NCBI RefSeq assembly: GCF_000702305.1
Contig: NZ_JNLC01000013.1
Coordinates: 124,001-188,000 of the forward strand
Direction: 5' to 3'
From: Allobosea sp. 117
GTDB taxonomy: Bacteria > Pseudomonadota > Alphaproteobacteria > Rhizobiales > Xanthobacteraceae
DNA length: 64,000 nt
Shown: positions 1-64,000 of the stretch, piece after piece
Numbering within the stretch: the first letter of the stretch is position 1
Layout: each line of letters starts with the position of its first letter
The notes under the pieces: generated by a model
Database searches by the model: none
The model's input: only the letters and a program-made list of their open reading frames with translations
Told to the model about the DNA's origin: nothing
Position numbers and translations under genes: made by a program

Positions 1-453
1 ATCGGTGTGGCCGAAGCCCTTCGAATAGTCGAGCAGCGAGATGACCACCGGCGTGACGGCGAAGATGCGCACGTCGCGCGGCGCCGGCGGGTCGATCGGC
101 GGGCTGGCGGCGGCCTCGGGATAGGCGGCGATCATCGCCGCGATCACCCGGCCGGCCACCGCCTCGTCCTCGACGGCACGGGCATGGCCCGCCAGCGACA
201 GGCCGCTGATCGCCATCAGGTCGGCGGTGTCGTGGTCGATGGTGAGCGAGACGCGGTCGTCGCGGGCGAGATTGGCCGCTTTCTGGCTGTCGCGCCCGCA
301 GAGGAAATAGACCGTCAGCCCCTCATGCACATAGCCTACCGTCGTCGCTTGCGGCCAGCCATCCGGCCGGAGCGTCGCCACGGTGCAGATGCGGTGGGTG
401 TCGAGGACGTGCAGAATGCGCTCGCGGAGCGCCGCGTCGATCGGTTCGGGCAT
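1..453 (-). CDS. Pyridoxamine 5'-phosphate oxidase-like (FMN split-barrel) protein, partial
   Basis: The C-terminal end runs off the left edge; 151 codons are visible. The start is ATG at 453, preceded on the minus strand by a GGAGAG ribosome site. The N-terminal stretch has the pattern of small FMN-binding split-barrel proteins: a helix, then ICTVATLRPDGWPQATTVGY and later VSLTIDHDTADL. Such proteins bind flavin or F420, but the substrate cannot be told from sequence. The gene is divergent from ruvC, with about 130 bp between them, so it is probably not part of the ruv operon. Family assignment is fairly sure; function is unknown. Confidence 0.7.
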   Translation of the reverse strand, partial: MPEPIDAALRERILHVLDTHRICTVATLRPDGWPQATTVGYVHEGLTVYFLCGRDSQKAANLARDDRVSLTIDHDTADLMAISGLSLAGHARAVEDEAVAGRVIAAMIAAYPEAAASPPIDPPAPRDVRIFAVTPVVISLLDYSKGFGHTD

Positions 454-585
454 GACGGCTCTCCTCTCGCCTGACCGGTGCGGGCGCAGCATGCCCGCGA
501 CCGGCCGGCCTTCCCTTGACCCGCGTCAAGCGCGCGGGGATCGGCCGGCCTTCACGTTCGTCCTTTGTTCGGCTACGCCGTAGTC

Positions 586-1110
586 ATGGCGCCGCGCGCG
601 ATTCGCATCATCGGTCTCGATCCGGGTCTCCGCCGCACCGGCTGGGGGGTGATCGAGGCCGTCGGCACGAAGCTCACCTTCGTCGCCAGCGGCACGGTGC
701 TGCCGCCGGAGGAGGGCGCGCTCGCTGCCCGCCTCGCCTGCCTGCACGAGGAGCTGGCGCGCGTCATCCGCGACCATGCGCCGGACGAGGCGGCGGTGGA
801 GGAGACCTTCGTCAACATGAACCCGGCCTCGACGCTGAAGCTCGGCCAGGCGCGGGGCGTGGTGCTGCTGACCCCGGCGCTCGCCGGCGTGCCGGTGGCC
901 GAATATGCGGCGCTGCTGGTCAAGAAGACCGTGGTCGGCGCCGGGCGGGCCGAGAAGGCGCAGATCCGCATGATGATCAAGGTGCTGATGCCCAAGGCCG
1001 ACTTCGGGACGGACGACGCGGCGGACGCGCTTGCGGTGGCCGTCACCCACGCCCAGCATAGGGGCGCGGCGGCGCTCCGGGCGGGCGTTCTCGCCGGAGC
1101 GGGTGGCTGA
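586..1110 (+). CDS. ruvC: Holliday junction resolvase RuvC
   Basis: This endonuclease cuts Holliday junctions symmetrically, working with RuvAB in recombination repair. The 174-aa length fits the family. The acidic metal-binding residues are present: D12 in GLDPG, E72/E73 in VEETF, and D144 and D147 in DDAADALA, matching E. coli D138/D141. I chose ATG 586 over the in-frame TTG at 565 because the protein then begins [14 protein letters not shown], as RuvC proteins usually do. It heads a run of closely packed genes (DUF1772-like, ruvA, ruvB). Confidence 0.96.
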
Positions 1111-1123
1111 GGGGGAGGGGATC

Positions 1124-1561
1124 ATGCTCGCCGAGCTCATCGGCCTCGTCATCGCCGCGCTGTTCACCGGCGCGGCCTTCTACATCAATTTCGCCGAGCA
1201 GCCGGCGCGGCTCCAGCTCGACGACGCGGCGCTGCTGACGCAGTGGAAGCCGGCCTATAAGCGCGGCTTCGTCATGCAGGCGAGCCTCGCGGTCGCCGGC
1301 TTTCTGTGCGGTCTTGCCGCCTTCGGAGCCGAGGGCGACGGACAGGCGCTCGCCGCCGGCCTCGTGATGCTGGCCAACTGGCCCTATACGCTCCTCGGCA
1401 TCATGCCGACCAACAACCGGCTGATGGCGACCGAGCCGTCCGCCGCCGGCCCGCAGACGCGCCGGCTGATCGAGCACTGGGGCCGGCTGCACGCGGTGCG
1501 CACCGCGCTCGGGGCGCTCGGCGTCCTCTTGTTCCTCGCCGCGCTGACCGGTGAGCCATGA
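1124..1561 (+). CDS. DUF1772-like small integral membrane protein
   Basis: The 145-aa protein has four predicted membrane helices (near residues 3-22, 50-70, 75-95 and 122-140). A conserved-looking segment, [17 protein letters not shown], resembles the anthrone-oxygenase-like DUF1772 family (family recognised from memory). The start has a strong GGGGGAGGGG ribosome site. The stop codon overlaps the ruvA start (ATGA), so it is translationally coupled to ruvA although no role in recombination is known. Function is unknown. Confidence 0.75.
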
Positions 1562-2175
1562 TCGGCAAGCTGAAGGGCCTCATCGACAGCTACGCCGAGG
1601 ACCATGTGATCCTCGACGTGCAGGGGGTCGGCTACCTCGTGCACTGCTCGGCGCGCACGCTGCAGGCACTGCCTTCCGCCGGCGAGGCGGCGGTACTGCA
1701 CATCGAGACCTTCGTGCGCGAGGACATGATCCGGCTCTACGGCTTCGCCTCGGAAGCCGAGAAGGCGTGGTTCACGCTTCTGCAGAACGTGCAGGGGGTC
1801 GGCGCCAAGGTGGCGCTCTCCGTGCTCTCGACGCTGTCGCCCTCCGATCTCGCCAACGCCGTGGCGCTCGGCGACCGGGCCATGGTGGCGCGGGCCAACG
1901 GCGTCGGGCCGAAGGTGGCGGCGCGCATCGTCGCCGAGCTGAAGGACAAGGCGCCCGGCTATGCCAGCGTCGATCCGGCGGTGGCGCAACTCGCCGGTCA
2001 GGTCGAGGCGAAGCGTGCCCCGGCGCCAGTGGCGGACGCCGTCTCGGCGCTGGTCAATCTCGGCTACGCGCAGATACAGGCGAGCGCGGCGATCGCGAGC
2101 GCCGTGCGCGAGGCGGGGGAGGGCGCCGACACCGCGAAGCTGATCCGGCTCGGGCTGAAGGAGCTGGCGCGGTGA
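1558..2175 (+). CDS. ruvA: Holliday junction branch migration protein RuvA
   Basis: RuvA is the tetrameric DNA-binding subunit that holds the four-way junction and loads the RuvB motor. The 205-aa length is normal. The N-terminal OB-fold domain starts [12 protein letters not shown]. Two helix-hairpin-helix motifs follow (around [18 protein letters not shown] and [18 protein letters not shown], residues about 77-130). A linker leads to the C-terminal RuvB-binding domain ([13 protein letters not shown]). The start overlaps the upstream stop by 4 nt and ruvB follows 25 nt later. Confidence 0.96.
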
Positions 2176-2200
2176 GGGGCCCTTGGCCTAAGGAGGCGGC

Positions 2201-3238
2201 ATGAACACCTCCCGCCTCATCACCCCCGAGCGCCGCGACGAGGACGGCGCGGAGGCGTCGCTGCGGCCGCAGACGCTTTCCGAATTCATCGGGCAGGAGC
2301 AGGCGCGGGCCAATCTCGGCGTCTTCATCAGGGCCGCCAAGACCCGCGGCGAGGCGCTCGACCATGTGCTGTTCGTCGGCCCGCCCGGCCTCGGCAAGAC
2401 CACTCTGGCGCAGATCGTGGCGCGCGAGCTCGGCGTCGGCTTCCGCGCCACCTCCGGGCCGGTGATCGCCAAGGCCGGCGACCTCGCGGCGCTGCTGACC
2501 AATCTCGAAGAACGCGACGTGCTGTTCATCGACGAGATCCATCGGCTCAACCCGGCGGTGGAGGAGATCCTCTATCCGGCGATGGAGGATTACGAGCTCG
2601 ACCTGATCATCGGCGAGGGGCCGGCGGCGCGTTCGGTGAAGATCCAGCTCTCGAAATTCACGCTGGTCGGAGCCACCACCCGCTCGGGCCTGCTCACCAC
2701 GCCGCTGCGCGACCGCTTCGGCATCCCGGTGCGGCTCAATTTCTACACGGTGGACGAGCTGGAACTGGTGGTGACGCGCGGGGCGCGGGTGCTCGGCATC
2801 CCGATCTCGAAGGACGGCGCGCGCGAGATCGCCCGTCGGGCGCGTGGCACGCCGCGCATCGCCGGCCGGCTGCTGCGCCGGGTGCGCGACTTCGCGCTGG
2901 TGGCGGGCGCGACCACCATCGACCGGGCGGCGGCCGACCGCGCGCTCGGGGCGCTGGAGGTGGACGAGGCCGGGCTCGACCAGATGGACCGGCGCTACCT
3001 CACCGTCATCGCGGTGAATTACGGCGGCGGGCCGGTCGGGGTGGAGACCATCGCGGCGGCGCTCTCCGAGCCGCGCGACGCCATCGAGGAGATCATCGAG
3101 CCCTATCTGGTGCAGCAGGGGCTGGTGCAGCGCACCCCGCGCGGGCGCATGCTCACGCCGCACGCCTTCAAGCATCTCGGCCTCGCCGTGCCGTCCTCGA
3201 CGACGCAGATGCCGCTGTTCGACGAAGGCGGGAAGTGA
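2201..3238 (+). CDS. ruvB: Holliday junction branch migration helicase RuvB
   Basis: RuvB is the AAA+ hexameric motor that drives branch migration with RuvA. At 345 aa it is full length. Walker A GPPGLGKT lies at residues 60-67, Walker B DEIH at 111-114 and sensor 1 in GATTRSG. The C-terminal winged helix contains the family sequence [10 protein letters not shown] strong AAGGAGG ribosome site lies 4 nt before the ATG. It is the last gene of the ruv group; a repeat-rich spacer follows. Confidence 0.97.
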
Positions 3239-3262
3239 GCCGGGCTGCGGGAGGCCGCCTGC

Positions 3263-3381
3263 GTCCTTCGAGGCTCGACCTGCGGTCGAGCGCCTCAGGA
3301 TGACGACGCTTGGGAGAAAATCCTGCACGAGACCCGTCATGCTGAGGTGCCGGCCGACAGGCCGGCCTCGAAGCACGCAGG
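3263..3381. repeat. Inverted pair of dispersed palindromic repeat (family A)
   Basis: Two copies of a repeat occurring elsewhere in this window lie head to head: 3263-3306 (ending CCTCAGGATGACG) and 3335-3381 (starting CGTCATGCTGAGGTGC and ending in GCCTCGAAGCACGC). Each copy has a small internal hairpin of variable sequence. Other copies are near 7725, 19867, 28489 and 32482. Repeats of this type are common between genes in Hyphomicrobiales (from memory). Confidence 0.75.
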
Positions 3382-3451
3382 CCTCTGCCGCGACGGTGCC
3401 CCTCCGCAATCGCATCGACGCCGCGCCCGGCGTGATGTAAGTGCTTTTCAC

Positions 3452-4096
3452 ATGAGCTGGTCCAAAAGCGGCGACAAGGGCGGAGAATCGCGTGGCTACC
3501 ATCACGGTAACCTGCGGGAAGCCCTGATGCAGGCGGCGCTCGACCTGATCGCCGAGCGCGGGCCCGCCGGGGCCACCTTCGCCGAGGCGGCGCGGCGCGC
3601 GGGGGTGAGCCCGGCCGCGCCCTACCGGCATTTCCGCGACCGCGAGGAACTGCTGGCCGCGGTGGCGGCGGCCGGTTTCGACCGTTTCGCCGAGGCGCTG
3701 AAGGCCGGCTGGAACGGCGGGCGGCCCGACGCCGCGAGCGCCTATGAGCGCATGGGCCACGCCTATCTCGACTTCGCCCGCCAGCATCCGGCGGACTATG
3801 TCGCCATGTTCGAATCCGGCATTCCGACCGAGGCCGACCCGGCGCTGCGGCAGGCCGCCGACCGGGCCTTCGGCGTGCTGCGCGAGGCGGCCGAGACGCT
3901 GGTGGCGGCGATGCCGGCACAGGGTCGCCCGCCGGCGCTGATGGTGGCCCTGCACACCTGGGCGCTGGCGCATGGCGTCGCCGCGCTGTTCGGGCGGGCG
4001 GACGCGGCGCGCCGCAAGGTGCCGATGCCGGCGGACGATCTCCTTGAGGCCGCATTCCTCATCTATCTGAAAGGCCTCGGCGCCCCCGCAGCCTGA
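3452..4096 (+). CDS. TetR/AcrR-family transcriptional regulator with WHG-type C-terminal domain
   Basis: This is a 214-aa one-domain repressor. The N-terminal HTH reads from YHHGNLREALMQAAL through [21 protein letters not shown] (about residues 16-65). The C-terminal ligand domain has the LHTWALAHGVAALF segment of the WHG subfamily. ATG 3452 gives the usual short leader before the HTH. The next gene, a DUF2852 protein, has a promoter with a palindrome over its start site, a plausible target. The ligand is unknown. Confidence 0.85.
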   Translation: MSWSKSGDKGGESRGYHHGNLREALMQAALDLIAERGPAGATFAEAARRAGVSPAAPYRHFRDREELLAAVAAAGFDRFAEALKAGWNGGRPDAASAYERMGHAYLDFARQHPADYVAMFESGIPTEADPALRQAADRAFGVLREAAETLVAAMPAQGRPPALMVALHTWALAHGVAALFGRADAARRKVPMPADDLLEAAFLIYLKGLGAPAA

Positions 4097-4112
4097 AATT
4101 TCCGGTCTGGCA

Positions 4113-4163
4113 TTGACAGTTCCGAGCGCCTTTCCTATCTATGTAAATGTGATTAACATTCAC
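4113..4163 (+). promoter_or_regulatory. Sigma-70-type promoter with palindromic operator
   Basis: TTGACA (4113-4118), a 17-nt spacer and TATCTA (4136-4141) form a near-consensus promoter for the DUF2852 gene. Directly downstream, over the expected start site, is an imperfect palindrome: GTAAATGT (4143-4150), GATTA, ACATTCAC (4156-4163), with arms matching at 7 of 8 positions. This is the right form and place for a TetR-family operator, so the regulator just upstream is the first candidate to bind it. That link is inference. Confidence 0.6.
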
Positions 4164-4189
4164 GATCACACTAACCAGGGACCGCTGCC

Positions 4190-4618
4190 ATGGAGCTCAC
4201 GCAAAAGCTCGACAGTTTCGGCAAACCGGCCTGGATCGCACTCACGGTCCTGGGCTTCATGGCCTGGTGGCCCCTGGGGCTCGCGGTCCTGGCCTTCTCG
4301 ATAGGGAGTGGACGTATGGGATGCAGCAGCAGGCGCGGCTTCGCGCACTGGCAGGAGCAGGGGCGCGACGCGTTCCGCAACGCCTTCGACGGCCGCTTCA
4401 ACCGCGGCTACTCCGGCTTCCAGTCGAGCGGCAATGCCGCCTTCGATGAGTACCGGCAGGAGACGCTGCGCCGTCTGGAAGACGAGCAGCGCGATTTCAA
4501 GGATTTCCTCGAGCGCCTGCGCCAGGCCAAGGACAAGTCCGAGTTCGACCAGTTCATGGCCGAGCGCCGCAACCGTCCGGCTCCCGCGCCGGAGCCGACG
4601 ACCGAGGGGCAGGGCTGA
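4190..4618 (+). CDS. DUF2852-type membrane-anchored protein
   Basis: The protein is 142 aa with one hydrophobic segment near residues 14-38 (containing WIALTVLGFMAWWPLGLAVL). A charged cytoplasmic region with a likely coiled coil follows (YRQETLRRLEDEQRDFKDFLERL, in two parts, about 85-110). A proline-rich tail ends it. The pattern matches the alphaproteobacterial DUF2852 family (from memory); no biochemical role is known. It has its own promoter and a terminator right after it, so it is a single-gene unit probably controlled by the adjacent TetR protein. Confidence 0.75.
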   Translation: MELTQKLDSFGKPAWIALTVLGFMAWWPLGLAVLAFSIGSGRMGCSSRRGFAHWQEQGRDAFRNAFDGRFNRGYSGFQSSGNAAFDEYRQETLRRLEDEQRDFKDFLERLRQAKDKSEFDQFMAERRNRPAPAPEPTTEGQG

Positions 4619-4657
4619 GCCCGCTCCCGGCCGACCGCCTATACTGACCGTCTTCAG

Positions 4658-4685
4658 GGCCCGGCTTCGCGCCGGGCCTTTTCTT
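4658..4685 (+). terminator. Rho-independent terminator
   Basis: The stem GGCCCGGC (4658-4665) pairs with GCCGGGCC (4671-4678) over a 5-nt loop and is followed by TTTTCTT. It lies 40 nt after the DUF2852 gene. Confidence 0.85.
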
Positions 4686-4764
4686 ATGGGTTGCCCTCCC
4701 ACAGACCCGACGGGTCGATCGCCGTGTATGCTGGCGCCCGAACGTCACGGTCAGGAGTTCCATC

Positions 4765-5958
4765 ATGCCGGGCAATCCAGAAGACCATCTCGACCGCCGC
4801 GACTTCATGATCGCATCGCTTGCGACGGTCGGCGCGTCGGCGGCTCTCGTGGCCAATGCCGGTGCCGCGAACGCCCAGGGCGCGGCGGCTCCTTCCGCGG
4901 GCGCGGCATCCGCGACCGTCTATACCGGCGATACGATCGCGGGGAAAAAGGTCGTCAGCGGGCTCGACGTCAACGATCTGGAGCCCGGCAGGAAGCACCT
5001 TCTGTATTTCCAGGGCGTGCAGATGCCGACCGGGCAATACTGGTACGTGTCGGTGACGGTCGCGAAAGGGGCGAAGCCGGGCAAGCGCGTCGTGCTCACC
5101 AGCGGTGTGCATGGCGACGAGATGAGCTCCGTGCAGACGGTGCAGACCGTCATGAACCAGCTCGATCCGGCGCAGATGTCCGGCACGGTGATGGCGGTCA
5201 CCGATGTGTCCCGCCCGGCCCTCGAGAGCATGCAGCGCCGATGGCCCAATTTCGGCCGCGGCGCCGATCTGATCGACATGAACCGGGAATGGCCGGGTAA
5301 CGAGAACGGCCTCACCGCGCCCAGCCGGCATGCCGGGCTGCTGTTCAACCGGCTGCTGCGCCCGAACGCCGACGCCGCGATCGACTTCCACACCGGAACG
5401 ACCGGGTTCGAGGTCACCGCCTTCAACATCGGCGGTATGGACGTGCCGGAGGTCAAGGCGATGCTGGAGCTCTATCCGGTCGGCCAGATCTTCGACAATC
5501 ACGTCTATCCCGGCGTCCTGCACAACGCATTCATGGATGTCGGCATTCCCGCCTTCACGCCGGAAATCGGAGCGGCGCGGGTGCTGGATCTGAAGATGAT
5601 CCCGCTGTTCGTGGAAGGCACGATGAACGTGCTCAAGCACTATGGCATCGTGCCCGGCCCCATGGGACGCACGGGCAAGGACGTGAATGTCTTCGTCGGC
5701 AACAGCGCGTTCCCGGTCCTCGCCACCCAGGGTGGGCTCGTCGAGCATCTGGTCGGGCTCAACGACAAGGTCCAGCCCGGACAGAAGGTCGCCGTCCAGC
5801 GCGACAGCTTCGGCGCCATAGTCGCGGAATATACGAGCGGCGTCGCCGGAGAGGTGACGGGCCTGCGCAGCGACGCGATGGCCGAACCCGGCGACCCGCT
5901 GACCTTCATCCTGTTCCACAGGCCGACGCCGGAAGCTGGCGAAACCTACCCTGAGTGA
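4765..5958 (+). CDS. Tat-exported succinylglutamate desuccinylase/aspartoacylase-family hydrolase
   Basis: This 397-aa protein belongs to the M14-like AspA/AstE zinc hydrolases. The zinc motif HGDE is at 116-119, a second histidine at 209 (IDFHTG), and the substrate-carboxylate pair NR is in DMNREWPG (about 173-174). A C-terminal beta domain with a GVAGEVTGL segment follows. The N-terminus (DRRDFMIASLATVGA, hydrophobic run, then ANAQG) is a twin-arginine signal, so the enzyme should act in the periplasm on an amide of a small acid or amino acid. The ATG has an AGGAG site. The substrate cannot be named. Confidence 0.82.
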   Translation: MPGNPEDHLDRRDFMIASLATVGASAALVANAGAANAQGAAAPSAGAASATVYTGDTIAGKKVVSGLDVNDLEPGRKHLLYFQGVQMPTGQYWYVSVTVAKGAKPGKRVVLTSGVHGDEMSSVQTVQTVMNQLDPAQMSGTVMAVTDVSRPALESMQRRWPNFGRGADLIDMNREWPGNENGLTAPSRHAGLLFNRLLRPNADAAIDFHTGTTGFEVTAFNIGGMDVPEVKAMLELYPVGQIFDNHVYPGVLHNAFMDVGIPAFTPEIGAARVLDLKMIPLFVEGTMNVLKHYGIVPGPMGRTGKDVNVFVGNSAFPVLATQGGLVEHLVGLNDKVQPGQKVAVQRDSFGAIVAEYTSGVAGEVTGLRSDAMAEPGDPLTFILFHRPTPEAGETYPE

Positions 5959-5969
5959 TCGAAAACGGT

Positions 5970-6971
5970 CTAGCCGGTGCGGTCGGCGGCGTTGCCGCGG
6001 ATCACGAAGCCGAAGCGGTCGTGCAATATCTTGCCGGTCTCGGCGTTGCGCGGAATGTCGTCGGGCCATGTCTCGTTCGGGCCGCGCAGGCGCCCGGTGA
6101 TGGCGAGCGCGCCCTCGACGCCGGGCGGGTCGACGATGGCGAAGTTCTGCGCGTCTGTCTCGCCGGCATTGGCCCAGTAGTGCATCACGTTGCGGCCGAT
6201 GACGATCACCGTGCCCTTCGGGCACAGCGCCTCCTGTCCGTCGAGCGCCGCGCGCGCCAGCCCCTTGCTGATGACGAAGAACTCGCTGAGCTGGTTGTGG
6301 CCGTGCTCGCGCACGCCGCAGCCGGGGAACAGCGTCTGCATCAGCACGCCATAATGGTGCACGTTGGAGGTGAACGGCGCGAGCTTGACCTCGACGAAGC
6401 CGGCGCTGGGCTTCGCCTGCCAGTAGGACGGTCCCTCGTTCGGCAGCAGATAGACGAGCTCGCCCTTGCCCGCGTCCGGAAGCGCCGCCGCCTGCTCCCG
6501 GGAGACGAGGCCGAAGACCTTGCGCAGGGTGTCCGTGATCTCGAGCCAGAGCTGGCCGTCGAGGTCCCGCGTCATCAGGTCGGCGCGCGCCTCCGGGCTG
6601 GGGCCGAAGACGAAGCTGAACACCTGCAGCGGCGCAGCGCCGGTATTGGCCAGCGCGACATGATGCCCTTCGCCGACATGGACGAACGTGCCTTCGGGGA
6701 ACGGCCTGCGCCGGCCGTTCAGCACGATCTCCCCGTCGCCTTCGAGGCCGTAGAGCATGCGGCCGGCATAGAGCGAGGCGGCAAGGTCGAGGCTGGCGCC
6801 GGGTTCGAGATCGTAGCGGACGGCAGTGAACTTGAAGTGGGTGTAGTCCCCCGGCGCCAGCTTGATCTGCGCGGTGATGCCCGGCTCAGCCAAGCGATAG
6901 GTCGTACCCTGATCGGGCAGGACGACGCCCTTCGGGCCGAAATACTGCTCCATCGCGAGATCTATGTTCAC
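5970..6971 (-). CDS. Double-cupin (bicupin) protein
   Basis: The protein has about 333 aa and two cupin barrels. The first is around residues 50-135 (PGDYTHFKF, MLYGLEGDGEIVL). The second is around 210-290 (metal-binding REHGHNQLSEFFVISKG, then GRNVMHYWAN). The second barrel keeps a HxH...E metal site, so an oxygenase, isomerase or sensor role is possible. Start choice is uncertain: GTG 6971 has a GGAG site 7 nt upstream, while TTG 7004 and ATG 6950 are alternatives. It is convergent with the hydrolase gene (11 bp apart). A LacI-type palindrome lies upstream. The substrate is unknown; sugar-related binding is possible. Confidence 0.75.
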   Translation of the reverse strand: MNIDLAMEQYFGPKGVVLPDQGTTYRLAEPGITAQIKLAPGDYTHFKFTAVRYDLEPGASLDLAASLYAGRMLYGLEGDGEIVLNGRRRPFPEGTFVHVGEGHHVALANTGAAPLQVFSFVFGPSPEARADLMTRDLDGQLWLEITDTLRKVFGLVSREQAAALPDAGKGELVYLLPNEGPSYWQAKPSAGFVEVKLAPFTSNVHHYGVLMQTLFPGCGVREHGHNQLSEFFVISKGLARAALDGQEALCPKGTVIVIGRNVMHYWANAGETDAQNFAIVDPPGVEGALAITGRLRGPNETWPDDIPRNAETGKILHDRFGFVIRGNAADRTG

Positions 6972-7043
6972 GTCCTTGCTCCATCCCACACGCCACCCCG
7001 GCAAGGGGCCGCGATCTGCTCACGCGATCTGCCCACACGCGTC

Positions 7044-7057
7044 TGTAAACGTTATCA
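7044..7057. promoter_or_regulatory. LacI-type operator-like palindrome
   Basis: TGTAAACGTTATCA is a 14-bp imperfect palindrome around a central CG (10 of 14 positions symmetric), resembling LacI/GalR-family operators. It lies in the divergent space between the cupin gene and ybgC, 73 bp upstream of the cupin start. No lacI-like gene is present nearby, so any regulator must be encoded elsewhere. Confidence 0.4.
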
Positions 7058-7181
7058 TCGCGTCGGGACGGGCCGACGTCTTGACCTGGATCAAGGGAGG
7101 CGAACGGCGCCGGGAGCCCGGTCGCGCCTGCGCCCTTCGTCGAGTGTTCCACGGGGCCGGAAAAGGCTCTATGAGGGCGCC

Positions 7182-7691
7182 ATGACCGAGCGCCCCGATC
7201 CCTTCTCTCCGGACGTCCTGAAAGCCGATCCCTTCCTGCATCTCGCCGGGCGGCTGGTGCCGGGCGGGCATGTGCTGCCCGTGCGGGTCTATTACGAGGA
7301 CACGGATTTCTCAGGCATCGTCTACCACGCCAACTATCTGAAGTTCATGGAGCGGGCGCGCTCCGATCATCTGCGGCTGATCGGCGTGGTGCAGGGCGAA
7401 TTGTTCGGGCAGGCACAGGAGGAGGCGCCGGGCTTCGCCTTCGTGGTGCGCTCGATGACGCTCGACTTCCAGCGGCCGGCGCGGATCGACGACGTGCTGG
7501 AGGTTCACACCACCCCCGTCGAGGTCGCCGGCGCCTCGATCACGCTGTCGCAGAAGGTGATGCGCGGCGGCGAGCTCATCGTCGAGGGCAAGGTGAAGGT
7601 CGCCTTCGTGGCGCAGGGCCGCGCCCGGCGCATCCCCGATGCGCTGCGTCAGGCGATGAAGGCGGCGCAGGACGAAGCGCCGCAGGTCTGA
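7182..7691 (+). CDS. ybgC: YbgC-family acyl-CoA thioesterase of the Tol-Pal cluster
   Basis: This is a 169-aa hot-dog-fold thioesterase. The active-site block YYEDTDFSGIVYHANYLKF (residues 37-55) carries the catalytic aspartate (D42, matching E. coli YbgC D18) and histidine H49. The reading frame stays open far upstream, but similarity begins only after residue 25. ATG 7182, after AGGGCGCC, is the reasonable start. YbgC is the usual first gene of tol-pal clusters and hydrolyses short or medium acyl-CoA. Here it is separated from tolQ by 448 bp, so tolQ may have its own promoter. Confidence 0.92.
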   Translation: MTERPDPFSPDVLKADPFLHLAGRLVPGGHVLPVRVYYEDTDFSGIVYHANYLKFMERARSDHLRLIGVVQGELFGQAQEEAPGFAFVVRSMTLDFQRPARIDDVLEVHTTPVEVAGASITLSQKVMRGGELIVEGKVKVAFVAQGRARRIPDALRQAMKAAQDEAPQV

Positions 7692-7724
7692 TCGCGGAGA
7701 GCCGATTCCCCCTCCCGGGCACGG

Positions 7725-7805
7725 CGTCATCCTGAGGTGCGAGCGAAGTTCGCCTCGAAGAAATGGCCGTCTCATACGTCAATGGCCGGGCATCTCAGGG
7801 TGACG
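7725..7805. repeat. Family A palindromic repeat between ybgC and tolQ
   Basis: CGTCATCCTGAGGTGC (7725-7740) and GCCTCGAAG are followed by an opposing, degenerate arm CATCTCAGGGTGACG ending at 7805. The rest of the 448-bp gap (7692-8139) holds no reading frame I can support; it should contain the tolQ promoter, which I could not place with confidence. Confidence 0.65.
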
Positions 7806-8139
7806 TGGCGCCACTCGAAAGCGAATCGCCGGCCGGGGCGGGACGCCCGCGGCAACCCTGGGCGGTGGGGCGCAATCTGTTGCTGCGGTGCAACGCTAAC
7901 CCGGCATTAACCCTGACGGGTGCTTAATCCTCCCGTCGCAAAGCCTGCGGCGCCAAAGTTTTGTCAGATTCCCCGCCGAACAGGAGACCGTACGGAATGG
8001 GGCGGTCTGGCGGGACGGCGGCGTGTGCCGGCTCCGCGGATTGGACGATGCCACACCTAATCATGGGCGTTGGTGAGTAGTGAGGCGTACCGGCACCGAC
8101 CGGGCGATGCACCAGGCTTTGGTGTCGAGGTAAGGCCAT

Positions 8140-8853
8140 ATGAATCCCGCCGATGTCGCACAGACGGCGATCGCCGCTCCCAGTGCCGACCTTTCGCTGA
8201 TCAGCCTGTTCCTGCAGGCCCATATTCTCGTCAAGCTGGTGATGGCGGGCCTCGTCGCGGCCTCCATCTGGGTCTGGGCGATCATCATCGACAAGACGCT
8301 GCTGTTCGCCCGCATGAAGCGGCAGATGGACCGCTTCGAGCAGGTGTTCTGGTCCGGCCAGAGCCTCGAGGAACTCTACCGCACGCTTTCCGCGAGCCCG
8401 CCGCACGGCATGGCGGCGATCTTCGTCGCGGCGATGCGCGAGTGGAAGCGCTCCTATGAGGGCGGCGCGCGCTCCTTCGCCGGACTGACGCAGCGGCTCG
8501 ACAAGGTGATGGACGTGACCATCGCCCGCGAGGTGGAGCGGCTGGAGGCGCGGCTGCTGGTGCTGGCGACCGTCGGCTCGGCCGGCCCGTTCATCGGCCT
8601 GTTCGGTACGGTTTGGGGCATCATGACCTCGTTCCAGTCGATCGCCGCCTCGAAGAACACCAGCCTCGCAGTTGTGGCGCCGGGCATCGCCGAAGCCCTT
8701 TTCGCAACGGCAATCGGCCTCATCGCCGCCATCCCGGCGACGATTTTCTACAACAAGTTCGTGTCACAGGTTGGCCGTCTGGCGCTTCGGCTGGAGGGTT
8801 TCGCGGACGAGTTCTCCGCCATCCTCTCGCGTCAGATCGACGAGCGGGGCTGA
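8140..8853 (+). CDS. tolQ: Tol-Pal system proton channel subunit TolQ
   Basis: TolQ is an inner-membrane protein that forms the proton-driven stator with TolR to energise TolA during cell division. The length of 237 aa is typical. It has three membrane helices: about residues 28-48 (LVMAGLVAASIWVWAIII), then two after a long cytoplasmic loop (near 143-165 and 180-200, the conserved GPFIGLFGTVWGIM stretch). A GAGG ribosome site precedes ATG 8140. It starts a tight run tolQ-tolR-tolA-tolB. Confidence 0.95.
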   Translation: MNPADVAQTAIAAPSADLSLISLFLQAHILVKLVMAGLVAASIWVWAIIIDKTLLFARMKRQMDRFEQVFWSGQSLEELYRTLSASPPHGMAAIFVAAMREWKRSYEGGARSFAGLTQRLDKVMDVTIAREVERLEARLLVLATVGSAGPFIGLFGTVWGIMTSFQSIAASKNTSLAVVAPGIAEALFATAIGLIAAIPATIFYNKFVSQVGRLALRLEGFADEFSAILSRQIDERG

Positions 8854-8859
8854 TACACG

Positions 8860-9312
8860 ATGGGCATGTCCGGCGCAGGAGGAGGCGGTTGGCAGTCGCG
8901 GCGCTCGCGCCGTCGCGGCGGCGCGGCCGTCATGTCCGAGATCAACGTCACGCCGATGGTCGACGTGATGCTGGTGCTGCTCATCATCTTCATGGTGGCG
9001 GCGCCGCTGCTCACCGTTGGCGTGCCGCTCGACCTGCCGCAGACCGACGCCAAGGCGGTGGAGCAGGACCGCGAGCCGCTGGTCATCTCGATCAACAACA
9101 AGGGCCAGGTCTATCTGCAGGACGCCGAGATTCCGGTGGAGGAGCTGGTGCCCAAGCTGCAGGCCATCGCCAAGGCCGGCTATGAGGAGCGCATCTTCGT
9201 GCGCGGCGACCGCACGGTCGACTACGGCACGGTGATGAAGGTCATGGGCCGCCTGTCGGGCGCCGGCTTCAAGCGCGTCGCGCTGGTCTCCGAAGTCGAG
9301 CAGGGGAGCTGA
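8860..9312 (+). CDS. tolR: Tol-Pal system protein TolR
   Basis: The 150-aa ExbD/TolR-family protein has a basic N-terminus, one membrane helix holding the essential aspartate (TPMVDVMLVLLIIFM, D35), and a periplasmic domain. It completes the TolQ-TolR proton channel. It starts 6 nt after tolQ, and tolA starts 5 nt after its stop, so the three are co-translated. Confidence 0.95.
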   Translation: MGMSGAGGGGWQSRRSRRRGGAAVMSEINVTPMVDVMLVLLIIFMVAAPLLTVGVPLDLPQTDAKAVEQDREPLVISINNKGQVYLQDAEIPVEELVPKLQAIAKAGYEERIFVRGDRTVDYGTVMKVMGRLSGAGFKRVALVSEVEQGS

Positions 9313-9317
9313 GCGGA

Positions 9318-10289
9318 ATGCGCGCCGGCCTCATCTCCTCCACCGCGCTGCACGCCGGAGTGCTCGGCTTCATGCTGGTGAGCTTCTCCTCGGCGAAGCC
9401 CTTCGATCCGACGCTGACCGAATCGATGCCGATCGACATCATCTCCGACGCCGAGCTGTCGCAGATGATGGCGGGCAAGAAGGACGCGGCGAAGGCCGAG
9501 AAGCCGAAGCCGGTGGTGGAGAAGGTCGCGCCGGAGCCGAAGCCGGTCGATAATCTGGACGACAAGATCACCGAGAAGCCCAAGATCAAGGCCGCCAACG
9601 AGCCGCCGCCTCCGCCCCCGCCGCCGCCGGAGGTGAAGCCGCCGGAGCCGAAGCCCGAGGCTGCGCCGAAGCCGCCGCAGGCCAAGGCCGATCCGGCCCC
9701 GACCGACGCCGAGGCGCTGAAGTCGAAGCCGCCGGAGCCGAAGAAGGAAGAGCCGAAGCCCGAGCAGATGGCCCAGCTTCCGCCGCCGCCCCCGATGCCG
9801 CCGAAGAAGCCGCCGCCGCCCAAGCCGGTGGTGCAGGCGCCGCCGAGCGACCAGCAGCGCGAATTCAAGCCGAACGAGATCGCGGCGCTGCTCGACAAGC
9901 GCACGCCGCAGCGTCAGGCGGCGATCGGCGACACCATCAACAACACCGCCTCGCTCGGCGCGGCGCGCGGCACCTCGGCGATGCTGTCGCAGACCGAGAT
10001 CGACGCGCTGCGCGCGCGGCTGATGTCGCTGTGGAACCCCCCGGCAGGCGCCGCCAATCCGCAGGAGCTGATCGTCACCGTGCGCATCCGGCTGAACATC
10101 GACGGCACGCTTGCCGGGCCGCCGCAGGTGATGACCTCCGGCTCCAGCCCGTTCTTCATGAGCGCGCGCGAGAGCGCGGTGCGCGCGGTGTTCCGCGGTC
10201 AGCCCTTCAACATGCTCTCCCCGTCGAAATACGACGCGTGGAAGGACATCGAGATCACCTTCGATCCGCGCGAGCTGGTGCGCGGCTGA
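9318..10289 (+). CDS. tolA: Tol-Pal system protein TolA
   Basis: TolA spans the periplasm and links the TolQR motor to Pal and TolB. The 323-aa protein has one N-terminal membrane helix (about residues 5-24). A long Pro/Lys/Glu-rich arm (about 50-190) includes an eight-proline run near residue 96. The C-terminal globular domain (about 220-323) contains LRARLMSLWNPP and VRIRLNIDGTLAGPP. The Pro-rich rather than Ala-helical arm is common in alphaproteobacterial TolA. It lies 5 nt after tolR. Confidence 0.92.
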   Translation: MRAGLISSTALHAGVLGFMLVSFSSAKPFDPTLTESMPIDIISDAELSQMMAGKKDAAKAEKPKPVVEKVAPEPKPVDNLDDKITEKPKIKAANEPPPPPPPPPEVKPPEPKPEAAPKPPQAKADPAPTDAEALKSKPPEPKKEEPKPEQMAQLPPPPPMPPKKPPPPKPVVQAPPSDQQREFKPNEIAALLDKRTPQRQAAIGDTINNTASLGAARGTSAMLSQTEIDALRARLMSLWNPPAGAANPQELIVTVRIRLNIDGTLAGPPQVMTSGSSPFFMSARESAVRAVFRGQPFNMLSPSKYDAWKDIEITFDPRELVRG

Positions 10290-10327
10290 GTTTCCGTCAG
10301 TGACGATTGCCCTTCGAGATATTGGAC

Positions 10328-11710
10328 ATGAGTGACCTTTTCCGGCCCAGCCTCCCGAGCCTCCCGATCCGCGCGTTGGGCGCCCCGCTGAGCCGCCGCA
10401 CGGTGCTGGCCGGAGCCGGCGCGCTGGCTGGCGCCTCGCTGATCGGCACTCGCGCCGCCAACGCGGTGCTGAAGCTCGACGTCACCCAGGGCACGGTGCA
10501 GCCGCTCCCGATCGCCATCACCGACTTCGTCGGCGGCGGCAGCGAGCAGGATGCGCAGGCCGGCAAGGGCGTGACCCAGATCATCTCGGCCGACCTGCGC
10601 CGCTCTGGCCTGTTCGCGCCGATCGACCCGGCCGCCTTCGTCGAGAAGATCACCAACCCGGATGCCTCGCCGCGCTTCCAGGACTGGCGGGTGATCAATT
10701 CGCAGGCGCTGGTCACTGGCCGCATGACCCGCCAGCCGGACGGGCGGGTGAAGGCCGAGTTCCGCCTCTGGGACGTGTTCGCCGGCCAGCAGCTCATCGG
10801 CCAGCAATATTTCACCCAGCCGGAGAACTGGCGCCGCGTCGCCCATATCATCGCCGACGCGATCTATGAGCGCCTCACCGGCGAGAAGGGCTATTTCGAT
10901 ACGCGCATCGTGTTCGTCGACGAGTCCGGCTCCAAGGAGAAGCGCGTGAAGCGCCTCGCCATCATGGACCAGGACGGCGCCAACGTGACCTATCTGACGC
11001 GCGGCGACGACCTGGTGCTGACCCCGCGCTTCTCGCCGACCAGCCAGGAAATCACCTACATGTCCTACGGCAAGGGCGAGCCGCGGGTCTATCTGCTCAA
11101 CATCGAGACCGGGCAGCGCGAGGTGGTCGGCAACTTCCCGAACATGAGCTTCTCGCCGCGCTTCGCTCCGGACGGGCAGAAGGTGATCCTCTCCCTGCAG
11201 CAGGGCGGCAACTCGAACATCTTCGTCATGGACCTGAGGTCCAAGGCGACGACGCGGCTCACTGACACGGCGGCGATCGACACCGCGCCCTGCTATTCGC
11301 CGGACGGCGCGCGCATCGTGTTCGAGAGCGACCGCGGCGGCACCTCGCAGATTTATCTGATGGGCGCCGACGGCTCCTCGCCGACCCGCATCTCCTTCGG
11401 TGACGGGCGCTATTCGACGCCGGTGTGGTCGCCGCGCGGCGATGTCATCGCCTTCACCAAGCAGGCGCAGGGGCGGTTCGCCATCGGCATCATGCGCACC
11501 GACGGCTCGGGCGAGCGCATCCTCACCGAGGGCTACCACAATGAGGGTCCGACCTTCGCGCCGAACGGGCGCGTGATCATGTTCTTCCGCGATTCCGGCG
11601 GCGCCGGCGGCCCGCAACTCTATACGGTGGACGTCACCGGCTACAACGAGCAGCGCGTACCGACGCCCAGCTATGCGTCGGATCCGGCCTGGTCGCCGTT
11701 GCGTTCCTGA
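10328..11710 (+). CDS. tolB: Tol-Pal system beta-propeller protein TolB
   Basis: This 460-aa periplasmic protein has an N-terminal domain (about 45-170) and a six-bladed propeller with repeated FSPDG/FAPDG-type units (for example [15 protein letters not shown] and [18 protein letters not shown]). It binds Pal and TolA at the outer membrane. I prefer ATG 10328 to the in-frame TTG at 10307. The signal peptide contains [18 protein letters not shown], a twin-arginine-like pattern where TolB normally has a Sec signal. It is 38 nt after tolA, inside the same operon. Confidence 0.94.
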
Positions 11711-11765
11711 GCGGAGTGGTCTTTAAGCATTCGGAAACCATAACGAATGATTTCCCCAATACAGT

Positions 11766-11808
11766 GAATCTTTACGTACTGTCGTAAGATTCCGTCAAGG
11801 TTGACGGA
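11766..11808. promoter_or_regulatory. Two adjacent inverted repeats in the tolB-pal gap
   Basis: GAATCTTTACG (11766-11776) faces CGTAAGATTC (ending 11792), with one bulged base. Immediately after, TCCGTCAA (11791-11798) and TTGACGGA (11801-11808) form a perfect 8-bp palindrome with a GG centre. There is no T-run, so this looks like an operator or promoter region for pal rather than a terminator. Confidence 0.4.
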
Positions 11809-11872
11809 ACCTTCAATTAACCAACGAACTGCTAGACCGGGACATCCGGTCCAGGAATAGGAGTCAACCGGC

Positions 11873-12367
11873 ATGATCCGTATGCTGAGCCTCGTGGGTG
11901 GCCTGCGCGCCGCCACCATCATCGGTGTGGCGATGCTCGCCGCGGCCTGCGCCAAGAACCCCATGGACGGCGCGGGCAAGGCGCTCGGCTCGGCTCCTCC
12001 CGGCAGCGCGCAGGAGTTCGTGGTCTCGGTCGGCGACCGCGTGTTCTTCGAGAGCGACCAGAGCGACCTTTCGGGCGACGCCCGCGCCACGCTCGACAAG
12101 CAGGCGCAGTGGCTCACCCAGTACAACCGCTACACCTTCACCATCGAAGGCCACGCGGATGAGCGCGGCACCCGCGAATACAACATCGCGCTCGGCGCCC
12201 GCCGCGCCCAGAGCGTGCGCGACTACCTGGTCTCGCGCGGCATCGACGGCAACCGGATGCGCACCATCTCCTACGGCAAGGAGCGCCCGGTGGCGGTGTG
12301 CAACGACATCTCCTGCTGGTCGCAGAACCGCCGCGCGGTCACCGTGCTCAACGGCGCCGGCTCGTAA
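11873..12367 (+). CDS. pal: Peptidoglycan-associated lipoprotein Pal
   Basis: This is a 164-aa lipoprotein. The lipobox LAAAC puts the acylated cysteine at residue 26. The C-terminal OmpA-like domain binds meso-diaminopimelate of peptidoglycan (FTIEGHADERGTREYN, then GARRAQSVRDYL). Pal anchors the outer membrane and is the end point of the TolQRA machine. It is 162 bp after tolB, with possible regulatory palindromes between, so it may have an extra promoter. AGGAG precedes the ATG. Confidence 0.96.
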   Translation: MIRMLSLVGGLRAATIIGVAMLAAACAKNPMDGAGKALGSAPPGSAQEFVVSVGDRVFFESDQSDLSGDARATLDKQAQWLTQYNRYTFTIEGHADERGTREYNIALGARRAQSVRDYLVSRGIDGNRMRTISYGKERPVAVCNDISCWSQNRRAVTVLNGAGS

Positions 12368-12392
12368 GCCTGACCGGACCGGACCGACCGCA

Positions 12393-12430
12393 GCCGGCGC
12401 GCTCGACAGGGCGTGCCGGCTTCGTCGTTT
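12393..12430 (+). terminator. Possible terminator after pal
   Basis: GCCGGCGCGC (12393-12402) pairs with GCGTGCCGGC (12411-12420), one G-U pair, 8-nt loop, followed by TTCGTCGTTTTC. The T-run is interrupted, so termination may be partial and cpoB may still be read through. Confidence 0.45.
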
Positions 12431-12576
12431 TCGCGCCGGCTCCGCGTCGATCGGACAGGTCCGAAGCCACACTTTGGACGCGATCCGTCCGGTATGCTCG
12501 GGCCTGTCGCTGGGGCAGTGAATCGCCGCGCGGCCTCCGCCAAAAGACACTGGCCGTTCAAACCCCTTAGTCGCTC

Positions 12577-13599
12577 ATGACCGTCCGCGTTCCGCGCTCC
12601 GGCGCCTCCCTGCTGGGGGCCCCCCTTCTGGCCCTTGCCATCGGCCTCGGCACCCTCGCGCCGTCCCTCGCGACGGCCCAGGGCAACCCCAACTTCTTCG
12701 GCAACCTGTTCAAGCCGCCGGGCCAGGTCGGCGGCGGCCAGGCCGCCTCGCCGGCCGTCGGCGGCGAGGATCCGGGCGAGCTCACCACCCGCATCGACCG
12801 GCTGGAGAACCAGCTCAGGCAGATGACCGGCCAGCTCGAACAGCTCCAGTACCGCAACCAGCAGCTCGAACAGCAGGTCAAGCGCTTCCAGGAGGAATTC
12901 GACTACCGCATGGGCGGGGCAGGGGGCGGCGCCTCGCCGGCACCGCGCGCCAATCCCGCGCCGGCGCCATCGGGCGGCACGCCCTCGATCATGGCGCCGC
13001 CCGTCGCGCCGGGCGGTCCCGCGCCGGCCAAGCGCTCCGACGCCTTCGACCCGAACGCGCAGCCGGCCGCCCCCGGGGCGCCGCGCCCGCTCGGCACCAC
13101 GCCGCCGTCCGAGCCGGTCAATGCCGGCGCGCCGGGCGCGCCGATGGACCTCGGCAGCGGTGCGCCGGCCGGCGCGCCCTCCGGCGGCACGCAGGTCGCC
13201 ACCCTGCCGCCGTCGAACAGCCCGAAGGACATGTACGACCTCGCTTATGGCTATGTGCTGCGGCAGGACTACGTGCAGGCGACCCGCGAGTTCGAGACCT
13301 TCGTGCAGCAGTACCCGACCGATCGGGCGGCGCCCGACGCCTATTACTGGCTCGGCGAATCCAACTATCAGCGCCAGCTCTACAAAGAGGCGGCGCAGAG
13401 CTTCCTGAAGGTGTCGACCGACTATCCCAACGCGGTGAAGGCGCCGGACGCGCTGCTGCGGCTCGGCCAGTCGCTAGCCGCCATCGGCGAGAAGGACGCG
13501 GCCTGCGCCACCTTCAACGCGATCGGCAATAAATATCCGCGCGCCTCCGCCACCGTCCGGCAGGGCGTCGAGCGGGAACAGAAGCGTGTGCGCTGCTGA
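12577..13599 (+). CDS. cpoB: Cell division coordinator CpoB (YbgF), TPR protein
   Basis: The 340-aa periplasmic protein links TolA activity with peptidoglycan synthesis. It has a signal peptide ending near ATAQG (about residue 36) and a short coiled coil rich in Q/L/E (about 68-110), which trimerises the E. coli protein. A Gly/Pro/Ala-rich linker (about 112-210) precedes three tetratricopeptide repeats (about 215-338). The ATG is 209 bp after pal. The 3' end overlaps tilS by 14 nt. Confidence 0.92.
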   Translation: MTVRVPRSGASLLGAPLLALAIGLGTLAPSLATAQGNPNFFGNLFKPPGQVGGGQAASPAVGGEDPGELTTRIDRLENQLRQMTGQLEQLQYRNQQLEQQVKRFQEEFDYRMGGAGGGASPAPRANPAPAPSGGTPSIMAPPVAPGGPAPAKRSDAFDPNAQPAAPGAPRPLGTTPPSEPVNAGAPGAPMDLGSGAPAGAPSGGTQVATLPPSNSPKDMYDLAYGYVLRQDYVQATREFETFVQQYPTDRAAPDAYYWLGESNYQRQLYKEAAQSFLKVSTDYPNAVKAPDALLRLGQSLAAIGEKDAACATFNAIGNKYPRASATVRQGVEREQKRVRC

Positions 13600-14719
13600 G
13601 GCAGCTCCCGCCGCCGCCGCGGCCGTCGAGGCGGCGCGGCTCGACGCGCTGTTCCGTCCGTTCGAGGACCATGCGGGCGTGCTGCTCGCCGTCTCGGGCG
13701 GGCCGGATTCCACCGCTCTCCTTCTCCTCGCCGCGCGCTGGCGCACCGCACGGGCGGATGGCCCGGCTCTTTACGTCGCGACCGTCGACCATGGCCTGCG
13801 CGCCGGGGCGCGGGCGGAAGCCGAGGCGGTCGGCACCCTCGCGGCCCGGCTCGGCATGCCGCACGCCATCCTGGACTGGGAGGGCGAGAAGCCTATGAGC
13901 GGGCTTCAGGAGGCGGCGCGGGACGCGCGCTATGCCTTGCTGGCGGACCATGCCCACACGGTCGGCGCCAGCGCGATCGCCACCGCCCACACCGCCGACG
14001 ACCAGGCCGAGACGGTGCTGTTCCGCCTGCTGCGTGGCTCCGGCCTCGCCGGGCTCGCCGGCATTCCGGCCGCCCGGCCGCTCGACGGGCTGACGCTGCT
14101 GCGCCCGCTGCTCGGCATCGGCAAGGCCGAGCTGACCGCCACCTGCCGGGCGGCCGGCATCGCCTTCGCCGAGGACCCCTCGAACCGCGACGAACGCTTC
14201 GCCCGGGTGCGGCTGCGTGCCTCGCTGCTGCCGGCGCTCGCCGCCGCCGGGCTCGACGCGGACGGATTCGCGCGGCTCGCCGAGCGCATGGCGCGCGCCG
14301 ACGCGGCGCTGGAGGCGGCGACCGATGCCGCCGCCGCGCGGCTGCTGGCGGAGGGGCCGGTCTTTCGGCTGCCGCGCGCGGCCTTCGCGGAGCTGCCGGC
14401 CGAGATCGCGCTGCGCCTGCTCGGCCGGGCGATCGACCGGGTCGGCAGGGAAGGGCCGGTCGAGCTCGGCAAGCTGGAGGCGCTGCACCGCTGGATCGCC
14501 GAGGAGCATGCCGCAGGCGGTGCGGCGGCCTCCCGAGCCCCCGCGCGGACCCTTGCCGGCGCTGTGGTCCGGCTCGGGCCGAAGGCGTTGACCGTTGGCC
14601 CGGCGCCGGCCCGGCGGGCGCCGGCCAGCGCATCTTTCGTTCATGCTGACGCGAAATTGCGCACCGCCGGGGCGCCGCGGACATTGCGGCATCTTGGCAA
14701 GGATCAAGGCGGGACCTAA
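13586..14719 (+). CDS. tilS: tRNA(Ile)-lysidine synthetase TilS
   Basis: TilS converts C34 of the tRNA-Ile CAU anticodon to lysidine using ATP and lysine, an essential step for AUA decoding. The PP-loop SGGPDST is at residues 37-43. Downstream are DHGLRAGA and [19 protein letters not shown], typical of the family. The C-terminal region is short (377 aa in all), as in many alphaproteobacteria. GTG 13586 overlaps cpoB by 14 nt and gives a sensible N-terminus; the first 20 residues are alanine-rich and may not all be translated. Confidence 0.92.
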
Positions 14720-14798
14720 ATTACGGTGGGAAAACAGGTGGCCGTCAGCGCCGGCGGCACCGCGTCGGGAGCAGAATTCCGACGCCGAAAGGACAATG

Positions 14799-16715
<1,917 letters not shown>

Positions 16716-16736
16716 GGCCCCCCTCACCGTGACGAG

Positions 16737-16766
16737 ACGCCCGCCGCAAGGCGGGCGTTTTCGTTT
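16737..16766 (+). terminator. Rho-independent terminator of ftsH
   Basis: The stem ACGCCCGCC (16737-16745) pairs with GGCGGGCGT (16750-16758) over a GCAA tetraloop and is followed by TTTCGTTT. It is strong and canonical. Confidence 0.88.
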
Positions 16767-16782
16767 GGGGGGCTTGCATTCC

Positions 16783-16873
16783 GTCATCCCGGACGGCCGC
16801 AGGCCGATCCGGGATCGCGTGCCGAACCGGAGAGCGATCCCGGCTCTCCGGCTTCGCCTCCGGCCGGGATGAC
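16783..16873. repeat. Family B palindromic repeat (variant)
   Basis: GTCATCCCGG (16783-16792) and CCGGGATGAC (16864-16873) are the outer arms of a 91-bp palindromic block with further small hairpins inside (GGACGGCCGC..., GATCCCGG...). It lies between the convergent ftsH and ROK genes. Confidence 0.6.
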
Positions 16874-16891
16874 GGCGGATGATGGGCGGAC

Positions 16892-18034
16892 TTAGCCCTT
16901 CGCCCTCTCCTTGCGCTCCTCGCCCTTCTTCCCGTCGTCCTTCTTCGCGTCGTCCTTACCGCGCTCCTTCGGCCGCTCGCGATTGGTGAAGCGCGCATTG
17001 CCGAGGCCGGTGCCGATGGTCAGCACGCCCCAGCGCTCGACATCCTGCATGAAGGGCACCTCGCTGAGGCCCTGCACCACGGCGTCGTTGTGCATCAGCG
17101 CCAGCGTCTCCTCGTCGCCGATGGCCGGGATCGCCTCGCGCAGCGCCTCGGGCAGGTTGAAGCGGCGGCTCTCCCAGTTGCCCGGCAGGTTCTGCGCGCC
17201 GGCCTCGATGGTGCCTTCGGGGGTGATGAAGCCGGGGCAGCCGATGCCGATGAAGGGGGCGAGGCGCAGCTCGCGCTTGCGGGCGTAGCCGACCAGCTCC
17301 TTGAGCATCTCGACGAGCCGCGCGACCGCGGCGTCGCGATCGAGCTTCTCCTCGTCGGCATGGCGCCAGACCTCGCTGGCCTTCACCGCCGCGCTGGAGA
17401 GGTCCGGGTTCTTCTTGAGGTTCAGCTCGACGAGGCCGGCGCGGATGTTGCTGCCGCCGATGTCGACGCCGAGGATGCTGTCGTGGCCCTTGAACATCCA
17501 GCTCGGCGCCAGATGGATGGTGCCGACGATGCCGGCCTCGTCCGGATCGTGGCGGATCGGGCGCAGCTCGACCGGGTTGTCCGCCTCGCGCAGCAGCAGC
17601 TCGGTGCGGGCGACGGCGATCTCGGCGAAGCGGGAGGCGCGCAAGCCCCCGCCGATGGCGATGCGCTCCGTGTCCTTCCATTCCTTGGTGCGCAGCAGCC
17701 GGCGGATGACGGCGGCCAGCGCCTGCGCATAGTCCTCCGTCGCGCTCATCACCAGAGCCTGCCCGGCCGGCGAGCCGTTCTTGAGCGTGCGGTCGATCTC
17801 CTTCTTGGAGATCTCCGCCGTCTCCTGCTCCCCGAACGGGTCCTCGCCCGCCTCGGCCATCACGTCGCGCCAGGCCTCGAAGGCGGTGAAGAAGGCCGAG
17901 CGCTTCGCCTTGTCGCCGACGAAGCCGTCCTCGTCGCGCAGCTCGCTGTTGTAGCCGTCGACGCTCACCGCCGGCAGGCGGGCGGCGCCGTGCCCGGCGA
18001 TGGCGGGAGCGGTGGGGCGGGTCTTCGTCGTCAT
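16892..18034 (-). CDS. ROK-family sugar kinase-like protein with permuted domain order
   Basis: This 380-aa protein has ROK-family motifs in an unusual order. The nucleotide-binding start GVDIGGSNIRAGLVELNL is at residues 189-206, not at the N-terminus. IGIGCPGFI, AQNLPGNWE, MHNDAV and finally LTIGTGLGNARF follow. The elements normally C-terminal in ROK proteins come first: a helix YAQALAAVIRRLL, then RIAIGGGLRASRF (about 125-136) and DEAGIVGTIHL (about 165-175). The last ~30 residues are a Lys/Glu/Asp-rich tail. A GGGGGAG site precedes ATG 18034. It lies between ftsH and glmM, so a sugar substrate is likely but cannot be named. Confidence 0.8.
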   Translation of the reverse strand: MTTKTRPTAPAIAGHGAARLPAVSVDGYNSELRDEDGFVGDKAKRSAFFTAFEAWRDVMAEAGEDPFGEQETAEISKKEIDRTLKNGSPAGQALVMSATEDYAQALAAVIRRLLRTKEWKDTERIAIGGGLRASRFAEIAVARTELLLREADNPVELRPIRHDPDEAGIVGTIHLAPSWMFKGHDSILGVDIGGSNIRAGLVELNLKKNPDLSSAAVKASEVWRHADEEKLDRDAAVARLVEMLKELVGYARKRELRLAPFIGIGCPGFITPEGTIEAGAQNLPGNWESRRFNLPEALREAIPAIGDEETLALMHNDAVVQGLSEVPFMQDVERWGVLTIGTGLGNARFTNRERPKERGKDDAKKDDGKKGEERKERAKG

Positions 18035-18117
18035 GGGTTCTCCCCCGGCGGTATCGGAGGAGACAACGGGCGGGAGCGGCGATTGTTTCCCCCGCCATGC
18101 GGCGCCGTCGCGGAAAA

Positions 18118-18178
18118 GGCTCCAACTTATGGAGATGGAGCCCTTTCCGAACGGGTGATTCCACCTGATCGGAAAGGG
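18118..18178. repeat. Two hairpins upstream of glmM
   Basis: GGCTCC (18118-18123) pairs with GGAGCC (18137-18142). Overlapping it, CCCTTTCCGA (18141-18150) and TCGGAAAGGG (18169-18178) form a perfect 10-bp inverted repeat with an 18-nt loop. The loop sequence (GGGTGATTCCACCTGA) resembles a dispersed element seen in Hyphomicrobiales genomes, from memory. The rest of 18035-18324 should hold the divergent promoters. Confidence 0.5.
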
Positions 18179-18324
18179 CCCTAAAAGCGGGGGATTAACC
18201 CTCGCCGCCGACAGTTCGAATTTTCGCCAAATGTGCTGGTAATGTACGTTCACGATATGTGAACACTCCCATGCACGGGATGCGCGTAGAACATGCGCGG
18301 TATTCGACCGAATCGGACCTGGAC

Positions 18325-19668
<1,344 letters not shown>

Positions 19669-19669
19669 G

Positions 19670-19690
19670 GGGACCGGTCGGTCCCTTTCG
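19670..19690 (+). terminator. Weak terminator-like hairpin after glmM
   Basis: GGGACC (19670-19675) pairs with GGTCCC (19680-19685) over a 4-nt loop, followed by TTTCG. It directly follows the stop codon; the T-run is short. Confidence 0.35.
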
Positions 19691-19776
19691 CGGCGGGTGC
19701 CTAAATCCCCTCCGGCGCTTCCTTTGTTCCTTCCCCACACGCCGTCCTTCGTCACTTCTGTCGCTCCCCACGCGCC

Positions 19777-20085
19777 GTCATGCCCGGACGTGATCCGGGC
19801 ATCCGCGCGGGTGTGCAGGTGGGAAGGAAGGCGTGGACCCGGAGCGGGTGGCGGCAGAGCGACCTCGTCATGCTGAGGTGCCGGCCGTCAGGCCGGCCTC
19901 GAAGCACGCAGGCGGGTGCCGCGAGCCAAAGGCCAGTGCCCTGCATCCACCGCCTGCGTCCTTCGAGACTCGCTGCCGCGAGCACCTCAGGATGACGAGG
20001 GGCGGGGTGGCAGGGGTATTCCGTCCTTCTCCACACGCGCTTATCACCCCGCACGCCGTCATGCCCGGACGTGATCCGGGCATCC
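19777..20085. repeat. Repeat cluster: family B, family A pair, family B
   Basis: Copies of GTCATGCCCGGACGTGATCC (continuing GGGCATCC) lie at 19777-19804 and again at 20057-20085. Between them, 19867-19997 is a complete inverted pair of family A, opening CGTCATGCTGAGGTGCCGG and closing CACCTCAGGATGACG. Within the gap after glmM (19669-20698) I see no convincing gene; the open frames here are repeats read as protein. Confidence 0.7.
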
Positions 20086-20179
20086 ACGCAGTGCCCGAGC
20101 ACTCCGATCATAGGAATTATTTCCTTGATCTTTGCCTGCGACGCTGCCATCCTTCTCCCACCTCGTCCTTCCTGAAGGG

Positions 20180-20480
20180 GCGCAACCGGAGCGGCCGATG
20201 GCGCGGGGCGGGGTGCGGTGGCCTCCTCGTGCGGAGTAACGCACCACGCGATGAGGCGGCCCAAGCCGTACGTTCCCGGCTCGCTCCACCGTGAGCCACA
20301 GATTGGGCGGGAGGCTGGTCGCTGCGACAGGTGGTCCGCAAGGACCGCCATCGGGCGAACGGCTCCGTCCCGCAGCGGAGGATAGCAAGGGTCAGTCCTC
20401 CGGGGGCCGTGCGGAGCAAGCCTATAAACGCCGCGTGCGGGGCGCCGGAGACCGGCGCATCGGACGATTGACGACCAGTC
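20180..20480. other. Non-coding stretch with several potential hairpins
   Basis: This part of the 1-kb gap has no frame with a ribosome site or recognisable protein. It does contain stem-forming sequence, for example GGTGGTCC GCAA GGACCGCC around 20331-20350, and GGCCTCCTCGTG facing CGATGAGGCGGCC near 20220-20262. Similar strings (translated as GGPCGPP or RSLRTT in some frame) appear in spurious ORFs of rhizobial genomes in my memory, so a dispersed non-coding element is the best guess. Confidence 0.35.
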
Positions 20481-20698
20481 TGCACCACCTTTCATCACCC
20501 GGTGCAGGCGATCGGCCGGAGCGGTCCGGCCCGGTGCCCCGCGCGCCCTTCATTTCAGGGCGAGAACGCAAGGTGCCTCATCCACACCCCCGGCCCGGTC
20601 AGGGCGCGGGGCGATTGGTGCTGGGGGAGGGGTTCCGATGGAACCGCCAGCTTGCGGCGGCATTGTCTTACCGGAGCGTGATCTGCCGGGAGCGTGAC

Positions 20699-21046
20699 AT
20701 GACGCGTCGGCTGGTGATTGGCCTGGTACGTCGCATGATATTTGGCCTGATGTCTGGCCCGGCGCCCGGCCTTTTGCTGCTCGCCGCCGTGCCGGCCTTC
20801 GGCCACGACGCGCCGAGCGGCTGGAGCTATGCGGTCGCGTGCTGCGACAACAAGGACTGCCGGCCGACCGTGCCCGGCGAGATCGAGGCCACGCGGCTCG
20901 GCTACAAGGTGCGCGACAGCGGCGAGCTGATCCCCTATTCGGACCGCCGCATCAAGCCGTCCGGCGACGGCGGCATGCACCGCTGTTCCTATGGCGGCTT
21001 CCCGGCGGCCGGGACGATCTGCCTCTATGTGCCGGCCGGCTCGTGA
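20699..21046 (+). CDS. Small exported cysteine-containing protein of unknown function
   Basis: The product has 115 aa. A hydrophobic segment (GLLLLAAVPAFG, about residues 24-36) looks like a signal peptide. The mature part begins HDAPSGWSYAVACCDNKDCR and has five cysteines (three in ACCDNKDC, then HRCSYGG and TICLY), suggesting disulfides in the periplasm. A GELIPYSDRRIK segment is characteristic; exported proteins with this pattern occur in many Hyphomicrobiales (from memory). GGGAG precedes ATG 20699. It converges on choV, 12 bp away. Function is unknown. Confidence 0.7.
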   Translation: MTRRLVIGLVRRMIFGLMSGPAPGLLLLAAVPAFGHDAPSGWSYAVACCDNKDCRPTVPGEIEATRLGYKVRDSGELIPYSDRRIKPSGDGGMHRCSYGGFPAAGTICLYVPAGS

Positions 21047-21058
21047 TGTCGTGCGGGA

Positions 21059-22252
<1,194 letters not shown>

Positions 22253-22255
22253 GGC

Positions 22256-23107
22256 TCACCCCTTCTTGGACCGGCGCTCGGGCCGCTTGCAGACGCGGTC
22301 GAGCACGATGGCGAGAACGACGATGGCGAGGCCCGCTTCGAAGCCCATGGCGATGTTCACCGAGTTCAGCGCCCGCACCACCGGCTTGCCGAGGCCGTCG
22401 GCGCCCACGAGGGCGGCGATCACCACCATGGAGAGGCTGAGCATGATGCACTGGGTGATGCCGGCCATGATGGTCGGCAGCGCATAGGGCAGCTCCACCT
22501 TGAACAGAAGCTGGCGCTTGGTGGCGCCGAACGCCTTGCCGGCCTCGAACAGGTTCGGCGGCACCGAGGAGATGCCGAGATGAGTGAGGCGGATCGGGGC
22601 AGGGATGGCGAAGATCACGGTGGAGATCAGCCCCGGCACCGCGCCCAGGCCGAACAGCACCAGCGTCGGGATGAGGTACACGAAGGTGGGAATCGTCTGC
22701 ATCAGGTCGAGGATCGGCCGGATGGCGGTGTAGAGCCATGGCCGGTGCGCCGCCGCGATGCCGATCGGCACGCCGATGACCACGCAGACCAGCGTCGCGC
22801 AGATGACCAGCGAGAGGGTCTCGATGGTCGCCTGCCAGTAGCCGAGATTGGTGACCAGCAGCAGCGCCGCCACGATGAAGACGACGAGCCCGATTGAGCG
22901 GTGCATGTACCAGGCGCCGAGCGCGAAGATCGCGATCAGCAGCAGCGGCGGCACCAGCAGCAGCGCGCCGGTGAGGCCGGCGATCAGCCCGCCGAGGACC
23001 AGCGAGATGAAGTCGAACACGCTCTGCCCGTGCTCGGTCAGCAGGTCGACCAGGTTCTTCAGCCAGAGCCCAAGCGGGATCTTGTGCTCGGTCAGCCAGT
23101 CATACAT
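22256..23107 (-). CDS. choW: Choline ABC transporter permease ChoW
   Basis: This 283-aa ProW-type inner-membrane permease starts MYDWLTEHKIPLGLWL. It has about six membrane segments and the coupling-loop region IPAPIRLTHLGISSVPPNLFEAG in the middle (about 175-200), which docks on the ATPase. ATG 23107 has a GGGGGAG site 6 nt upstream; the frame is open further but nothing there looks coding. It is second in the choXWV operon. Confidence 0.92.
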   Translation of the reverse strand: MYDWLTEHKIPLGLWLKNLVDLLTEHGQSVFDFISLVLGGLIAGLTGALLLVPPLLLIAIFALGAWYMHRSIGLVVFIVAALLLVTNLGYWQATIETLSLVICATLVCVVIGVPIGIAAAHRPWLYTAIRPILDLMQTIPTFVYLIPTLVLFGLGAVPGLISTVIFAIPAPIRLTHLGISSVPPNLFEAGKAFGATKRQLLFKVELPYALPTIMAGITQCIMLSLSMVVIAALVGADGLGKPVVRALNSVNIAMGFEAGLAIVVLAIVLDRVCKRPERRSKKG

Positions 23108-23196
23108 CGGGCGCTCCCCCGGACGGCGATGAAAGGGCGAAATCGAACATCGTGGCCGGACGGTCGCCCGGCCATCGGCAGGTTGCAAGGTCAGGA

Positions 23197-23219
23197 GGCC
23201 ATCCGCCGTGCGGATGGCC
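23197..23219 (-). promoter_or_regulatory. Stable hairpin between choX and choW
   Basis: GGCCATCCGC (23197-23206) and GCGGATGGCC (23210-23219) form a perfect 10-bp stem with a 3-nt loop, 11 nt after the choX stop codon on the minus strand. No T-run follows on that strand. A role in protecting choX mRNA from 3' decay, giving more binding protein than permease, is the likely purpose (inference). Confidence 0.5.
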
Positions 23220-23230
23220 GAAGTCCGCCG

Positions 23231-24202
23231 TCAGAGGCCGACGCTCTTCTTCACGGCGTCGACCGCCGGCTTGCCGTCGATGGTGGTGACGCCCTTCAGC
23301 CAGGGCTCCCACACGGTGGGGTTGGCCTTCAGCCATTTGGCGGCGGCCTTCGGGCCTTCCATGCCGTCGAACAGGATGTAGCCCATCACCACGTTCTCGG
23401 TGTCGAGCGAGAACTTCAGGTTCTTGATGAGGGCGCCGACATTCGGGCACTCGGTGACATAGCCGGCGCGGGTGTTGGTGTAGACGGTGGCGCCGCCATA
23501 GTTGGGGCCGAACACGTCGTCGCCGCCGGAGAGGTAGGACAGCTTGTACTTGGTGTTCATCGGGTGGGGCTCCCAGCCGAGGAACACGATCGGCTCCTTG
23601 CGGCGGGCGGCGCGCTCGACCTGCGCGAGCATGCCCTGCTCGGAGGATTCGACCAGCTCGAAGCCCTTGAGGCCGAACTTGTCGTCCTTGATCATGTCGA
23701 GGATCAGCCGGTTGCCGTCATTGCCCGGCTCGATGCCGTAGATCTTGTTGCCGAGCTTGTCCTTGAACTTGGCGATGTCGGCGAAGGACTTCAGGCCCTC
23801 GTCATAGAGATAGGTGGGCACGGCGAGGGTGTATTTGGCGCCTTCGAGATTGGCGCCGAGCACCTCGACCGACTTGTCCTCGCGATAGGGCTTGAGGTCG
23901 GCTTCCATGGTCGGCATCCAGTTGCCGAGGAAGACGTCGATGTCCTTGGTCTGCATTGACTTGTAGGTGACCGGCACCGACAGGACCTGCGTCTTCGGGG
24001 TGTAGCCGAGCGCTTCCAGGATCGCCGAGGCGACGGCGGTGGTGGCGGTGATGTCGGTCCAGCCGACGTCGGCGAACTTCACCGTCTTGCAGGCCGCCGG
24101 CTCGGCCGCGCTAGCGGTGGATGAGGCGGCGTCCCAGGCGAAGGGGACGATCAGGAGTGCCGCACCGAGTGCGGCGCCCGCCAGAGACTTCAAGCTGCGC
24201 AT
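23231..24202 (-). CDS. choX: Choline-binding periplasmic protein ChoX
   Basis: ChoX is the high-affinity choline receptor of the ChoXWV importer. The 323-aa protein has a Sec signal peptide (MRSLKSLAGAALGAALLIV..., cut near ASAAEP, residue 33). The OpuAC-type fold shows KFADVGWTDITATTAV, VFLGNWMPTM, and later VFLGWEPHPMNTKY. Tryptophans and tyrosines at these places form the aromatic cage for the trimethylammonium group in S. meliloti ChoX. It is first in the operon, divergent from betI, so import and oxidation can be controlled together. Confidence 0.93.
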   Translation of the reverse strand: MRSLKSLAGAALGAALLIVPFAWDAASSTASAAEPAACKTVKFADVGWTDITATTAVASAILEALGYTPKTQVLSVPVTYKSMQTKDIDVFLGNWMPTMEADLKPYREDKSVEVLGANLEGAKYTLAVPTYLYDEGLKSFADIAKFKDKLGNKIYGIEPGNDGNRLILDMIKDDKFGLKGFELVESSEQGMLAQVERAARRKEPIVFLGWEPHPMNTKYKLSYLSGGDDVFGPNYGGATVYTNTRAGYVTECPNVGALIKNLKFSLDTENVVMGYILFDGMEGPKAAAKWLKANPTVWEPWLKGVTTIDGKPAVDAVKKSVGL

Positions 24203-24415
24203 CGTTCGCTGTTCCCGTATCTAGGCGCGTCGCGTCGATGAACGCGGGAGGCGCATCCGGGCGCGGCTTGGCGTCGCTCCCCGATGGCCGCCGGTCGACC
24301 GTGCGGACGCCGACATTGCCGATCCCTCTCGGCGATCACGCCGCCGACTCTAGCCGGAAGCGCCGATCGCCGCATCATGGCCCCGTGCGGCTTCCATCGA
24401 AGTCTGCGGGCTCTT

Positions 24416-24431
24416 TTGAACAGTCATTCAA
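24416..24431. promoter_or_regulatory. Candidate BetI operator 1
   Basis: TTGAA (24416-24420), 6 nt, TTCAA (24427-24431) is a perfect dyad in the 435-bp divergent choX-betI region. BetI sites in enterobacteria contain TTGAAC/GTTCAA-type half sites (recalled), so this is a candidate. The remainder of 24203-24637 shows no gene. Confidence 0.4.
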
Positions 24432-24570
24432 TATTGGATTCTCGCATTTGTCACGCGTAATTTTCAGCCATGTATGCGCCGAGAATGATTGATTTTGCTG
24501 CATTGCATCAGAGGGGCGGCGATGTGGCGTGCAGCGGCCCTCCGGATTCGGCCTGCGCGATTTTTGCCTC

Positions 24571-24612
24571 TTTGCGGGTGGTGGCCTTCGCTGTATTATT
24601 TGTTCGTTCAAT
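24571..24612 (+). promoter_or_regulatory. Candidate betI promoter with overlapping operator
   Basis: TTTGCG (24571-24576), 17 nt, TATTAT (24594-24599) could form a promoter. TTGTTCGTTCAAT (24600-24612), directly at the expected start site, carries the GTTCAAT half of a BetI-type site. A repressor there would block transcription of its own gene and of betB-betA. Confidence 0.4.
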
Positions 24613-24637
24613 TAATCTCCAAGCCGGTGAGGGCGAC

Positions 24638-26796
<2,159 letters not shown>

Positions 26797-26797
<1 letters not shown>

Positions 26798-28464
26798 TGA
26801 AGAACGGCACGGCCGAGTTCGACTACGTCATCGTCGGGGCCGGCTCGGCCGGTTGCGTGCTGGCCGATCGGCTGTCGGCGGACGGGCGGAACCGCGTGCT
26901 CGTGCTGGAATATGGCGGGTCCGACCGCTCCGTGTTCATCCAGATGCCGAGCGCGCTCTCCATCCCGATGAACATGAAGAAATACAACTGGATGTATGAG
27001 AGCGAGCCGGAGCCGGGCCTCGGCGGCCGGCGCATCCACTGCCCGCGCGGCAAGGTTCTTGGCGGCTCCTCCTCCATCAACGGTCTCGTCTATGTGCGCG
27101 GCAACCCGGCGGATTTCGACCGCTGGGAGGAGGAGGGCGCACAGGGGTGGTCCTATGCAGACGTGCTGCCCTATTTCCGCCGGGCGGAGAGCCGGCAGGA
27201 GGGTGGTGACGCCTATCGCGGCGGCGACGGTCCGCTCGCCACCCGCTACGGCAAGCTGGAGAACCCGCTCTACACGGCCTTTATCGAGGCGGCGAAGCAG
27301 GCCGGCTATCCGGCCACCGACGACATCAACGGCTATGCCCAGGAAGGTTTCGGCCGGATGGACATGACGGTGAAGGACGGCGTGCGCTGGTCGGCAGCGA
27401 ACGCCTATCTGAAGCCGGCTATGAAACGGCCGAACCTGACGGTCGAGACCCATGCGCGGGTGACCCGCATCCTGTTCGAGGGGCGGCGCGCGGTCGGCGT
27501 CGCCTATGGGCGGGGCGGGCAGGCGCATGAGGTGCGGGCGCGCCGCGAGGTGATCCTCGCTGGCGGGCCGATCAACTCGCCGCAACTGCTCAAGCTCTCC
27601 GGCGTCGGGCCGGCGGAAGAGCTCGCCGCGCACGGCATCGAGGTGATCGCCGACCTGCCGGGAGTGGGCGAGAACCTGCAGGATCATCTGGAATTCTATT
27701 TCCAGATGGCCTGTCGCGAGCCGATCACGCTCTATTCGTCAATGGGCCTCGTCGCGCGCGGCATGATCGGGCTGCGCTGGCTGCTGGCGAAGGACGGGCT
27801 CGGCGCGACCAACCATTTCGAAGCCTGCGGCTTCATCCGCTCGCGGCCGGGCGTGCCTTATCCCGACATCCAGTATCACTTCCTGCCGCTCGCCGTGACC
27901 TATGACGGGCAGGGCCTCGCCTCCGAGCACGGCTTCCAGGCGCATGTCGGGCCGATGCGCTCGAAGAGCCGCGGCTGGGTACGGCTGAACTCCGCCGACC
28001 CGCACGAGAAGCCGCGCATCTTCTTCAACTATATGAGCCACGAGGACGACCGGGCCGAGATGCGCGCCTGCGTGCGGCTCACCCGCGAGATCTTCGCGCA
28101 AAAGGCGTTCGATCCCTATCGCGGGCGGGAGATCCAGCCGGGCGCGGATGTCGTGAGCGACGAGGCGATCGACGCCTTCATCGCGAACAAAGTGGAGAGC
28201 GCCTATCACCCATCCTGCACCTGCAAGATGGGCGCGGCCTCTGATCCGATGGCGGTGGTCGACCGCGAGACGCGGGTGATCGGGCTGTCGGGCCTAAGGG
28301 TGGTGGATTCCTCCATCATGCCCTCGGTGACCACCGGCAACCTCAACGCGCCGACCATCATGCTGGCCGAGAAGGCCGCCGACCATATCCTCGGCAAGCC
28401 GCTGCTGGCGCCGTCCAACGCGCCCTATTACGTCGCGCCGGACTGGCAGCGCGCGCAGCGGTGA
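26797..28464 (+). CDS. betA: Choline dehydrogenase BetA
   Basis: This FAD-dependent GMC oxidoreductase oxidises choline to betaine aldehyde at the membrane, passing electrons to quinone. It has 555 aa. The dinucleotide fold [16 protein letters not shown] is at residues 11-26. GMC signature 1 is [20 protein letters not shown], and signature 2 is [17 protein letters not shown]. The active-site histidine lies in [11 protein letters not shown] (about 470). The start codon shares a base with the betB stop. It ends the betIBA unit; a family A repeat follows. Confidence 0.94.
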
Positions 28465-28488
28465 CGCCTCAGCTTTTCTCTGGAACGC

Positions 28489-28530
28489 CGTCATCCTGAG
28501 GTGCTCGGCGGAGCCCGAGCCTCGAAGGAT
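28489..28530. repeat. Family A palindromic repeat after betA
   Basis: CGTCATCCTGAGGTGC continues through a short hairpin (TCGGCGGAGCCCGA) to GCCTCGAAGGAT. It is a single unit between convergent betA and the ETF beta gene, where it could help end transcription. Confidence 0.7.
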
Positions 28531-28552
28531 GGCTGGTTTGGGTGGAAACCGG

Positions 28553-29320
28553 TTAGCCGTTACCCCGCAGCACGCCGATCTCGCGCAGATGTGCGATGAT
28601 TTCGCGCGCGGCCTCGTCAGGGGGCGGGTCGACCAGCAGCCGGCCGCCCGCCGCCGCCGTCTCCGTCGCGGCCTTGAGCCGGTCGGCGGCGGAGGCGCCG
28701 GCCGCGGCCTTGGCGATCAGCTTCGGGCGGGGGCGATAGGGACGCTGCTCGGCATCCGTGGCGGGCCGCGGAGCGGCGATGCCGGGGCGCGTGTCGACCC
28801 GCCCCGAACGGGCCTGCGCGAAGGCGAAGGGTAGGGGCGTCGGTGCGGCGGGATGCACGGTGAGAATCGCCGGCAGGCGCAGTGTCACCCGCCGGCGCAC
28901 GCCCTTCGGCAGCGCCTGGTCGACGACGAGCGTATCGGCCGCCTCGCCCGGCGCGAGCAGCGCGGCATCGGAGAGGATAGGCAGGCCGAGGGCATCCGCG
29001 ACGAGATAGGGGAGCTGTCCGCTGTCCTCGCCGCCGCAGCCCACCCGCCCGGCGAGGATCAGGTCCGGCTGCATCTCGGTGAGTGCGCCGACGAGGCTTG
29101 GCAGAGGGTCGTCGCCATCCGGGATCGCCAGATGCGCGAGGCCAGCGAGGCCATGGCCGAGCGTGTCGCGCACCGCTTCCGCCTTCGGCCCGGCATGCAG
29201 GCCGGAAGGCGCCGCGCCGAGCAGGCGTGCGAGGCGGATCGCCTGCAATTCGACGGGCACGGGGCTGGCGCGTCCGGTGACAGGATGGCGGCCGGCGGAG
29301 ACGAGGACTACGACCTTCAC
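28553..29320 (-). CDS. Electron transfer flavoprotein beta subunit, dimethylglycine pathway
   Basis: This 255-aa ETF beta-type protein has the family segment GCGGEDSGQLPYLVADALGLP (in part, about 95-115) and the following TLRLPAILTV. With the alpha subunit it should accept electrons from DgcA and pass them on through DgcB. It starts with GTG 29320, which overlaps the alpha-subunit stop (GTGA). It is last of four genes dgcA-dgcB-etfA-etfB on the minus strand, the arrangement known from Pseudomonas. It is shorter at the C-terminus than general ETF beta and probably dedicated to this pathway. Confidence 0.85.
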   Translation of the reverse strand: MKVVVLVSAGRHPVTGRASPVPVELQAIRLARLLGAAPSGLHAGPKAEAVRDTLGHGLAGLAHLAIPDGDDPLPSLVGALTEMQPDLILAGRVGCGGEDSGQLPYLVADALGLPILSDAALLAPGEAADTLVVDQALPKGVRRRVTLRLPAILTVHPAAPTPLPFAFAQARSGRVDTRPGIAAPRPATDAEQRPYRPRPKLIAKAAAGASAADRLKAATETAAAGGRLLVDPPPDEAAREIIAHLREIGVLRGNG

Positions 29321-30519
29321 GGGTTGCCCTCCTTCTCCGCCTTCAGCGCTTTGAGGATCGCCGGCATCACCTTCTGTGCGTCGGCGACGATGGCGAGACC
29401 GGCGCGCTCGATCATCGCCGCGTGCAGGTCGGTGTTGACCGCCACCACATGTTCACACTTCGCCACGCCCTGCAGATGCTGCGGCGCGCCGGCGATGCCG
29501 AGGGCGAAATAGCAGCTCGCCTCGAGAACCGTGCCGGAGGCGCCGACCTGTGCCGCGCGCGGCATGAGGCCGGCGTCGCAGACCACGCGGCTGGCGCCGG
29601 GTGTTGCGTTGAGCGTGGCCGCGAGCGCGCGGAACGCCTCGAAATCGCTGACGCCGTTGCCGGCCGAGACGACGAAATCGGCTTCGGACAGCGGCACGGC
29701 GGAAGGGTCGGCCGGAATGATCCGGGCATCGAGGATGGCGGGCGAGGGCGGTGCTGCCACCGGTTCCATCTCGATCAGCCGCGCCTCGTGGAGCGTGCCG
29801 CCGTGTGGGGCGACGCTGTCGGGCGAGAGGCTGATGAGCCGTGGCGGCGCGATGCGCTGCTCGGTCCGCCGACCGTCCGACGCGCGGGAGACGGCTTTCG
29901 CGGTGACCGTCTCCGCGCCGGTGAAGAGTGGTTCCCTGAGCCGCGCGGCGACGCGGCGAGCGAGATCACCGCCGTCGGCGCTTTCCGGGAACAAAGCGTA
30001 GCGGACGGCCAGCACTTCCAGCGTCGCGGCTACGGCGCCTGCGCGGCGGGCGGGATCGTAATCCTCGTCCGTGCCGAGCAACAGAACGCGGTCCGCGCCG
30101 GCAGCGGCGAGGTCTTCCATCGGCGCGGCAACGACCGCGACCACGGCGCCGCGGGCGGCATCCGCCAATATGCGGGCGGCGCCAAGAAGCTGGCGGTCCT
30201 GCGGACTCAGCCTTCCGCCCGGCGCGTCCGGCACCACAGCAACCAGGAAGGCCGGCTCGGCGATGATCCGCAGTTTCGGCGCAGCCTCGACCGGCGCGGG
30301 GCGGGACTCGGGCGCGACGACAGCTGCCTGCCGCTGGGCGCGGTCGAGCCGCAGCCGCGCGGTGCCGCCGACCAGCATCAGGCGCAGCTCGGCGCGCGGA
30401 TCGCGGCGCAGGCGGCCGCCGGCCGACGCCGAGGCGGCGAGATCGAAGCGAGGACGCGCCTCGCCGGCAACGCGATGGGCGCTGCGCTCGGCCCGCGGGT
30501 CGCGACGGATGCGGCTCAT
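29317..30519 (-). CDS. Electron transfer flavoprotein alpha subunit, dimethylglycine pathway
   Basis: The protein has 400 aa. The N-terminal ~100 residues are basic and unlike standard EtfA. A pseudo-Rossmann domain follows (LLGTDEDYDPARRAGAVAATL), then the FAD-binding C-terminal domain with VVSAGNGVSDFEAF, PRAAQVGASGTVLEASCYFA, and GIAGAPQHLQGVAKCEHVVA (ends trimmed). ATG 30519 overlaps the dgcB stop (ATGA) and its own stop overlaps the beta subunit start, so all three are translationally coupled. The frame is open to 30768 but that part lies inside dgcB. Confidence 0.85.
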   Translation of the reverse strand: MSRIRRDPRAERSAHRVAGEARPRFDLAASASAGGRLRRDPRAELRLMLVGGTARLRLDRAQRQAAVVAPESRPAPVEAAPKLRIIAEPAFLVAVVPDAPGGRLSPQDRQLLGAARILADAARGAVVAVVAAPMEDLAAAGADRVLLLGTDEDYDPARRAGAVAATLEVLAVRYALFPESADGGDLARRVAARLREPLFTGAETVTAKAVSRASDGRRTEQRIAPPRLISLSPDSVAPHGGTLHEARLIEMEPVAAPPSPAILDARIIPADPSAVPLSEADFVVSAGNGVSDFEAFRALAATLNATPGASRVVCDAGLMPRAAQVGASGTVLEASCYFALGIAGAPQHLQGVAKCEHVVAVNTDLHAAMIERAGLAIVADAQKVMPAILKALKAEKEGNP

Positions 30520-32447
30520 GTCACCGTCTCCACGCCACGGGCGACGGGCTTGACTCGCGCAGCCTCGACGGCGTCGAGCACCAGCTCGGCGACGTCGCGC
30601 ACTTCGGGTCGGTTGCCGGTGACGCCCTCCAGCATCGCAGTGCATTGCGGGCAGGCCACCGCGACGATGCCGGCGCCGGTCGCGCTCGCCTGCGCCATGC
30701 GGATGTCCGGGATGCGCCGGTCGCCCTCGATGTCGCTCAGCGGCGCGCCACCGCCGCCGCCGCAGCACATGGAACGCTTGCCGGAGCGTTCCATCTCGAC
30801 GCGCGACAGGCCCAGCCGGTCGAGCAGGCGGCGCGGGGCGTCGATCTCGCCATTGTAGCGGCCGAGATAGCAGGGGTCGTGATAGGTCACGCCGATGCCG
30901 AGCGCGCCGACATCGAGCCGTCCGGCAGCCACCAGCTCGTCGAGGAAGGCGGCGTGGTGGATCACCTCATAGCTGCCGCCGAAGGCCGGATATTCGTTGC
31001 GCAGCACATGCAGCGCGTGCGGGTCGGCGGTAAGGATGCGGCGGAAGGAATGCGTCGCCAGCGTCGCGATATTCTCCCGCGCGAGGCGCTGGAAGGTCGC
31101 CTCGTCGCCGAGCCGGCGGGCCACGTCACCGCAATCGCGCTCCTCCGCCCCGAGCACGGCGAAATCGACTTTGGCGAGATGCAGCAGCCGCACCAGCGCA
31201 CGCAGGCTGCGGCCATAGCGCAGGTCATAGGCGCCCTCGCCGAGCCAGAGCAGGATGTCGGCACTGCCCTTCGCGCCGATCAGCGGCAGGTCGAGACCGG
31301 CGGCGAAATCGGTGCGGGCTTTGAGCGGGCGGCCCTGCGGCTCGTCGGCATAGCGCAGCTCGGCGAGCGGGGCCGCCGCCTTTTCCGGCACGGCACCGAG
31401 CTCCAGCGTCTGGAAGCGGCGCAGCGAGACGATGGCGTCGACATGCTCGATCATCATCGGGCATTCCTCGACGCAAGCGCGGCAGGTGGTGCAGGACCAC
31501 AGCGTGTCCGGGTGGATCATCGCCCCGGCGCCGACGATCGGCTGCTCCGGCCCGCCGCGCCCGGCCACCGGACGGGCGTTCGGATAGGGGCTGCCGGAAT
31601 AGTTCGCATTGGTGCCGCCAGGGACCATGGCGGCGGCCAGGTCCTGGATCAGCCGCTTCGGGTTCAACGGCTGGCCGGCGGCGAAGGCCGGGCAGGCGAC
31701 CTCACAGCGCCCGCACTGGATGCAGGCGTCGAAGCCGACGAGCCGGTTCCAGGCGAAATCGGCGGGCGTGGCGGTGCCGAGGCGGGGCGCGTCGAGGTCG
31801 ATCGGCAGCAATGCCGTCTCGCGTCGACCCTCGAAGCGCCCGTCACGCGGATGGGCGACGAGATGCAGCGCGCCTGCGAAGGCGTGGCGCATCGGCCCGC
31901 GGTCGAGCTGAAGCACGAGCCCGAGCCCGCCCGCCGCCGCCAGCCACAAGCCCAGCCAGCCGAGCGGCCAGACGGTGCCGGCCAGCGCCGCATCGAGCGC
32001 GGCGAGGAAGGCGCCGGTCGCGTAGCCGATCAGCAGCAGCGGCAGGACCTGGAAGCGCCCGCCGGAAAGCCGCGCCGGCTTCTGCGGATAACGGCGCCGG
32101 CCGACCATCGCGCCGCCGATCAGCATGGCGGCGAAGAGCACGGCGATCAGCGCCCAATAGAGGCGCGAGCCGCCGAGGGCCGGGACAAGCGTGAGCAGGA
32201 CAAGCGCCGAGCCGCCCAGCAGGCCGCCGGCGACGAAGGCGTGCATCCGCGCGGCGAAAGGATCGCGGCCGACGACGTGATGGACGTCGACGAGATAGCG
32301 CTTGGGCAGCGCCATCACGCCATGCAGCCAGTTCACCGCGGCTGGCCGCCCGACGCGCCACAGCCGCACGCGCCGTCCTGCCGTCACCGCGGCGATCACC
32401 GCGAGGGTGAGAACGACATAAGCGAGGCTGAGCGCCGAGGACGTCAT
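30516..32447 (-). CDS. dgcB: Dimethylglycine demethylation protein DgcB, membrane iron-sulfur subunit
   Basis: This 643-aa protein probably carries electrons from DgcA/ETF to the quinone pool. The N-terminal ~190 residues hold about five membrane helices like those of respiratory reductase anchors. Two [4Fe-4S] motifs follow, CIQCGRCEVACP (about 240-251) and CTTCRACVEECP (about 312-323). The C-terminal part has two cysteine-rich CCG-type segments (DPCYLGRYNGE and RSMCCGGGGGAP), as in heterodisulfide-reductase and GlpC-like proteins. Dimethylglycine use is known to need DgcB in Pseudomonas aeruginosa. Confidence 0.9.
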   Translation of the reverse strand: MTSSALSLAYVVLTLAVIAAVTAGRRVRLWRVGRPAAVNWLHGVMALPKRYLVDVHHVVGRDPFAARMHAFVAGGLLGGSALVLLTLVPALGGSRLYWALIAVLFAAMLIGGAMVGRRRYPQKPARLSGGRFQVLPLLLIGYATGAFLAALDAALAGTVWPLGWLGLWLAAAGGLGLVLQLDRGPMRHAFAGALHLVAHPRDGRFEGRRETALLPIDLDAPRLGTATPADFAWNRLVGFDACIQCGRCEVACPAFAAGQPLNPKRLIQDLAAAMVPGGTNANYSGSPYPNARPVAGRGGPEQPIVGAGAMIHPDTLWSCTTCRACVEECPMMIEHVDAIVSLRRFQTLELGAVPEKAAAPLAELRYADEPQGRPLKARTDFAAGLDLPLIGAKGSADILLWLGEGAYDLRYGRSLRALVRLLHLAKVDFAVLGAEERDCGDVARRLGDEATFQRLARENIATLATHSFRRILTADPHALHVLRNEYPAFGGSYEVIHHAAFLDELVAAGRLDVGALGIGVTYHDPCYLGRYNGEIDAPRRLLDRLGLSRVEMERSGKRSMCCGGGGGAPLSDIEGDRRIPDIRMAQASATGAGIVAVACPQCTAMLEGVTGNRPEVRDVAELVLDAVEAARVKPVARGVETVT

Positions 32448-32481
32448 TGGGCCTGTCGTTTCCTTCCCTTCACCGATGCAG

Positions 32482-32580
32482 CGTCATCCTGAGGTGCCGG
32501 CCCTTGGGCCGGCCTCGAAGGATGCTCGTCGGGAGCACTACATCCTTCGAGGCTCGCTTCGTTCGCACCTCAGGATGACG
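32482..32580. repeat. Inverted pair of family A repeat inside the dgc operon
   Basis: CGTCATCCTGAGGTGCCGG opens the block and CGCACCTCAGGATGACG closes it, with GCCTCGAAGGATG and CATCCTTCGAGGCTCG inside. It lies between dgcA and dgcB on the minus strand, and is able to fold into a very long hairpin that may attenuate or stabilise the transcript. Confidence 0.75.
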
Positions 32581-32606
32581 GCGCGTTTGACCGAACCGAA
32601 GCTGCC

Positions 32607-34646
32607 TCACAGATCCTTGCACAGCCGTAGCGAGTCATAGATCGCGGCGTGGATGTTCCGCCCGGTCCATGCGTCGCCGACGCGGTAGAGCGCGAAGCCG
32701 TCGGCGCCCGTCCAGCGCTGTGGGCGGCCGGCGACCAGAGCTTCGAGATCGGTCTCGCCGTCATTCACCGAGCGCCCGCGCAGCTCGCCAAACAGGCCCT
32801 CGACGGGGAGCGTGCCGTAATCGACGACGACCCGGTCGACCACCCGCTCCTCCTCGGCGCCGGTCATGGTGTTGCGCAGAGCGGCGACGAGGCGGTTGCC
32901 CTCGGGGTAGATCTCGATGAGCTCCATGTTCGGGCTCATCACTACGCCGAGCTTGTAGAGCTCGCGCAGATGGATCGGCTTGTTGGTGGTGCCGACCTCC
33001 TGCGCGACCTGCAGATCGTGGGTCGCCATCTCCACGAGGCAGCCGCGTTTGGCTAGCACCTCGGCGGTGGAGGCGGCGTTGTGGCCACCGATCTCGTCAT
33101 AGAGAAGCACGGTGCCGGTCGGCTCGACCTTGCCGGTGAGCACGTCCCAGGTGGAAACCGCGTGCTCGTGCCCCTTGGCATGGCCGAGACTGGGCAGGCC
33201 GCCGGTGGCCATGATGACGACGTCCGGATTCTCGGCGAGCACCTTGTCGGGCGTCGCCTCGGTGCCGAGCCTTATGTCGACGCCCTTCTTCTGGACCTGC
33301 GCGAACAGCCAGCGCGGAATGCCGGACAACGCCTCGCGCCAGGTCGCCTTGGCGGCGATGTTGATCTGGCCGCCGGCCTTGTCGTCCTTCTCGAACAGCA
33401 CGACAGAATGCCCGCGCTCGGCGCAGACGCGGGCCGCCTCCAGCCCGCCGGGGCCGGCGCCGACCACCACCACCTTGCGCGTCGTCTCCGCTTTGGGGAT
33501 GACATGCGGCATGGTGGCTTCGCGCCCGGTCGCGGCGTTCTGGATGCACAGCGCGTCGCCGCCGACATAGATGCGGTCGATGCAGTAGCCGGCACCGACG
33601 CATTGGCGGATGTCGTCCTCGTGCCCCTCCGTCAGCTTCTTCACGAGATGCGGGTCGGCGATATGGGCGCGGGTCATGGCGATCATGTCGACATGGCCCT
33701 CGGCGACCGCGCGGGCGCCGGTGGCGAGGTCGGTCACGCGCTGGGCGTGGAAGATCGGCACGTCGACCTCGCGCTTGATCGCGCTCGGCAGGAACAGGAA
33801 CGGCGCCACCGGGAAGGACATGTTCGGCAGCGAGATGGCGTGGGAGAGCTCGTCACGGGCCTGTCCGCCCACGACGTTCAGGAAGTCGACGAGGCCGGCC
33901 CTGGCATATTCCGAGGCGATGGCGACGCAGTCCTCGTGGGAGAGGCCGTCGGCGATCATCTCGTCGCCGGACATGCGCATGCCGATGACGTAGTCGTCGC
34001 CGGCCGCCTCGCGCATCGCCTCCAGCACCTCCTTGCCGAAGCGCATGCGGTTCTCGAGGCTGCCGCCATACTCATCCGTGCGCTCGTTCACCGACGGCGA
34101 CCAGAACTGGTCGACCAGATGGCCGTGCGCGGCGGAGATCTCGCAGCCGTCGAGCCCGCCTTCCTTGCAGCGGCGGGCAGCCTCGGCGAAAGCCTTCACC
34201 ACGCGGCGGATGTCGTTTTTGTCCATGGCGCGCGGGATGGTGCGCGAGGCCGGCTCGCGGCGCGCGGAGGAGGACAGCGTCGGGAACCAGTTCTCGGTGT
34301 CCCATTTGGTGCGCCGGCCCATATGGGTAAGCTGGATCATCAGCTTGGCGCCGTGGGCATGCACCCGCTCGGCGAAGCGCTGGAAATGCGGGATCACGCT
34401 GTCGTCGGCGACCGAGATCTGTGCCCAGGGCGCGGCCGGGCTGTCGATGGCGACCGAGGAGGAGCCGCCGAACATGGTGAGACCGATGCCGCCCTTGGCC
34501 TTTTCCTCGTGATAGAGCTGGTAGCGTTCCTGAGGCTTGCCGTCCTTGCCGTAGCCGGGGGCATGCGAGGTCGACATCACCCGGTTGCGGATGGTCAGGC
34601 CCTTGATGGTCAGGGGCTTCAGAAGGGCATCGGCATTGGCGATCAT
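32607..34646 (-). CDS. dgcA: Dimethylglycine demethylase DgcA (TMADH-type flavoprotein)
   Basis: The 679-aa enzyme oxidatively removes a methyl group from dimethylglycine to give sarcosine. The N-terminal FMN barrel (residues 1-340) reads PLTIKGLTIRNRVMSTSHAP, with later DGCEISAAHGHLVDQFWSP in the middle. The C-terminal half has FAD/ADP-binding folds (VVVVGAGPGGLEAARV; GTVLLYDEIGGHNAAS). Between them, where TMADH has CIGCNVC, this protein has CVGAGYC, then ALC: the second cluster cysteine is alanine. Stachydrine and trimethylamine dehydrogenases are relatives; location beside dgcB, ETF and gbcAB supports dimethylglycine. Confidence 0.88.
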   Translation of the reverse strand: MIANADALLKPLTIKGLTIRNRVMSTSHAPGYGKDGKPQERYQLYHEEKAKGGIGLTMFGGSSSVAIDSPAAPWAQISVADDSVIPHFQRFAERVHAHGAKLMIQLTHMGRRTKWDTENWFPTLSSSARREPASRTIPRAMDKNDIRRVVKAFAEAARRCKEGGLDGCEISAAHGHLVDQFWSPSVNERTDEYGGSLENRMRFGKEVLEAMREAAGDDYVIGMRMSGDEMIADGLSHEDCVAIASEYARAGLVDFLNVVGGQARDELSHAISLPNMSFPVAPFLFLPSAIKREVDVPIFHAQRVTDLATGARAVAEGHVDMIAMTRAHIADPHLVKKLTEGHEDDIRQCVGAGYCIDRIYVGGDALCIQNAATGREATMPHVIPKAETTRKVVVVGAGPGGLEAARVCAERGHSVVLFEKDDKAGGQINIAAKATWREALSGIPRWLFAQVQKKGVDIRLGTEATPDKVLAENPDVVIMATGGLPSLGHAKGHEHAVSTWDVLTGKVEPTGTVLLYDEIGGHNAASTAEVLAKRGCLVEMATHDLQVAQEVGTTNKPIHLRELYKLGVVMSPNMELIEIYPEGNRLVAALRNTMTGAEEERVVDRVVVDYGTLPVEGLFGELRGRSVNDGETDLEALVAGRPQRWTGADGFALYRVGDAWTGRNIHAAIYDSLRLCKDL

Positions 34647-34778
34647 AGCGGCGGCGCGTGCTCCCGTACCGGCCGAACCCGGATCATGGTCGCACGATAG
34701 GTCGCCGCGTCAAATCGACGACAGAATGATTGCGCCATCGCGCCGGAAGCTTTGCGACCGGCGCGATTTCGGGGCGTG

Positions 34779-36452
34779 TCAGCTGCGCGTCGCGGCGTCG
34801 GCGATGCGGTGGCGGTAGCGCACCAGCGGCGGGCGCAGCCCGTGGTTCCATAATGTGCGGCGGATCGCCGGGGTGGTGCCGGTGAGGATCACCCTGACGC
34901 CGGAGCGCTGCATCTTGTGGGCAAAGCCCTCCAGCATCGCGGCGGCGGTGGAATCGAGGAAGGGCACGGCCTCGAAGTCGAGCACGAAGCGCTTGGGCAG
35001 CCGCGCGATGTTGTCGAGCACGGTGCCGACCGTCGAGGCGGCGCCGAAGAAGAAGGCACCGGACAGGCGGTAGACCATGGTGTCGGGATCGATCCCGGCG
35101 GCATGCCCGTTGCCGGCGGAATCGGCGACATCCTCCTCGGCGAGCGGCTGGCCGACGGCGATGTCGACGGCCTGCGACATGCGATGCAGGAACAACAGCG
35201 TGCCGAGGGTGAAGCCGACGACGATGCCCTCGGTGAGGTCGCGGAATACCGTGAGCAGCAGCGTCGCGAGCAGCACCAGCGCGTCGCCCCAGCCCGAGCG
35301 CAGCAGGGCGGCGATGGCGCCCTTCTCCACCATGTTCCAGGCAACGACCGCCAGCACGCCGGCGAGCGCGGCGAGCGGGATGTAGCTGGCGAGCGGCGCG
35401 GCGATCAGCATGAAGGCGAGCAGGAAGGCGGAGTGCAGCATGCCGGAGATCGGCCCACGGGCGCCGGCGCGGACATTGGTGGCGGTGCGGGCGATGGTGC
35501 CGGTGACGCAGATGCCGCCGAACAGCGCCGCGCCCATATTGGCGACACCCTGCGCCACCAACTCGCAATTAGAGCGGTGCCGACGGCCGGTCATGCCGTC
35601 GGCGACGACGGCGGAGAGCAGCGACTCGATGGCCCCAAGCATGGCGAAGGCGGCGGCGTCCGGCAGCACGGCCAGGATGCGCTCGGGCGCGAGGTTGGGC
35701 AGGCTGGGGAAGGGCAGGCTGGAGGGAATGCCGCCGAACTGGGTGCCGATGGTGGCGACCGGCAGTCCGAACAGCGCGGTGGCGAGGCTCGCCAGAGCGA
35801 CGGCGATGAGCAGGTTCGGCCAGCCGGGGCGCAGCTTCTTGACGCCGACGATGGTGAGGACGGTCAGCACCGAGATGCCGAGGGCGGCCGGATTCAGCGT
35901 CGGCAGCGCGCCGGCCAGCACCTCCAGCTTGGGGATGATCTCGGCGGGCTCCTTGCCGCTGAGTGTCAGGCCGAGCAAATCCTTGATCTGGCTGGAGAAG
36001 ATGATGGCGCCGATGCCGGCGGTGAAGCCCACCGTGACCGGATAGGGGATGAACTTCACATAGGTGCCGAGCCGCAGCAGGCCGATGCCGGTAAGGAAGA
36101 TGCCCGAGAGGAAGGTGGCGAGCAGCATCCCCTCGATGCCGTGCCGCTGGATGGTCAGCGCCACCAGCACGATGAAGGCACCCGCCGGCCCGCCGATCTG
36201 GAAGCGGCTGCCGCCGAGCGCCGAGACGATGAAGCCGCCGACGATGGCGCTGTAGAGGCCGCGCTCCGGCGTGGTGCCGCAGGCCATGGCGATGGCCATG
36301 GAGAGCGGCAGGGCGACGATGGCGACGGTGAGTCCGGCAAGTGCGTCGGCGCGCAGGCCGGCGAGCCCGTAGCCTTCGCGCAGCACCGTGACGAGCTTGG
36401 GCGTGAAAAGCTCGACGAAGCTCGGCGGGGCCGGGCGCGTGATGGTCGTCAT
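34779..36452 (-). CDS. SulP-family anion transporter with STAS domain
   Basis: This 557-aa membrane protein has about 12-14 helices. It starts LAGLTVAIVALPLSMAIAMA and includes the SulP signature region (GAIESLLSAVVADGMTG, about 290-306). A cytoplasmic STAS domain (about 450-545, with FVLDFEAVPFLDSTAAAML) follows. Family members carry sulfate, bicarbonate or dicarboxylates; the anion cannot be told. I prefer ATG 36452 (MTTITRP) over the frame start at 36512. Its place inside the betaine region is not explained by known biochemistry. Confidence 0.85.
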   Translation of the reverse strand: MTTITRPAPPSFVELFTPKLVTVLREGYGLAGLRADALAGLTVAIVALPLSMAIAMACGTTPERGLYSAIVGGFIVSALGGSRFQIGGPAGAFIVLVALTIQRHGIEGMLLATFLSGIFLTGIGLLRLGTYVKFIPYPVTVGFTAGIGAIIFSSQIKDLLGLTLSGKEPAEIIPKLEVLAGALPTLNPAALGISVLTVLTIVGVKKLRPGWPNLLIAVALASLATALFGLPVATIGTQFGGIPSSLPFPSLPNLAPERILAVLPDAAAFAMLGAIESLLSAVVADGMTGRRHRSNCELVAQGVANMGAALFGGICVTGTIARTATNVRAGARGPISGMLHSAFLLAFMLIAAPLASYIPLAALAGVLAVVAWNMVEKGAIAALLRSGWGDALVLLATLLLTVFRDLTEGIVVGFTLGTLLFLHRMSQAVDIAVGQPLAEEDVADSAGNGHAAGIDPDTMVYRLSGAFFFGAASTVGTVLDNIARLPKRFVLDFEAVPFLDSTAAAMLEGFAHKMQRSGVRVILTGTTPAIRRTLWNHGLRPPLVRYRHRIADAATRS

Positions 36453-36638
36453 GGCGATATGGTTTCGAAACGATAGGAGATATCTATGGTGCGCCCACAT
36501 GGGCGCCAGCACAAGGTCCGCAGCATTGCGGATTCAGCGGAGCTGGCCGGCTATGTCGGCCGCCGCCGCGCCCTTTCAGGAGATCGCGCGCCTCTGGCAC
36601 GTGCCGAACGTGCTGCAGGGCCATGCTACAGATATTTC

Positions 36639-37649
36639 TCATCTTACCAGCGGGCTCTGCTGGTCAATATTTTTGCCCGCGACGCGGCTGCGTTCGGCGC
36701 GGGGCGAGCGGCCGAAACGCCTCGCATAGGCGCTGGAAAAATGCGCGGCGGACTGGAACCCGCAGGCCAGCCCGACATCGGTGATCGAGAGCGGCGATAG
36801 ACGCAGCAACTCGCGGGCGCGCTCCAGCCTCAGCCCGAGATGATAGGAGGAGGGGCTGGCGTCGAGATGCTTCCTGAACAGGCGCTCCAGTTGGCGCGGC
36901 GACACGTCGAGCCGACGCGCGATGGCCGCGACGCCTTGCGGCTGCTCGATCGCCGCCTGCATCATCTTCACCGCCCGGGCGAGGGTCGGATCGGGCAGAA
37001 TGGGGCGCGGACGCGCGACGAGACGGGCGCTCTGCCGCGGCGTCGCCGTCCGGCCGCGGTCGAGGATGAACTGCTCGGAGACGCGCTCGGCGAGGCTCTT
37101 GCCGCCGCTGGCCTCGATCAGCTCCAGCATCATCTCCAGCGGCGCGACGCCGCCGGTGCAGGTCAGCCGGTCGCGGTCGACCACGTAGGCCTCCTCGACG
37201 AAATCGATGTGCGGGAACTCCTCGCGGATCGCCGAGAGGTTTTCCCAATGGATGGCGCAGCGGTAGAAATCGAGCAGGCCGGCATCGGCCAGCACGAAGG
37301 AGCCGGTGCACAGGGCGCCGAGCGCCGTGCCGCGGCGGGTAAGGCGGCGCAGCATGTCCTCGAGGCCCGGCGCCACGGCATGGCGTACGTCGATGCCACC
37401 GCAGACCAGAACGAGGTCGAGCGGGCCGGCCTCGGCGATCGGCAGGGTGGGTGAGACGCTGAGGCCGTTCGAGGCGACCGCCGGCGTCCCGTCGGGGGTC
37501 ACCACGTGCCACGTGTAAAGCTCGGATTGCGCGACGTAATTCGCCATGCGCAGGGCTTCCAGCGCATTGGCGCAGGCGATCATCGAGTGGTTCGGCAAAG
37601 TGAGGAAGCCGATGCGCCGAAGCCGCGAGAGGTCGGTCTGTGGTGTCAT
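36639..37649 (-). CDS. GlxA-type AraC-family regulator, GbdR/ArgR-like
   Basis: This 336-aa regulator has an N-terminal DJ-1/PfpI (GATase1-like) domain (IGFLTLPNHSMIACANALE, LVLVCGGIDV, and ALCTGSFVLADAGLLD, about residues 10-195). The C-terminal double HTH of AraC type follows (VAAIARRLDVSPRQLERLF, then ITDVGLACGFQSAAHFSSA). P. aeruginosa GbdR, CdhR and ArgR share this layout and the FLxLPN start. It is divergent from a small membrane protein gene. It is a good candidate for a betaine-, dimethylglycine- or sarcosine-sensing activator, but which is not decided. Confidence 0.82.
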   Translation of the reverse strand: MTPQTDLSRLRRIGFLTLPNHSMIACANALEALRMANYVAQSELYTWHVVTPDGTPAVASNGLSVSPTLPIAEAGPLDLVLVCGGIDVRHAVAPGLEDMLRRLTRRGTALGALCTGSFVLADAGLLDFYRCAIHWENLSAIREEFPHIDFVEEAYVVDRDRLTCTGGVAPLEMMLELIEASGGKSLAERVSEQFILDRGRTATPRQSARLVARPRPILPDPTLARAVKMMQAAIEQPQGVAAIARRLDVSPRQLERLFRKHLDASPSSYHLGLRLERARELLRLSPLSITDVGLACGFQSAAHFSSAYARRFGRSPRAERSRVAGKNIDQQSPLVR

Positions 37650-37775
37650 GATGCCGCCATGGCGCAGGGAGCTTCGCTCCAGCAAAACCCTTAACTCGCC
37701 ACGACTGTGCAGGAAAGGCGCCGCAAATTCGCCTCCGCCGCTGCGGTCAATGACGCATCGATTGGAGATTCTGCC

Positions 37776-38429
37776 ATGCCGCTCGGTTTCCTCCCGCTGT
37801 TCCCCGCATCCGCCCGTCGTCTGGCGACGCTCGGGGTCCAGGCCGCCTTCGCCGTGACGCTGGTGGCCGGCACCTACGCCTTCAGCCAGTACGGCGGAAC
37901 CTCCGAGGCGCCGGCCGCGGTCGTGAAGAGCGCCGACCGCCTGCTGGAGCCGGTGCCGGGCGAGAACGAGGACTTCACGCTCGCGACCAAGGGCGACCGG
38001 ATGCCGGTCGTGGTCCGCACTTCCGCGACGCCGGCCGGCCTGCCGATCGATGACGCGGTGGCGCACCCGTCCGCGACGGCGAATGCTAAATCCTCGCCGA
38101 ACAACGGCATTGCGCGGCGCGTGCCGGCCTTCGGCGGCAAGGAGAGCGCGGCGGCGATGCCGGCCGGCGTCGAGCGCTTCGACAATTGCCGCACGGTGTG
38201 CGAGACGCGCGATCCTAGGATCGTTGCCCCGGCCGCCCCGCGCGGCGCCAGCATCATCGCGCCGTCTCAGCCCGTCGCCGAGGCCGCGCCTTCGGAAAGC
38301 GGACTGTTTTCCGGCCTGCCGGCGCTGCCGAGCGCGCAGCAACTGATCGGGCAGACGCTCGACGGCACCGAGGCCGCGATCGACCGGGTCAAAGAGGCGG
38401 TCGGCGGGGCGCTCGACTTCGTGCGCTGA
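37776..38429 (+). CDS. Hypothetical membrane-anchored periplasmic protein
   Basis: The 217-aa protein has one membrane helix near residues 14-34 (RRLATLGVQAAFAVTLVAGTY, in part). A long Ala/Pro/Ser-rich, probably unstructured periplasmic region follows, with one close cysteine pair (NCRTVCET). A C-terminal amphipathic segment reads LDGTEAAIDRVKEAVGGALD. ATG 37776 has a GGAG site; the upstream part of the frame (from 37707) looks non-coding. It is divergent from the GlxA-type regulator and convergent with gbcB (8 bp apart). I do not recognise a family. Confidence 0.55.
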   Translation: MPLGFLPLFPASARRLATLGVQAAFAVTLVAGTYAFSQYGGTSEAPAAVVKSADRLLEPVPGENEDFTLATKGDRMPVVVRTSATPAGLPIDDAVAHPSATANAKSSPNNGIARRVPAFGGKESAAAMPAGVERFDNCRTVCETRDPRIVAPAAPRGASIIAPSQPVAEAAPSESGLFSGLPALPSAQQLIGQTLDGTEAAIDRVKEAVGGALDFVR

Positions 38430-38437
38430 ACGGCGCC

Positions 38438-39658
38438 TCAGCGATCCACGACGAGATCGCTGCGCGGCTTGGAGCAGCACAGAAGGCGCATGCCGGCGTC
38501 GATCTCGCGCTGGCGGATGCCGCCCTGGTGCTTCATCTCCACCTCGCCCGAGACAAGCTTCGACTTGCAGGTGCCGCACAGCCCCTTCGAGCAGGAGGAG
38601 GGCAGGCGCACGCCGGCGCGGCGGGCGGCGTCGAGCACGAACATGTCGGATGAGCACTCGATGGTGCGGCCCGACTTGGCGAAAGAGACCTTGTAGACCA
38701 CGGCCGGCGCGGCGGGCTCGGGCGCGGGCGGTGCCGAAGCGGGCACCGGCTCTGGAGCGGGCACCGCTTCCGGTGCGGGCTGCGGCGCGCGGGCGGCTTC
38801 CTTCGCCTCGGCGACGACCACCTCCGCTGCCACTTCCGGCTCGGCCGCGGCCAGCTCCTCGAAGTTGAAGCTCTCCTCGTGGTGGCGGGACATGTCGAAG
38901 CCCGCCTCCTTCAGCATGCTGCGCACAGCCGCCATGAAGGGCGAGGGACCACAGACGAAGATCTCGCGCTCCTTGTAGTCGGGCGCGATGTGGTTCAGCA
39001 GGCCAAGATTGAGACGCCCGCGCAGCCCGTGCCAGGGCTGCATCGGGCTGTCCGTCTCGCAGACCGGGGCGAAGCGGAAATGCCCCGGCTGGTTGCGCGC
39101 CATCAGCTCCAGCTCATCGCGGAAGATGATGTCGGCGGGCGAGCGGGCGGCGTGTACGAAGACGATGTCGCGCGGCTCGGCGAGATCATGGAAGGCACGC
39201 GACATCGACATCAGCGGGGTGATGCCCGAGCCGCCGGACAGGAACAGGTAGCGCGTCGCGCCGTTCCCCGGCTCGAAGCAGGAGAAGTCGCCCATCGGGC
39301 CGACCGCGCGCAGCGTCGAGCCAGGCTTCAACGTGTCGTGCAGGAAGTTCGACACCGGTCCACCCGGCACGCGTTTCACCGTGATGGAGACGGCGTCCGG
39401 CCGGGTCGGGGTGGAGGACAGCGTGTAGCAGCGGTTGATAGTCTCGCCGCCGATCTCGATGTCGAGCGTGATGAACTGGCCGGGCAGATAGCGGAACCGC
39501 GCGGGGTTGCGCGGGGCCAGCACGAAGGTCCTCACGTCGTGCGTCTCGTCCCGCACGGCGCGCACCACCAGCACGTCGTCGACGTCCGGGTTCCAGTCGG
39601 GACGGCCATCCGCCAGCAGGCGGGCGGCGGAGTCGGCGGCACGAGCACGCGCGTCCAT
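38438..39658 (-). CDS. gbcB: Glycine betaine monooxygenase reductase subunit GbcB
   Basis: GbcB passes electrons from NAD(P)H to the Rieske protein GbcA. The 406-aa protein has a ferredoxin-reductase module with FAD motif RCYTLSS (about 85-91) and NAD motif LFLSGGSGITPLMSM (about 135-150). An unusually long Glu/Ala/Pro linker (about 265-320) precedes a C-terminal plant-type [2Fe-2S] domain (CSKGLCGTCKSKL, final Cys in LLCCSKP). ATG 39658 lies 4 nt after the gbcA stop with a GGTGAG site; ATG 39676 is possible but lacks a good site. Confidence 0.92.
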   Translation of the reverse strand: MDARARAADSAARLLADGRPDWNPDVDDVLVVRAVRDETHDVRTFVLAPRNPARFRYLPGQFITLDIEIGGETINRCYTLSSTPTRPDAVSITVKRVPGGPVSNFLHDTLKPGSTLRAVGPMGDFSCFEPGNGATRYLFLSGGSGITPLMSMSRAFHDLAEPRDIVFVHAARSPADIIFRDELELMARNQPGHFRFAPVCETDSPMQPWHGLRGRLNLGLLNHIAPDYKEREIFVCGPSPFMAAVRSMLKEAGFDMSRHHEESFNFEELAAAEPEVAAEVVVAEAKEAARAPQPAPEAVPAPEPVPASAPPAPEPAAPAVVYKVSFAKSGRTIECSSDMFVLDAARRAGVRLPSSCSKGLCGTCKSKLVSGEVEMKHQGGIRQREIDAGMRLLCCSKPRSDLVVDR

Positions 39659-39662
39659 CGGC

Positions 39663-40928
39663 TCACCGCCCGACATTCAGATGCTCGGCCATGCGGCCGA
39701 TGTACCAGTTGCAGAACTTGTCCACGAGCATCTCGGTGTGCGGCGAGTAGGGGCCGGGTTCGTAGGCCGGCGAGCGTGCGCCCTCCTGGCAATAGCCGAC
39801 GAGGGTCGAATCCTGGTCGTTGGTCGCGTCCCACACGCCGACGAGGTTCTCGACGTCGTAATCGACGCCTTCGACGGCGTCCTTGTGGACCAGCCACTTG
39901 GTGCGCAGCAGCGAGCGCTCGGCGTCGAGCGGCAGCACCGAGAACACCACCGCGTGGTCGGACATGAAGTGGTGCCAGCTATTCGGCTGGGTCCAGAAAT
40001 GCAGCGCGCCATGCTTGGGATCGTTGATCTTGCCGAGCAGCTTCCTGCACGCCGCCTTGGTGTCGGAGGTGTGACTCTCACCGTCGCCGGCGAGCGGCAG
40101 GCGTTCGGTGCGGAAGCCGGTCACCATGTCGTCGAGGTGTTCCATCATGGTCGAGGGGAAGCCGCAGCTCTCCCATTCGCGATGGCTTTCCCTGATGAGC
40201 CGCGCGTAGTCCTCGGCCTCCTTGCGGCCGTGCTCGTCGAGCTCCTCCGGCGCGAAGCCGAAGCCATAGGCGAAGAGCGGCACGGTGAGCTCGGGATGAT
40301 TGCCCGCGCAGTGGTAGCACTCGCGGTTGTTCTCCATGGTGAGCTTCCAGTTGCCCGGCTCGATGATGTCCTTCTCGAAGGCGACCTTGGCGTTCTTCAG
40401 GTCGTGCGGGGCGAGATAGGGCGCCATCTTCGCCGCCATCACGTCGAAATCGGCCGGCGGGTCATCGGACAGGCAGACGAAGATCAGCCCTTCCAGCGAG
40501 CGCACATGCACGGGCTTCAGGCCATGGCAGGCGGGATCGAAATCCGCGCCCATATGCTCGGCGAACAGCAGCTTGCCGTCGAGGCCATAGGTCCAGGAGT
40601 GGTAGCGGCAGACGATATTGCCGACTGTGGTCTTGTAGTCGTGGATGAGCGGGGCGCCGCGGTGGCGGCAGACATTGTGGAAGGCGCGCACCTCGCCGTC
40701 GTCGTCGCGCACCACGAACACCGCATAGGTGCCGATGTCGAAGCGCATGGCGTCGCCGGGCTCGGGAATATCGGGATCGACGCCGACGAAGATCCAGTGG
40801 CGGGCGAAGATGACCTCCATATCCGCCGCGAACACCTCCGGGCTGGTGTAGAAGGGCGCTTCCAGGCTGTAGCCGGGCTTGCGGCGGCGGATCAGCGACT
40901 TGATCGCGGTGTCGGTCACGTCGAGCAT
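39663..40928 (-). CDS. gbcA: Glycine betaine monooxygenase oxygenase subunit GbcA
   Basis: This Rieske non-heme iron oxygenase removes one methyl group of glycine betaine, giving dimethylglycine and formaldehyde. The 421-aa protein has the Rieske ligands C87, H89 (CRHRG) and C107, H110 (CRYHSW). The mononuclear iron site is around NNRECYHCAGNHPEL (about 205-220). GGGAG precedes ATG 40928; the frame is open to 40973 without similarity. gbcB follows directly. The 152-bp upstream region holds AraC-type direct repeats, so activation by one of the two GlxA-type regulators is expected. Confidence 0.93.
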   Translation of the reverse strand: MLDVTDTAIKSLIRRRKPGYSLEAPFYTSPEVFAADMEVIFARHWIFVGVDPDIPEPGDAMRFDIGTYAVFVVRDDDGEVRAFHNVCRHRGAPLIHDYKTTVGNIVCRYHSWTYGLDGKLLFAEHMGADFDPACHGLKPVHVRSLEGLIFVCLSDDPPADFDVMAAKMAPYLAPHDLKNAKVAFEKDIIEPGNWKLTMENNRECYHCAGNHPELTVPLFAYGFGFAPEELDEHGRKEAEDYARLIRESHREWESCGFPSTMMEHLDDMVTGFRTERLPLAGDGESHTSDTKAACRKLLGKINDPKHGALHFWTQPNSWHHFMSDHAVVFSVLPLDAERSLLRTKWLVHKDAVEGVDYDVENLVGVWDATNDQDSTLVGYCQEGARSPAYEPGPYSPHTEMLVDKFCNWYIGRMAEHLNVGR

Positions 40929-41035
40929 GGCTGTTCTCCCTCGCGCCGTTCGCGGGCGTCGTGTGCCCGCCATATGCCGTCCCGGCCGGCGCTTACGGAT
41001 TGGAATTGTTCGACGGAAGGGCGCCGCAAACTTTC

Positions 41036-41069
41036 ACGAATGCGACAGCGTCTTTGTCGAAAGCGACAA
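41036..41069 (-). promoter_or_regulatory. Direct repeats in the gbcA promoter region, candidate AraC-family activator site
   Basis: On the minus strand TGTCGCTTTCGA (41057-41068) and TGTCGCATTCGT (41036-41047) are direct repeats 21 bp apart, two helical turns, which is how AraC-type proteins bind. The first overlaps a small dyad TTGTCG-AAAG-CGACAA (41054-41069). The sites are about 110-140 bp before gbcA. The 12-mer recurs with one change upstream of soxB at 50004-50015. Confidence 0.5.
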
Positions 41070-41080
41070 AATCGCGCGCT

Positions 41081-42151
41081 TTACTCGAACAGGCGCTGGG
41101 CCGCCATGCTACGCGCCGCCGGGCCGGGGCCGTGGGCGCGCGCGTCGGACGGCGTGAAGCCGTGCATCGCCTTGAACTGGCGCGAGAAATGCGCGCAGTC
41201 GGAGAACCCTGCCTCGAGCGCGATGTCGGTGACGGAACGCACCGTGGTGTCGAGCAGGAAGCGCGCATAACGCAGCCGCAGCCGCCGGTAGAACTCGGCG
41301 GGGCGCTGGCCCATCACGGTCTGGAACAGCCGCTCCAGTTGCCGGGTGGAGAGCTGGAGCCGGCGCGCGACGTCGGCGATGGGCAGCGGGTCGGCCATGT
41401 GCTGCTCCATCAGCAACAGAGCGCGGCGCACGCGGTCGTCGGCGACCAGATCGGCGATCGGCGGGTGCGGCTGGGATTCGGTGCCGGGCCGGGCGCGGTC
41501 GAGCAGCAGCACGTGCCGGCTCTTCTGCGCCACCGAGCGGCCGATATGCTTCTCGACCAGCGCGGTCGCGAGGTCCGCCGCGCCGCCGCCGCCAGCGCAG
41601 GTGATGCGGTCGCCGTCGATGACATAGAGCCGGTCGGCGACCGGGGCGTGGTGCGGGAACTCGTCGAGGAAGTCCTGGTAGTGATACCAGCTCACGCAGC
41701 AGCGCCGGCCGGTCATCAGCCCGGCGCGGGCGAGGATGAAGCTGCCGGTGCAGATGCCGACCAGCGGCACGCCCACCTTCGCGGCGCGCTTCAGATAGGC
41801 GACGGTCTCCGCGTCGATCTGCGGGCCGGAATGCAGCAGGCCGCCGACCACGACGATGTACTGGAAGCCCGACGGATCGGCGAGCGGCCCGGTGGGTGCG
41901 ACGGTGACGCCGCAGCTCGCACGGATCGGCTCGGACTTTGACGCCATGATCTGCCAGCGGGCGAGGATCGGGCGCGAGCGGTCTCCCTCGTCGGCGGCGA
42001 GACGAAGCTGATCCACGAAAAGGGAAAAAGCCGAGAGGGTGAAATTGTCGGCGAGGATGAAGCCGACATTCAGCGCCGGCGCCGTCTGGGCCGCGCCGCT
42101 CGCCTGCGCTCCGCTCATCGGGCGGAAATGGGTCGGTCGCATCTCGTTCAT
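41081..42151 (-). CDS. GlxA-type AraC-family regulator adjacent to gbcAB
   Basis: The 356-aa protein has a DJ-1/GATase1-like domain (VGFILADNFTLSAFSLFVDQ, VGICTGSFILARAGLM, with the nucleophile-elbow Cys at about 145) and a C-terminal AraC HTH pair (IADVARRLQLSTRQLERLF; VTDIALEAGFSDCAHFSRQF). It is directly upstream of gbcA on the same strand with 152 bp between, so it is a strong candidate activator of gbcAB, by analogy with GbdR. It differs clearly from the other regulator at 36639, so the two are not a recent duplication. An alternative start is ATG 42142. Confidence 0.85.
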   Translation of the reverse strand: MNEMRPTHFRPMSGAQASGAAQTAPALNVGFILADNFTLSAFSLFVDQLRLAADEGDRSRPILARWQIMASKSEPIRASCGVTVAPTGPLADPSGFQYIVVVGGLLHSGPQIDAETVAYLKRAAKVGVPLVGICTGSFILARAGLMTGRRCCVSWYHYQDFLDEFPHHAPVADRLYVIDGDRITCAGGGGAADLATALVEKHIGRSVAQKSRHVLLLDRARPGTESQPHPPIADLVADDRVRRALLLMEQHMADPLPIADVARRLQLSTRQLERLFQTVMGQRPAEFYRRLRLRYARFLLDTTVRSVTDIALEAGFSDCAHFSRQFKAMHGFTPSDARAHGPGPAARSMAAQRLFE

Positions 42152-42264
42152 GTCTGGCTCCAGGCTGGAACCATAGCAAAGTTGATGCCGGAATGCGCGG
42201 GGGATGAAACTGCCGCCGGATGGTGTAGTCTCGCGGTACTTCGGAACCGCATCCCGGGGGCAGG

Positions 42265-43254
42265 ATGAGCTCCGCTGCCGAACAGACCGCCGCGCATTGG
42301 GACCACCTGGCCAACCAGCAGCCGGCGTTCCGCACCCGGTTCTGGGAATCGCCGGTGCTGCTGCGCCTCATCGAGGAGCGGCTGTTCCGCGCCACCGGCT
42401 GCCGCAATCCGCGCGAGCTCATCGTGAAACAGAGCGGGCGCGAGCATTTCGAGGTCGGGCTGTCGGTCGGCTGCGGGCTTGCCGTGCCGGAGCTCTGGAT
42501 GCTCAAGGACGGCACGGTCGGCCATTTCATCCTGTGCGACGTGGCGAGCGAGGCGCTCAGGCGGGCGGCGGAATTCGCCCAGAGCATAGGCGTCGACCCG
42601 TCGCGCATCACGCTGATGCGCGAGATCGAGATCGGCGCGGCGTTGGAGCGCAAGATCGACCTCGTGGTCTGGCGCAACGCGCTGCATCACATGTTCGACA
42701 CCGATCTCGCGGTGAAGTGGAGCGTCGACATCCTGCGCGGCGACGGCGTCGTCTATTGCGAGGAATATTGCGGCCCGGACCGCATGCAGTTCTCCGACGA
42801 AATGATGGACTGGGCCGAGCGGGTGCGCCGGGCGCTGCCCGAGAGATATCTGCGCGACCCGGCGATGCCCGGCCAGCTCTATCCGGTGCGCCCGGAAATA
42901 CCGAGCACCGAGGACTGGCTGCGCATCGACCCCTCGGAATGCGCGGATTCGGCGAACATCGTGCCGGCGCTGCGGCGCCACGCGCCGGACACCCGGATGA
43001 CCTTCATGGGCGGGGCGATGTACCACCTCGCGCTGAACGACATCCTCCACAATTTCGAGGACGGCATCGACGACCATCTGCTCGACCTGATCATGATGGT
43101 GGACGAGTTGCTGGTCGACCGCGGGGTGAACCAGTTCGTGCACGCGGTGAGCGTCGTCCGGCCGCCGGCGCGCCCGCCATCCGCCCTGGCGCGGCTGCGC
43201 GGACTCGTGAAGAACGCGCTCGGCACGCGCGGAGTCAGCACTCCGGCAGGTTGA
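42265..43254 (+). CDS. Class I SAM-dependent methyltransferase
   Basis: This 329-aa protein has SAM-binding motif I as VGLSVGCGLAVPELWML (about 68-84), an acidic motif II end FILCDVASEALRRAAEF (about 91-108), and WRNALHHMF (about 133-141). The substrate is unknown. It does not show the glycine/sarcosine N-methyltransferase pattern, so a direct link with betaine chemistry is not supported. It is divergent from the regulator (113 bp) and its 3' end overlaps sdaA by 20 nt tail to tail. Confidence 0.75.
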   Translation: MSSAAEQTAAHWDHLANQQPAFRTRFWESPVLLRLIEERLFRATGCRNPRELIVKQSGREHFEVGLSVGCGLAVPELWMLKDGTVGHFILCDVASEALRRAAEFAQSIGVDPSRITLMREIEIGAALERKIDLVVWRNALHHMFDTDLAVKWSVDILRGDGVVYCEEYCGPDRMQFSDEMMDWAERVRRALPERYLRDPAMPGQLYPVRPEIPSTEDWLRIDPSECADSANIVPALRRHAPDTRMTFMGGAMYHLALNDILHNFEDGIDDHLLDLIMMVDELLVDRGVNQFVHAVSVVRPPARPPSALARLRGLVKNALGTRGVSTPAG

Positions 43255-44599
43255 CGGCGAGGCCTCCGAGCGAGGTCTCCTTGTATTTGGAGGCCATGTC
43301 GCGGCCGGTCTCGCGCATGGTGGCTATCACCTTGTCGAGCGGGACGATGTGGCGCCCGTCGCCATGCATGGCGAGGGAGGCGGCGTTGACCGCGCTGATG
43401 GCGCCGAAGGCGTTGCGCTCGATGCAGGGCACCTGGACCAGCCCGCCTATGGGATCGCAGGTCATGCCGAGATGGTGCTCCATGCCGATCTCGGCGGCGT
43501 TCTCGATCTGCTCGTTGCTGGCGCCGAGCGCGGCGGCGAGCCCGCCGGCGGCCATCGAGCAGGCAACCCCGACCTCGCCCTGGCAGCCGACCTCGGCGCC
43601 GGAGATCGAGGCGTTCATCTTGAACAGCGCGCCGATGGCGGTGGCGGCGAGCAGGAAGACGTGCATCCCCTCGCGATCCGCGCCGGGGGTATGGTCGCGA
43701 TAATAGCGCAGTGTCGCCGGCACCACGCCGGCGGCGCCGTTGGTCGGGGCAGTGACGACGCGCCCGCCGGCCGCGTTCTCCTCGTTCACCGCGATGGCGT
43801 AGAGGCTCACCCAGTCCATGATCTCGTGCGGGCTCGGATCGTTGCGGGCGACCAGCCGGTCGCGGATCGACTTCGCCCGCCGTCGCACGGCAAGACCGCC
43901 GGGCAGCTCGCCGGTGGTGGCGATGCCGCGCTCGACGCAGTCCATCATCGCGGCCGCGATGCGGTCGAGGTGGGCGACCACCTCGTCGGCGGGACGCAGC
44001 GCGCGCTCATTCGCCATGACCAGATCGGCGATGCCGAGCCCGGCGTCGCCCGCCATGGCGAGCAGCTCGCGGGCGTTGCGGAACGGGTAGGGCACCAGCT
44101 TGTCGGCCGGCGGGGTCGGTCGGCCGACCTCCTCCTCCGGCACCACGAAGCCGCCGCCGATGGAGCACCAGCGCTCCTCGACGATGAGGTCGCCGCGTGC
44201 GTCGAAGGCGCGGAAGGCCAGCGTGTTGGGATGCTTGGGCGTGTCGGAGACGCCGTCGAACAGGATGTCGAGCGCCGGGTCGAAGGCGACCGGATGCCGG
44301 CCGCCGAGCTCCAGCCGGCGCTCGCTGCGGGCGTGGGCGAGGATGGCGTCGGCGTTGTCCGGATCGACCGTCTCAGGCAGCTCGCCGGCGAGGCCGAGGA
44401 TGGTGGCGGTGTCGGTGCCGTGGCCCTTGCCGGTCCAGGCCAGCGAGCCGAACAGCGCCACCTCGACGCGGGCGACGTCCTCGATCTCGCTGCGAGCGGC
44501 GAGGGCGTCGACGAAGGCGAAGGCCGCCTTCATCGGTCCCACCGTGTGCGAGGAGGAGGGGCCGATGCCGATCTTGAACAGCTCGAACACGCTGATCAT
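43235..44599 (-). CDS. sdaA: L-serine ammonia-lyase SdaA
   Basis: SdaA deaminates L-serine to pyruvate using a [4Fe-4S] cluster, the last step from betaine-derived glycine via serine. The 454-aa single-chain type has an N-terminal beta domain ([20 protein letters not shown]) and a C-terminal alpha domain. Cluster cysteines are in EVGCQGEVG and in [18 protein letters not shown] (about 343, 385, 396). It follows soxG by 147 bp on the same strand, so it could be the final gene of soxBDAG-sdaA. Note that serC-serA for serine synthesis lie 9 kb away. Confidence 0.94.
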
Positions 44600-44746
44600 G
44601 CGGGCGCCTGTGCCTTCCTGCGATGCGTTTCCTGCGGCCGGTTTCTCGTGCGATGCGCCGTCCGGCCGGCGGCGCCCGCTTGTCGCGCCGTCGCGACGGA
44701 ACGGGCCGCGGCGGCGTCATCGGCACGTTCCGTGCCACTCGCTCGT

Positions 44747-45328
44747 TCACTCGAACTCGCGACGGGCCTCTTCCAGAAGGCCCCAGACATAGGCTGCGAA
44801 GGAGCGCCAGACATCGATCTGGAAGGCGTCCGGCGCGGTGCGGATGAGCACGATCTCGGACTTGGCGAAGATCGTGCGGGTGCACATGCCGACCGGGAAG
44901 GCCGCGGTCGAGAGGTCGAGCGGGCAGCCCTGGTTTAGCACGAATGCGGCTCTGGCTCCCGACAGCTCGATGCCGACGCTGCGCGAGGAGATGTCGACCA
45001 GCGCATGCGGCTCGCTGCCGAGGCTGGCCTCGATGCCCTCGAACAGCGGCGCCGGGTCGAGGCCGGGAGCGAGGAGCACCCATTCATCCGGGCCGAGCCA
45101 CAGCGCGAGCTTGCCGCTCGCGGTGTTGAAGCGGCAGGCCTCGCGCGGCAGCTCGACGCCGAAGGCGATGCCGGCGAGGCCCGCGGCCCGCTCGCCGCCC
45201 CGGAAGGCGAGGCGGGCGCTGGCGGGAAGGGCGCGCAGGCTGGCGGCGGGAACGGCCTTCGCCGCGCCGGCGAGCGCGTCGAGCGGGCTCGCGGCCGGCG
45301 GCAGCGGCCGGCGGGATATGTCAAGCAT
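44747..45328 (-). CDS. soxG: Sarcosine oxidase gamma subunit SoxG
   Basis: SoxG is the small gamma chain of the heterotetrameric sarcosine oxidase; it packs on the alpha subunit and resembles the folate-binding GcvT fold. The 193-aa length is normal. Typical segments are WLGPDEWVLLAPG and LVDISSRSVGIELSG, then RTIFAKSEIVLIRT near the end. The ATG at 45328 overlaps the soxA stop by 8 nt. It is last of the soxBDAG order. Confidence 0.9.
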   Translation of the reverse strand: MLDISRRPLPPAASPLDALAGAAKAVPAASLRALPASARLAFRGGERAAGLAGIAFGVELPREACRFNTASGKLALWLGPDEWVLLAPGLDPAPLFEGIEASLGSEPHALVDISSRSVGIELSGARAAFVLNQGCPLDLSTAAFPVGMCTRTIFAKSEIVLIRTAPDAFQIDVWRSFAAYVWGLLEEARREFE

Positions 45329-48300
45329 CGAGGCGCTCCCCCTTGGGGTCGTAGAAGATGGGGTCGGTGATCTCGATCTCGATCGCGCGGTCCGGCATCG
45401 GCACGACGAGCTTCGAGCCGATCCGCGCTCGCCCGCCCTTCACCACGGCGAGCGCGATGGAGCGGCCCAACACGGCACTGTGATAGGATGAGGTGACGTG
45501 GCCGAGCATCGGCACCGGCACCGGCGCCTCCGGGTCGGCGACGATCTGCGCGCCTTCCTCCAGCACCACGTTCGGATCGGTGGTGAGCACGCCGACGAGC
45601 TGCTTGCGGTCCGGCGCGCTCATCGCGGCGCGGGCGAGCGAGCGCTTGCCGACGAAGTCCTTCTTCGCCTTGCCGACCGCCCAGCCGAGGCCCACATCGT
45701 CCGGCGTCGCGGTGCCGTCGGTCTCCTGGCCGACGATGATGTAGCCCTTTTCGGCGCGCAGCACGTGCATGGTCTCGGTGCCATAGGGGCAGATGCCGTG
45801 GCGCTCGCCCTCGGCATAAATCTGCTCCCACACCGCGCGGCCATATTCGGCCGGCACGTTCACCTCGAAGCCGAGCTCGCCGGTGAAGGAGACGCGGAAC
45901 AGCCGGGTCGGGGCGCCGCAGATGCGGCCCTCGCGCACGCTCATATGCGGCATCGCCTCCTTCGAGATGTCGATGCCCTCGACGAGGGGCGCCAACACCT
46001 CGCGGGCCTTCGGCCCCTGCACGGCGATGACCGCCCACTGCTCGGTGGTGGAGGTGAGCCACACCTTGAGGTCCGGCCATTCGGTCTGGAGGTAGTCCTC
46101 CATCATGGCGAGGACGCGCGGCGCGCCGCCAGTGGTGGTGGTGACATGGAAGCGGTCCGGCGCCATGCGGCCGATGACGCCGTCATCGGTCACGAAGCCG
46201 TCCTCACGCAGCATCACGCCGTAGCGCAGGCGGCCGGGCTCCAGCTTCGACCAGGCATTGGTGTAGATGCGGTTCATGAACTCGGCGGCGTCAGGGCCGA
46301 CGATCTCGATCTTGCCGAGCGTGGACGCATCGAAGATGCCGACATTGGTGCGCACCGCGCGGCATTCGCGGGCGACCGCCGCGTGCATGTCCTCGCCGCC
46401 CTTCGGGAAGTAGTGCGCGCGCTTCCACATCGCCACGTCCTCGAACGCCGCGCCACGCTCGGCCGCCCAGCCGTGGATCGGCGTGGTGCGGACCGGGTCG
46501 AACAGATCGCCGCGTGCCGCGCCCGCGAAGATGCCGAAGGTGGTCGGCGTGAAGGGCGGGCGGAAGGTGGTGAGGCCGATCTGCGGAACCGGCGTCTTCA
46601 ACGCCTCCGACACGATGCCCAGGGCATTCATGTTGGAGGTCTTGCCTTGGTCGGTCGCCATGCCGGTGGTGGTGTAGCGCTTCACATGCTCGATGGAGCG
46701 GAAGCCTTCGCGGGTGGCGAGCTTGATGTCCTTGGAGGTGACGTCGTTCTGCCAGTCCACGAAGGCCTTGGCGAAGGCCGGGTTGCGCGGGTGCGGGGTG
46801 GCGCCGATGAAGCCGTCGGTGCCTGTGTCGGTCGCCTCCGCCGTCAGCTCGCGGGCGGGAACCGGACCGCCGCCGGCAGCATGGGCGGCCGCCTCGCCCT
46901 TGGCGTAGCCGTCCTCAAGCACCGCCGTGAGCCCGTATATGCCACGGCAGGCACCGGTCGAGCGCTCGCGCTCCACCGAGGCGCCGGGCACGTAGCATTG
47001 CAGCGCCGGGTCATAGGCGAGCTTGCCGCGCGACTGGGAGAACAGGTGCACGCTCGGCGTGAAGCCGCCCGACATCAGCACCACGTCGCAGGCGATCCGC
47101 TCGACCGGGCCGAGACCATGCGCAGCTTCCCCCCTGAGCTTGGCGAGCTCGGCGGCGGAGACGCGCAGGCGTCCCTTTGTGCCGACCACCGCGGTGCCGG
47201 GGCGCACATCGATACCGGCGGCCAGCGCGCGGGCCGGCAGCTCGCCCTTCGGGGCGGCGCGCAGATCGGCGATGGCGGCGATGGTGACGCCGCCGGCGGC
47301 GAGGTCGAGCGCAGCGCGGTAGCCGGCGTCGCAGGCGGTGAAGACCACCGCGCGGCGGCCGGGCTGCACGCCGTAGCGGTTGAGATAGGTGCGGCCGGCA
47401 TCCGCCAGCATCACGCCCGGGCGGTCATTGTCCGGAAACACCAGCGGACGTTCCAGCGCGCCGGTCGCCAGCACGACCTCCTTGGCGCGCACCTGCCAGA
47501 GGCGCTCGCGCGGCAGCGTCGCCGCCGGGTTTGGCAGATGCTCGGTGACGCGCTCGGCGAGCGCGATCATGTTGTGCGGGAAATAGCCGAACGCCGTCGT
47601 GCGCGTCATCAGCGTGACGTTGTCGCGCGCCGCCAGCGCCGCCACCGTGTCGGCCAGCCAGTCCTTCGCCGGCTTTCCTTCGATGGTGGCCTCGGTTTCG
47701 GCGAGCAGCGAGCCGCCGAGCTCGGCCTGCTCATCGACGAGAATGACCTTTGCGCCCGAGGCGGCCGCCGCCAGCGCTGCGGCCAGACCCGCCGGGCCGG
47801 AACCGACCACCAGCACGTCGCTGTGGGCGTAGTGCTGGGTGTAACGGTCGGGATCGGCCTCGACCGGTGCACGACCGAGGCCGGCCATGGCGCGGATCTT
47901 CGGCTCGTAGAAGCGCTTCCACGCGCCCGCCGGCCACATGAAGGTCTTGTAGTAGAAGCCGGCCGGCAGGAACGGCGCGGCGAGGTCGTTCATCGCGCCG
48001 GCATCGAAGGAGAGCGAGGGCCAGCGGTTCTGGCTTTCGGCGGCCAGCCCCTCATAGAGCTCGACCTGCGTGGCGCGCAGGTTCGGCGTGGTGCGCCCCC
48101 CACCGCGCGAGACGTCGACGAGCGCGTTCGGCTCGTCCGAGCCGGCCGAGATGACGCCGCGCGGACGGTGATATTTGAACGAGCGGCCGATCAGGTGCAC
48201 GCCGTTCGCGAGCAACGCGGAGGCCAGCGTGTCGCCCTTGAAGCCGCGATAGAAGTGGCCGTCGAAGGAGAAGGAGACCGGGTTCAGCCGGTCGATGCGC

Positions 48301-48332
48301 CCGCCGACGGGCGTACGGAACGAGCCGCTCAT
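45321..48332 (-). CDS. soxA: Sarcosine oxidase alpha subunit SoxA
   Basis: This 1003-aa chain binds NAD+ and tetrahydrofolate; the released methyl carbon is caught as 5,10-methylene-THF. An N-terminal [2Fe-2S]-like small domain comes first (GGRIDRLNPVSFSFDG, GDTLASALLANGV). The dinucleotide fold VLVVGSGPAGLAAALAAAAS (about 172-191) follows, and the C-terminal GcvT-like folate domain (about 600-1000; FTGELGFEVNVPAEYG, EKGYIIVGQETDGT). ATG 48332 overlaps the soxD stop (ATGA). Confidence 0.95.
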   Translation of the reverse strand: MSGSFRTPVGGRIDRLNPVSFSFDGHFYRGFKGDTLASALLANGVHLIGRSFKYHRPRGVISAGSDEPNALVDVSRGGGRTTPNLRATQVELYEGLAAESQNRWPSLSFDAGAMNDLAAPFLPAGFYYKTFMWPAGAWKRFYEPKIRAMAGLGRAPVEADPDRYTQHYAHSDVLVVGSGPAGLAAALAAAASGAKVILVDEQAELGGSLLAETEATIEGKPAKDWLADTVAALAARDNVTLMTRTTAFGYFPHNMIALAERVTEHLPNPAATLPRERLWQVRAKEVVLATGALERPLVFPDNDRPGVMLADAGRTYLNRYGVQPGRRAVVFTACDAGYRAALDLAAGGVTIAAIADLRAAPKGELPARALAAGIDVRPGTAVVGTKGRLRVSAAELAKLRGEAAHGLGPVERIACDVVLMSGGFTPSVHLFSQSRGKLAYDPALQCYVPGASVERERSTGACRGIYGLTAVLEDGYAKGEAAAHAAGGGPVPARELTAEATDTGTDGFIGATPHPRNPAFAKAFVDWQNDVTSKDIKLATREGFRSIEHVKRYTTTGMATDQGKTSNMNALGIVSEALKTPVPQIGLTTFRPPFTPTTFGIFAGAARGDLFDPVRTTPIHGWAAERGAAFEDVAMWKRAHYFPKGGEDMHAAVARECRAVRTNVGIFDASTLGKIEIVGPDAAEFMNRIYTNAWSKLEPGRLRYGVMLREDGFVTDDGVIGRMAPDRFHVTTTTGGAPRVLAMMEDYLQTEWPDLKVWLTSTTEQWAVIAVQGPKAREVLAPLVEGIDISKEAMPHMSVREGRICGAPTRLFRVSFTGELGFEVNVPAEYGRAVWEQIYAEGERHGICPYGTETMHVLRAEKGYIIVGQETDGTATPDDVGLGWAVGKAKKDFVGKRSLARAAMSAPDRKQLVGVLTTDPNVVLEEGAQIVADPEAPVPVPMLGHVTSSYHSAVLGRSIALAVVKGGRARIGSKLVVPMPDRAIEIEITDPIFYDPKGERLDA

Positions 48333-48619
48333 GGCTGCGTCTCCTTGAGGTCGGGCCGCGGCTCGCCGGGCTTGTAGGTGGCGACGAAGAAGTCGCTCAC
48401 GGTGTCGCGGACCGCATTGAAGAAGCGACCGCAGCCATGGATGTGGCGCCAGCGCTCGGCGTGGCGGCCCTTCGGGTTGGTGCGGTTGTAGAGGAACTCC
48501 GCCCATTCCTCGTCGGAGAGGGTCGCGGGATCGGCGGGCCGCGCAATATGCGCCTCGCCGCCGTAGCGGAACTCGATCTCCGGCCGGTCGCCGCACCAGG
48601 GGCAGTTGATGATCAGCAT
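48329..48619 (-). CDS. soxD: Sarcosine oxidase delta subunit SoxD
   Basis: The 96-aa zinc-binding delta chain has the N-terminal CPWCG knuckle (Cys 6 and 9) and further His/Cys in WRHIHGCGRFF (about 58-68) that complete the zinc site. EEWAEFLYNRTNPKG is typical. It lies 17 nt after soxB and overlaps soxA by 4 nt. Confidence 0.93.
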   Translation of the reverse strand: MLIINCPWCGDRPEIEFRYGGEAHIARPADPATLSDEEWAEFLYNRTNPKGRHAERWRHIHGCGRFFNAVRDTVSDFFVATYKPGEPRPDLKETQP

Positions 48620-48636
48620 GGTTCGATTCTCTGCCT

Positions 48637-49887
48637 TCAGTGCGCGACGGCGGCGGCCGCCGCCTCGTCGATCAGGAAACCGTCGCGGAAGCGCTCCAGC
48701 GTGAAGGGCGCGTTGATCTTGTGCGGCTCGTCCTTGGCGATGGTATGGGCGAAGACGTTGCCGGAACCCGGCGTCGCCTTGAAGCCGCCGGTACCCCAGC
48801 CGCAGTTCACGTAGAGGCCCTTGACCGGCGTCTTGGCGATGATCGGCGAGCGGTCCGGCGTCACGTCGACGATGCCGCCCCAGTTGCGCAACATGCGCAG
48901 GCGCCGGAACTGGGGCACCAGCTCGCAGATGGCATCGAGCGTGTGGGTGGTGATGTGCAGCGCGCCGCGCTGCGAATAGGAGGTATAGGCGTCGGTGCCG
49001 GCGCCGATCACCATCTCACCCTTGTCCGACTGCGAGATGTAGGCGTGGATGGTGTTGGACATGACCACGGTCGGGAAGGCCGGTTTCACCGGCTCGGAGA
49101 CCAGTGCCTGCAGCGGATAGCTCTCCAGCGGCATGCGCAGGCCGGCCATCGCCATCACCACCGAGGTATGGCCGGCGGCGGAAACGCCGATCTTCTTCGC
49201 CTTGATGAAGCCGCGCGAGGTCTCGACGCCTTCGACGGCGCCGGTGGCGTCGCGGCGGATGCCCTTCACCTCGCAGTTCTGGATGATGTCGACGCCGCGC
49301 GAATCCGCGCCCCGGGCGAAGCCCCAGGCGACCGCGTCGTGGCGTGCGGTGCCGCCGCGCCGCTGCAGCGCGCCGCCGAGGATCGGGTAGCGCATCGAAG
49401 AGATGTTCAGCGGCGGGCAGAAGGCCTTGCACTCCTGCGCGCTCAGCCACTCATTGTCGACGCCGTTCAGTCGGTTGGCGTGGACATGGCGCTTGAAGCT
49501 GATCACGTCATGATGGTTGTGCGCCAGCATCAGCACGCCGCGCGCCGAATACATGACGTTGTAGTTGAGGTCCGTCGACAGGCCTTCCCACAGCTTCACC
49601 GCGTGCTCGTAGAGCGCGGCGCTCTCGTCGAACAGATAGTTCGAGCGCACGATCGTGGTGTTGCGCCCGGTATTGCCGCCGCCGAGCCAGCCGCGCTCCA
49701 GCACCGCGACATTGGTGATGCCGTGCTCCTTGGCGAGATAATAGGCGGTGGCGAGGCCGTGGCCGCCGGCGCCGACGATGACGACGTCGTACTCCGCCTT
49801 CGGCTCCGGGTTCCGCCATTGCGGCTGCCAGCTCTGGTGACCGCCGAGCGCGCGGCGGAACAGCTCGAGACCTGAGAATTTCTGCAC
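48637..49887 (-). CDS. soxB: Sarcosine oxidase beta subunit SoxB
   Basis: SoxB holds FAD and covalent FMN and oxidises the sarcosine methyl group. The 416-aa chain begins [20 protein letters not shown]. It has the FAD fold [20 protein letters not shown] (about 35-54) and [20 protein letters not shown] (about 63-82). A histidine typical of the covalent FMN site lies in SAAGHTSV (about 230). The start is GTG 49887 with a GGAGG site 5 nt upstream. It is first gene of soxBDAG; the shared 12-bp motif lies 117-128 bp upstream. Confidence 0.95.
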
Positions 49888-50003
49888 CTTGGCCTCCGTC
49901 CCGGCCCGGGCGATAGGCGCCTTCGGGCGGGCTCATGTCAGCTTTCCGGCATCGTCGCGCAGCGCCGCGTCACAGGCGAGCACTGTTTCGGCGGCGATGT
50001 TGA

Positions 50004-50015
50004 ACGGATGCGACA
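50004..50015 (-). promoter_or_regulatory. Motif upstream of soxB shared with the gbcA promoter region
   Basis: ACGGATGCGACA here matches ACGAATGCGACA (41036-41047, before gbcA) at 11 of 12 positions, in the same orientation relative to the downstream gene and at similar distance. A common activator is likely. Only one copy is seen here. Confidence 0.45.
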
Positions 50016-50037
50016 TGGACCGGCGCGGGGCGTGGAT

Positions 50038-50200
50038 ATGCGGCTCTCGTCATCCACCCTGCTGTCGGCGAATGGCGGCTATGTCGACACGGCCGGCTTT
50101 CTCTCGCCTTCAGAATTTCAGGGCGCATGTGACCGGCAATTTCGTCACCTTCGGCGCGTCGCTGGCGCTACGCGAGGCGGCCACCGATGCCGCGCCCTGA
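50038..50200 (+). pseudogene. DUF1275 (YoaK-like) membrane protein remnant, frameshifted and truncated
   Basis: The segment reads GGYVDTAGFL in one frame (50068-50103 region) and AHVTGNFVTFGASLAL in another (from 50123), ending at a stop at 50200. In DUF1275 proteins these two blocks are continuous with about seven residues between; here the gap is 19 nt instead of about 21, consistent with a 2-nt deletion. The remaining ~170 residues of the family are absent. It is therefore a decayed gene start between soxB and the TerB-like gene. The remainder of 49888-50310 holds the soxB promoter region and no intact gene. Confidence 0.65.
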
Positions 50201-50310
50201 CGTCGCACATTGCCAAAACTTCATGCGGGAAGGGCGGCCGTTCCCTAGCGGAAGCCGCCCACGAGGCCTACCTGCCGAAGGTTGAGGCCGAGAAACGTCA
50301 GGAAGGACCG

Positions 50311-51099
50311 ATGTTCGACACCCGTAATTTCGACCCCAAGCAGCTTCTCGACCAGTTCCTGACGCCGCAGGCGGGCACGCCTCCGGCGCGGACCGGGTCG
50401 CCGACGTCCGCTGGTCCCTGGGGAGCCGCGCCCACCGGCGGCGGCGACCTCATGACGAAGGCCAAGGAATATCTCGCCGGCAATGGCGGCTCGCTCGCTG
50501 GCGGCGCGGCGGCTGGCGCGCTGGTGTCGCTGGTGCTCGGTTCCAAGGGCGGGCGCAAGCTGGCGACCAATGCGGTGACGCTCGGCGGCCTCGCGCTGGT
50601 CGGCACGCTCGCCTACAAGGCCTATCAGAACTACCAGCAGGGCAAGGCGCCGGCCGAGGCTGGTGGGCCGACAGCGGCCCCGGCTCCGGCGCAGCTTCCT
50701 CCGCCCGAATCCCCGTTCAACCCGGCGCAGGCGGTCCAGTCGCAGCTTCCGGTGACACTGCTGCGCACGATGATCGCGGCCTCGCTCGCCGACGGGCATG
50801 TCGACGCGGGCGAGCGCGCCGCGATCTCCGCCAAGCTCAACGAGCGCCCCGGCGCGCTCGACGAGGCGGAACGCTTCCTCGCCGCCGAGCTCGCCAGTCC
50901 GGCGAGCGTCGAGACCATCGCCGCCGAGGTGAAGAGCCCGGAGGAGGCGGCCGAGGTCTACATCTCGGCGCTGCTCGCCATCGATCCCGATTCCAGCTCC
51001 GAGCGCGCCTTCCTCGCGCGTCTCGCGCTGGCCTTGAGGCTCGATCCGGCGCTGACGCCGCATCTGGAGGCGGCCGCGCGGGCGGCAAAGCAGGGCTAG
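50311..51099 (+). CDS. TerB-like (DUF533/YebE-type) membrane protein
   Basis: The 262-aa protein has an N-terminal Pro/Gly-rich region. A glycine-rich membrane segment follows (GGSLAGGAAAGALVSLVLGS, about 51-70, and ATNAVTLGGLALVGTLAYKA). A linker leads to a C-terminal helical TerB-like domain (about 145-260; MIAASLADGHVDAGERAAI, with conserved acidic D/E residues). The overall plan matches the DUF533 family. AGGAAGGA precedes ATG 50311; the frame upstream is the DUF1275 remnant, not part of this gene. Role is unknown; TerB domains are metal-linked in some systems. Confidence 0.8.
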   Translation: MFDTRNFDPKQLLDQFLTPQAGTPPARTGSPTSAGPWGAAPTGGGDLMTKAKEYLAGNGGSLAGGAAAGALVSLVLGSKGGRKLATNAVTLGGLALVGTLAYKAYQNYQQGKAPAEAGGPTAAPAPAQLPPPESPFNPAQAVQSQLPVTLLRTMIAASLADGHVDAGERAAISAKLNERPGALDEAERFLAAELASPASVETIAAEVKSPEEAAEVYISALLAIDPDSSSERAFLARLALALRLDPALTPHLEAAARAAKQG

Positions 51100-51149
51100 A
51101 TTCGGCCCATCCTCAGAATAATCAAGTCAGATCAACTTCTTGTCGGAAG

Positions 51150-51178
51150 GGCGGGCGGAGCGATCCGGCCCGCCTTTT
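51150..51178 (+). terminator. Rho-independent terminator of the TerB-like gene
   Basis: GGCGGGC (51150-51156) pairs with GCCCGCC (51168-51174) over an 11-nt loop, followed by TTTT. Confidence 0.75.
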
Positions 51179-51281
51179 CGCATCCGGACGCGGCGTTGCA
51201 GACAGCGCGTGCCGTGGGGGAATGCGGCGCTGCCCGGATTTGCTTCGAAAACGCGTAAACATTCGTGGTTAAGAGTTAAGG

Positions 51282-51296
51282 TTAAGTCCTCATTAA
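51282..51296. promoter_or_regulatory. CtrA-type site TTAA-N7-TTAA upstream of outer-membrane protein gene
   Basis: TTAAGTCCTCATTAA has the exact spacing of the CtrA full site and lies 76 bp before the gene start, with extra TTAA half sites just upstream (51269-51279). CtrA is the alphaproteobacterial cell-cycle regulator and often controls outer-membrane protein genes. Confidence 0.5.
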
Positions 51297-51372
51297 ATAA
51301 TCCCTGCGAATATCGCTCCATCGTAATCCTCGGGGTTGCCACGCCGCGCTCCGACCAACGAAGGAACGAGAC

Positions 51373-52209
51373 ATGCGCAGCTTTGCGTTTTCGGCGCTGA
51401 TCGGCGCCGCCACGCTCGCGGCGGCGTCCGGCGCCGGCACCGAGAGCGTCCTTGCGGCCGACATGCCCGCACCAGTCTATACGCCCCCGCCCGTCGAGGT
51501 GGTGGCCGGCGGCTGGTATCTGCGCGGCAATATCGGCATGACCAACCAGCAGATCAGCGGTCTTTCCAGCGTCGAGGACGAAACGCAGTACTTCGACGTG
51601 GTGCAGAAGGAGTTCGACTCCTCGCCCTTCTTCTCTGCCGGCGTCGGCTACAAGTTCAACGACTGGTTTCGCGTCGACGTGACCGGTGAATATCGCGGCA
51701 AGTCGTCGTTCCACGGGCTCGACAATTACACCTATTACGACGACTGGGTGGGCTCCGACGTCACCCGCTCGAACGTCTACACCGCCACCAAGTCGGAATG
51801 GACGTTCCTCGCCAACGCCTATGTCGACATCGGCACCTGGTACGGCATCACCCCCTTCGTCGGCGCCGGTATCGGCTTCACCCGCAACACGCTGAGCGGT
51901 TACACGGACACGGACCCGACCCCGGGCATGCAGTCCTTCGCCTATGCCAACTCCAACACCGAGACGGAGTTCGCCTGGGCGCTCTATGCCGGTCTCGGAA
52001 TGGAGATCACGCCGAACCTGACGCTCGAAGTCGCGTATCGCTATCTCGACCTCGGCAAGGCGGTCACCGGCGACGTGATGCTGCCGGACGGCACCAACAA
52101 CTATTACAACCCGCTGACCTTCGACGATCTCGTCTCGCACGACATCTCGATCGGCTTCCGCTACATGTTCGGTGCCGCTCCGACCACTACGGCATTAATC
52201 ACGAAGTAA
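51373..52209 (+). CDS. Outer membrane beta-barrel protein, Omp25/RopB-like
   Basis: The 278-aa exported porin-like protein has a signal peptide ending near VLAADMP (about residue 28) and alternating beta strands with aromatic girdles (GGWYLRGNIGM; GYKFNDWFRVDVTGEYRG; ITPFVGAGIGFT; LTLEVAYRYLDLG). It ends HDISIGFRYMFG plus a short tail. The motif set fits the Omp25/31 family of eight-stranded barrels, which stabilise the envelope. It has its own CtrA-like site and terminator. A related gene follows, so they are probably old duplicates. Confidence 0.85.
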   Translation: MRSFAFSALIGAATLAAASGAGTESVLAADMPAPVYTPPPVEVVAGGWYLRGNIGMTNQQISGLSSVEDETQYFDVVQKEFDSSPFFSAGVGYKFNDWFRVDVTGEYRGKSSFHGLDNYTYYDDWVGSDVTRSNVYTATKSEWTFLANAYVDIGTWYGITPFVGAGIGFTRNTLSGYTDTDPTPGMQSFAYANSNTETEFAWALYAGLGMEITPNLTLEVAYRYLDLGKAVTGDVMLPDGTNNYYNPLTFDDLVSHDISIGFRYMFGAAPTTTALITK

Positions 52210-52242
52210 TCTCATCCAAAGTCTTCGTCGCATATTCATAAG

Positions 52243-52276
52243 AACGGCGCGTACTCGCGCCGTTTTTTATTTTTGC
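52243..52276 (+). terminator. Rho-independent terminator
   Basis: A perfect 9-bp stem AACGGCGCG (52243-52251) and CGCGCCGTT (52256-52264) with a TACT loop is followed by a long T-run (TTTTATTTTT). It ends the first outer-membrane protein gene. Confidence 0.92.
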
Positions 52277-52279
52277 ATT

Positions 52280-52306
52280 TAACATGTTATTCGACGTATT
52301 ATCGAA
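52280..52306. promoter_or_regulatory. Two adjacent palindromes before the second outer-membrane protein gene
   Basis: TAACATGTTA (52280-52289) is a perfect 10-bp palindrome. It is followed at once by TTCGA (52290-52294), 7 nt, TCGAA (52302-52306). The stretch is notably AT-rich for this genome and lies 80-105 bp upstream of the start codon. Confidence 0.4.
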
Positions 52307-52384
52307 TTGTTTACCATGATTTGCGAGGCTTGCCGTCGAAACATCTCGCCAACCACGCGGCGATTCGACCGGGAGTGCACGACC

Positions 52385-53194
52385 ATGGCCTCGATCCGAC
52401 CCCTCGTCCTTGCGCTGATCGGCGGTCTCCTGCCGGTCGTCGCCTCGCTTCCCGGCGCGCTCGCCGCCGACATGCCCGATGTCGACTACGCGCCGCCGGT
52501 GCAGGAATTCGGCTCGAACTGGTACCTGCGCGGCGATGTCGGCTATGTCTTGCAGGACAGCTCGGCGTCCGGCTCCAGCAGCCTGTTCGACATGAACACC
52601 GGCCTGCTCTACGGCACCTCCTTCAGCCCGGCCGATCTCGACAATACCTGGACCATCGGCGGCGGCTTCGGCTTCAAGGCGACCGAATGGTTGCGCTTCG
52701 ACGTAACCGGCGACTATCGCGGCGAGGCCAGCGGCACGCTCAACGGCACCTTCTCGACCTATGACGCCTGGAGCGGCACGTGGTCGACCGGCGGCAACAG
52801 CCGCGACTTCGAGGGGCGGCTGTCCACCGCCCTGTTCCTCGCCAACGCCTATCTCGATCTCGGCACCTGGAGCGGCTTCACGCCCTATGTCGGCGCGGGC
52901 ATCGGCGCGGGCTATCTCAGCCTGACCAATCTCGACATCCAGGATGTCGGCGTCACCACCGATTTCGACGGCAAGTGGAGCTTCGCCTGGGCGCTGATGG
53001 CCGGCGCCAGCTTCCAGCTTGCGCCGAACTGGCTGCTCGACTTCGGCTATCGCTACACCTCGATCAGCGGCGCCGACTTCACCTCCGGCGTCGATGGCGT
53101 CGACGGGCTCGGCTATATGGGCGAGGCCGTGGTGCATGTCGACGACATCACCGCGCACGAGTTCCGCGTCGGTGCGCGCTTCATGATCGACTGA
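52385..53194 (+). CDS. Second Omp25/RopB-like outer membrane protein
   Basis: This 269-aa barrel protein has a signal peptide ending near GALAADMP (about residue 29). The strand pattern is the same as its upstream neighbour: [63 protein letters not shown]. It ends [17 protein letters not shown] 52385 (MASIRPL) is chosen over the frame start at 52307 because it starts the signal peptide; a GGGAG lies 11 nt upstream. The terminator at 53221 closes the unit. Confidence 0.84.
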
Positions 53195-53220
53195 CGCTCT
53201 TCACCGACCATCCTCTCGCG

Positions 53221-53245
53221 AAGGGCGCCCGCATGGCGCCCTTTT
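53221..53245 (+). terminator. Rho-independent terminator
   Basis: AAGGGCGCC (53221-53229) pairs with GGCGCCCTT (53235-53243) over a 5-nt loop and runs into TTTT. Confidence 0.88.
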
Positions 53246-53262
53246 GCGTTTCGAAAGCCCTC

Positions 53263-53292
53263 TTGACGCCTCCCTCTCCACAGGCGTATTGC
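53263..53292 (+). promoter_or_regulatory. serC promoter
   Basis: TTGACG (53263-53268), 18 nt, TATTGC (53287-53292). This would start transcription near 53299, giving a leader of about 50 nt before serC. Confidence 0.5.
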
Positions 53293-53298
53293 CGTCCA

Positions 53299-53345
53299 CG
53301 GGACACTCCTCCCCAACGAGGAGCGGACCATCTGAGAGGATGGAT
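53299..53345 (+). ncRNA. Structured serC leader, probable serC RNA motif
   Basis: Two hairpins stand in tandem: CTCCTC (53306-53311) with GAGGAG (53318-53323), then CCATC (53328-53332) with GATGG (53339-53343). The second encloses the GAGAGGA ribosome site just before serC ATG 53349. A serC motif with two hairpins, found near the serC start codon of alphaproteobacteria and preceded by a promoter, is described in Rfam (recalled). No ligand is known to me. Confidence 0.5.
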
Positions 53346-53348
53346 ATC

Positions 53349-54524
<1,176 letters not shown>

Positions 54525-54551
54525 TCCCGTTCCCGTCCCAGCCGCTGACGC

Positions 54552-54690
54552 GAGGGGACGGCGAAGGGACAGGGCGATGTACCGGCGGCTTCCGGCGCTC
54601 CCGGCCGGGCGCCGCCCTTTCCGGCAGTCCCGTTTCCTGCCGGACGCCTGATCCGCGAACGCTTCGCCGTCCCCTCCCGCCAGCGGCGGG
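54552..54690. promoter_or_regulatory. Long inverted repeat and hairpin between serC and serA
   Basis: GAGGGGACGGCGAAG (54552-54566) and CTTCGCCGTCCCCTC (54662-54676) are a perfect 15-bp inverted repeat enclosing 95 nt that itself can pair (CGGCGC with GCGCCG). It is followed by a 6-bp hairpin CCCGCC-AGC-GGCGGG (54676-54690). There is no T-run, so an attenuator or processing signal before serA is more likely than a terminator. Confidence 0.5.
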
Positions 54691-54729
54691 ACGACCCATC
54701 AATGGACCCGATTCCAAGGACCGCCCGCC

Positions 54730-56316
54730 ATGGCCCCTCGCGTTCTGATTTCCGATGCGCTCTCCCCGGCAGCCGTGCAGATCTTCAAGGATCGCGGCGT
54801 CGAGGTGGATTTCCAGCCAAACCTCGGCAAGGACAAGGACAAGCTCGCCGAGATCATCGGCGACTATGACGGCCTCGCCATCCGCTCGGCGACCAAGGTG
54901 ACGCCGAAGATCCTCGCCAATGCCACCCGCCTCAAGGTGGTCGGCCGCGCCGGCATCGGCGTCGACAATGTCGACATCCCGGCCGCCACCGCCAAGGGCG
55001 TGATCGTGATGAACACGCCGTTCGGCAACTCCATCACCACCGCCGAGCATGCGATCGCGATGATGTTCGCTCTGGCGCGTGAAATTCCGGCGGCAGACGC
55101 CTCGACCCAGGCCGGCAAGTGGGAGAAGAACCGCTTCATGGGCGTCGAGCTCACGGCCAAGACGCTCGGCGTCATTGGCTGCGGCAATATCGGCTCGATC
55201 GTCGCGGACCGCGCGCTGGGCCTGAAGATGAAGGTAATCGCCTTCGATCCCTTCCTCTCGCTGGAGCGGGCGCTCGATCTCGGCGTGGAGAAGGTCGAGC
55301 TCGACGACCTGCTCGCCCGCGCCGACGTCATCACCCTGCACACGCCGCTCACCGAGAAGACGAAGAACGTGCTCTCCGCCGAGGCGCTGGCCAAGGCGAA
55401 GAAGGGCGTGCGCATCGTCAACTGTGCGCGCGGCGGCCTCGTCGACGAGGCGGCTCTCGCCGAGGCTCTGAAATCCGGCCATGTCGCGGGCGCCGCCTTC
55501 GACGTGTTCGTGACCGAGCCGGCGACCGAGAACCCACTGTTCGGCCTGCCCAACGTGATCTGCACGCCGCATCTCGGCGCCTCCACCGCCGAGGCGCAGG
55601 AGAACGTCGCGCTGCAGGTCGCCGAGCAGATGAGCGACTACCTGCTGCGCGGGGCGATCTCCAACGCGGTGAACTTCCCTTCGATCACCGCCGAGGAAGC
55701 CCCCAAGCTGAAGCCCTTCATCGAGCTCGCCGAGAAGCTCGGCTCGTTCGCGGGCCAGCTCACCGAGACCGACATCAAGATCGTGCGCATCACCTATGAG
55801 GGCGCGGTCGCGGACCTGAAGACCAAGGCGCTGACCTCGGCGGCGGTCGCCGGCCTGCTGCGCCCGGCGCTGCAGGACGTGAACGTCGTCTCGGCGCCGA
55901 GCGTTGCCAAGGAGCGCGGTATCGTTGTCGAGGAAGTGACCCGCGAGGTCTCCGGCGACTATGAGAGCCTTGTCACGCTGACCGTCGTCACCGAGAAGAT
56001 GGAGCGCTCGGTCGCCGGCACGGTGTTCGCCGACGGGCGCCCGCGCATCGTCGACATCAAGGGCATCAAGGTTGACGCCGAGTTCGCGCCCTCGATGATC
56101 TACGTGACCAACGAGGACAAGCCGGGCTTCGTGGGCCGCTTCGCCAGCCTGCTCGGCGATGCCGGCATCAACATCGCCACCTTCGCGCTCGGCCGCGACC
56201 GGCAGGGGGGCGACGCCATCGCGCTGGTCGAGGTGGATGGCAAAGTGCCGGCCGAAATCCTCGCCAAGGTGCAGGAAATCCCCGCCGTGAAGCAGGCCAA
56301 GCCGTTGAGCTTCTGA
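54730..56316 (+). CDS. serA: D-3-phosphoglycerate dehydrogenase SerA
   Basis: SerA makes 3-phosphohydroxypyruvate, the first step of serine synthesis. The 528-aa type-1 enzyme has a substrate domain, an NAD fold (LGVIGCGNIGSIVADRALGL, about 145-164) and catalytic residues in NCARGGLVDE (Arg, about 237) and TPHLGAST (His, about 281). An intervening domain and a C-terminal ACT domain (MIYVTNEDKPGFVGRFASLL, about 456-475) follow, the latter a serine sensor in relatives. It forms serC-serA with the previous gene. Confidence 0.96.
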   Translation: MAPRVLISDALSPAAVQIFKDRGVEVDFQPNLGKDKDKLAEIIGDYDGLAIRSATKVTPKILANATRLKVVGRAGIGVDNVDIPAATAKGVIVMNTPFGNSITTAEHAIAMMFALAREIPAADASTQAGKWEKNRFMGVELTAKTLGVIGCGNIGSIVADRALGLKMKVIAFDPFLSLERALDLGVEKVELDDLLARADVITLHTPLTEKTKNVLSAEALAKAKKGVRIVNCARGGLVDEAALAEALKSGHVAGAAFDVFVTEPATENPLFGLPNVICTPHLGASTAEAQENVALQVAEQMSDYLLRGAISNAVNFPSITAEEAPKLKPFIELAEKLGSFAGQLTETDIKIVRITYEGAVADLKTKALTSAAVAGLLRPALQDVNVVSAPSVAKERGIVVEEVTREVSGDYESLVTLTVVTEKMERSVAGTVFADGRPRIVDIKGIKVDAEFAPSMIYVTNEDKPGFVGRFASLLGDAGINIATFALGRDRQGGDAIALVEVDGKVPAEILAKVQEIPAVKQAKPLSF

Positions 56317-56340
56317 GCTTCGGACAACACGTTAGACATG

Positions 56341-56367
56341 GAATGCCGCGCCGCAAGCGCGGCATTC
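56341..56367. terminator. Bidirectional hairpin between convergent serA and eda
   Basis: GAATGCCGCGC (56341-56351) and GCGCGGCATTC (56357-56367) form a perfect 11-bp stem with a 5-nt loop. It lies between the serA stop and the eda stop. T-runs are weak on both sides. Confidence 0.6.
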
Positions 56368-57015
56368 TCACATCGGGAAGGCCGCGCGGTGCAGCTTCGC
56401 GGCGGCCTTGGCGAGGGCGGCGATCTGCTCCCAGTCGCCCATTGCCACCGCCTCGCTCGGACACACCCAGGAGCCGCCGACGGCGAGGATGTTTGGCTGG
56501 GCGAGATAGCTGCCGACATTGGACGGGCCGATGCCCCCCGTCGGGCAGAAGCGCAGGTCCGGCAGGGGGCCGGCGAGCGACTTGATCAGCCCGACGCCGC
56601 CGACCGATTCGGCCGGGAACAGCTTCAGCACCGGAAAACCCATGGCGTGCAGCGTCATCGCCTCGGTGGCGGTGGCGCAGCCGGGCATCACCGGCACCGG
56701 CGCCTCGGCCAGCGCCTCGGCGAGCGCCGGCGGGCAGCCGGGGGAGACGAGGAAGCGCGCGCCGGCGCCGATCGAGGCGGCGATCAGCTCAGGCCGCGTC
56801 ACGGTTCCGGCGCCGACGATGGCGTCCGGCACTTCGGCGGCGATGGCGGCGATGGCGTCGAGTGCCGGCTCAGTGCGCAGCGTCACCTCGATGAGCGGCA
56901 GACCGCCGTCCACCAGGGCGCGCGCGAGCTTCACGCCGGCGGCGACGCTCGGCACTGTGACGACCGGCACGACCGGTGCGCGGGCAAGCAGGAAACTGGG
57001 ATCGGGGAGCGACAT
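56368..57015 (-). CDS. eda: 2-keto-3-deoxy-6-phosphogluconate aldolase (KDPG/KHG aldolase)
   Basis: Eda cleaves KDPG to pyruvate and glyceraldehyde-3-phosphate in the Entner-Doudoroff pathway. The 215-aa TIM-barrel has the catalytic glutamate in LIEVTLRT (about 40-47), VGAGTVTRPELI, and the Schiff-base lysine in VLKLFPAESVGG (about 136). The phosphate loop CPTGGIGPSN follows. ATG 57015 (MSLPDPS) is the start; the frame is open to 57135. It is a single-gene unit facing serA. Confidence 0.92.
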   Translation of the reverse strand: MSLPDPSFLLARAPVVPVVTVPSVAAGVKLARALVDGGLPLIEVTLRTEPALDAIAAIAAEVPDAIVGAGTVTRPELIAASIGAGARFLVSPGCPPALAEALAEAPVPVMPGCATATEAMTLHAMGFPVLKLFPAESVGGVGLIKSLAGPLPDLRFCPTGGIGPSNVGSYLAQPNILAVGGSWVCPSEAVAMGDWEQIAALAKAAAKLHRAAFPM

Positions 57016-57191
57016 GGCCGGCCTATCGGTGAATTCGACGCGCCAATGAAGACCGCCGCACCCCGGCTTGTCGAGGGGAGCGGGGGATTTTTCCCGCAAC
57101 TGCGAGATAAAGTTTCGCCGCGGCGGCGGAGGCATTAGCCTCGGGCCATTCCGGCGCTTCGCGCGCCGCCCATCGTCCCGACGGTCCGTTC

Positions 57192-58109
57192 ATGTTCAAC
57201 TACGATTCCCCCTATCCCCGCGACCTCCTCGGCTATGGCCGCAATCCGCCGGACCCGAAATGGCCCGGCGGCGCGCGCGTCGCGGTGCAGTTCGTCGTCA
57301 ATTACGAGGAGGGTGGCGAGAACTGCATTCTCCATGGGGATGCCGCTTCGGAGGCCTTCCTGTCGGAGATCGTCGGCGCTCAGCCCTGGCCGGGCCAGCG
57401 GCACATGAACATGGAGTCGATCTACGAATACGGTTCGCGCGCCGGCTTCTGGCGGCTGTGGCGGCTGTTCACCGGGCGCGGCGTGCCGGTGACGGTGTTC
57501 GGCGTCGCCACGGCGCTCGCCCGCAACCCCGGTGCCGTCGCAGCGATGAAGGAGGCCGACTGGGAGATCGCCAGCCACGGCCTGAAATGGATTGACTATC
57601 GCGACCATTCCTACGAGGCGGAGAAGGCGGATTTCGAGGCGGCCATCGCGCTGCACACGCGCGTCGTCGGCGAGCGTCCGCTCGGCTGGTACACCGGGCG
57701 CACCTCGGTGCATTCGCGCCGCATCACCATGGAGGAGGGCGGCTTCCTCTATGATTCCGACACCTATGCCGACGACCTGCCCTATTGGGTCGAGGGGCCG
57801 CGCGGCCCCCATCTGACGATTCCCTATACGCTCGACGTCAACGACATGCGCTTTGCCGCCGCGCAGGGTTTCAATTCCGGCGACCAGTTCTTCGCCTATC
57901 TGCGCGACAGCTTCGACGCGCTCTATGCCGAGGGGGCGCAGGCGCCGAAGATGATGACCGTCGGCCTGCATTGCCGCCTTGTCGGCCGGCCGGGGCGGAT
58001 CGTCGCGCTGGAGCGCTTCCTCGACCACATCGCCCGGCACGACAGAGTGTGGGTGGCGCGGCGGATCGACATCGCGCGCCACTGGCACGCGGTGCATCCG
58101 CCGGGATGA
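57192..58109 (+). CDS. puuE: PuuE-type polysaccharide deacetylase-family protein (putative allantoinase)
   Basis: The 305-aa NodB-fold hydrolase starts YPRDLLGYGRNPPDPKWPGG. It has VVNYEEGGENCILHGD and EYGSRAGFWRLWRLF, then ASHGLKWIDY (catalytic His region, about 125-134) and TGRTSVHSRR. These match PuuE, the metal-independent allantoinase of Pseudomonas. No other purine-degradation gene lies here, so the role is by family only. It is divergent from eda. Confidence 0.82.
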   Translation: MFNYDSPYPRDLLGYGRNPPDPKWPGGARVAVQFVVNYEEGGENCILHGDAASEAFLSEIVGAQPWPGQRHMNMESIYEYGSRAGFWRLWRLFTGRGVPVTVFGVATALARNPGAVAAMKEADWEIASHGLKWIDYRDHSYEAEKADFEAAIALHTRVVGERPLGWYTGRTSVHSRRITMEEGGFLYDSDTYADDLPYWVEGPRGPHLTIPYTLDVNDMRFAAAQGFNSGDQFFAYLRDSFDALYAEGAQAPKMMTVGLHCRLVGRPGRIVALERFLDHIARHDRVWVARRIDIARHWHAVHPPG

Positions 58110-58120
58110 GGCCTTCGGCG

Positions 58121-58600
58121 TCAGTCGCGCGAGTCGGGGTCGCGTTGGCGCCGCATCTGGCGCCGATGCTCTTCGAGGCTGGGCAGATGGCGCTGCAGGA
58201 CCGAGATCAGGATGGCGGTCGACCAGCCGAACATCAGGATGCCGCTGGCCGAGGCGAAGGGGCCGAGCAGGCGGGTGTGGGTCTCCTGCAGCGCGTCGCC
58301 ATAGCCGAGTGTCGTGTAGTTGACGAAGGCCGAGTAGAAGGCGTCGCCGCTGTGCTGGACCAGGCCCATCTCGGAATAGACCAGCGCCCAGATGGCGACC
58401 TCCGCCAGATGCGCGAAGAGCAACACGACGCCGGCGACCGCCAGCGCCATCATGAGCCGCAGATGCGGACGGCGCAGCAGGCCGCCCTCATAAGGCGCGA
58501 CCAGACCGATCAGGATGAAGGTGGCGGAGAGATGCACCAGCATCACCGCGACATTGACCGAGATACCGACGGCCAGCTCGTGAATCATCCCCAAATCCAT
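58121..58600 (-). CDS. Two-pore-domain-like small ion channel protein
   Basis: This 159-aa membrane protein has four hydrophobic segments. A pore loop with TTLGYGD (about residues 99-105), the potassium-channel selectivity pattern TxGYGD, lies between the last two. A basic tail (RRQMRRQRD) ends it. Relatives are annotated as ion channel (Ion_trans_2). ATG 58600 is used; ATG 58588 is an alternative. It is convergent with puuE (11 bp). It probably assembles as a tetramer. Confidence 0.8.
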   Translation of the reverse strand: MDLGMIHELAVGISVNVAVMLVHLSATFILIGLVAPYEGGLLRRPHLRLMMALAVAGVVLLFAHLAEVAIWALVYSEMGLVQHSGDAFYSAFVNYTTLGYGDALQETHTRLLGPFASASGILMFGWSTAILISVLQRHLPSLEEHRRQMRRQRDPDSRD

Positions 58601-58638
58601 CGTCGACCCGTCTCTGAACCTGCAGGCACCGCACGCGC

Positions 58639-59478
58639 ATGTCCGGCCATCTGACCATCCGACCGCTGCTCATGGACGAAATCTCCCTCGCCGTCGACTG
58701 GGCGGCGGGCGAGGGCTGGAATCCCGGCCTGGGCGATGCGGTCCCGTTCGGCGTGACAGACGGCGAGGGCTTTCTCGTGGCCGAGCTCGACGGCGCGCCG
58801 GCAGCCACCATCTCGGTGGTGAACTACGACGCACGCTTCTCCTTCCTCGGCTTCTACATCGTGCGGCCGGACCTGCGCGGGCGCGGCATCGGCTGGCGGC
58901 TGTGGCAGGCGGGCCGCGCGCATGCCGGCACCCGTACCGTCGGACTCGACGGGGTCGTGGCGCAGCAGGCCAACTACGCGAAGGACGGCTTCGCCTTCTC
59001 CCATCGCAATATCCGTTATGGCGGGCCGGCGCCATCGGGCGGGCTGGGAAGCTGCGCGCCGCTTGCCGACGTGTCCTTCGCGGCGGTCGCTGCGAGCGAC
59101 GCGCTGGTGTTCCCTGCCGACCGGCCGGCCTTCCTGCACGCCTGGATCTCCGCGCCGGGGCATGTCGGGCGGGCGCTGATGCGTGAGGGGCGTCTCGCCG
59201 GCTGGGGCGTGATCCGGCCGGCCCGGCACGGCTTTAAGATCGGCCCGCTGGTCGCCGAGGACGAGGCGGCGGCCGAGGAGGTATTCGGTGCGCTGGCCGC
59301 GACGGCGGGCGGCGCGGCGCTCTATTTCGACGTGCCGGAACCGAACCGTGCGGCGGTGGCGCTGGCCGAACGCGCCGAGCTCGCCCCCGTGTTCGAGACG
59401 GCGCGCATGTATTCCGGCCCGATCCGCGAGGTCGCACTCGACCGGCTCTACGGCGTCACGAGCTTCGAGCTGGGCTGA
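58639..59478 (+). CDS. GNAT-family N-acetyltransferase with duplicated domain
   Basis: This 279-aa protein has an N-terminal GNAT domain with the acetyl-CoA loop FYIVRPDLRGRGIGWRLW (about 72-90) and a second, degenerate GNAT-like half (about 150-275). Such two-domain enzymes acetylate amines of unknown type. It is divergent from the channel gene (38 bp). The 3' end overlaps the DMT transporter gene tail to tail by 23 nt. Confidence 0.82.
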   Translation: MSGHLTIRPLLMDEISLAVDWAAGEGWNPGLGDAVPFGVTDGEGFLVAELDGAPAATISVVNYDARFSFLGFYIVRPDLRGRGIGWRLWQAGRAHAGTRTVGLDGVVAQQANYAKDGFAFSHRNIRYGGPAPSGGLGSCAPLADVSFAAVAASDALVFPADRPAFLHAWISAPGHVGRALMREGRLAGWGVIRPARHGFKIGPLVAEDEAAAEEVFGALAATAGGAALYFDVPEPNRAAVALAERAELAPVFETARMYSGPIREVALDRLYGVTSFELG

Positions 59479-60382
59479 CCCCGGCGGCCGCGCGGCGGCC
59501 GAAGATGGTGGCGATGACGACGCCGGTCAGCACCAGCGCATAACCGACCGCATGATAGAGGTGCGGCTGCTCGCCAAGCACGAGGATGGCGAGCGCCGAG
59601 CCGAACACCGGCATCAAATGGAAGAACGGTGCTGCCCGGTTCGGACCGATTAGCTCGATGCCGCGATTGAAAAATAGATAGGCGAGCACCGAGGCGAAGA
59701 CCGACACATAGGCGAAGGAGGCTAGCGTCAGCGCGTTGAACACCAACGGCGGGCCGGCGAGCCTCTCCCAGACGAAGGCGGGGGTCAGCAGCACCGCACC
59801 CCAGCCGATGGAGAAGGCGAGGAAGCCGAGGCGGCTCATCGAGGGGCGGCGCACCAGCAGCGCGGAATAGAAGGCGTAGAGGATCATCGCGGCGATCAGC
59901 CAGAGATCGCCCTTGTTGAACTCGATGCCGGTGAGCACCGCCGGATCGCCGCGCGAGATGATGACCAGCACGCCGCACAGCGACAGCACGATACCCGCCG
60001 CCTGGCCGATGGACAGGCGCGATCCGCTCAGCACGAAGGCCCAGAGGGCGATCAGCAGCGGCGCGGTCGATTGCATGAGCAGGCCGTTCAGCGCAGGCGT
60101 GAACTGCAGGCCCCAATAGAAGAAGGTGTTGTAGAGCGTGATGCCGGGCAGGGTGAGCAGCGTCAATATGCCGATGTTGCGGCGGATGACCGGCCAGTCC
60201 TGCCTCAGCGAGCGCCAGGCGAACGGCAGCAGGATCAGGAAGGCGAGCGTCCAGCGGAACCAGGCGATGGCGATGGGCGGCACCTGCCCGGCGATGAAGC
60301 GGCCGAGCACGATGTTGCCCGCCCACAGCAGCGGAACGAGAGTGAGCAGCACATAGGGGGCGTCGAGTAGACGACGGAACAT
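59456..60382 (-). CDS. EamA/DMT-superfamily transporter
   Basis: The 308-aa inner-membrane protein has ten predicted helices in two EamA repeats (first from LLTLVPLLWAGNIVLGRF, second from NKGDLWLIAAMILYAFYSAL). LMQSTAPLLIALWAFVLSG and LMPVFGSALAILVLGE are the typical helix pairs at the end of each repeat. DMT proteins export amino acids or metabolites; the substrate is unknown. ATG 60382 gives a normal first helix; upstream open frame has no similarity. Confidence 0.85.
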   Translation of the reverse strand: MFRRLLDAPYVLLTLVPLLWAGNIVLGRFIAGQVPPIAIAWFRWTLAFLILLPFAWRSLRQDWPVIRRNIGILTLLTLPGITLYNTFFYWGLQFTPALNGLLMQSTAPLLIALWAFVLSGSRLSIGQAAGIVLSLCGVLVIISRGDPAVLTGIEFNKGDLWLIAAMILYAFYSALLVRRPSMSRLGFLAFSIGWGAVLLTPAFVWERLAGPPLVFNALTLASFAYVSVFASVLAYLFFNRGIELIGPNRAAPFFHLMPVFGSALAILVLGEQPHLYHAVGYALVLTGVVIATIFGRRAAAGVSPARSS

Positions 60383-60519
60383 CGCGGCACCGGCAGGACC
60401 ATTCGCGGACCATTCGCGCGCCAACGGTCTAGGGGGCCGTGCCGCCGGGGTCAATGTCCCGCCGAAGCGCTCCCGGATGCGGCGTGGCGGCCGTTCCGGG
60501 ATACCGTTTCGCGCATGCC

Positions 60520-61398
60520 CTATCCCGCCACCACATGTGCCGTGGTGCCCCACGGATCGGCGACGGCGAAGCCGCCTTCGATCGCCGTGGTGGCCTGCCC
60601 GTCGGCGGCGAGGCGCTCGCGTAGTTTCTCGACGGCGGCCGAATCCGGCAGCACCACGCTGTAGTGGACGAGGCCGAGCGCACCGGCCGGCGCCGGGCCG
60701 CGGCCCTGGCTGTGCCAGACGTTCAGCCCGAGATGGTGGTGGTAGCCGCCGGCGCTGACGAAGAGCGCGCCGGGATAGCGCTCGGTGGTGATGTCGAAGC
60801 CGAGCTCGTTGACATAGAAGCGCCGCGCGGCGGCGAGGTCGCCGACCTGCAGGTGCACGTGGCCGACCACGGTGCCGTCGGGCATCGGGGTGTCGGCCGG
60901 CACCTCGGCGGGGGCGTCGGTGAGCAGGTTGCGCAGGTCGAGCGGCTCGGTCGCCATGGCGATGGTGCCGGCCTGCCAGAACCATTCGTCGCGGCGGCGG
61001 TCGCGGTAGATCTCGATGCCGTTGCCGTCCGGATCGTCGAGATAGAGCGCCTCGCTGACGATGTGGTCGGAGGCGCCGAGCCGCACGCCGCGTGCGATCA
61101 GCCGTTTGAGCACGACGGCCAGCGCCGCGCGGTCGGGCATCAGTATCGCGACGTGGAACAGCCCCGGAGTTCCGCGCGGGCGGGCCGGCGCGTTCGGCGC
61201 TTCCTCGAGCTCGACGAGCGTGCGGGTGCCGGCGCCGAGGCGGACGATTCCGTCCTCACTGCCAAGCGGCGTCAGGCCGATGACATCACGGTAGAAAGCG
61301 AGGGAGCGCGCCGCGTCGCGCACGCGCAGCCGCACCGGGCCGAGCGTGAGCGCGTCGGGCAAGGGCGTGCGGGCAGCGGGAAGTGTGGCGGTTTCCAT
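60520..61398 (-). CDS. VOC-family (glyoxalase/catechol 2,3-dioxygenase-like) two-domain protein
   Basis: The 292-aa protein has two vicinal-oxygen-chelate units. The first is around residues 20-135 (VRLRVRDAARSLAFYRDVIG, GLFHVAILM, GNGIEIYRD). The second is around 172-290 (GHVHLQVGDLAAARRFYV, YHHHLGLNVW, LVHYSVVLP). His and Glu positions for one metal are kept (H in GLFHVA or GHVHLQ, E in GIEIY), so an extradiol dioxygenase (CatE-type) role is possible. ATG 61398. It is divergent from purA (311 bp). Confidence 0.82.
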   Translation of the reverse strand: METATLPAARTPLPDALTLGPVRLRVRDAARSLAFYRDVIGLTPLGSEDGIVRLGAGTRTLVELEEAPNAPARPRGTPGLFHVAILMPDRAALAVVLKRLIARGVRLGASDHIVSEALYLDDPDGNGIEIYRDRRRDEWFWQAGTIAMATEPLDLRNLLTDAPAEVPADTPMPDGTVVGHVHLQVGDLAAARRFYVNELGFDITTERYPGALFVSAGGYHHHLGLNVWHSQGRGPAPAGALGLVHYSVVLPDSAAVEKLRERLAADGQATTAIEGGFAVADPWGTTAHVVAG

Positions 61399-61621
61399 GA
61401 TGACGTCCTCCGACCGGAAACATCCGGACAGCCCATGATTTCGTGCAAAGGAAGCTGATATCAAGCCGGAACGCGTTGCGTTTGCGCAATGTCTCCGTGG
61501 TGCCGACGCTGACCGTGCGACAGATGCCGATTCGGCCTGCGACATCGGCCTGCCGTATCCCGCTGCCTTGCATCGGACGCGCGTCTTGCCTCCCCGGTAT
61601 CCATCCCTTAAGACGAAGCGG

Positions 61622-61653
61622 CCCCGGTCGGATTGCTTCGCCGGGGTTTCTTC
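61622..61653 (+). terminator. Terminator-like hairpin in the purA leader
   Basis: CCCCGG (61622-61627) pairs with CCGGGG (61641-61646), 13-nt loop, followed by TTTCTTCT, about 57 bp before the purA start. It could be an attenuator. The rest of the 311-bp gap (61399-61709) shows no gene and should carry two divergent promoters. Confidence 0.4.
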
Positions 61654-61709
61654 TGTGTGGCCGGCGCGGCGCAAGGGCCGGCGCGGGGACGCAATCAGGA
61701 GCATTGCTC

Positions 61710-63005
61710 GTGGCGAATGTCGTCGTCGTCGGCTCCCAGTGGGGCGACGAGGGTAAAGGCAAGATTGTCGACTGGCTCAGCGAGCAGGCCGACGTGGTGG
61801 TCCGCTTCCAGGGCGGGCACAATGCCGGCCATACGCTGGTGGTAGGCAATGCCACCTATAAGCTGTCCCTGCTGCCGTCGGGGCTGGTGCGCGGCGCCAA
61901 GCTGTCGGTGATCGGCAATGGCGTGGTGCTCGATCCGCAGGCGCTGATCGACGAGATCGCCCGCATCGCGGGGCAGGGGATCGAGGTCACGCCGGAGCGG
62001 CTGCGCGTCGCCGAGAATGCCGCGCTGATCCTGCCGCTGCACCGCGAGCTCGACGCCATCCGCGAGAACGCGGCCGCCACCGGCACCAAGATCGGCACCA
62101 CCAAGCGTGGCATCGGCCCGGCCTATGAGGACAAGGTCGGCCGTCGCGCCATCCGCCTCGTCGACCTCGCCCATCCCGCAACGCTCGACGGCAAGATCGA
62201 GCGGCTGCTCGCCCATCACAATGCGCTGCGGCGCGGCCTCGGCATCGACGAGGTGGACGGCGTGGCGCTGCGCGAGGAACTGCTCGCCATCGCGCCGAAG
62301 GTGCTGCCCTATATGGACCGCACCTGGGCGCTGCTCGACGACGAGCGTCGGCGCGGCGCCAAGATTCTGTTCGAGGGCGCGCAGGGCGCGCTGCTCGACG
62401 TCGACCACGGCACCTATCCGTTCGTGACCTCCTCCAATACGGTGGCGGCGCAGGCGGCCACCGGCTCCGGGCTCGGACCGGGCGCGGTGGACTATGTGCT
62501 CGGTATTACCAAGGCCTACACGACCCGCGTGGGCGAGGGGCCGTTCCCGACCGAGCTGACCGACGCGGTCGGCCAACGGCTGGGCGAGCGCGGCCACGAG
62601 TTCGGCACCGTGACCGGCCGCGCGCGGCGTTGCGGCTGGTTCGACGCCGTGCTGGTGCGCCAGACGGTGCGCACCTCCGGCATCAATGGCATCGCGCTGA
62701 CCAAGCTCGACGTGCTCGACGGCTTCGACGAGATCAAGGTGTGCACGCGCTACCTGCTCGACGGGCAGGAGATCGACTATTTCCCGGCCGGGCAGGACGC
62801 GCAGGCGCAGGTCGAGCCGGTCTACGAGACGATCGAGGGCTGGTCCGGCTCGACCGCCGGTGCCCGTTCCTGGGTCGACTTGCCCGCAGAGGCGGTGAAA
62901 TATGTGCGGCGGATCGAGGAGCTGATCGGCTGTCCGGTCGCGCTGCTCTCCACCAGCCCCGAGCGCGCGGACACCATCCTCGTGCAGAATCCCTTCGAAC
63001 CGTGA
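61710..63005 (+). CDS. purA: Adenylosuccinate synthetase PurA
   Basis: PurA joins IMP and aspartate with GTP, the first committed step to AMP. The 431-aa enzyme has [16 protein letters not shown] at the N-terminus (catalytic Asp and GTP loop), [45 protein letters not shown] and the C-terminal GTP-base region. The GTG start at 61710 has AGGAG 8 nt upstream and gives the common [13 protein letters not shown]-terminus. A serC-serA ... purA neighbourhood is usual in Hyphomicrobiales. Confidence 0.96.
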
Positions 63006-63068
63006 CGGGGCGGGGATCGTGCGAACCATGTTTCCTCTTCTCCTGCCCGCCGGTGACACCGAAGTCTG

Positions 63069-64000
63069 ATGGCTGACTATTATCCTCTGCTGGCGCGCGC
63101 GATCTCCGGGCTTCCCGTCAATTCGAAGGAAGCCCGGCAGGTCGTCTATGACCGCGCCCGCACCGCCCTGCTGGCGCAGCTTCGCGGTGCCGATCCGCCG
63201 CTGCCGGAAGAGGATGTCGAGCGCGAGCGCCGTTCGCTCGACGACGCCATGCGCCGTATCGAGGCCGATTACGCATCGCCGGCCGCGCCACCGCCGGCCC
63301 CCTCCGCGCCCGCACCGCGCGCGGCTGCCCCATCGCCCGAGCGGGCGGCTCAGCCGAACCGCGTGCCACCGCCCGCACCGCCGGCGCGCGAGCCTCTGTT
63401 CAATCGCCCGGCCCCCGCCCGGCCTCCGGCCTCCGGGCCGGCCCAAGACACGGCGCCGGAAGGCGACAGGCCGGGCTTCATCCGCGCGGGGCTTACGCCC
63501 CGTTCCGGCGAGGTCGGGCGCGAGCCCGACGAGGACCCGATGGTCGCGCCGCTCGGCTCCGCCCGGCGTGGTGACGAGCCGTCGGCATCGGAAGACGAGG
63601 GTGGTAGCTGGGAGCTGCCGGACCCGGACGACGCGGAGGCGCGGCGCCGTCGGCGGATGCGGCTCATCCTCGCGTTGGCGGCGGTGGTCGTGCTCGGCGG
63701 CGCTACCGCGATCGGCTATGTCCAGCGCGATCCTATCATCGCCGCGATCCGCTCGCTGCGCGGCGGCGAGACGCCGGCGACCCCGGCTCCGCAGCAGGCG
63801 GCGAAGCCGGAATCGACCAAGTCGACCGACCGGGTGGCCCAGGCGCCGAGCGATCCGGCCCGCCGGCCCACGGCGCCGAGCCAGGCGCCGGCCGGGCAGA
63901 CGGCCGCCGTCGCTCAGCGCGCGGTGCTGTTCGAGGAGAATCCCGGCGGCGGGCAGCAGGGGCTACAGCAATTCGTCGGCACTGCTGTGTGGCGGACCGA
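63069..64000 (+). CDS. Hypothetical single-pass membrane protein next to purA, incomplete at the right edge
   Basis: The frame is open from ATG 63069 to the end of the window (310 codons) without a stop. The N-terminal ~70 residues (MADYYPLLARAISGLPVNSK, then ARTALLAQLRG and VERERRSLDDAMRRIEADY) look helical and cytoplasmic. A Pro/Ala-rich disordered region (about 70-130) and an acidic stretch follow, then one membrane helix (about 198-218, RLILALAAVVVLGGATAIGY). A Pro/Gln-rich periplasmic part leads towards a domain beyond the window. A similar protein next to purA is common in Hyphomicrobiales (from memory). Function is unknown. Confidence 0.7.
   Translation, partial: MADYYPLLARAISGLPVNSKEARQVVYDRARTALLAQLRGADPPLPEEDVERERRSLDDAMRRIEADYASPAAPPPAPSAPAPRAAAPSPERAAQPNRVPPPAPPAREPLFNRPAPARPPASGPAQDTAPEGDRPGFIRAGLTPRSGEVGREPDEDPMVAPLGSARRGDEPSASEDEGGSWELPDPDDAEARRRRRMRLILALAAVVVLGGATAIGYVQRDPIIAAIRSLRGGETPATPAPQQAAKPESTKSTDRVAQAPSDPARRPTAPSQAPAGQTAAVAQRAVLFEENPGGGQQGLQQFVGTAVWRT

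What the first reader, a model, noticed from the sequence alone, without database searches (positions are those of the whole stretch)
16892..18034. ROK-like sugar kinase with circularly permuted motif order
In ordinary ROK proteins the DxGGT nucleotide motif is near residue 5-15, and the GGG...DEAGxxGA lobe is at the C-terminus. Here the lobe with IAIGGGL and DEAGIVGTIHL comes first (residues ~105-175). The DIGG motif follows at 191, and the protein ends just after the phosphate motif IGTGLGN. The order of all motifs fits a circular permutation, with a new ~100-residue N-terminal segment and a charged tail. I have the impression that similar long 'ROK family' proteins exist in other Hyphomicrobiales, but I do not know of a published description of the permutation.
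Basis: partly seen in the sequence, partly recalled or inferred. Interest (0 to 1): 0.75.

Follow-up and report, generated by a model that had tools for sequence, protein, structure and literature searches.

The report
Circularly permuted ROK-type sugar kinase
This gene encodes a sugar-kinase-like protein whose two halves are in swapped order, an arrangement that appears to go back to one event and is shared by many soil bacteria; most of the alphaproteobacterial copies examined sit behind a promoter pattern like that of the general stress response.

Summary
The 380-aa protein at 16892-18034 (-) carries the ROK kinase motifs in rotated order: GGG (128) and DEAG (165) first, then DIGGSN (191), HND (315), GTGLGN (341). 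Residues 73-178 align to the end of a ROK profile (columns 201-299 of 304), residues 188-347 to its start (4-138); in restored order they form one alignment (E 3e-10). AlphaFold2 models agree half by half with solved ROK kinases. This is a circular permutation (lobe swap), one clade in the tree, in Alphaproteobacteria and some other Pseudomonadota. Catalytic motif residues are nearly invariant; the zinc motif is absent. No published description was found in an open-access library. Best reading: an ATP-dependent hexose kinase with swapped lobes, expressed in the general stress response. Activity and substrate are untested.

The parts
16892..18034 (-). CDS, 380 aa, permuted ROK-type kinase
   Evidence: ORF and translation; 8000 of the 8000 candidates scored were homologous at E<=1e-3 (120 listed)
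17486..18004 (-). residues 11-183: equivalent of the ROK C-terminal lobe, now N-terminal
16967..17485 (-). residues 184-356: equivalent of the ROK N-terminal lobe, now C-terminal
17990..17992 (-). His15, invariant; candidate for the sugar-binding His of ExGH
   Evidence: 148 of 148; position only by a low-confidence restored-order alignment; inferred
17645..17653 (-). GGG (128-130), adenosine motif
   Evidence: 148 of 148 at each position
17531..17542 (-). DEAG (165-168)
   Evidence: D 145, E 124, A 148, G 144 of 148
17477..17509 (-). residues 176-186: short linker joining the old C- and N-termini
   Evidence: AF2 model; W179 invariant in the 40-row alignment
17447..17464 (-). DIGGSN (191-196), phosphate-1 motif
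   Evidence: D191, G193, G194, N196 148 of 148; 195 is T in 123, S in 25
17231..17248 (-). GIGCPG (263-268)
   Evidence: P267 and G268 148 of 148, G263 147; 265 is G 78, A 65, S 5
17174..17194 (-). QNLPGNW (281-287), probable sugar-contacting loop
   Evidence: 148 of 148 except N286, 146; role recalled and inferred
17084..17092 (-). HND (315-317) with the predicted catalytic Asp317
   Evidence: 148 of 148; role recalled from ROK and hexokinases
16997..17014 (-). GTGLGN (341-346), phosphate-2 motif; the conserved chain ends just after it
   Evidence: 147 of 148, one gap
16895..16966 (-). residues 357-380: charged tail, not conserved
   Evidence: pLDDT below 50 at 356-380; gaps in the family alignment
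18065..18089 (-). EcfG-like promoter motif GAAAC-N16-CGTT, 30 nt before the ATG; one mismatch to GGAAC-N16-CGTT
   Evidence: pattern conserved over the family
18040..18046 (-). GGGGGAG, probable ribosome-binding site
   Evidence: read from the sequence

Best explanation
The protein is a circularly permuted (lobe-swapped) ROK-type sugar kinase. Its chain starts after the position of the phosphate-2 beta-hairpin of a normal ROK kinase, runs through the large C-terminal lobe (GGG adenosine motif, DEAG), crosses a short linker, runs through the small N-terminal lobe (DIGGSN phosphate-1, Asp317 in HND) and ends just after phosphate-2 (GTGLGN). Shown here by computation: rotated order, homology of each half to the matching ROK half, model folds that match ROK kinases half by half, one clade of permuted proteins, near-invariance of the motif residues. 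Inferred: the two lobes close on ATP-Mg and a hexose as in ordinary ROK kinases, Asp317 is the catalytic base, and His15 and the NLPGNW loop hold the sugar, most likely glucose or a close relative. Also inferred, from a conserved promoter pattern: in most Alphaproteobacteria that have it the gene is transcribed by the general stress sigma factor EcfG (RpoE2), so the enzyme probably supplies hexose 6-phosphate under stress or starvation, for example for trehalose synthesis or for reuse of glucose from trehalose.
Confidence: 0.78

Rival explanations
1. A permuted ROK protein that no longer phosphorylates sugar: a stress-induced sugar sensor or regulator using the two-lobe clamp to bind ATP or sugar, as ROK repressors do without catalysis.
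For: The zinc motif is absent, the ExGH-zinc segment is the most diverged part, and some ROK proteins are regulators (Mlc 1z6r is among the hits).
Against: Pfam finds no DNA-binding or other added domain; the phosphate and catalytic motifs are nearly invariant, HND in 148 of 148, which regulators need not keep (recalled).
Confidence: 0.15
2. A permuted polyphosphate-dependent glucokinase: the phosphoryl donor is polyphosphate rather than ATP, which would suit starvation and stress.
For: Best NCBIfam match is polyphosphate--glucose phosphotransferase, E 9.5e-6; the C-half aligns better to three PPGK-like alphaproteobacterial proteins (4e-13) than to 25 typical ROKs (7e-6); two of those three have NDADVQGL, like HNDAVVQGL here.
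Against: 25.5 bits against a cut-off of 250; the PPGK-like profile had three sequences; the tree puts PPGK-like proteins with canonical ROKs, though at weak support (0.702); a canonical-order family without PPGK annotation scores higher still with the C-half (8.8e-18).
Confidence: 0.12
3. Not a circular permutation by duplication and truncation, but a fusion of two ROK-type lobes in the other order.
For: The break lies near the lobe boundary, so both histories give the same product; no intermediate is known to me, but neither tandem ROK-ROK genes nor free half-lobe genes were searched for.
Against: Restored order gives one continuous ROK alignment, which both histories predict; parsimony favours permutation.
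Confidence: 0.15
4. The rotated order is an artefact of chance motifs, frameshift or mis-assembly.
For: None found.
Against: The same order in 147 of 148 full-length relatives from many separate genomes, with controls.
Confidence: 0.005

Closest known systems
ROK family sugar kinases (Pfam PF00480), e.g. human ManNAc kinase 2yhw/2yhy, Streptomyces griseus glucokinase 3vgk
   Same: Both lobes; phosphate-1, phosphate-2, adenosine and catalytic-Asp motifs; fold matches half by half
   Different: Order of the lobes is rotated; no CxCGxxGC zinc motif; new termini after the phosphate-2 hairpin
Polyphosphate/ATP glucomannokinase and PPGK (1woq, NF045942)
   Same: Best named NCBIfam match; similar NDA-VQGL segment; the three PPGK-like proteins fetched here also show no zinc motif by eye
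   Different: Far below the family cut-off (25.5 vs 250 bits); permuted
Tandem hexokinases (rat and human hexokinase I/II)
   Same: Read from the C-lobe of repeat 1 to the N-lobe of repeat 2, the same lobe order
   Different: Two complete domains in normal order; distant sequence
Canonical-order divergent ROK-like family with TDGHASKL motif (found here, L226, P0121-P0160)
   Same: C-half aligns to its N-lobe at E 8.8e-18; a similar DGHASKL / GHGAARL segment
   Different: Normal lobe order; only 42 columns of its C-lobe align to the N-half; not grouped with the permuted clade in the tree
Non-sequential relation of ADP-dependent glucokinase and 2-dehydro-3-deoxygluconokinase (PMC2213659, passages)
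   Same: Another sugar-kinase pair related by exchanged segments
   Different: Different kinases and a smaller rearrangement (a helix against a helix and strand)

Membership tests
ROK family (PF00480) | Profile match above the curated cut-off | tested here: met
   28.5 bits vs 22.9; 40 of 40 members of alignment A1 match at E<=0.1; the best stretch covers only profile 2-141 of 294
ROK family (PF00480) | DxGG[TS] phosphate-1, catalytic ND, GTGxG phosphate-2, GGG adenosine motifs | tested here: met
   148 of 148; phosphate-2 147 of 148 with one gap
ROK family (PF00480) | Motif order phosphate-1, phosphate-2, adenosine along the chain | tested here: not met
   Rotated in 147 of 148. So: derived from and built like ROK, but not filed as a canonical ROK member
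ROK family (PF00480) | Zinc motif CxCGxxGC | tested here: not met
   0 of 148 permuted; 21 of 25 canonical rows
ROK family (PF00480) | ExGH sugar-binding motif | tested here: inconclusive
   E-x-G-H in 24 of 25 canonical rows; the permuted family has invariant H15, followed by G in 145 of 148; the alignment there is low-confidence
ROK family (PF00480) | ROK fold of both lobes | tested here: met
ROK family (PF00480) | Sugar phosphorylation or sugar-responsive repression | not testable with these tools
   Needs an assay
Polyphosphate glucokinase (NF045942) | Score above the equivalog cut-off | tested here: not met
   25.5 bits vs 250
EcfG/RpoE2 general stress regulon | GGAAC-N16/17-CGTT promoter, window copy | tested here: inconclusive
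   GAAAC-N16-CGTT, one mismatch, 30 nt before the ATG
EcfG/RpoE2 general stress regulon | GGAAC-N16/17-CGTT promoter, relatives | tested here: met
   Strict in 43 of 143, G[GAC]AAC in 107 of 143; 36 lack it
EcfG/RpoE2 general stress regulon | Expression lost in an ecfG/rpoE2 mutant | not testable with these tools

The most novel reading that the evidence does not exclude
A single ancient lobe swap produced a separate ROK kinase lineage that became a dedicated enzyme of the alphaproteobacterial general stress response, with the new termini and the rebuilt segment around His15 giving it a sugar site or regulation different from ordinary glucokinases, and feeding glucose into trehalose-linked metabolism during stress.
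Probability: 0.4. Interest if true: 0.75.

Novelty: new variant of a known kind. Interest (0 to 1): 0.62.

Why it matters
Natural circular permutations that move a whole kinase active site round the chain and are then kept in many species are few (from general knowledge). This one lies under the generic label 'ROK family protein', is only half-matched by the Pfam model, and is probably a stress-regulon gene in well-studied rhizobia (S. meliloti, Rhizobium, Bradyrhizobium), where knock-outs are easy. It offers a natural experiment on whether the lobe closure of ASKHA kinases depends on chain connectivity, and gives a testable function to a recurrent unstudied gene.

Tried and rejected
Fused ROK: the 836-aa frame of L090 was taken as a chance open frame because L089 of the same genus has 360 aa; not studied further. 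G050 hit crossing the lobe junction (117-277): looked like a divergent permuted protein but is a canonical-order family. Nearest canonical relative: typical ROK, PPGK-like, f215-type and TDGHASKL families were compared; the tree supports the permuted clade (0.985) but leaves its sister open. Operon logic: ftsH and glmM beside the gene suggested amino-sugar metabolism, but the neighbourhood changes from genus to genus. Sole glucokinase: rejected, PF02685 is present. PDB sequence searches: weak, partly expression-tag matches. I guessed an S. meliloti locus tag (SMb20472) from neighbours; a paper gives that tag to arcB2 (passage), so no tag is given. Main-text passages of PMC6180224, PMC3616915, PMC3188799 and PMC8877191 searched for this gene gave nothing on it. 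Rfam: nothing at the gathering threshold in 16000-19000. One script failed on an alignment format (cause found; corrected).

Limits of counts. The 8000 homologues are the candidates scored; 120 were listed, and motif order was checked only in the 148 fetched full-length proteins. The 25 canonical rows came from 35 loci, kept by a motif and length filter (D-[ILVF]-G-[GA]-[TS]-type and GxGxP[GA] motifs), so their 25 of 25 normal order is not independent. The tree used 18 of the 52 non-redundant permuted rows plus 3 from outside the class, and 17 of the 25 canonical rows, the rest failing the cutting rule. Upstreams: 160 loci, 146 distinct by their last 200 nt, 143 after removing those from outside the class; one record labelled Gammaproteobacteria (L037) stayed among the 143. 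Family stretches were fixed to residue 15, control stretches to the first start codon of every ORF of at least 200 aa on either strand, many of them not genes. The five outside-class loci are three genomes, two of them held twice. Genome tallies include partial and canonical matches, told in the full report.

Full report
What is there. The minus-strand ORF 16892-18034 encodes 380 aa. A GGGGGAG precedes the ATG and family conservation starts around residue 15, so the ATG start is plausible. It lies between ftsH and glmM (names recalled from the translated ORFs), on the strand opposite to both.

Sequence evidence for permutation. Pfam ROK matches residues 188-351 to profile 2-141; the N-half alone matches 189-292 of 294 at only E 0.045. 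I built profiles from 52 non-redundant relatives and 25 canonical ROKs. The N-half (73-178) aligns to canonical columns 201-299 of 304 (P 1.4e-6), the C-half (188-347) to 4-138 (P 7.3e-6), and the restored order to 4-299 in one alignment (E 3e-10). Over 60 column-shuffled ROK profiles each, the best scores were 19.9, 32.2 and 25.4, against 48.6, 43.7 and 77.4 for the real one; the reversed profile gave 21.5, 15.2 and 15.3. The order GGG, DIGG, GTGLG holds in 147 of 148 relatives; the other has a gap.

Anatomy. The new N-terminus corresponds to a point after the phosphate-2 hairpin; the old ends are joined by about ten residues (176-186), reasonable if the termini of ROK kinases lie close together (recalled). 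Residues about 15-72, where canonical ROKs have ExGH and the zinc site, are diverged: no CxCGxxGC in 148 of 148, but an invariant His15, followed by Gly in 145 of 148. QNLPGNW is almost invariant and HND fully so. I read Asp317 as the catalytic base and His15 plus the NLPGNW loop as sugar ligands; this is inference from recalled ROK and hexokinase knowledge.

Distribution and origin. Genomes with a match at E <= 1e-3: 14 of 289 across the class (two of them, G050 and G196, canonical-order proteins), 40 of 297 in the order (two, G512 and G515, with fragments only), 34 of 61 relatives (G601 a fragment, G582 in two pieces), 36 of 299 in the phylum. Of those 36, 20 are genomes of family f215 whose weak hits cover only the C-half; seven of these proteins were fetched and have the matching lobe at their own N-terminal side, and the five read in full are canonical-order ROKs. 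The other 16 include three outside the class. Plasmids: 206 of 72,556 records, 111 Rhizobium and 79 Sinorhizobium. Relatives of the outside-class protein L223 carry source names such as Pseudoxanthomonas, Luteimonas, Lysobacter and Stenotrophomonas (motif order not checked in them). In a tree of the N-lobe from 70 sequences all 21 permuted rows form one clade (0.985); its sister is unresolved.

Stress promoter. Some neighbourhoods pointed to stress: otsB, a NAGGN osmoprotectant peptidase, ferritin-like, PRC-barrel and Hsp20 genes, a sigma factor gene; others did not. I therefore scanned upstream regions. A first strict scan found GGAAC-N16/17-CGTT in 52 of 160. In 143 distinct alphaproteobacterial upstreams, G[GAC]AAC followed by CGTT occurs at spacing 16 in 78 and 17 in 29, and at every other spacing from 5 to 35 in at most 2. 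Strict GGAAC: 43. The relaxation to G[GAC]AAC was made after seeing the Bradyrhizobium-type upstreams, so the strict count and the spacing scan are the cleaner evidence. Controls: 59 (G-any-AAC) and 25 (GGAAC) of 2107 other ORF upstreams; the reverse strand of the 160 upstreams has the strict motif in 6, more than shuffles of the forward strand (mean 0.3, maximum 3 in 200), part of which may be promoters of divergent genes. Loci from outside the class: 0 of 5 (3 genomes); EcfG is described as exclusive to Alphaproteobacteria (abstract of PMC3892343 in the listing). By group, 20 of 28 have at least one case; the Bradyrhizobium-and-kin group 41 of 56, none strict; f2, f16, f58, f123, f160, f193, Hyphomicrobium and L037 none, though some of these have GGAAC with AGTT, GGTT or CGCT at the right spacing. 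The published R. etli motif is GGAAC-N16-CGTT (PMC3892343, passage), with promoter sites about 16-50 nt before the ATG (PMC4167512, passage). The window's copy, GAAAC-N16-CGTT at 18089-18065, ends 30 nt before the ATG and is one of three matches to the relaxed pattern on both strands of the 64 kb window. The same genome has a PhyR-type ORF with GGAAC-N17-CGTT 16 nt before its start.

Function. The parsimonious reading is an ATP-dependent hexose kinase used under stress. Against it: no assay, a separate glucokinase in the genome, no constant gene partner. Rivals are a non-catalytic sugar sensor and a polyphosphate-dependent glucokinase.

Novelty. Searches of an open-access library: ROK family + circular permut* (1 paper, on sequence clustering, listing only); circular permut* + sugar kinase (6, listing; passages of one, PMC1079889); ROK + glucokinase + permutation + hexokinase (none); circularly permuted + glucokinase (12, listing; passages of one, PMC2213659); RpoE2 + ROK family (none); EcfG, PhyR, GGAAC, sugar kinase, at least three (7, none with sugar kinase); general stress response + EcfG + ROK (1; its passages show an unrelated ROK regulator and a reference). 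None described the permutation or this gene in the parts seen. Most subscription papers are not held, so this is not proof of absence. Pfam and NCBIfam showed no dedicated model; PHROGs and PADLOC were not searched.

Counts of genomes, of f215 proteins read and of tree rows were made exact, and the reverse-strand control, the in-order MreB and pantothenate kinase matches, the non-stress neighbours and the order in which the motif was relaxed were added. None of these moved my odds.

Noticed in passing
L226 2760-3914 and 1709-2419; P0121-P0160: A divergent canonical-order ROK-like family with a TDGHxS motif, invariant or nearly so in the 23 rows aligned; 35 of 40 listed members have no Pfam domain. 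A second, shorter ORF of the same kind lies next to it on one contig.
   Followed up: partly
window 18035-18260: The upstream intergenic region folds strongly as RNA (z -4.6) and holds an inverted repeat GCCCTTTCCGAACGGGTG / CACCTGATCGGAAAGGGC at 18140-18179, upstream of the predicted promoter and between divergent genes.
   Followed up: no
window 16781-16875: Inverted repeat CCGTCATCCCGGACGG ... CCGGCCGGGATGACGG just beyond the 3' end of the gene, possibly a dispersed repeat.
   Followed up: no
L013, L037: Records titled Frankia sp. RB7 and a Gammaproteobacteria MAG carry close relatives of this alphaproteobacterial gene; L013 shares neighbours with many of the Bradyrhizobium loci, so the labels may be wrong or the contigs foreign.
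   Followed up: no
L002 7274-7831 (Ancylobacter radicis): A sigma-70 region 2/4 protein with a PhyR_sigma2 match lies divergently next to the permuted kinase gene; L007 has a similar neighbour by position and sharing. Possibly another EcfG-type sigma factor.
   Followed up: partly
L231 (Bradyrhizobium sp. 195 plasmid p195_2): A plasmid typed conjugative carries the permuted kinase in a stretch with ferritin-like, PRC-barrel, SDR and Hsp20 genes, looking like a mobile stress-tolerance block.
   Followed up: no
G456, G479: Two genomes of the window's family carry two long permuted-kinase matches each.
   Followed up: no
window 21059-24202: ORFs on the minus strand that look like an ABC ATPase, permease and substrate-binding protein of the glycine-betaine (proVWX) type (names recalled from the translations).
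   Followed up: no
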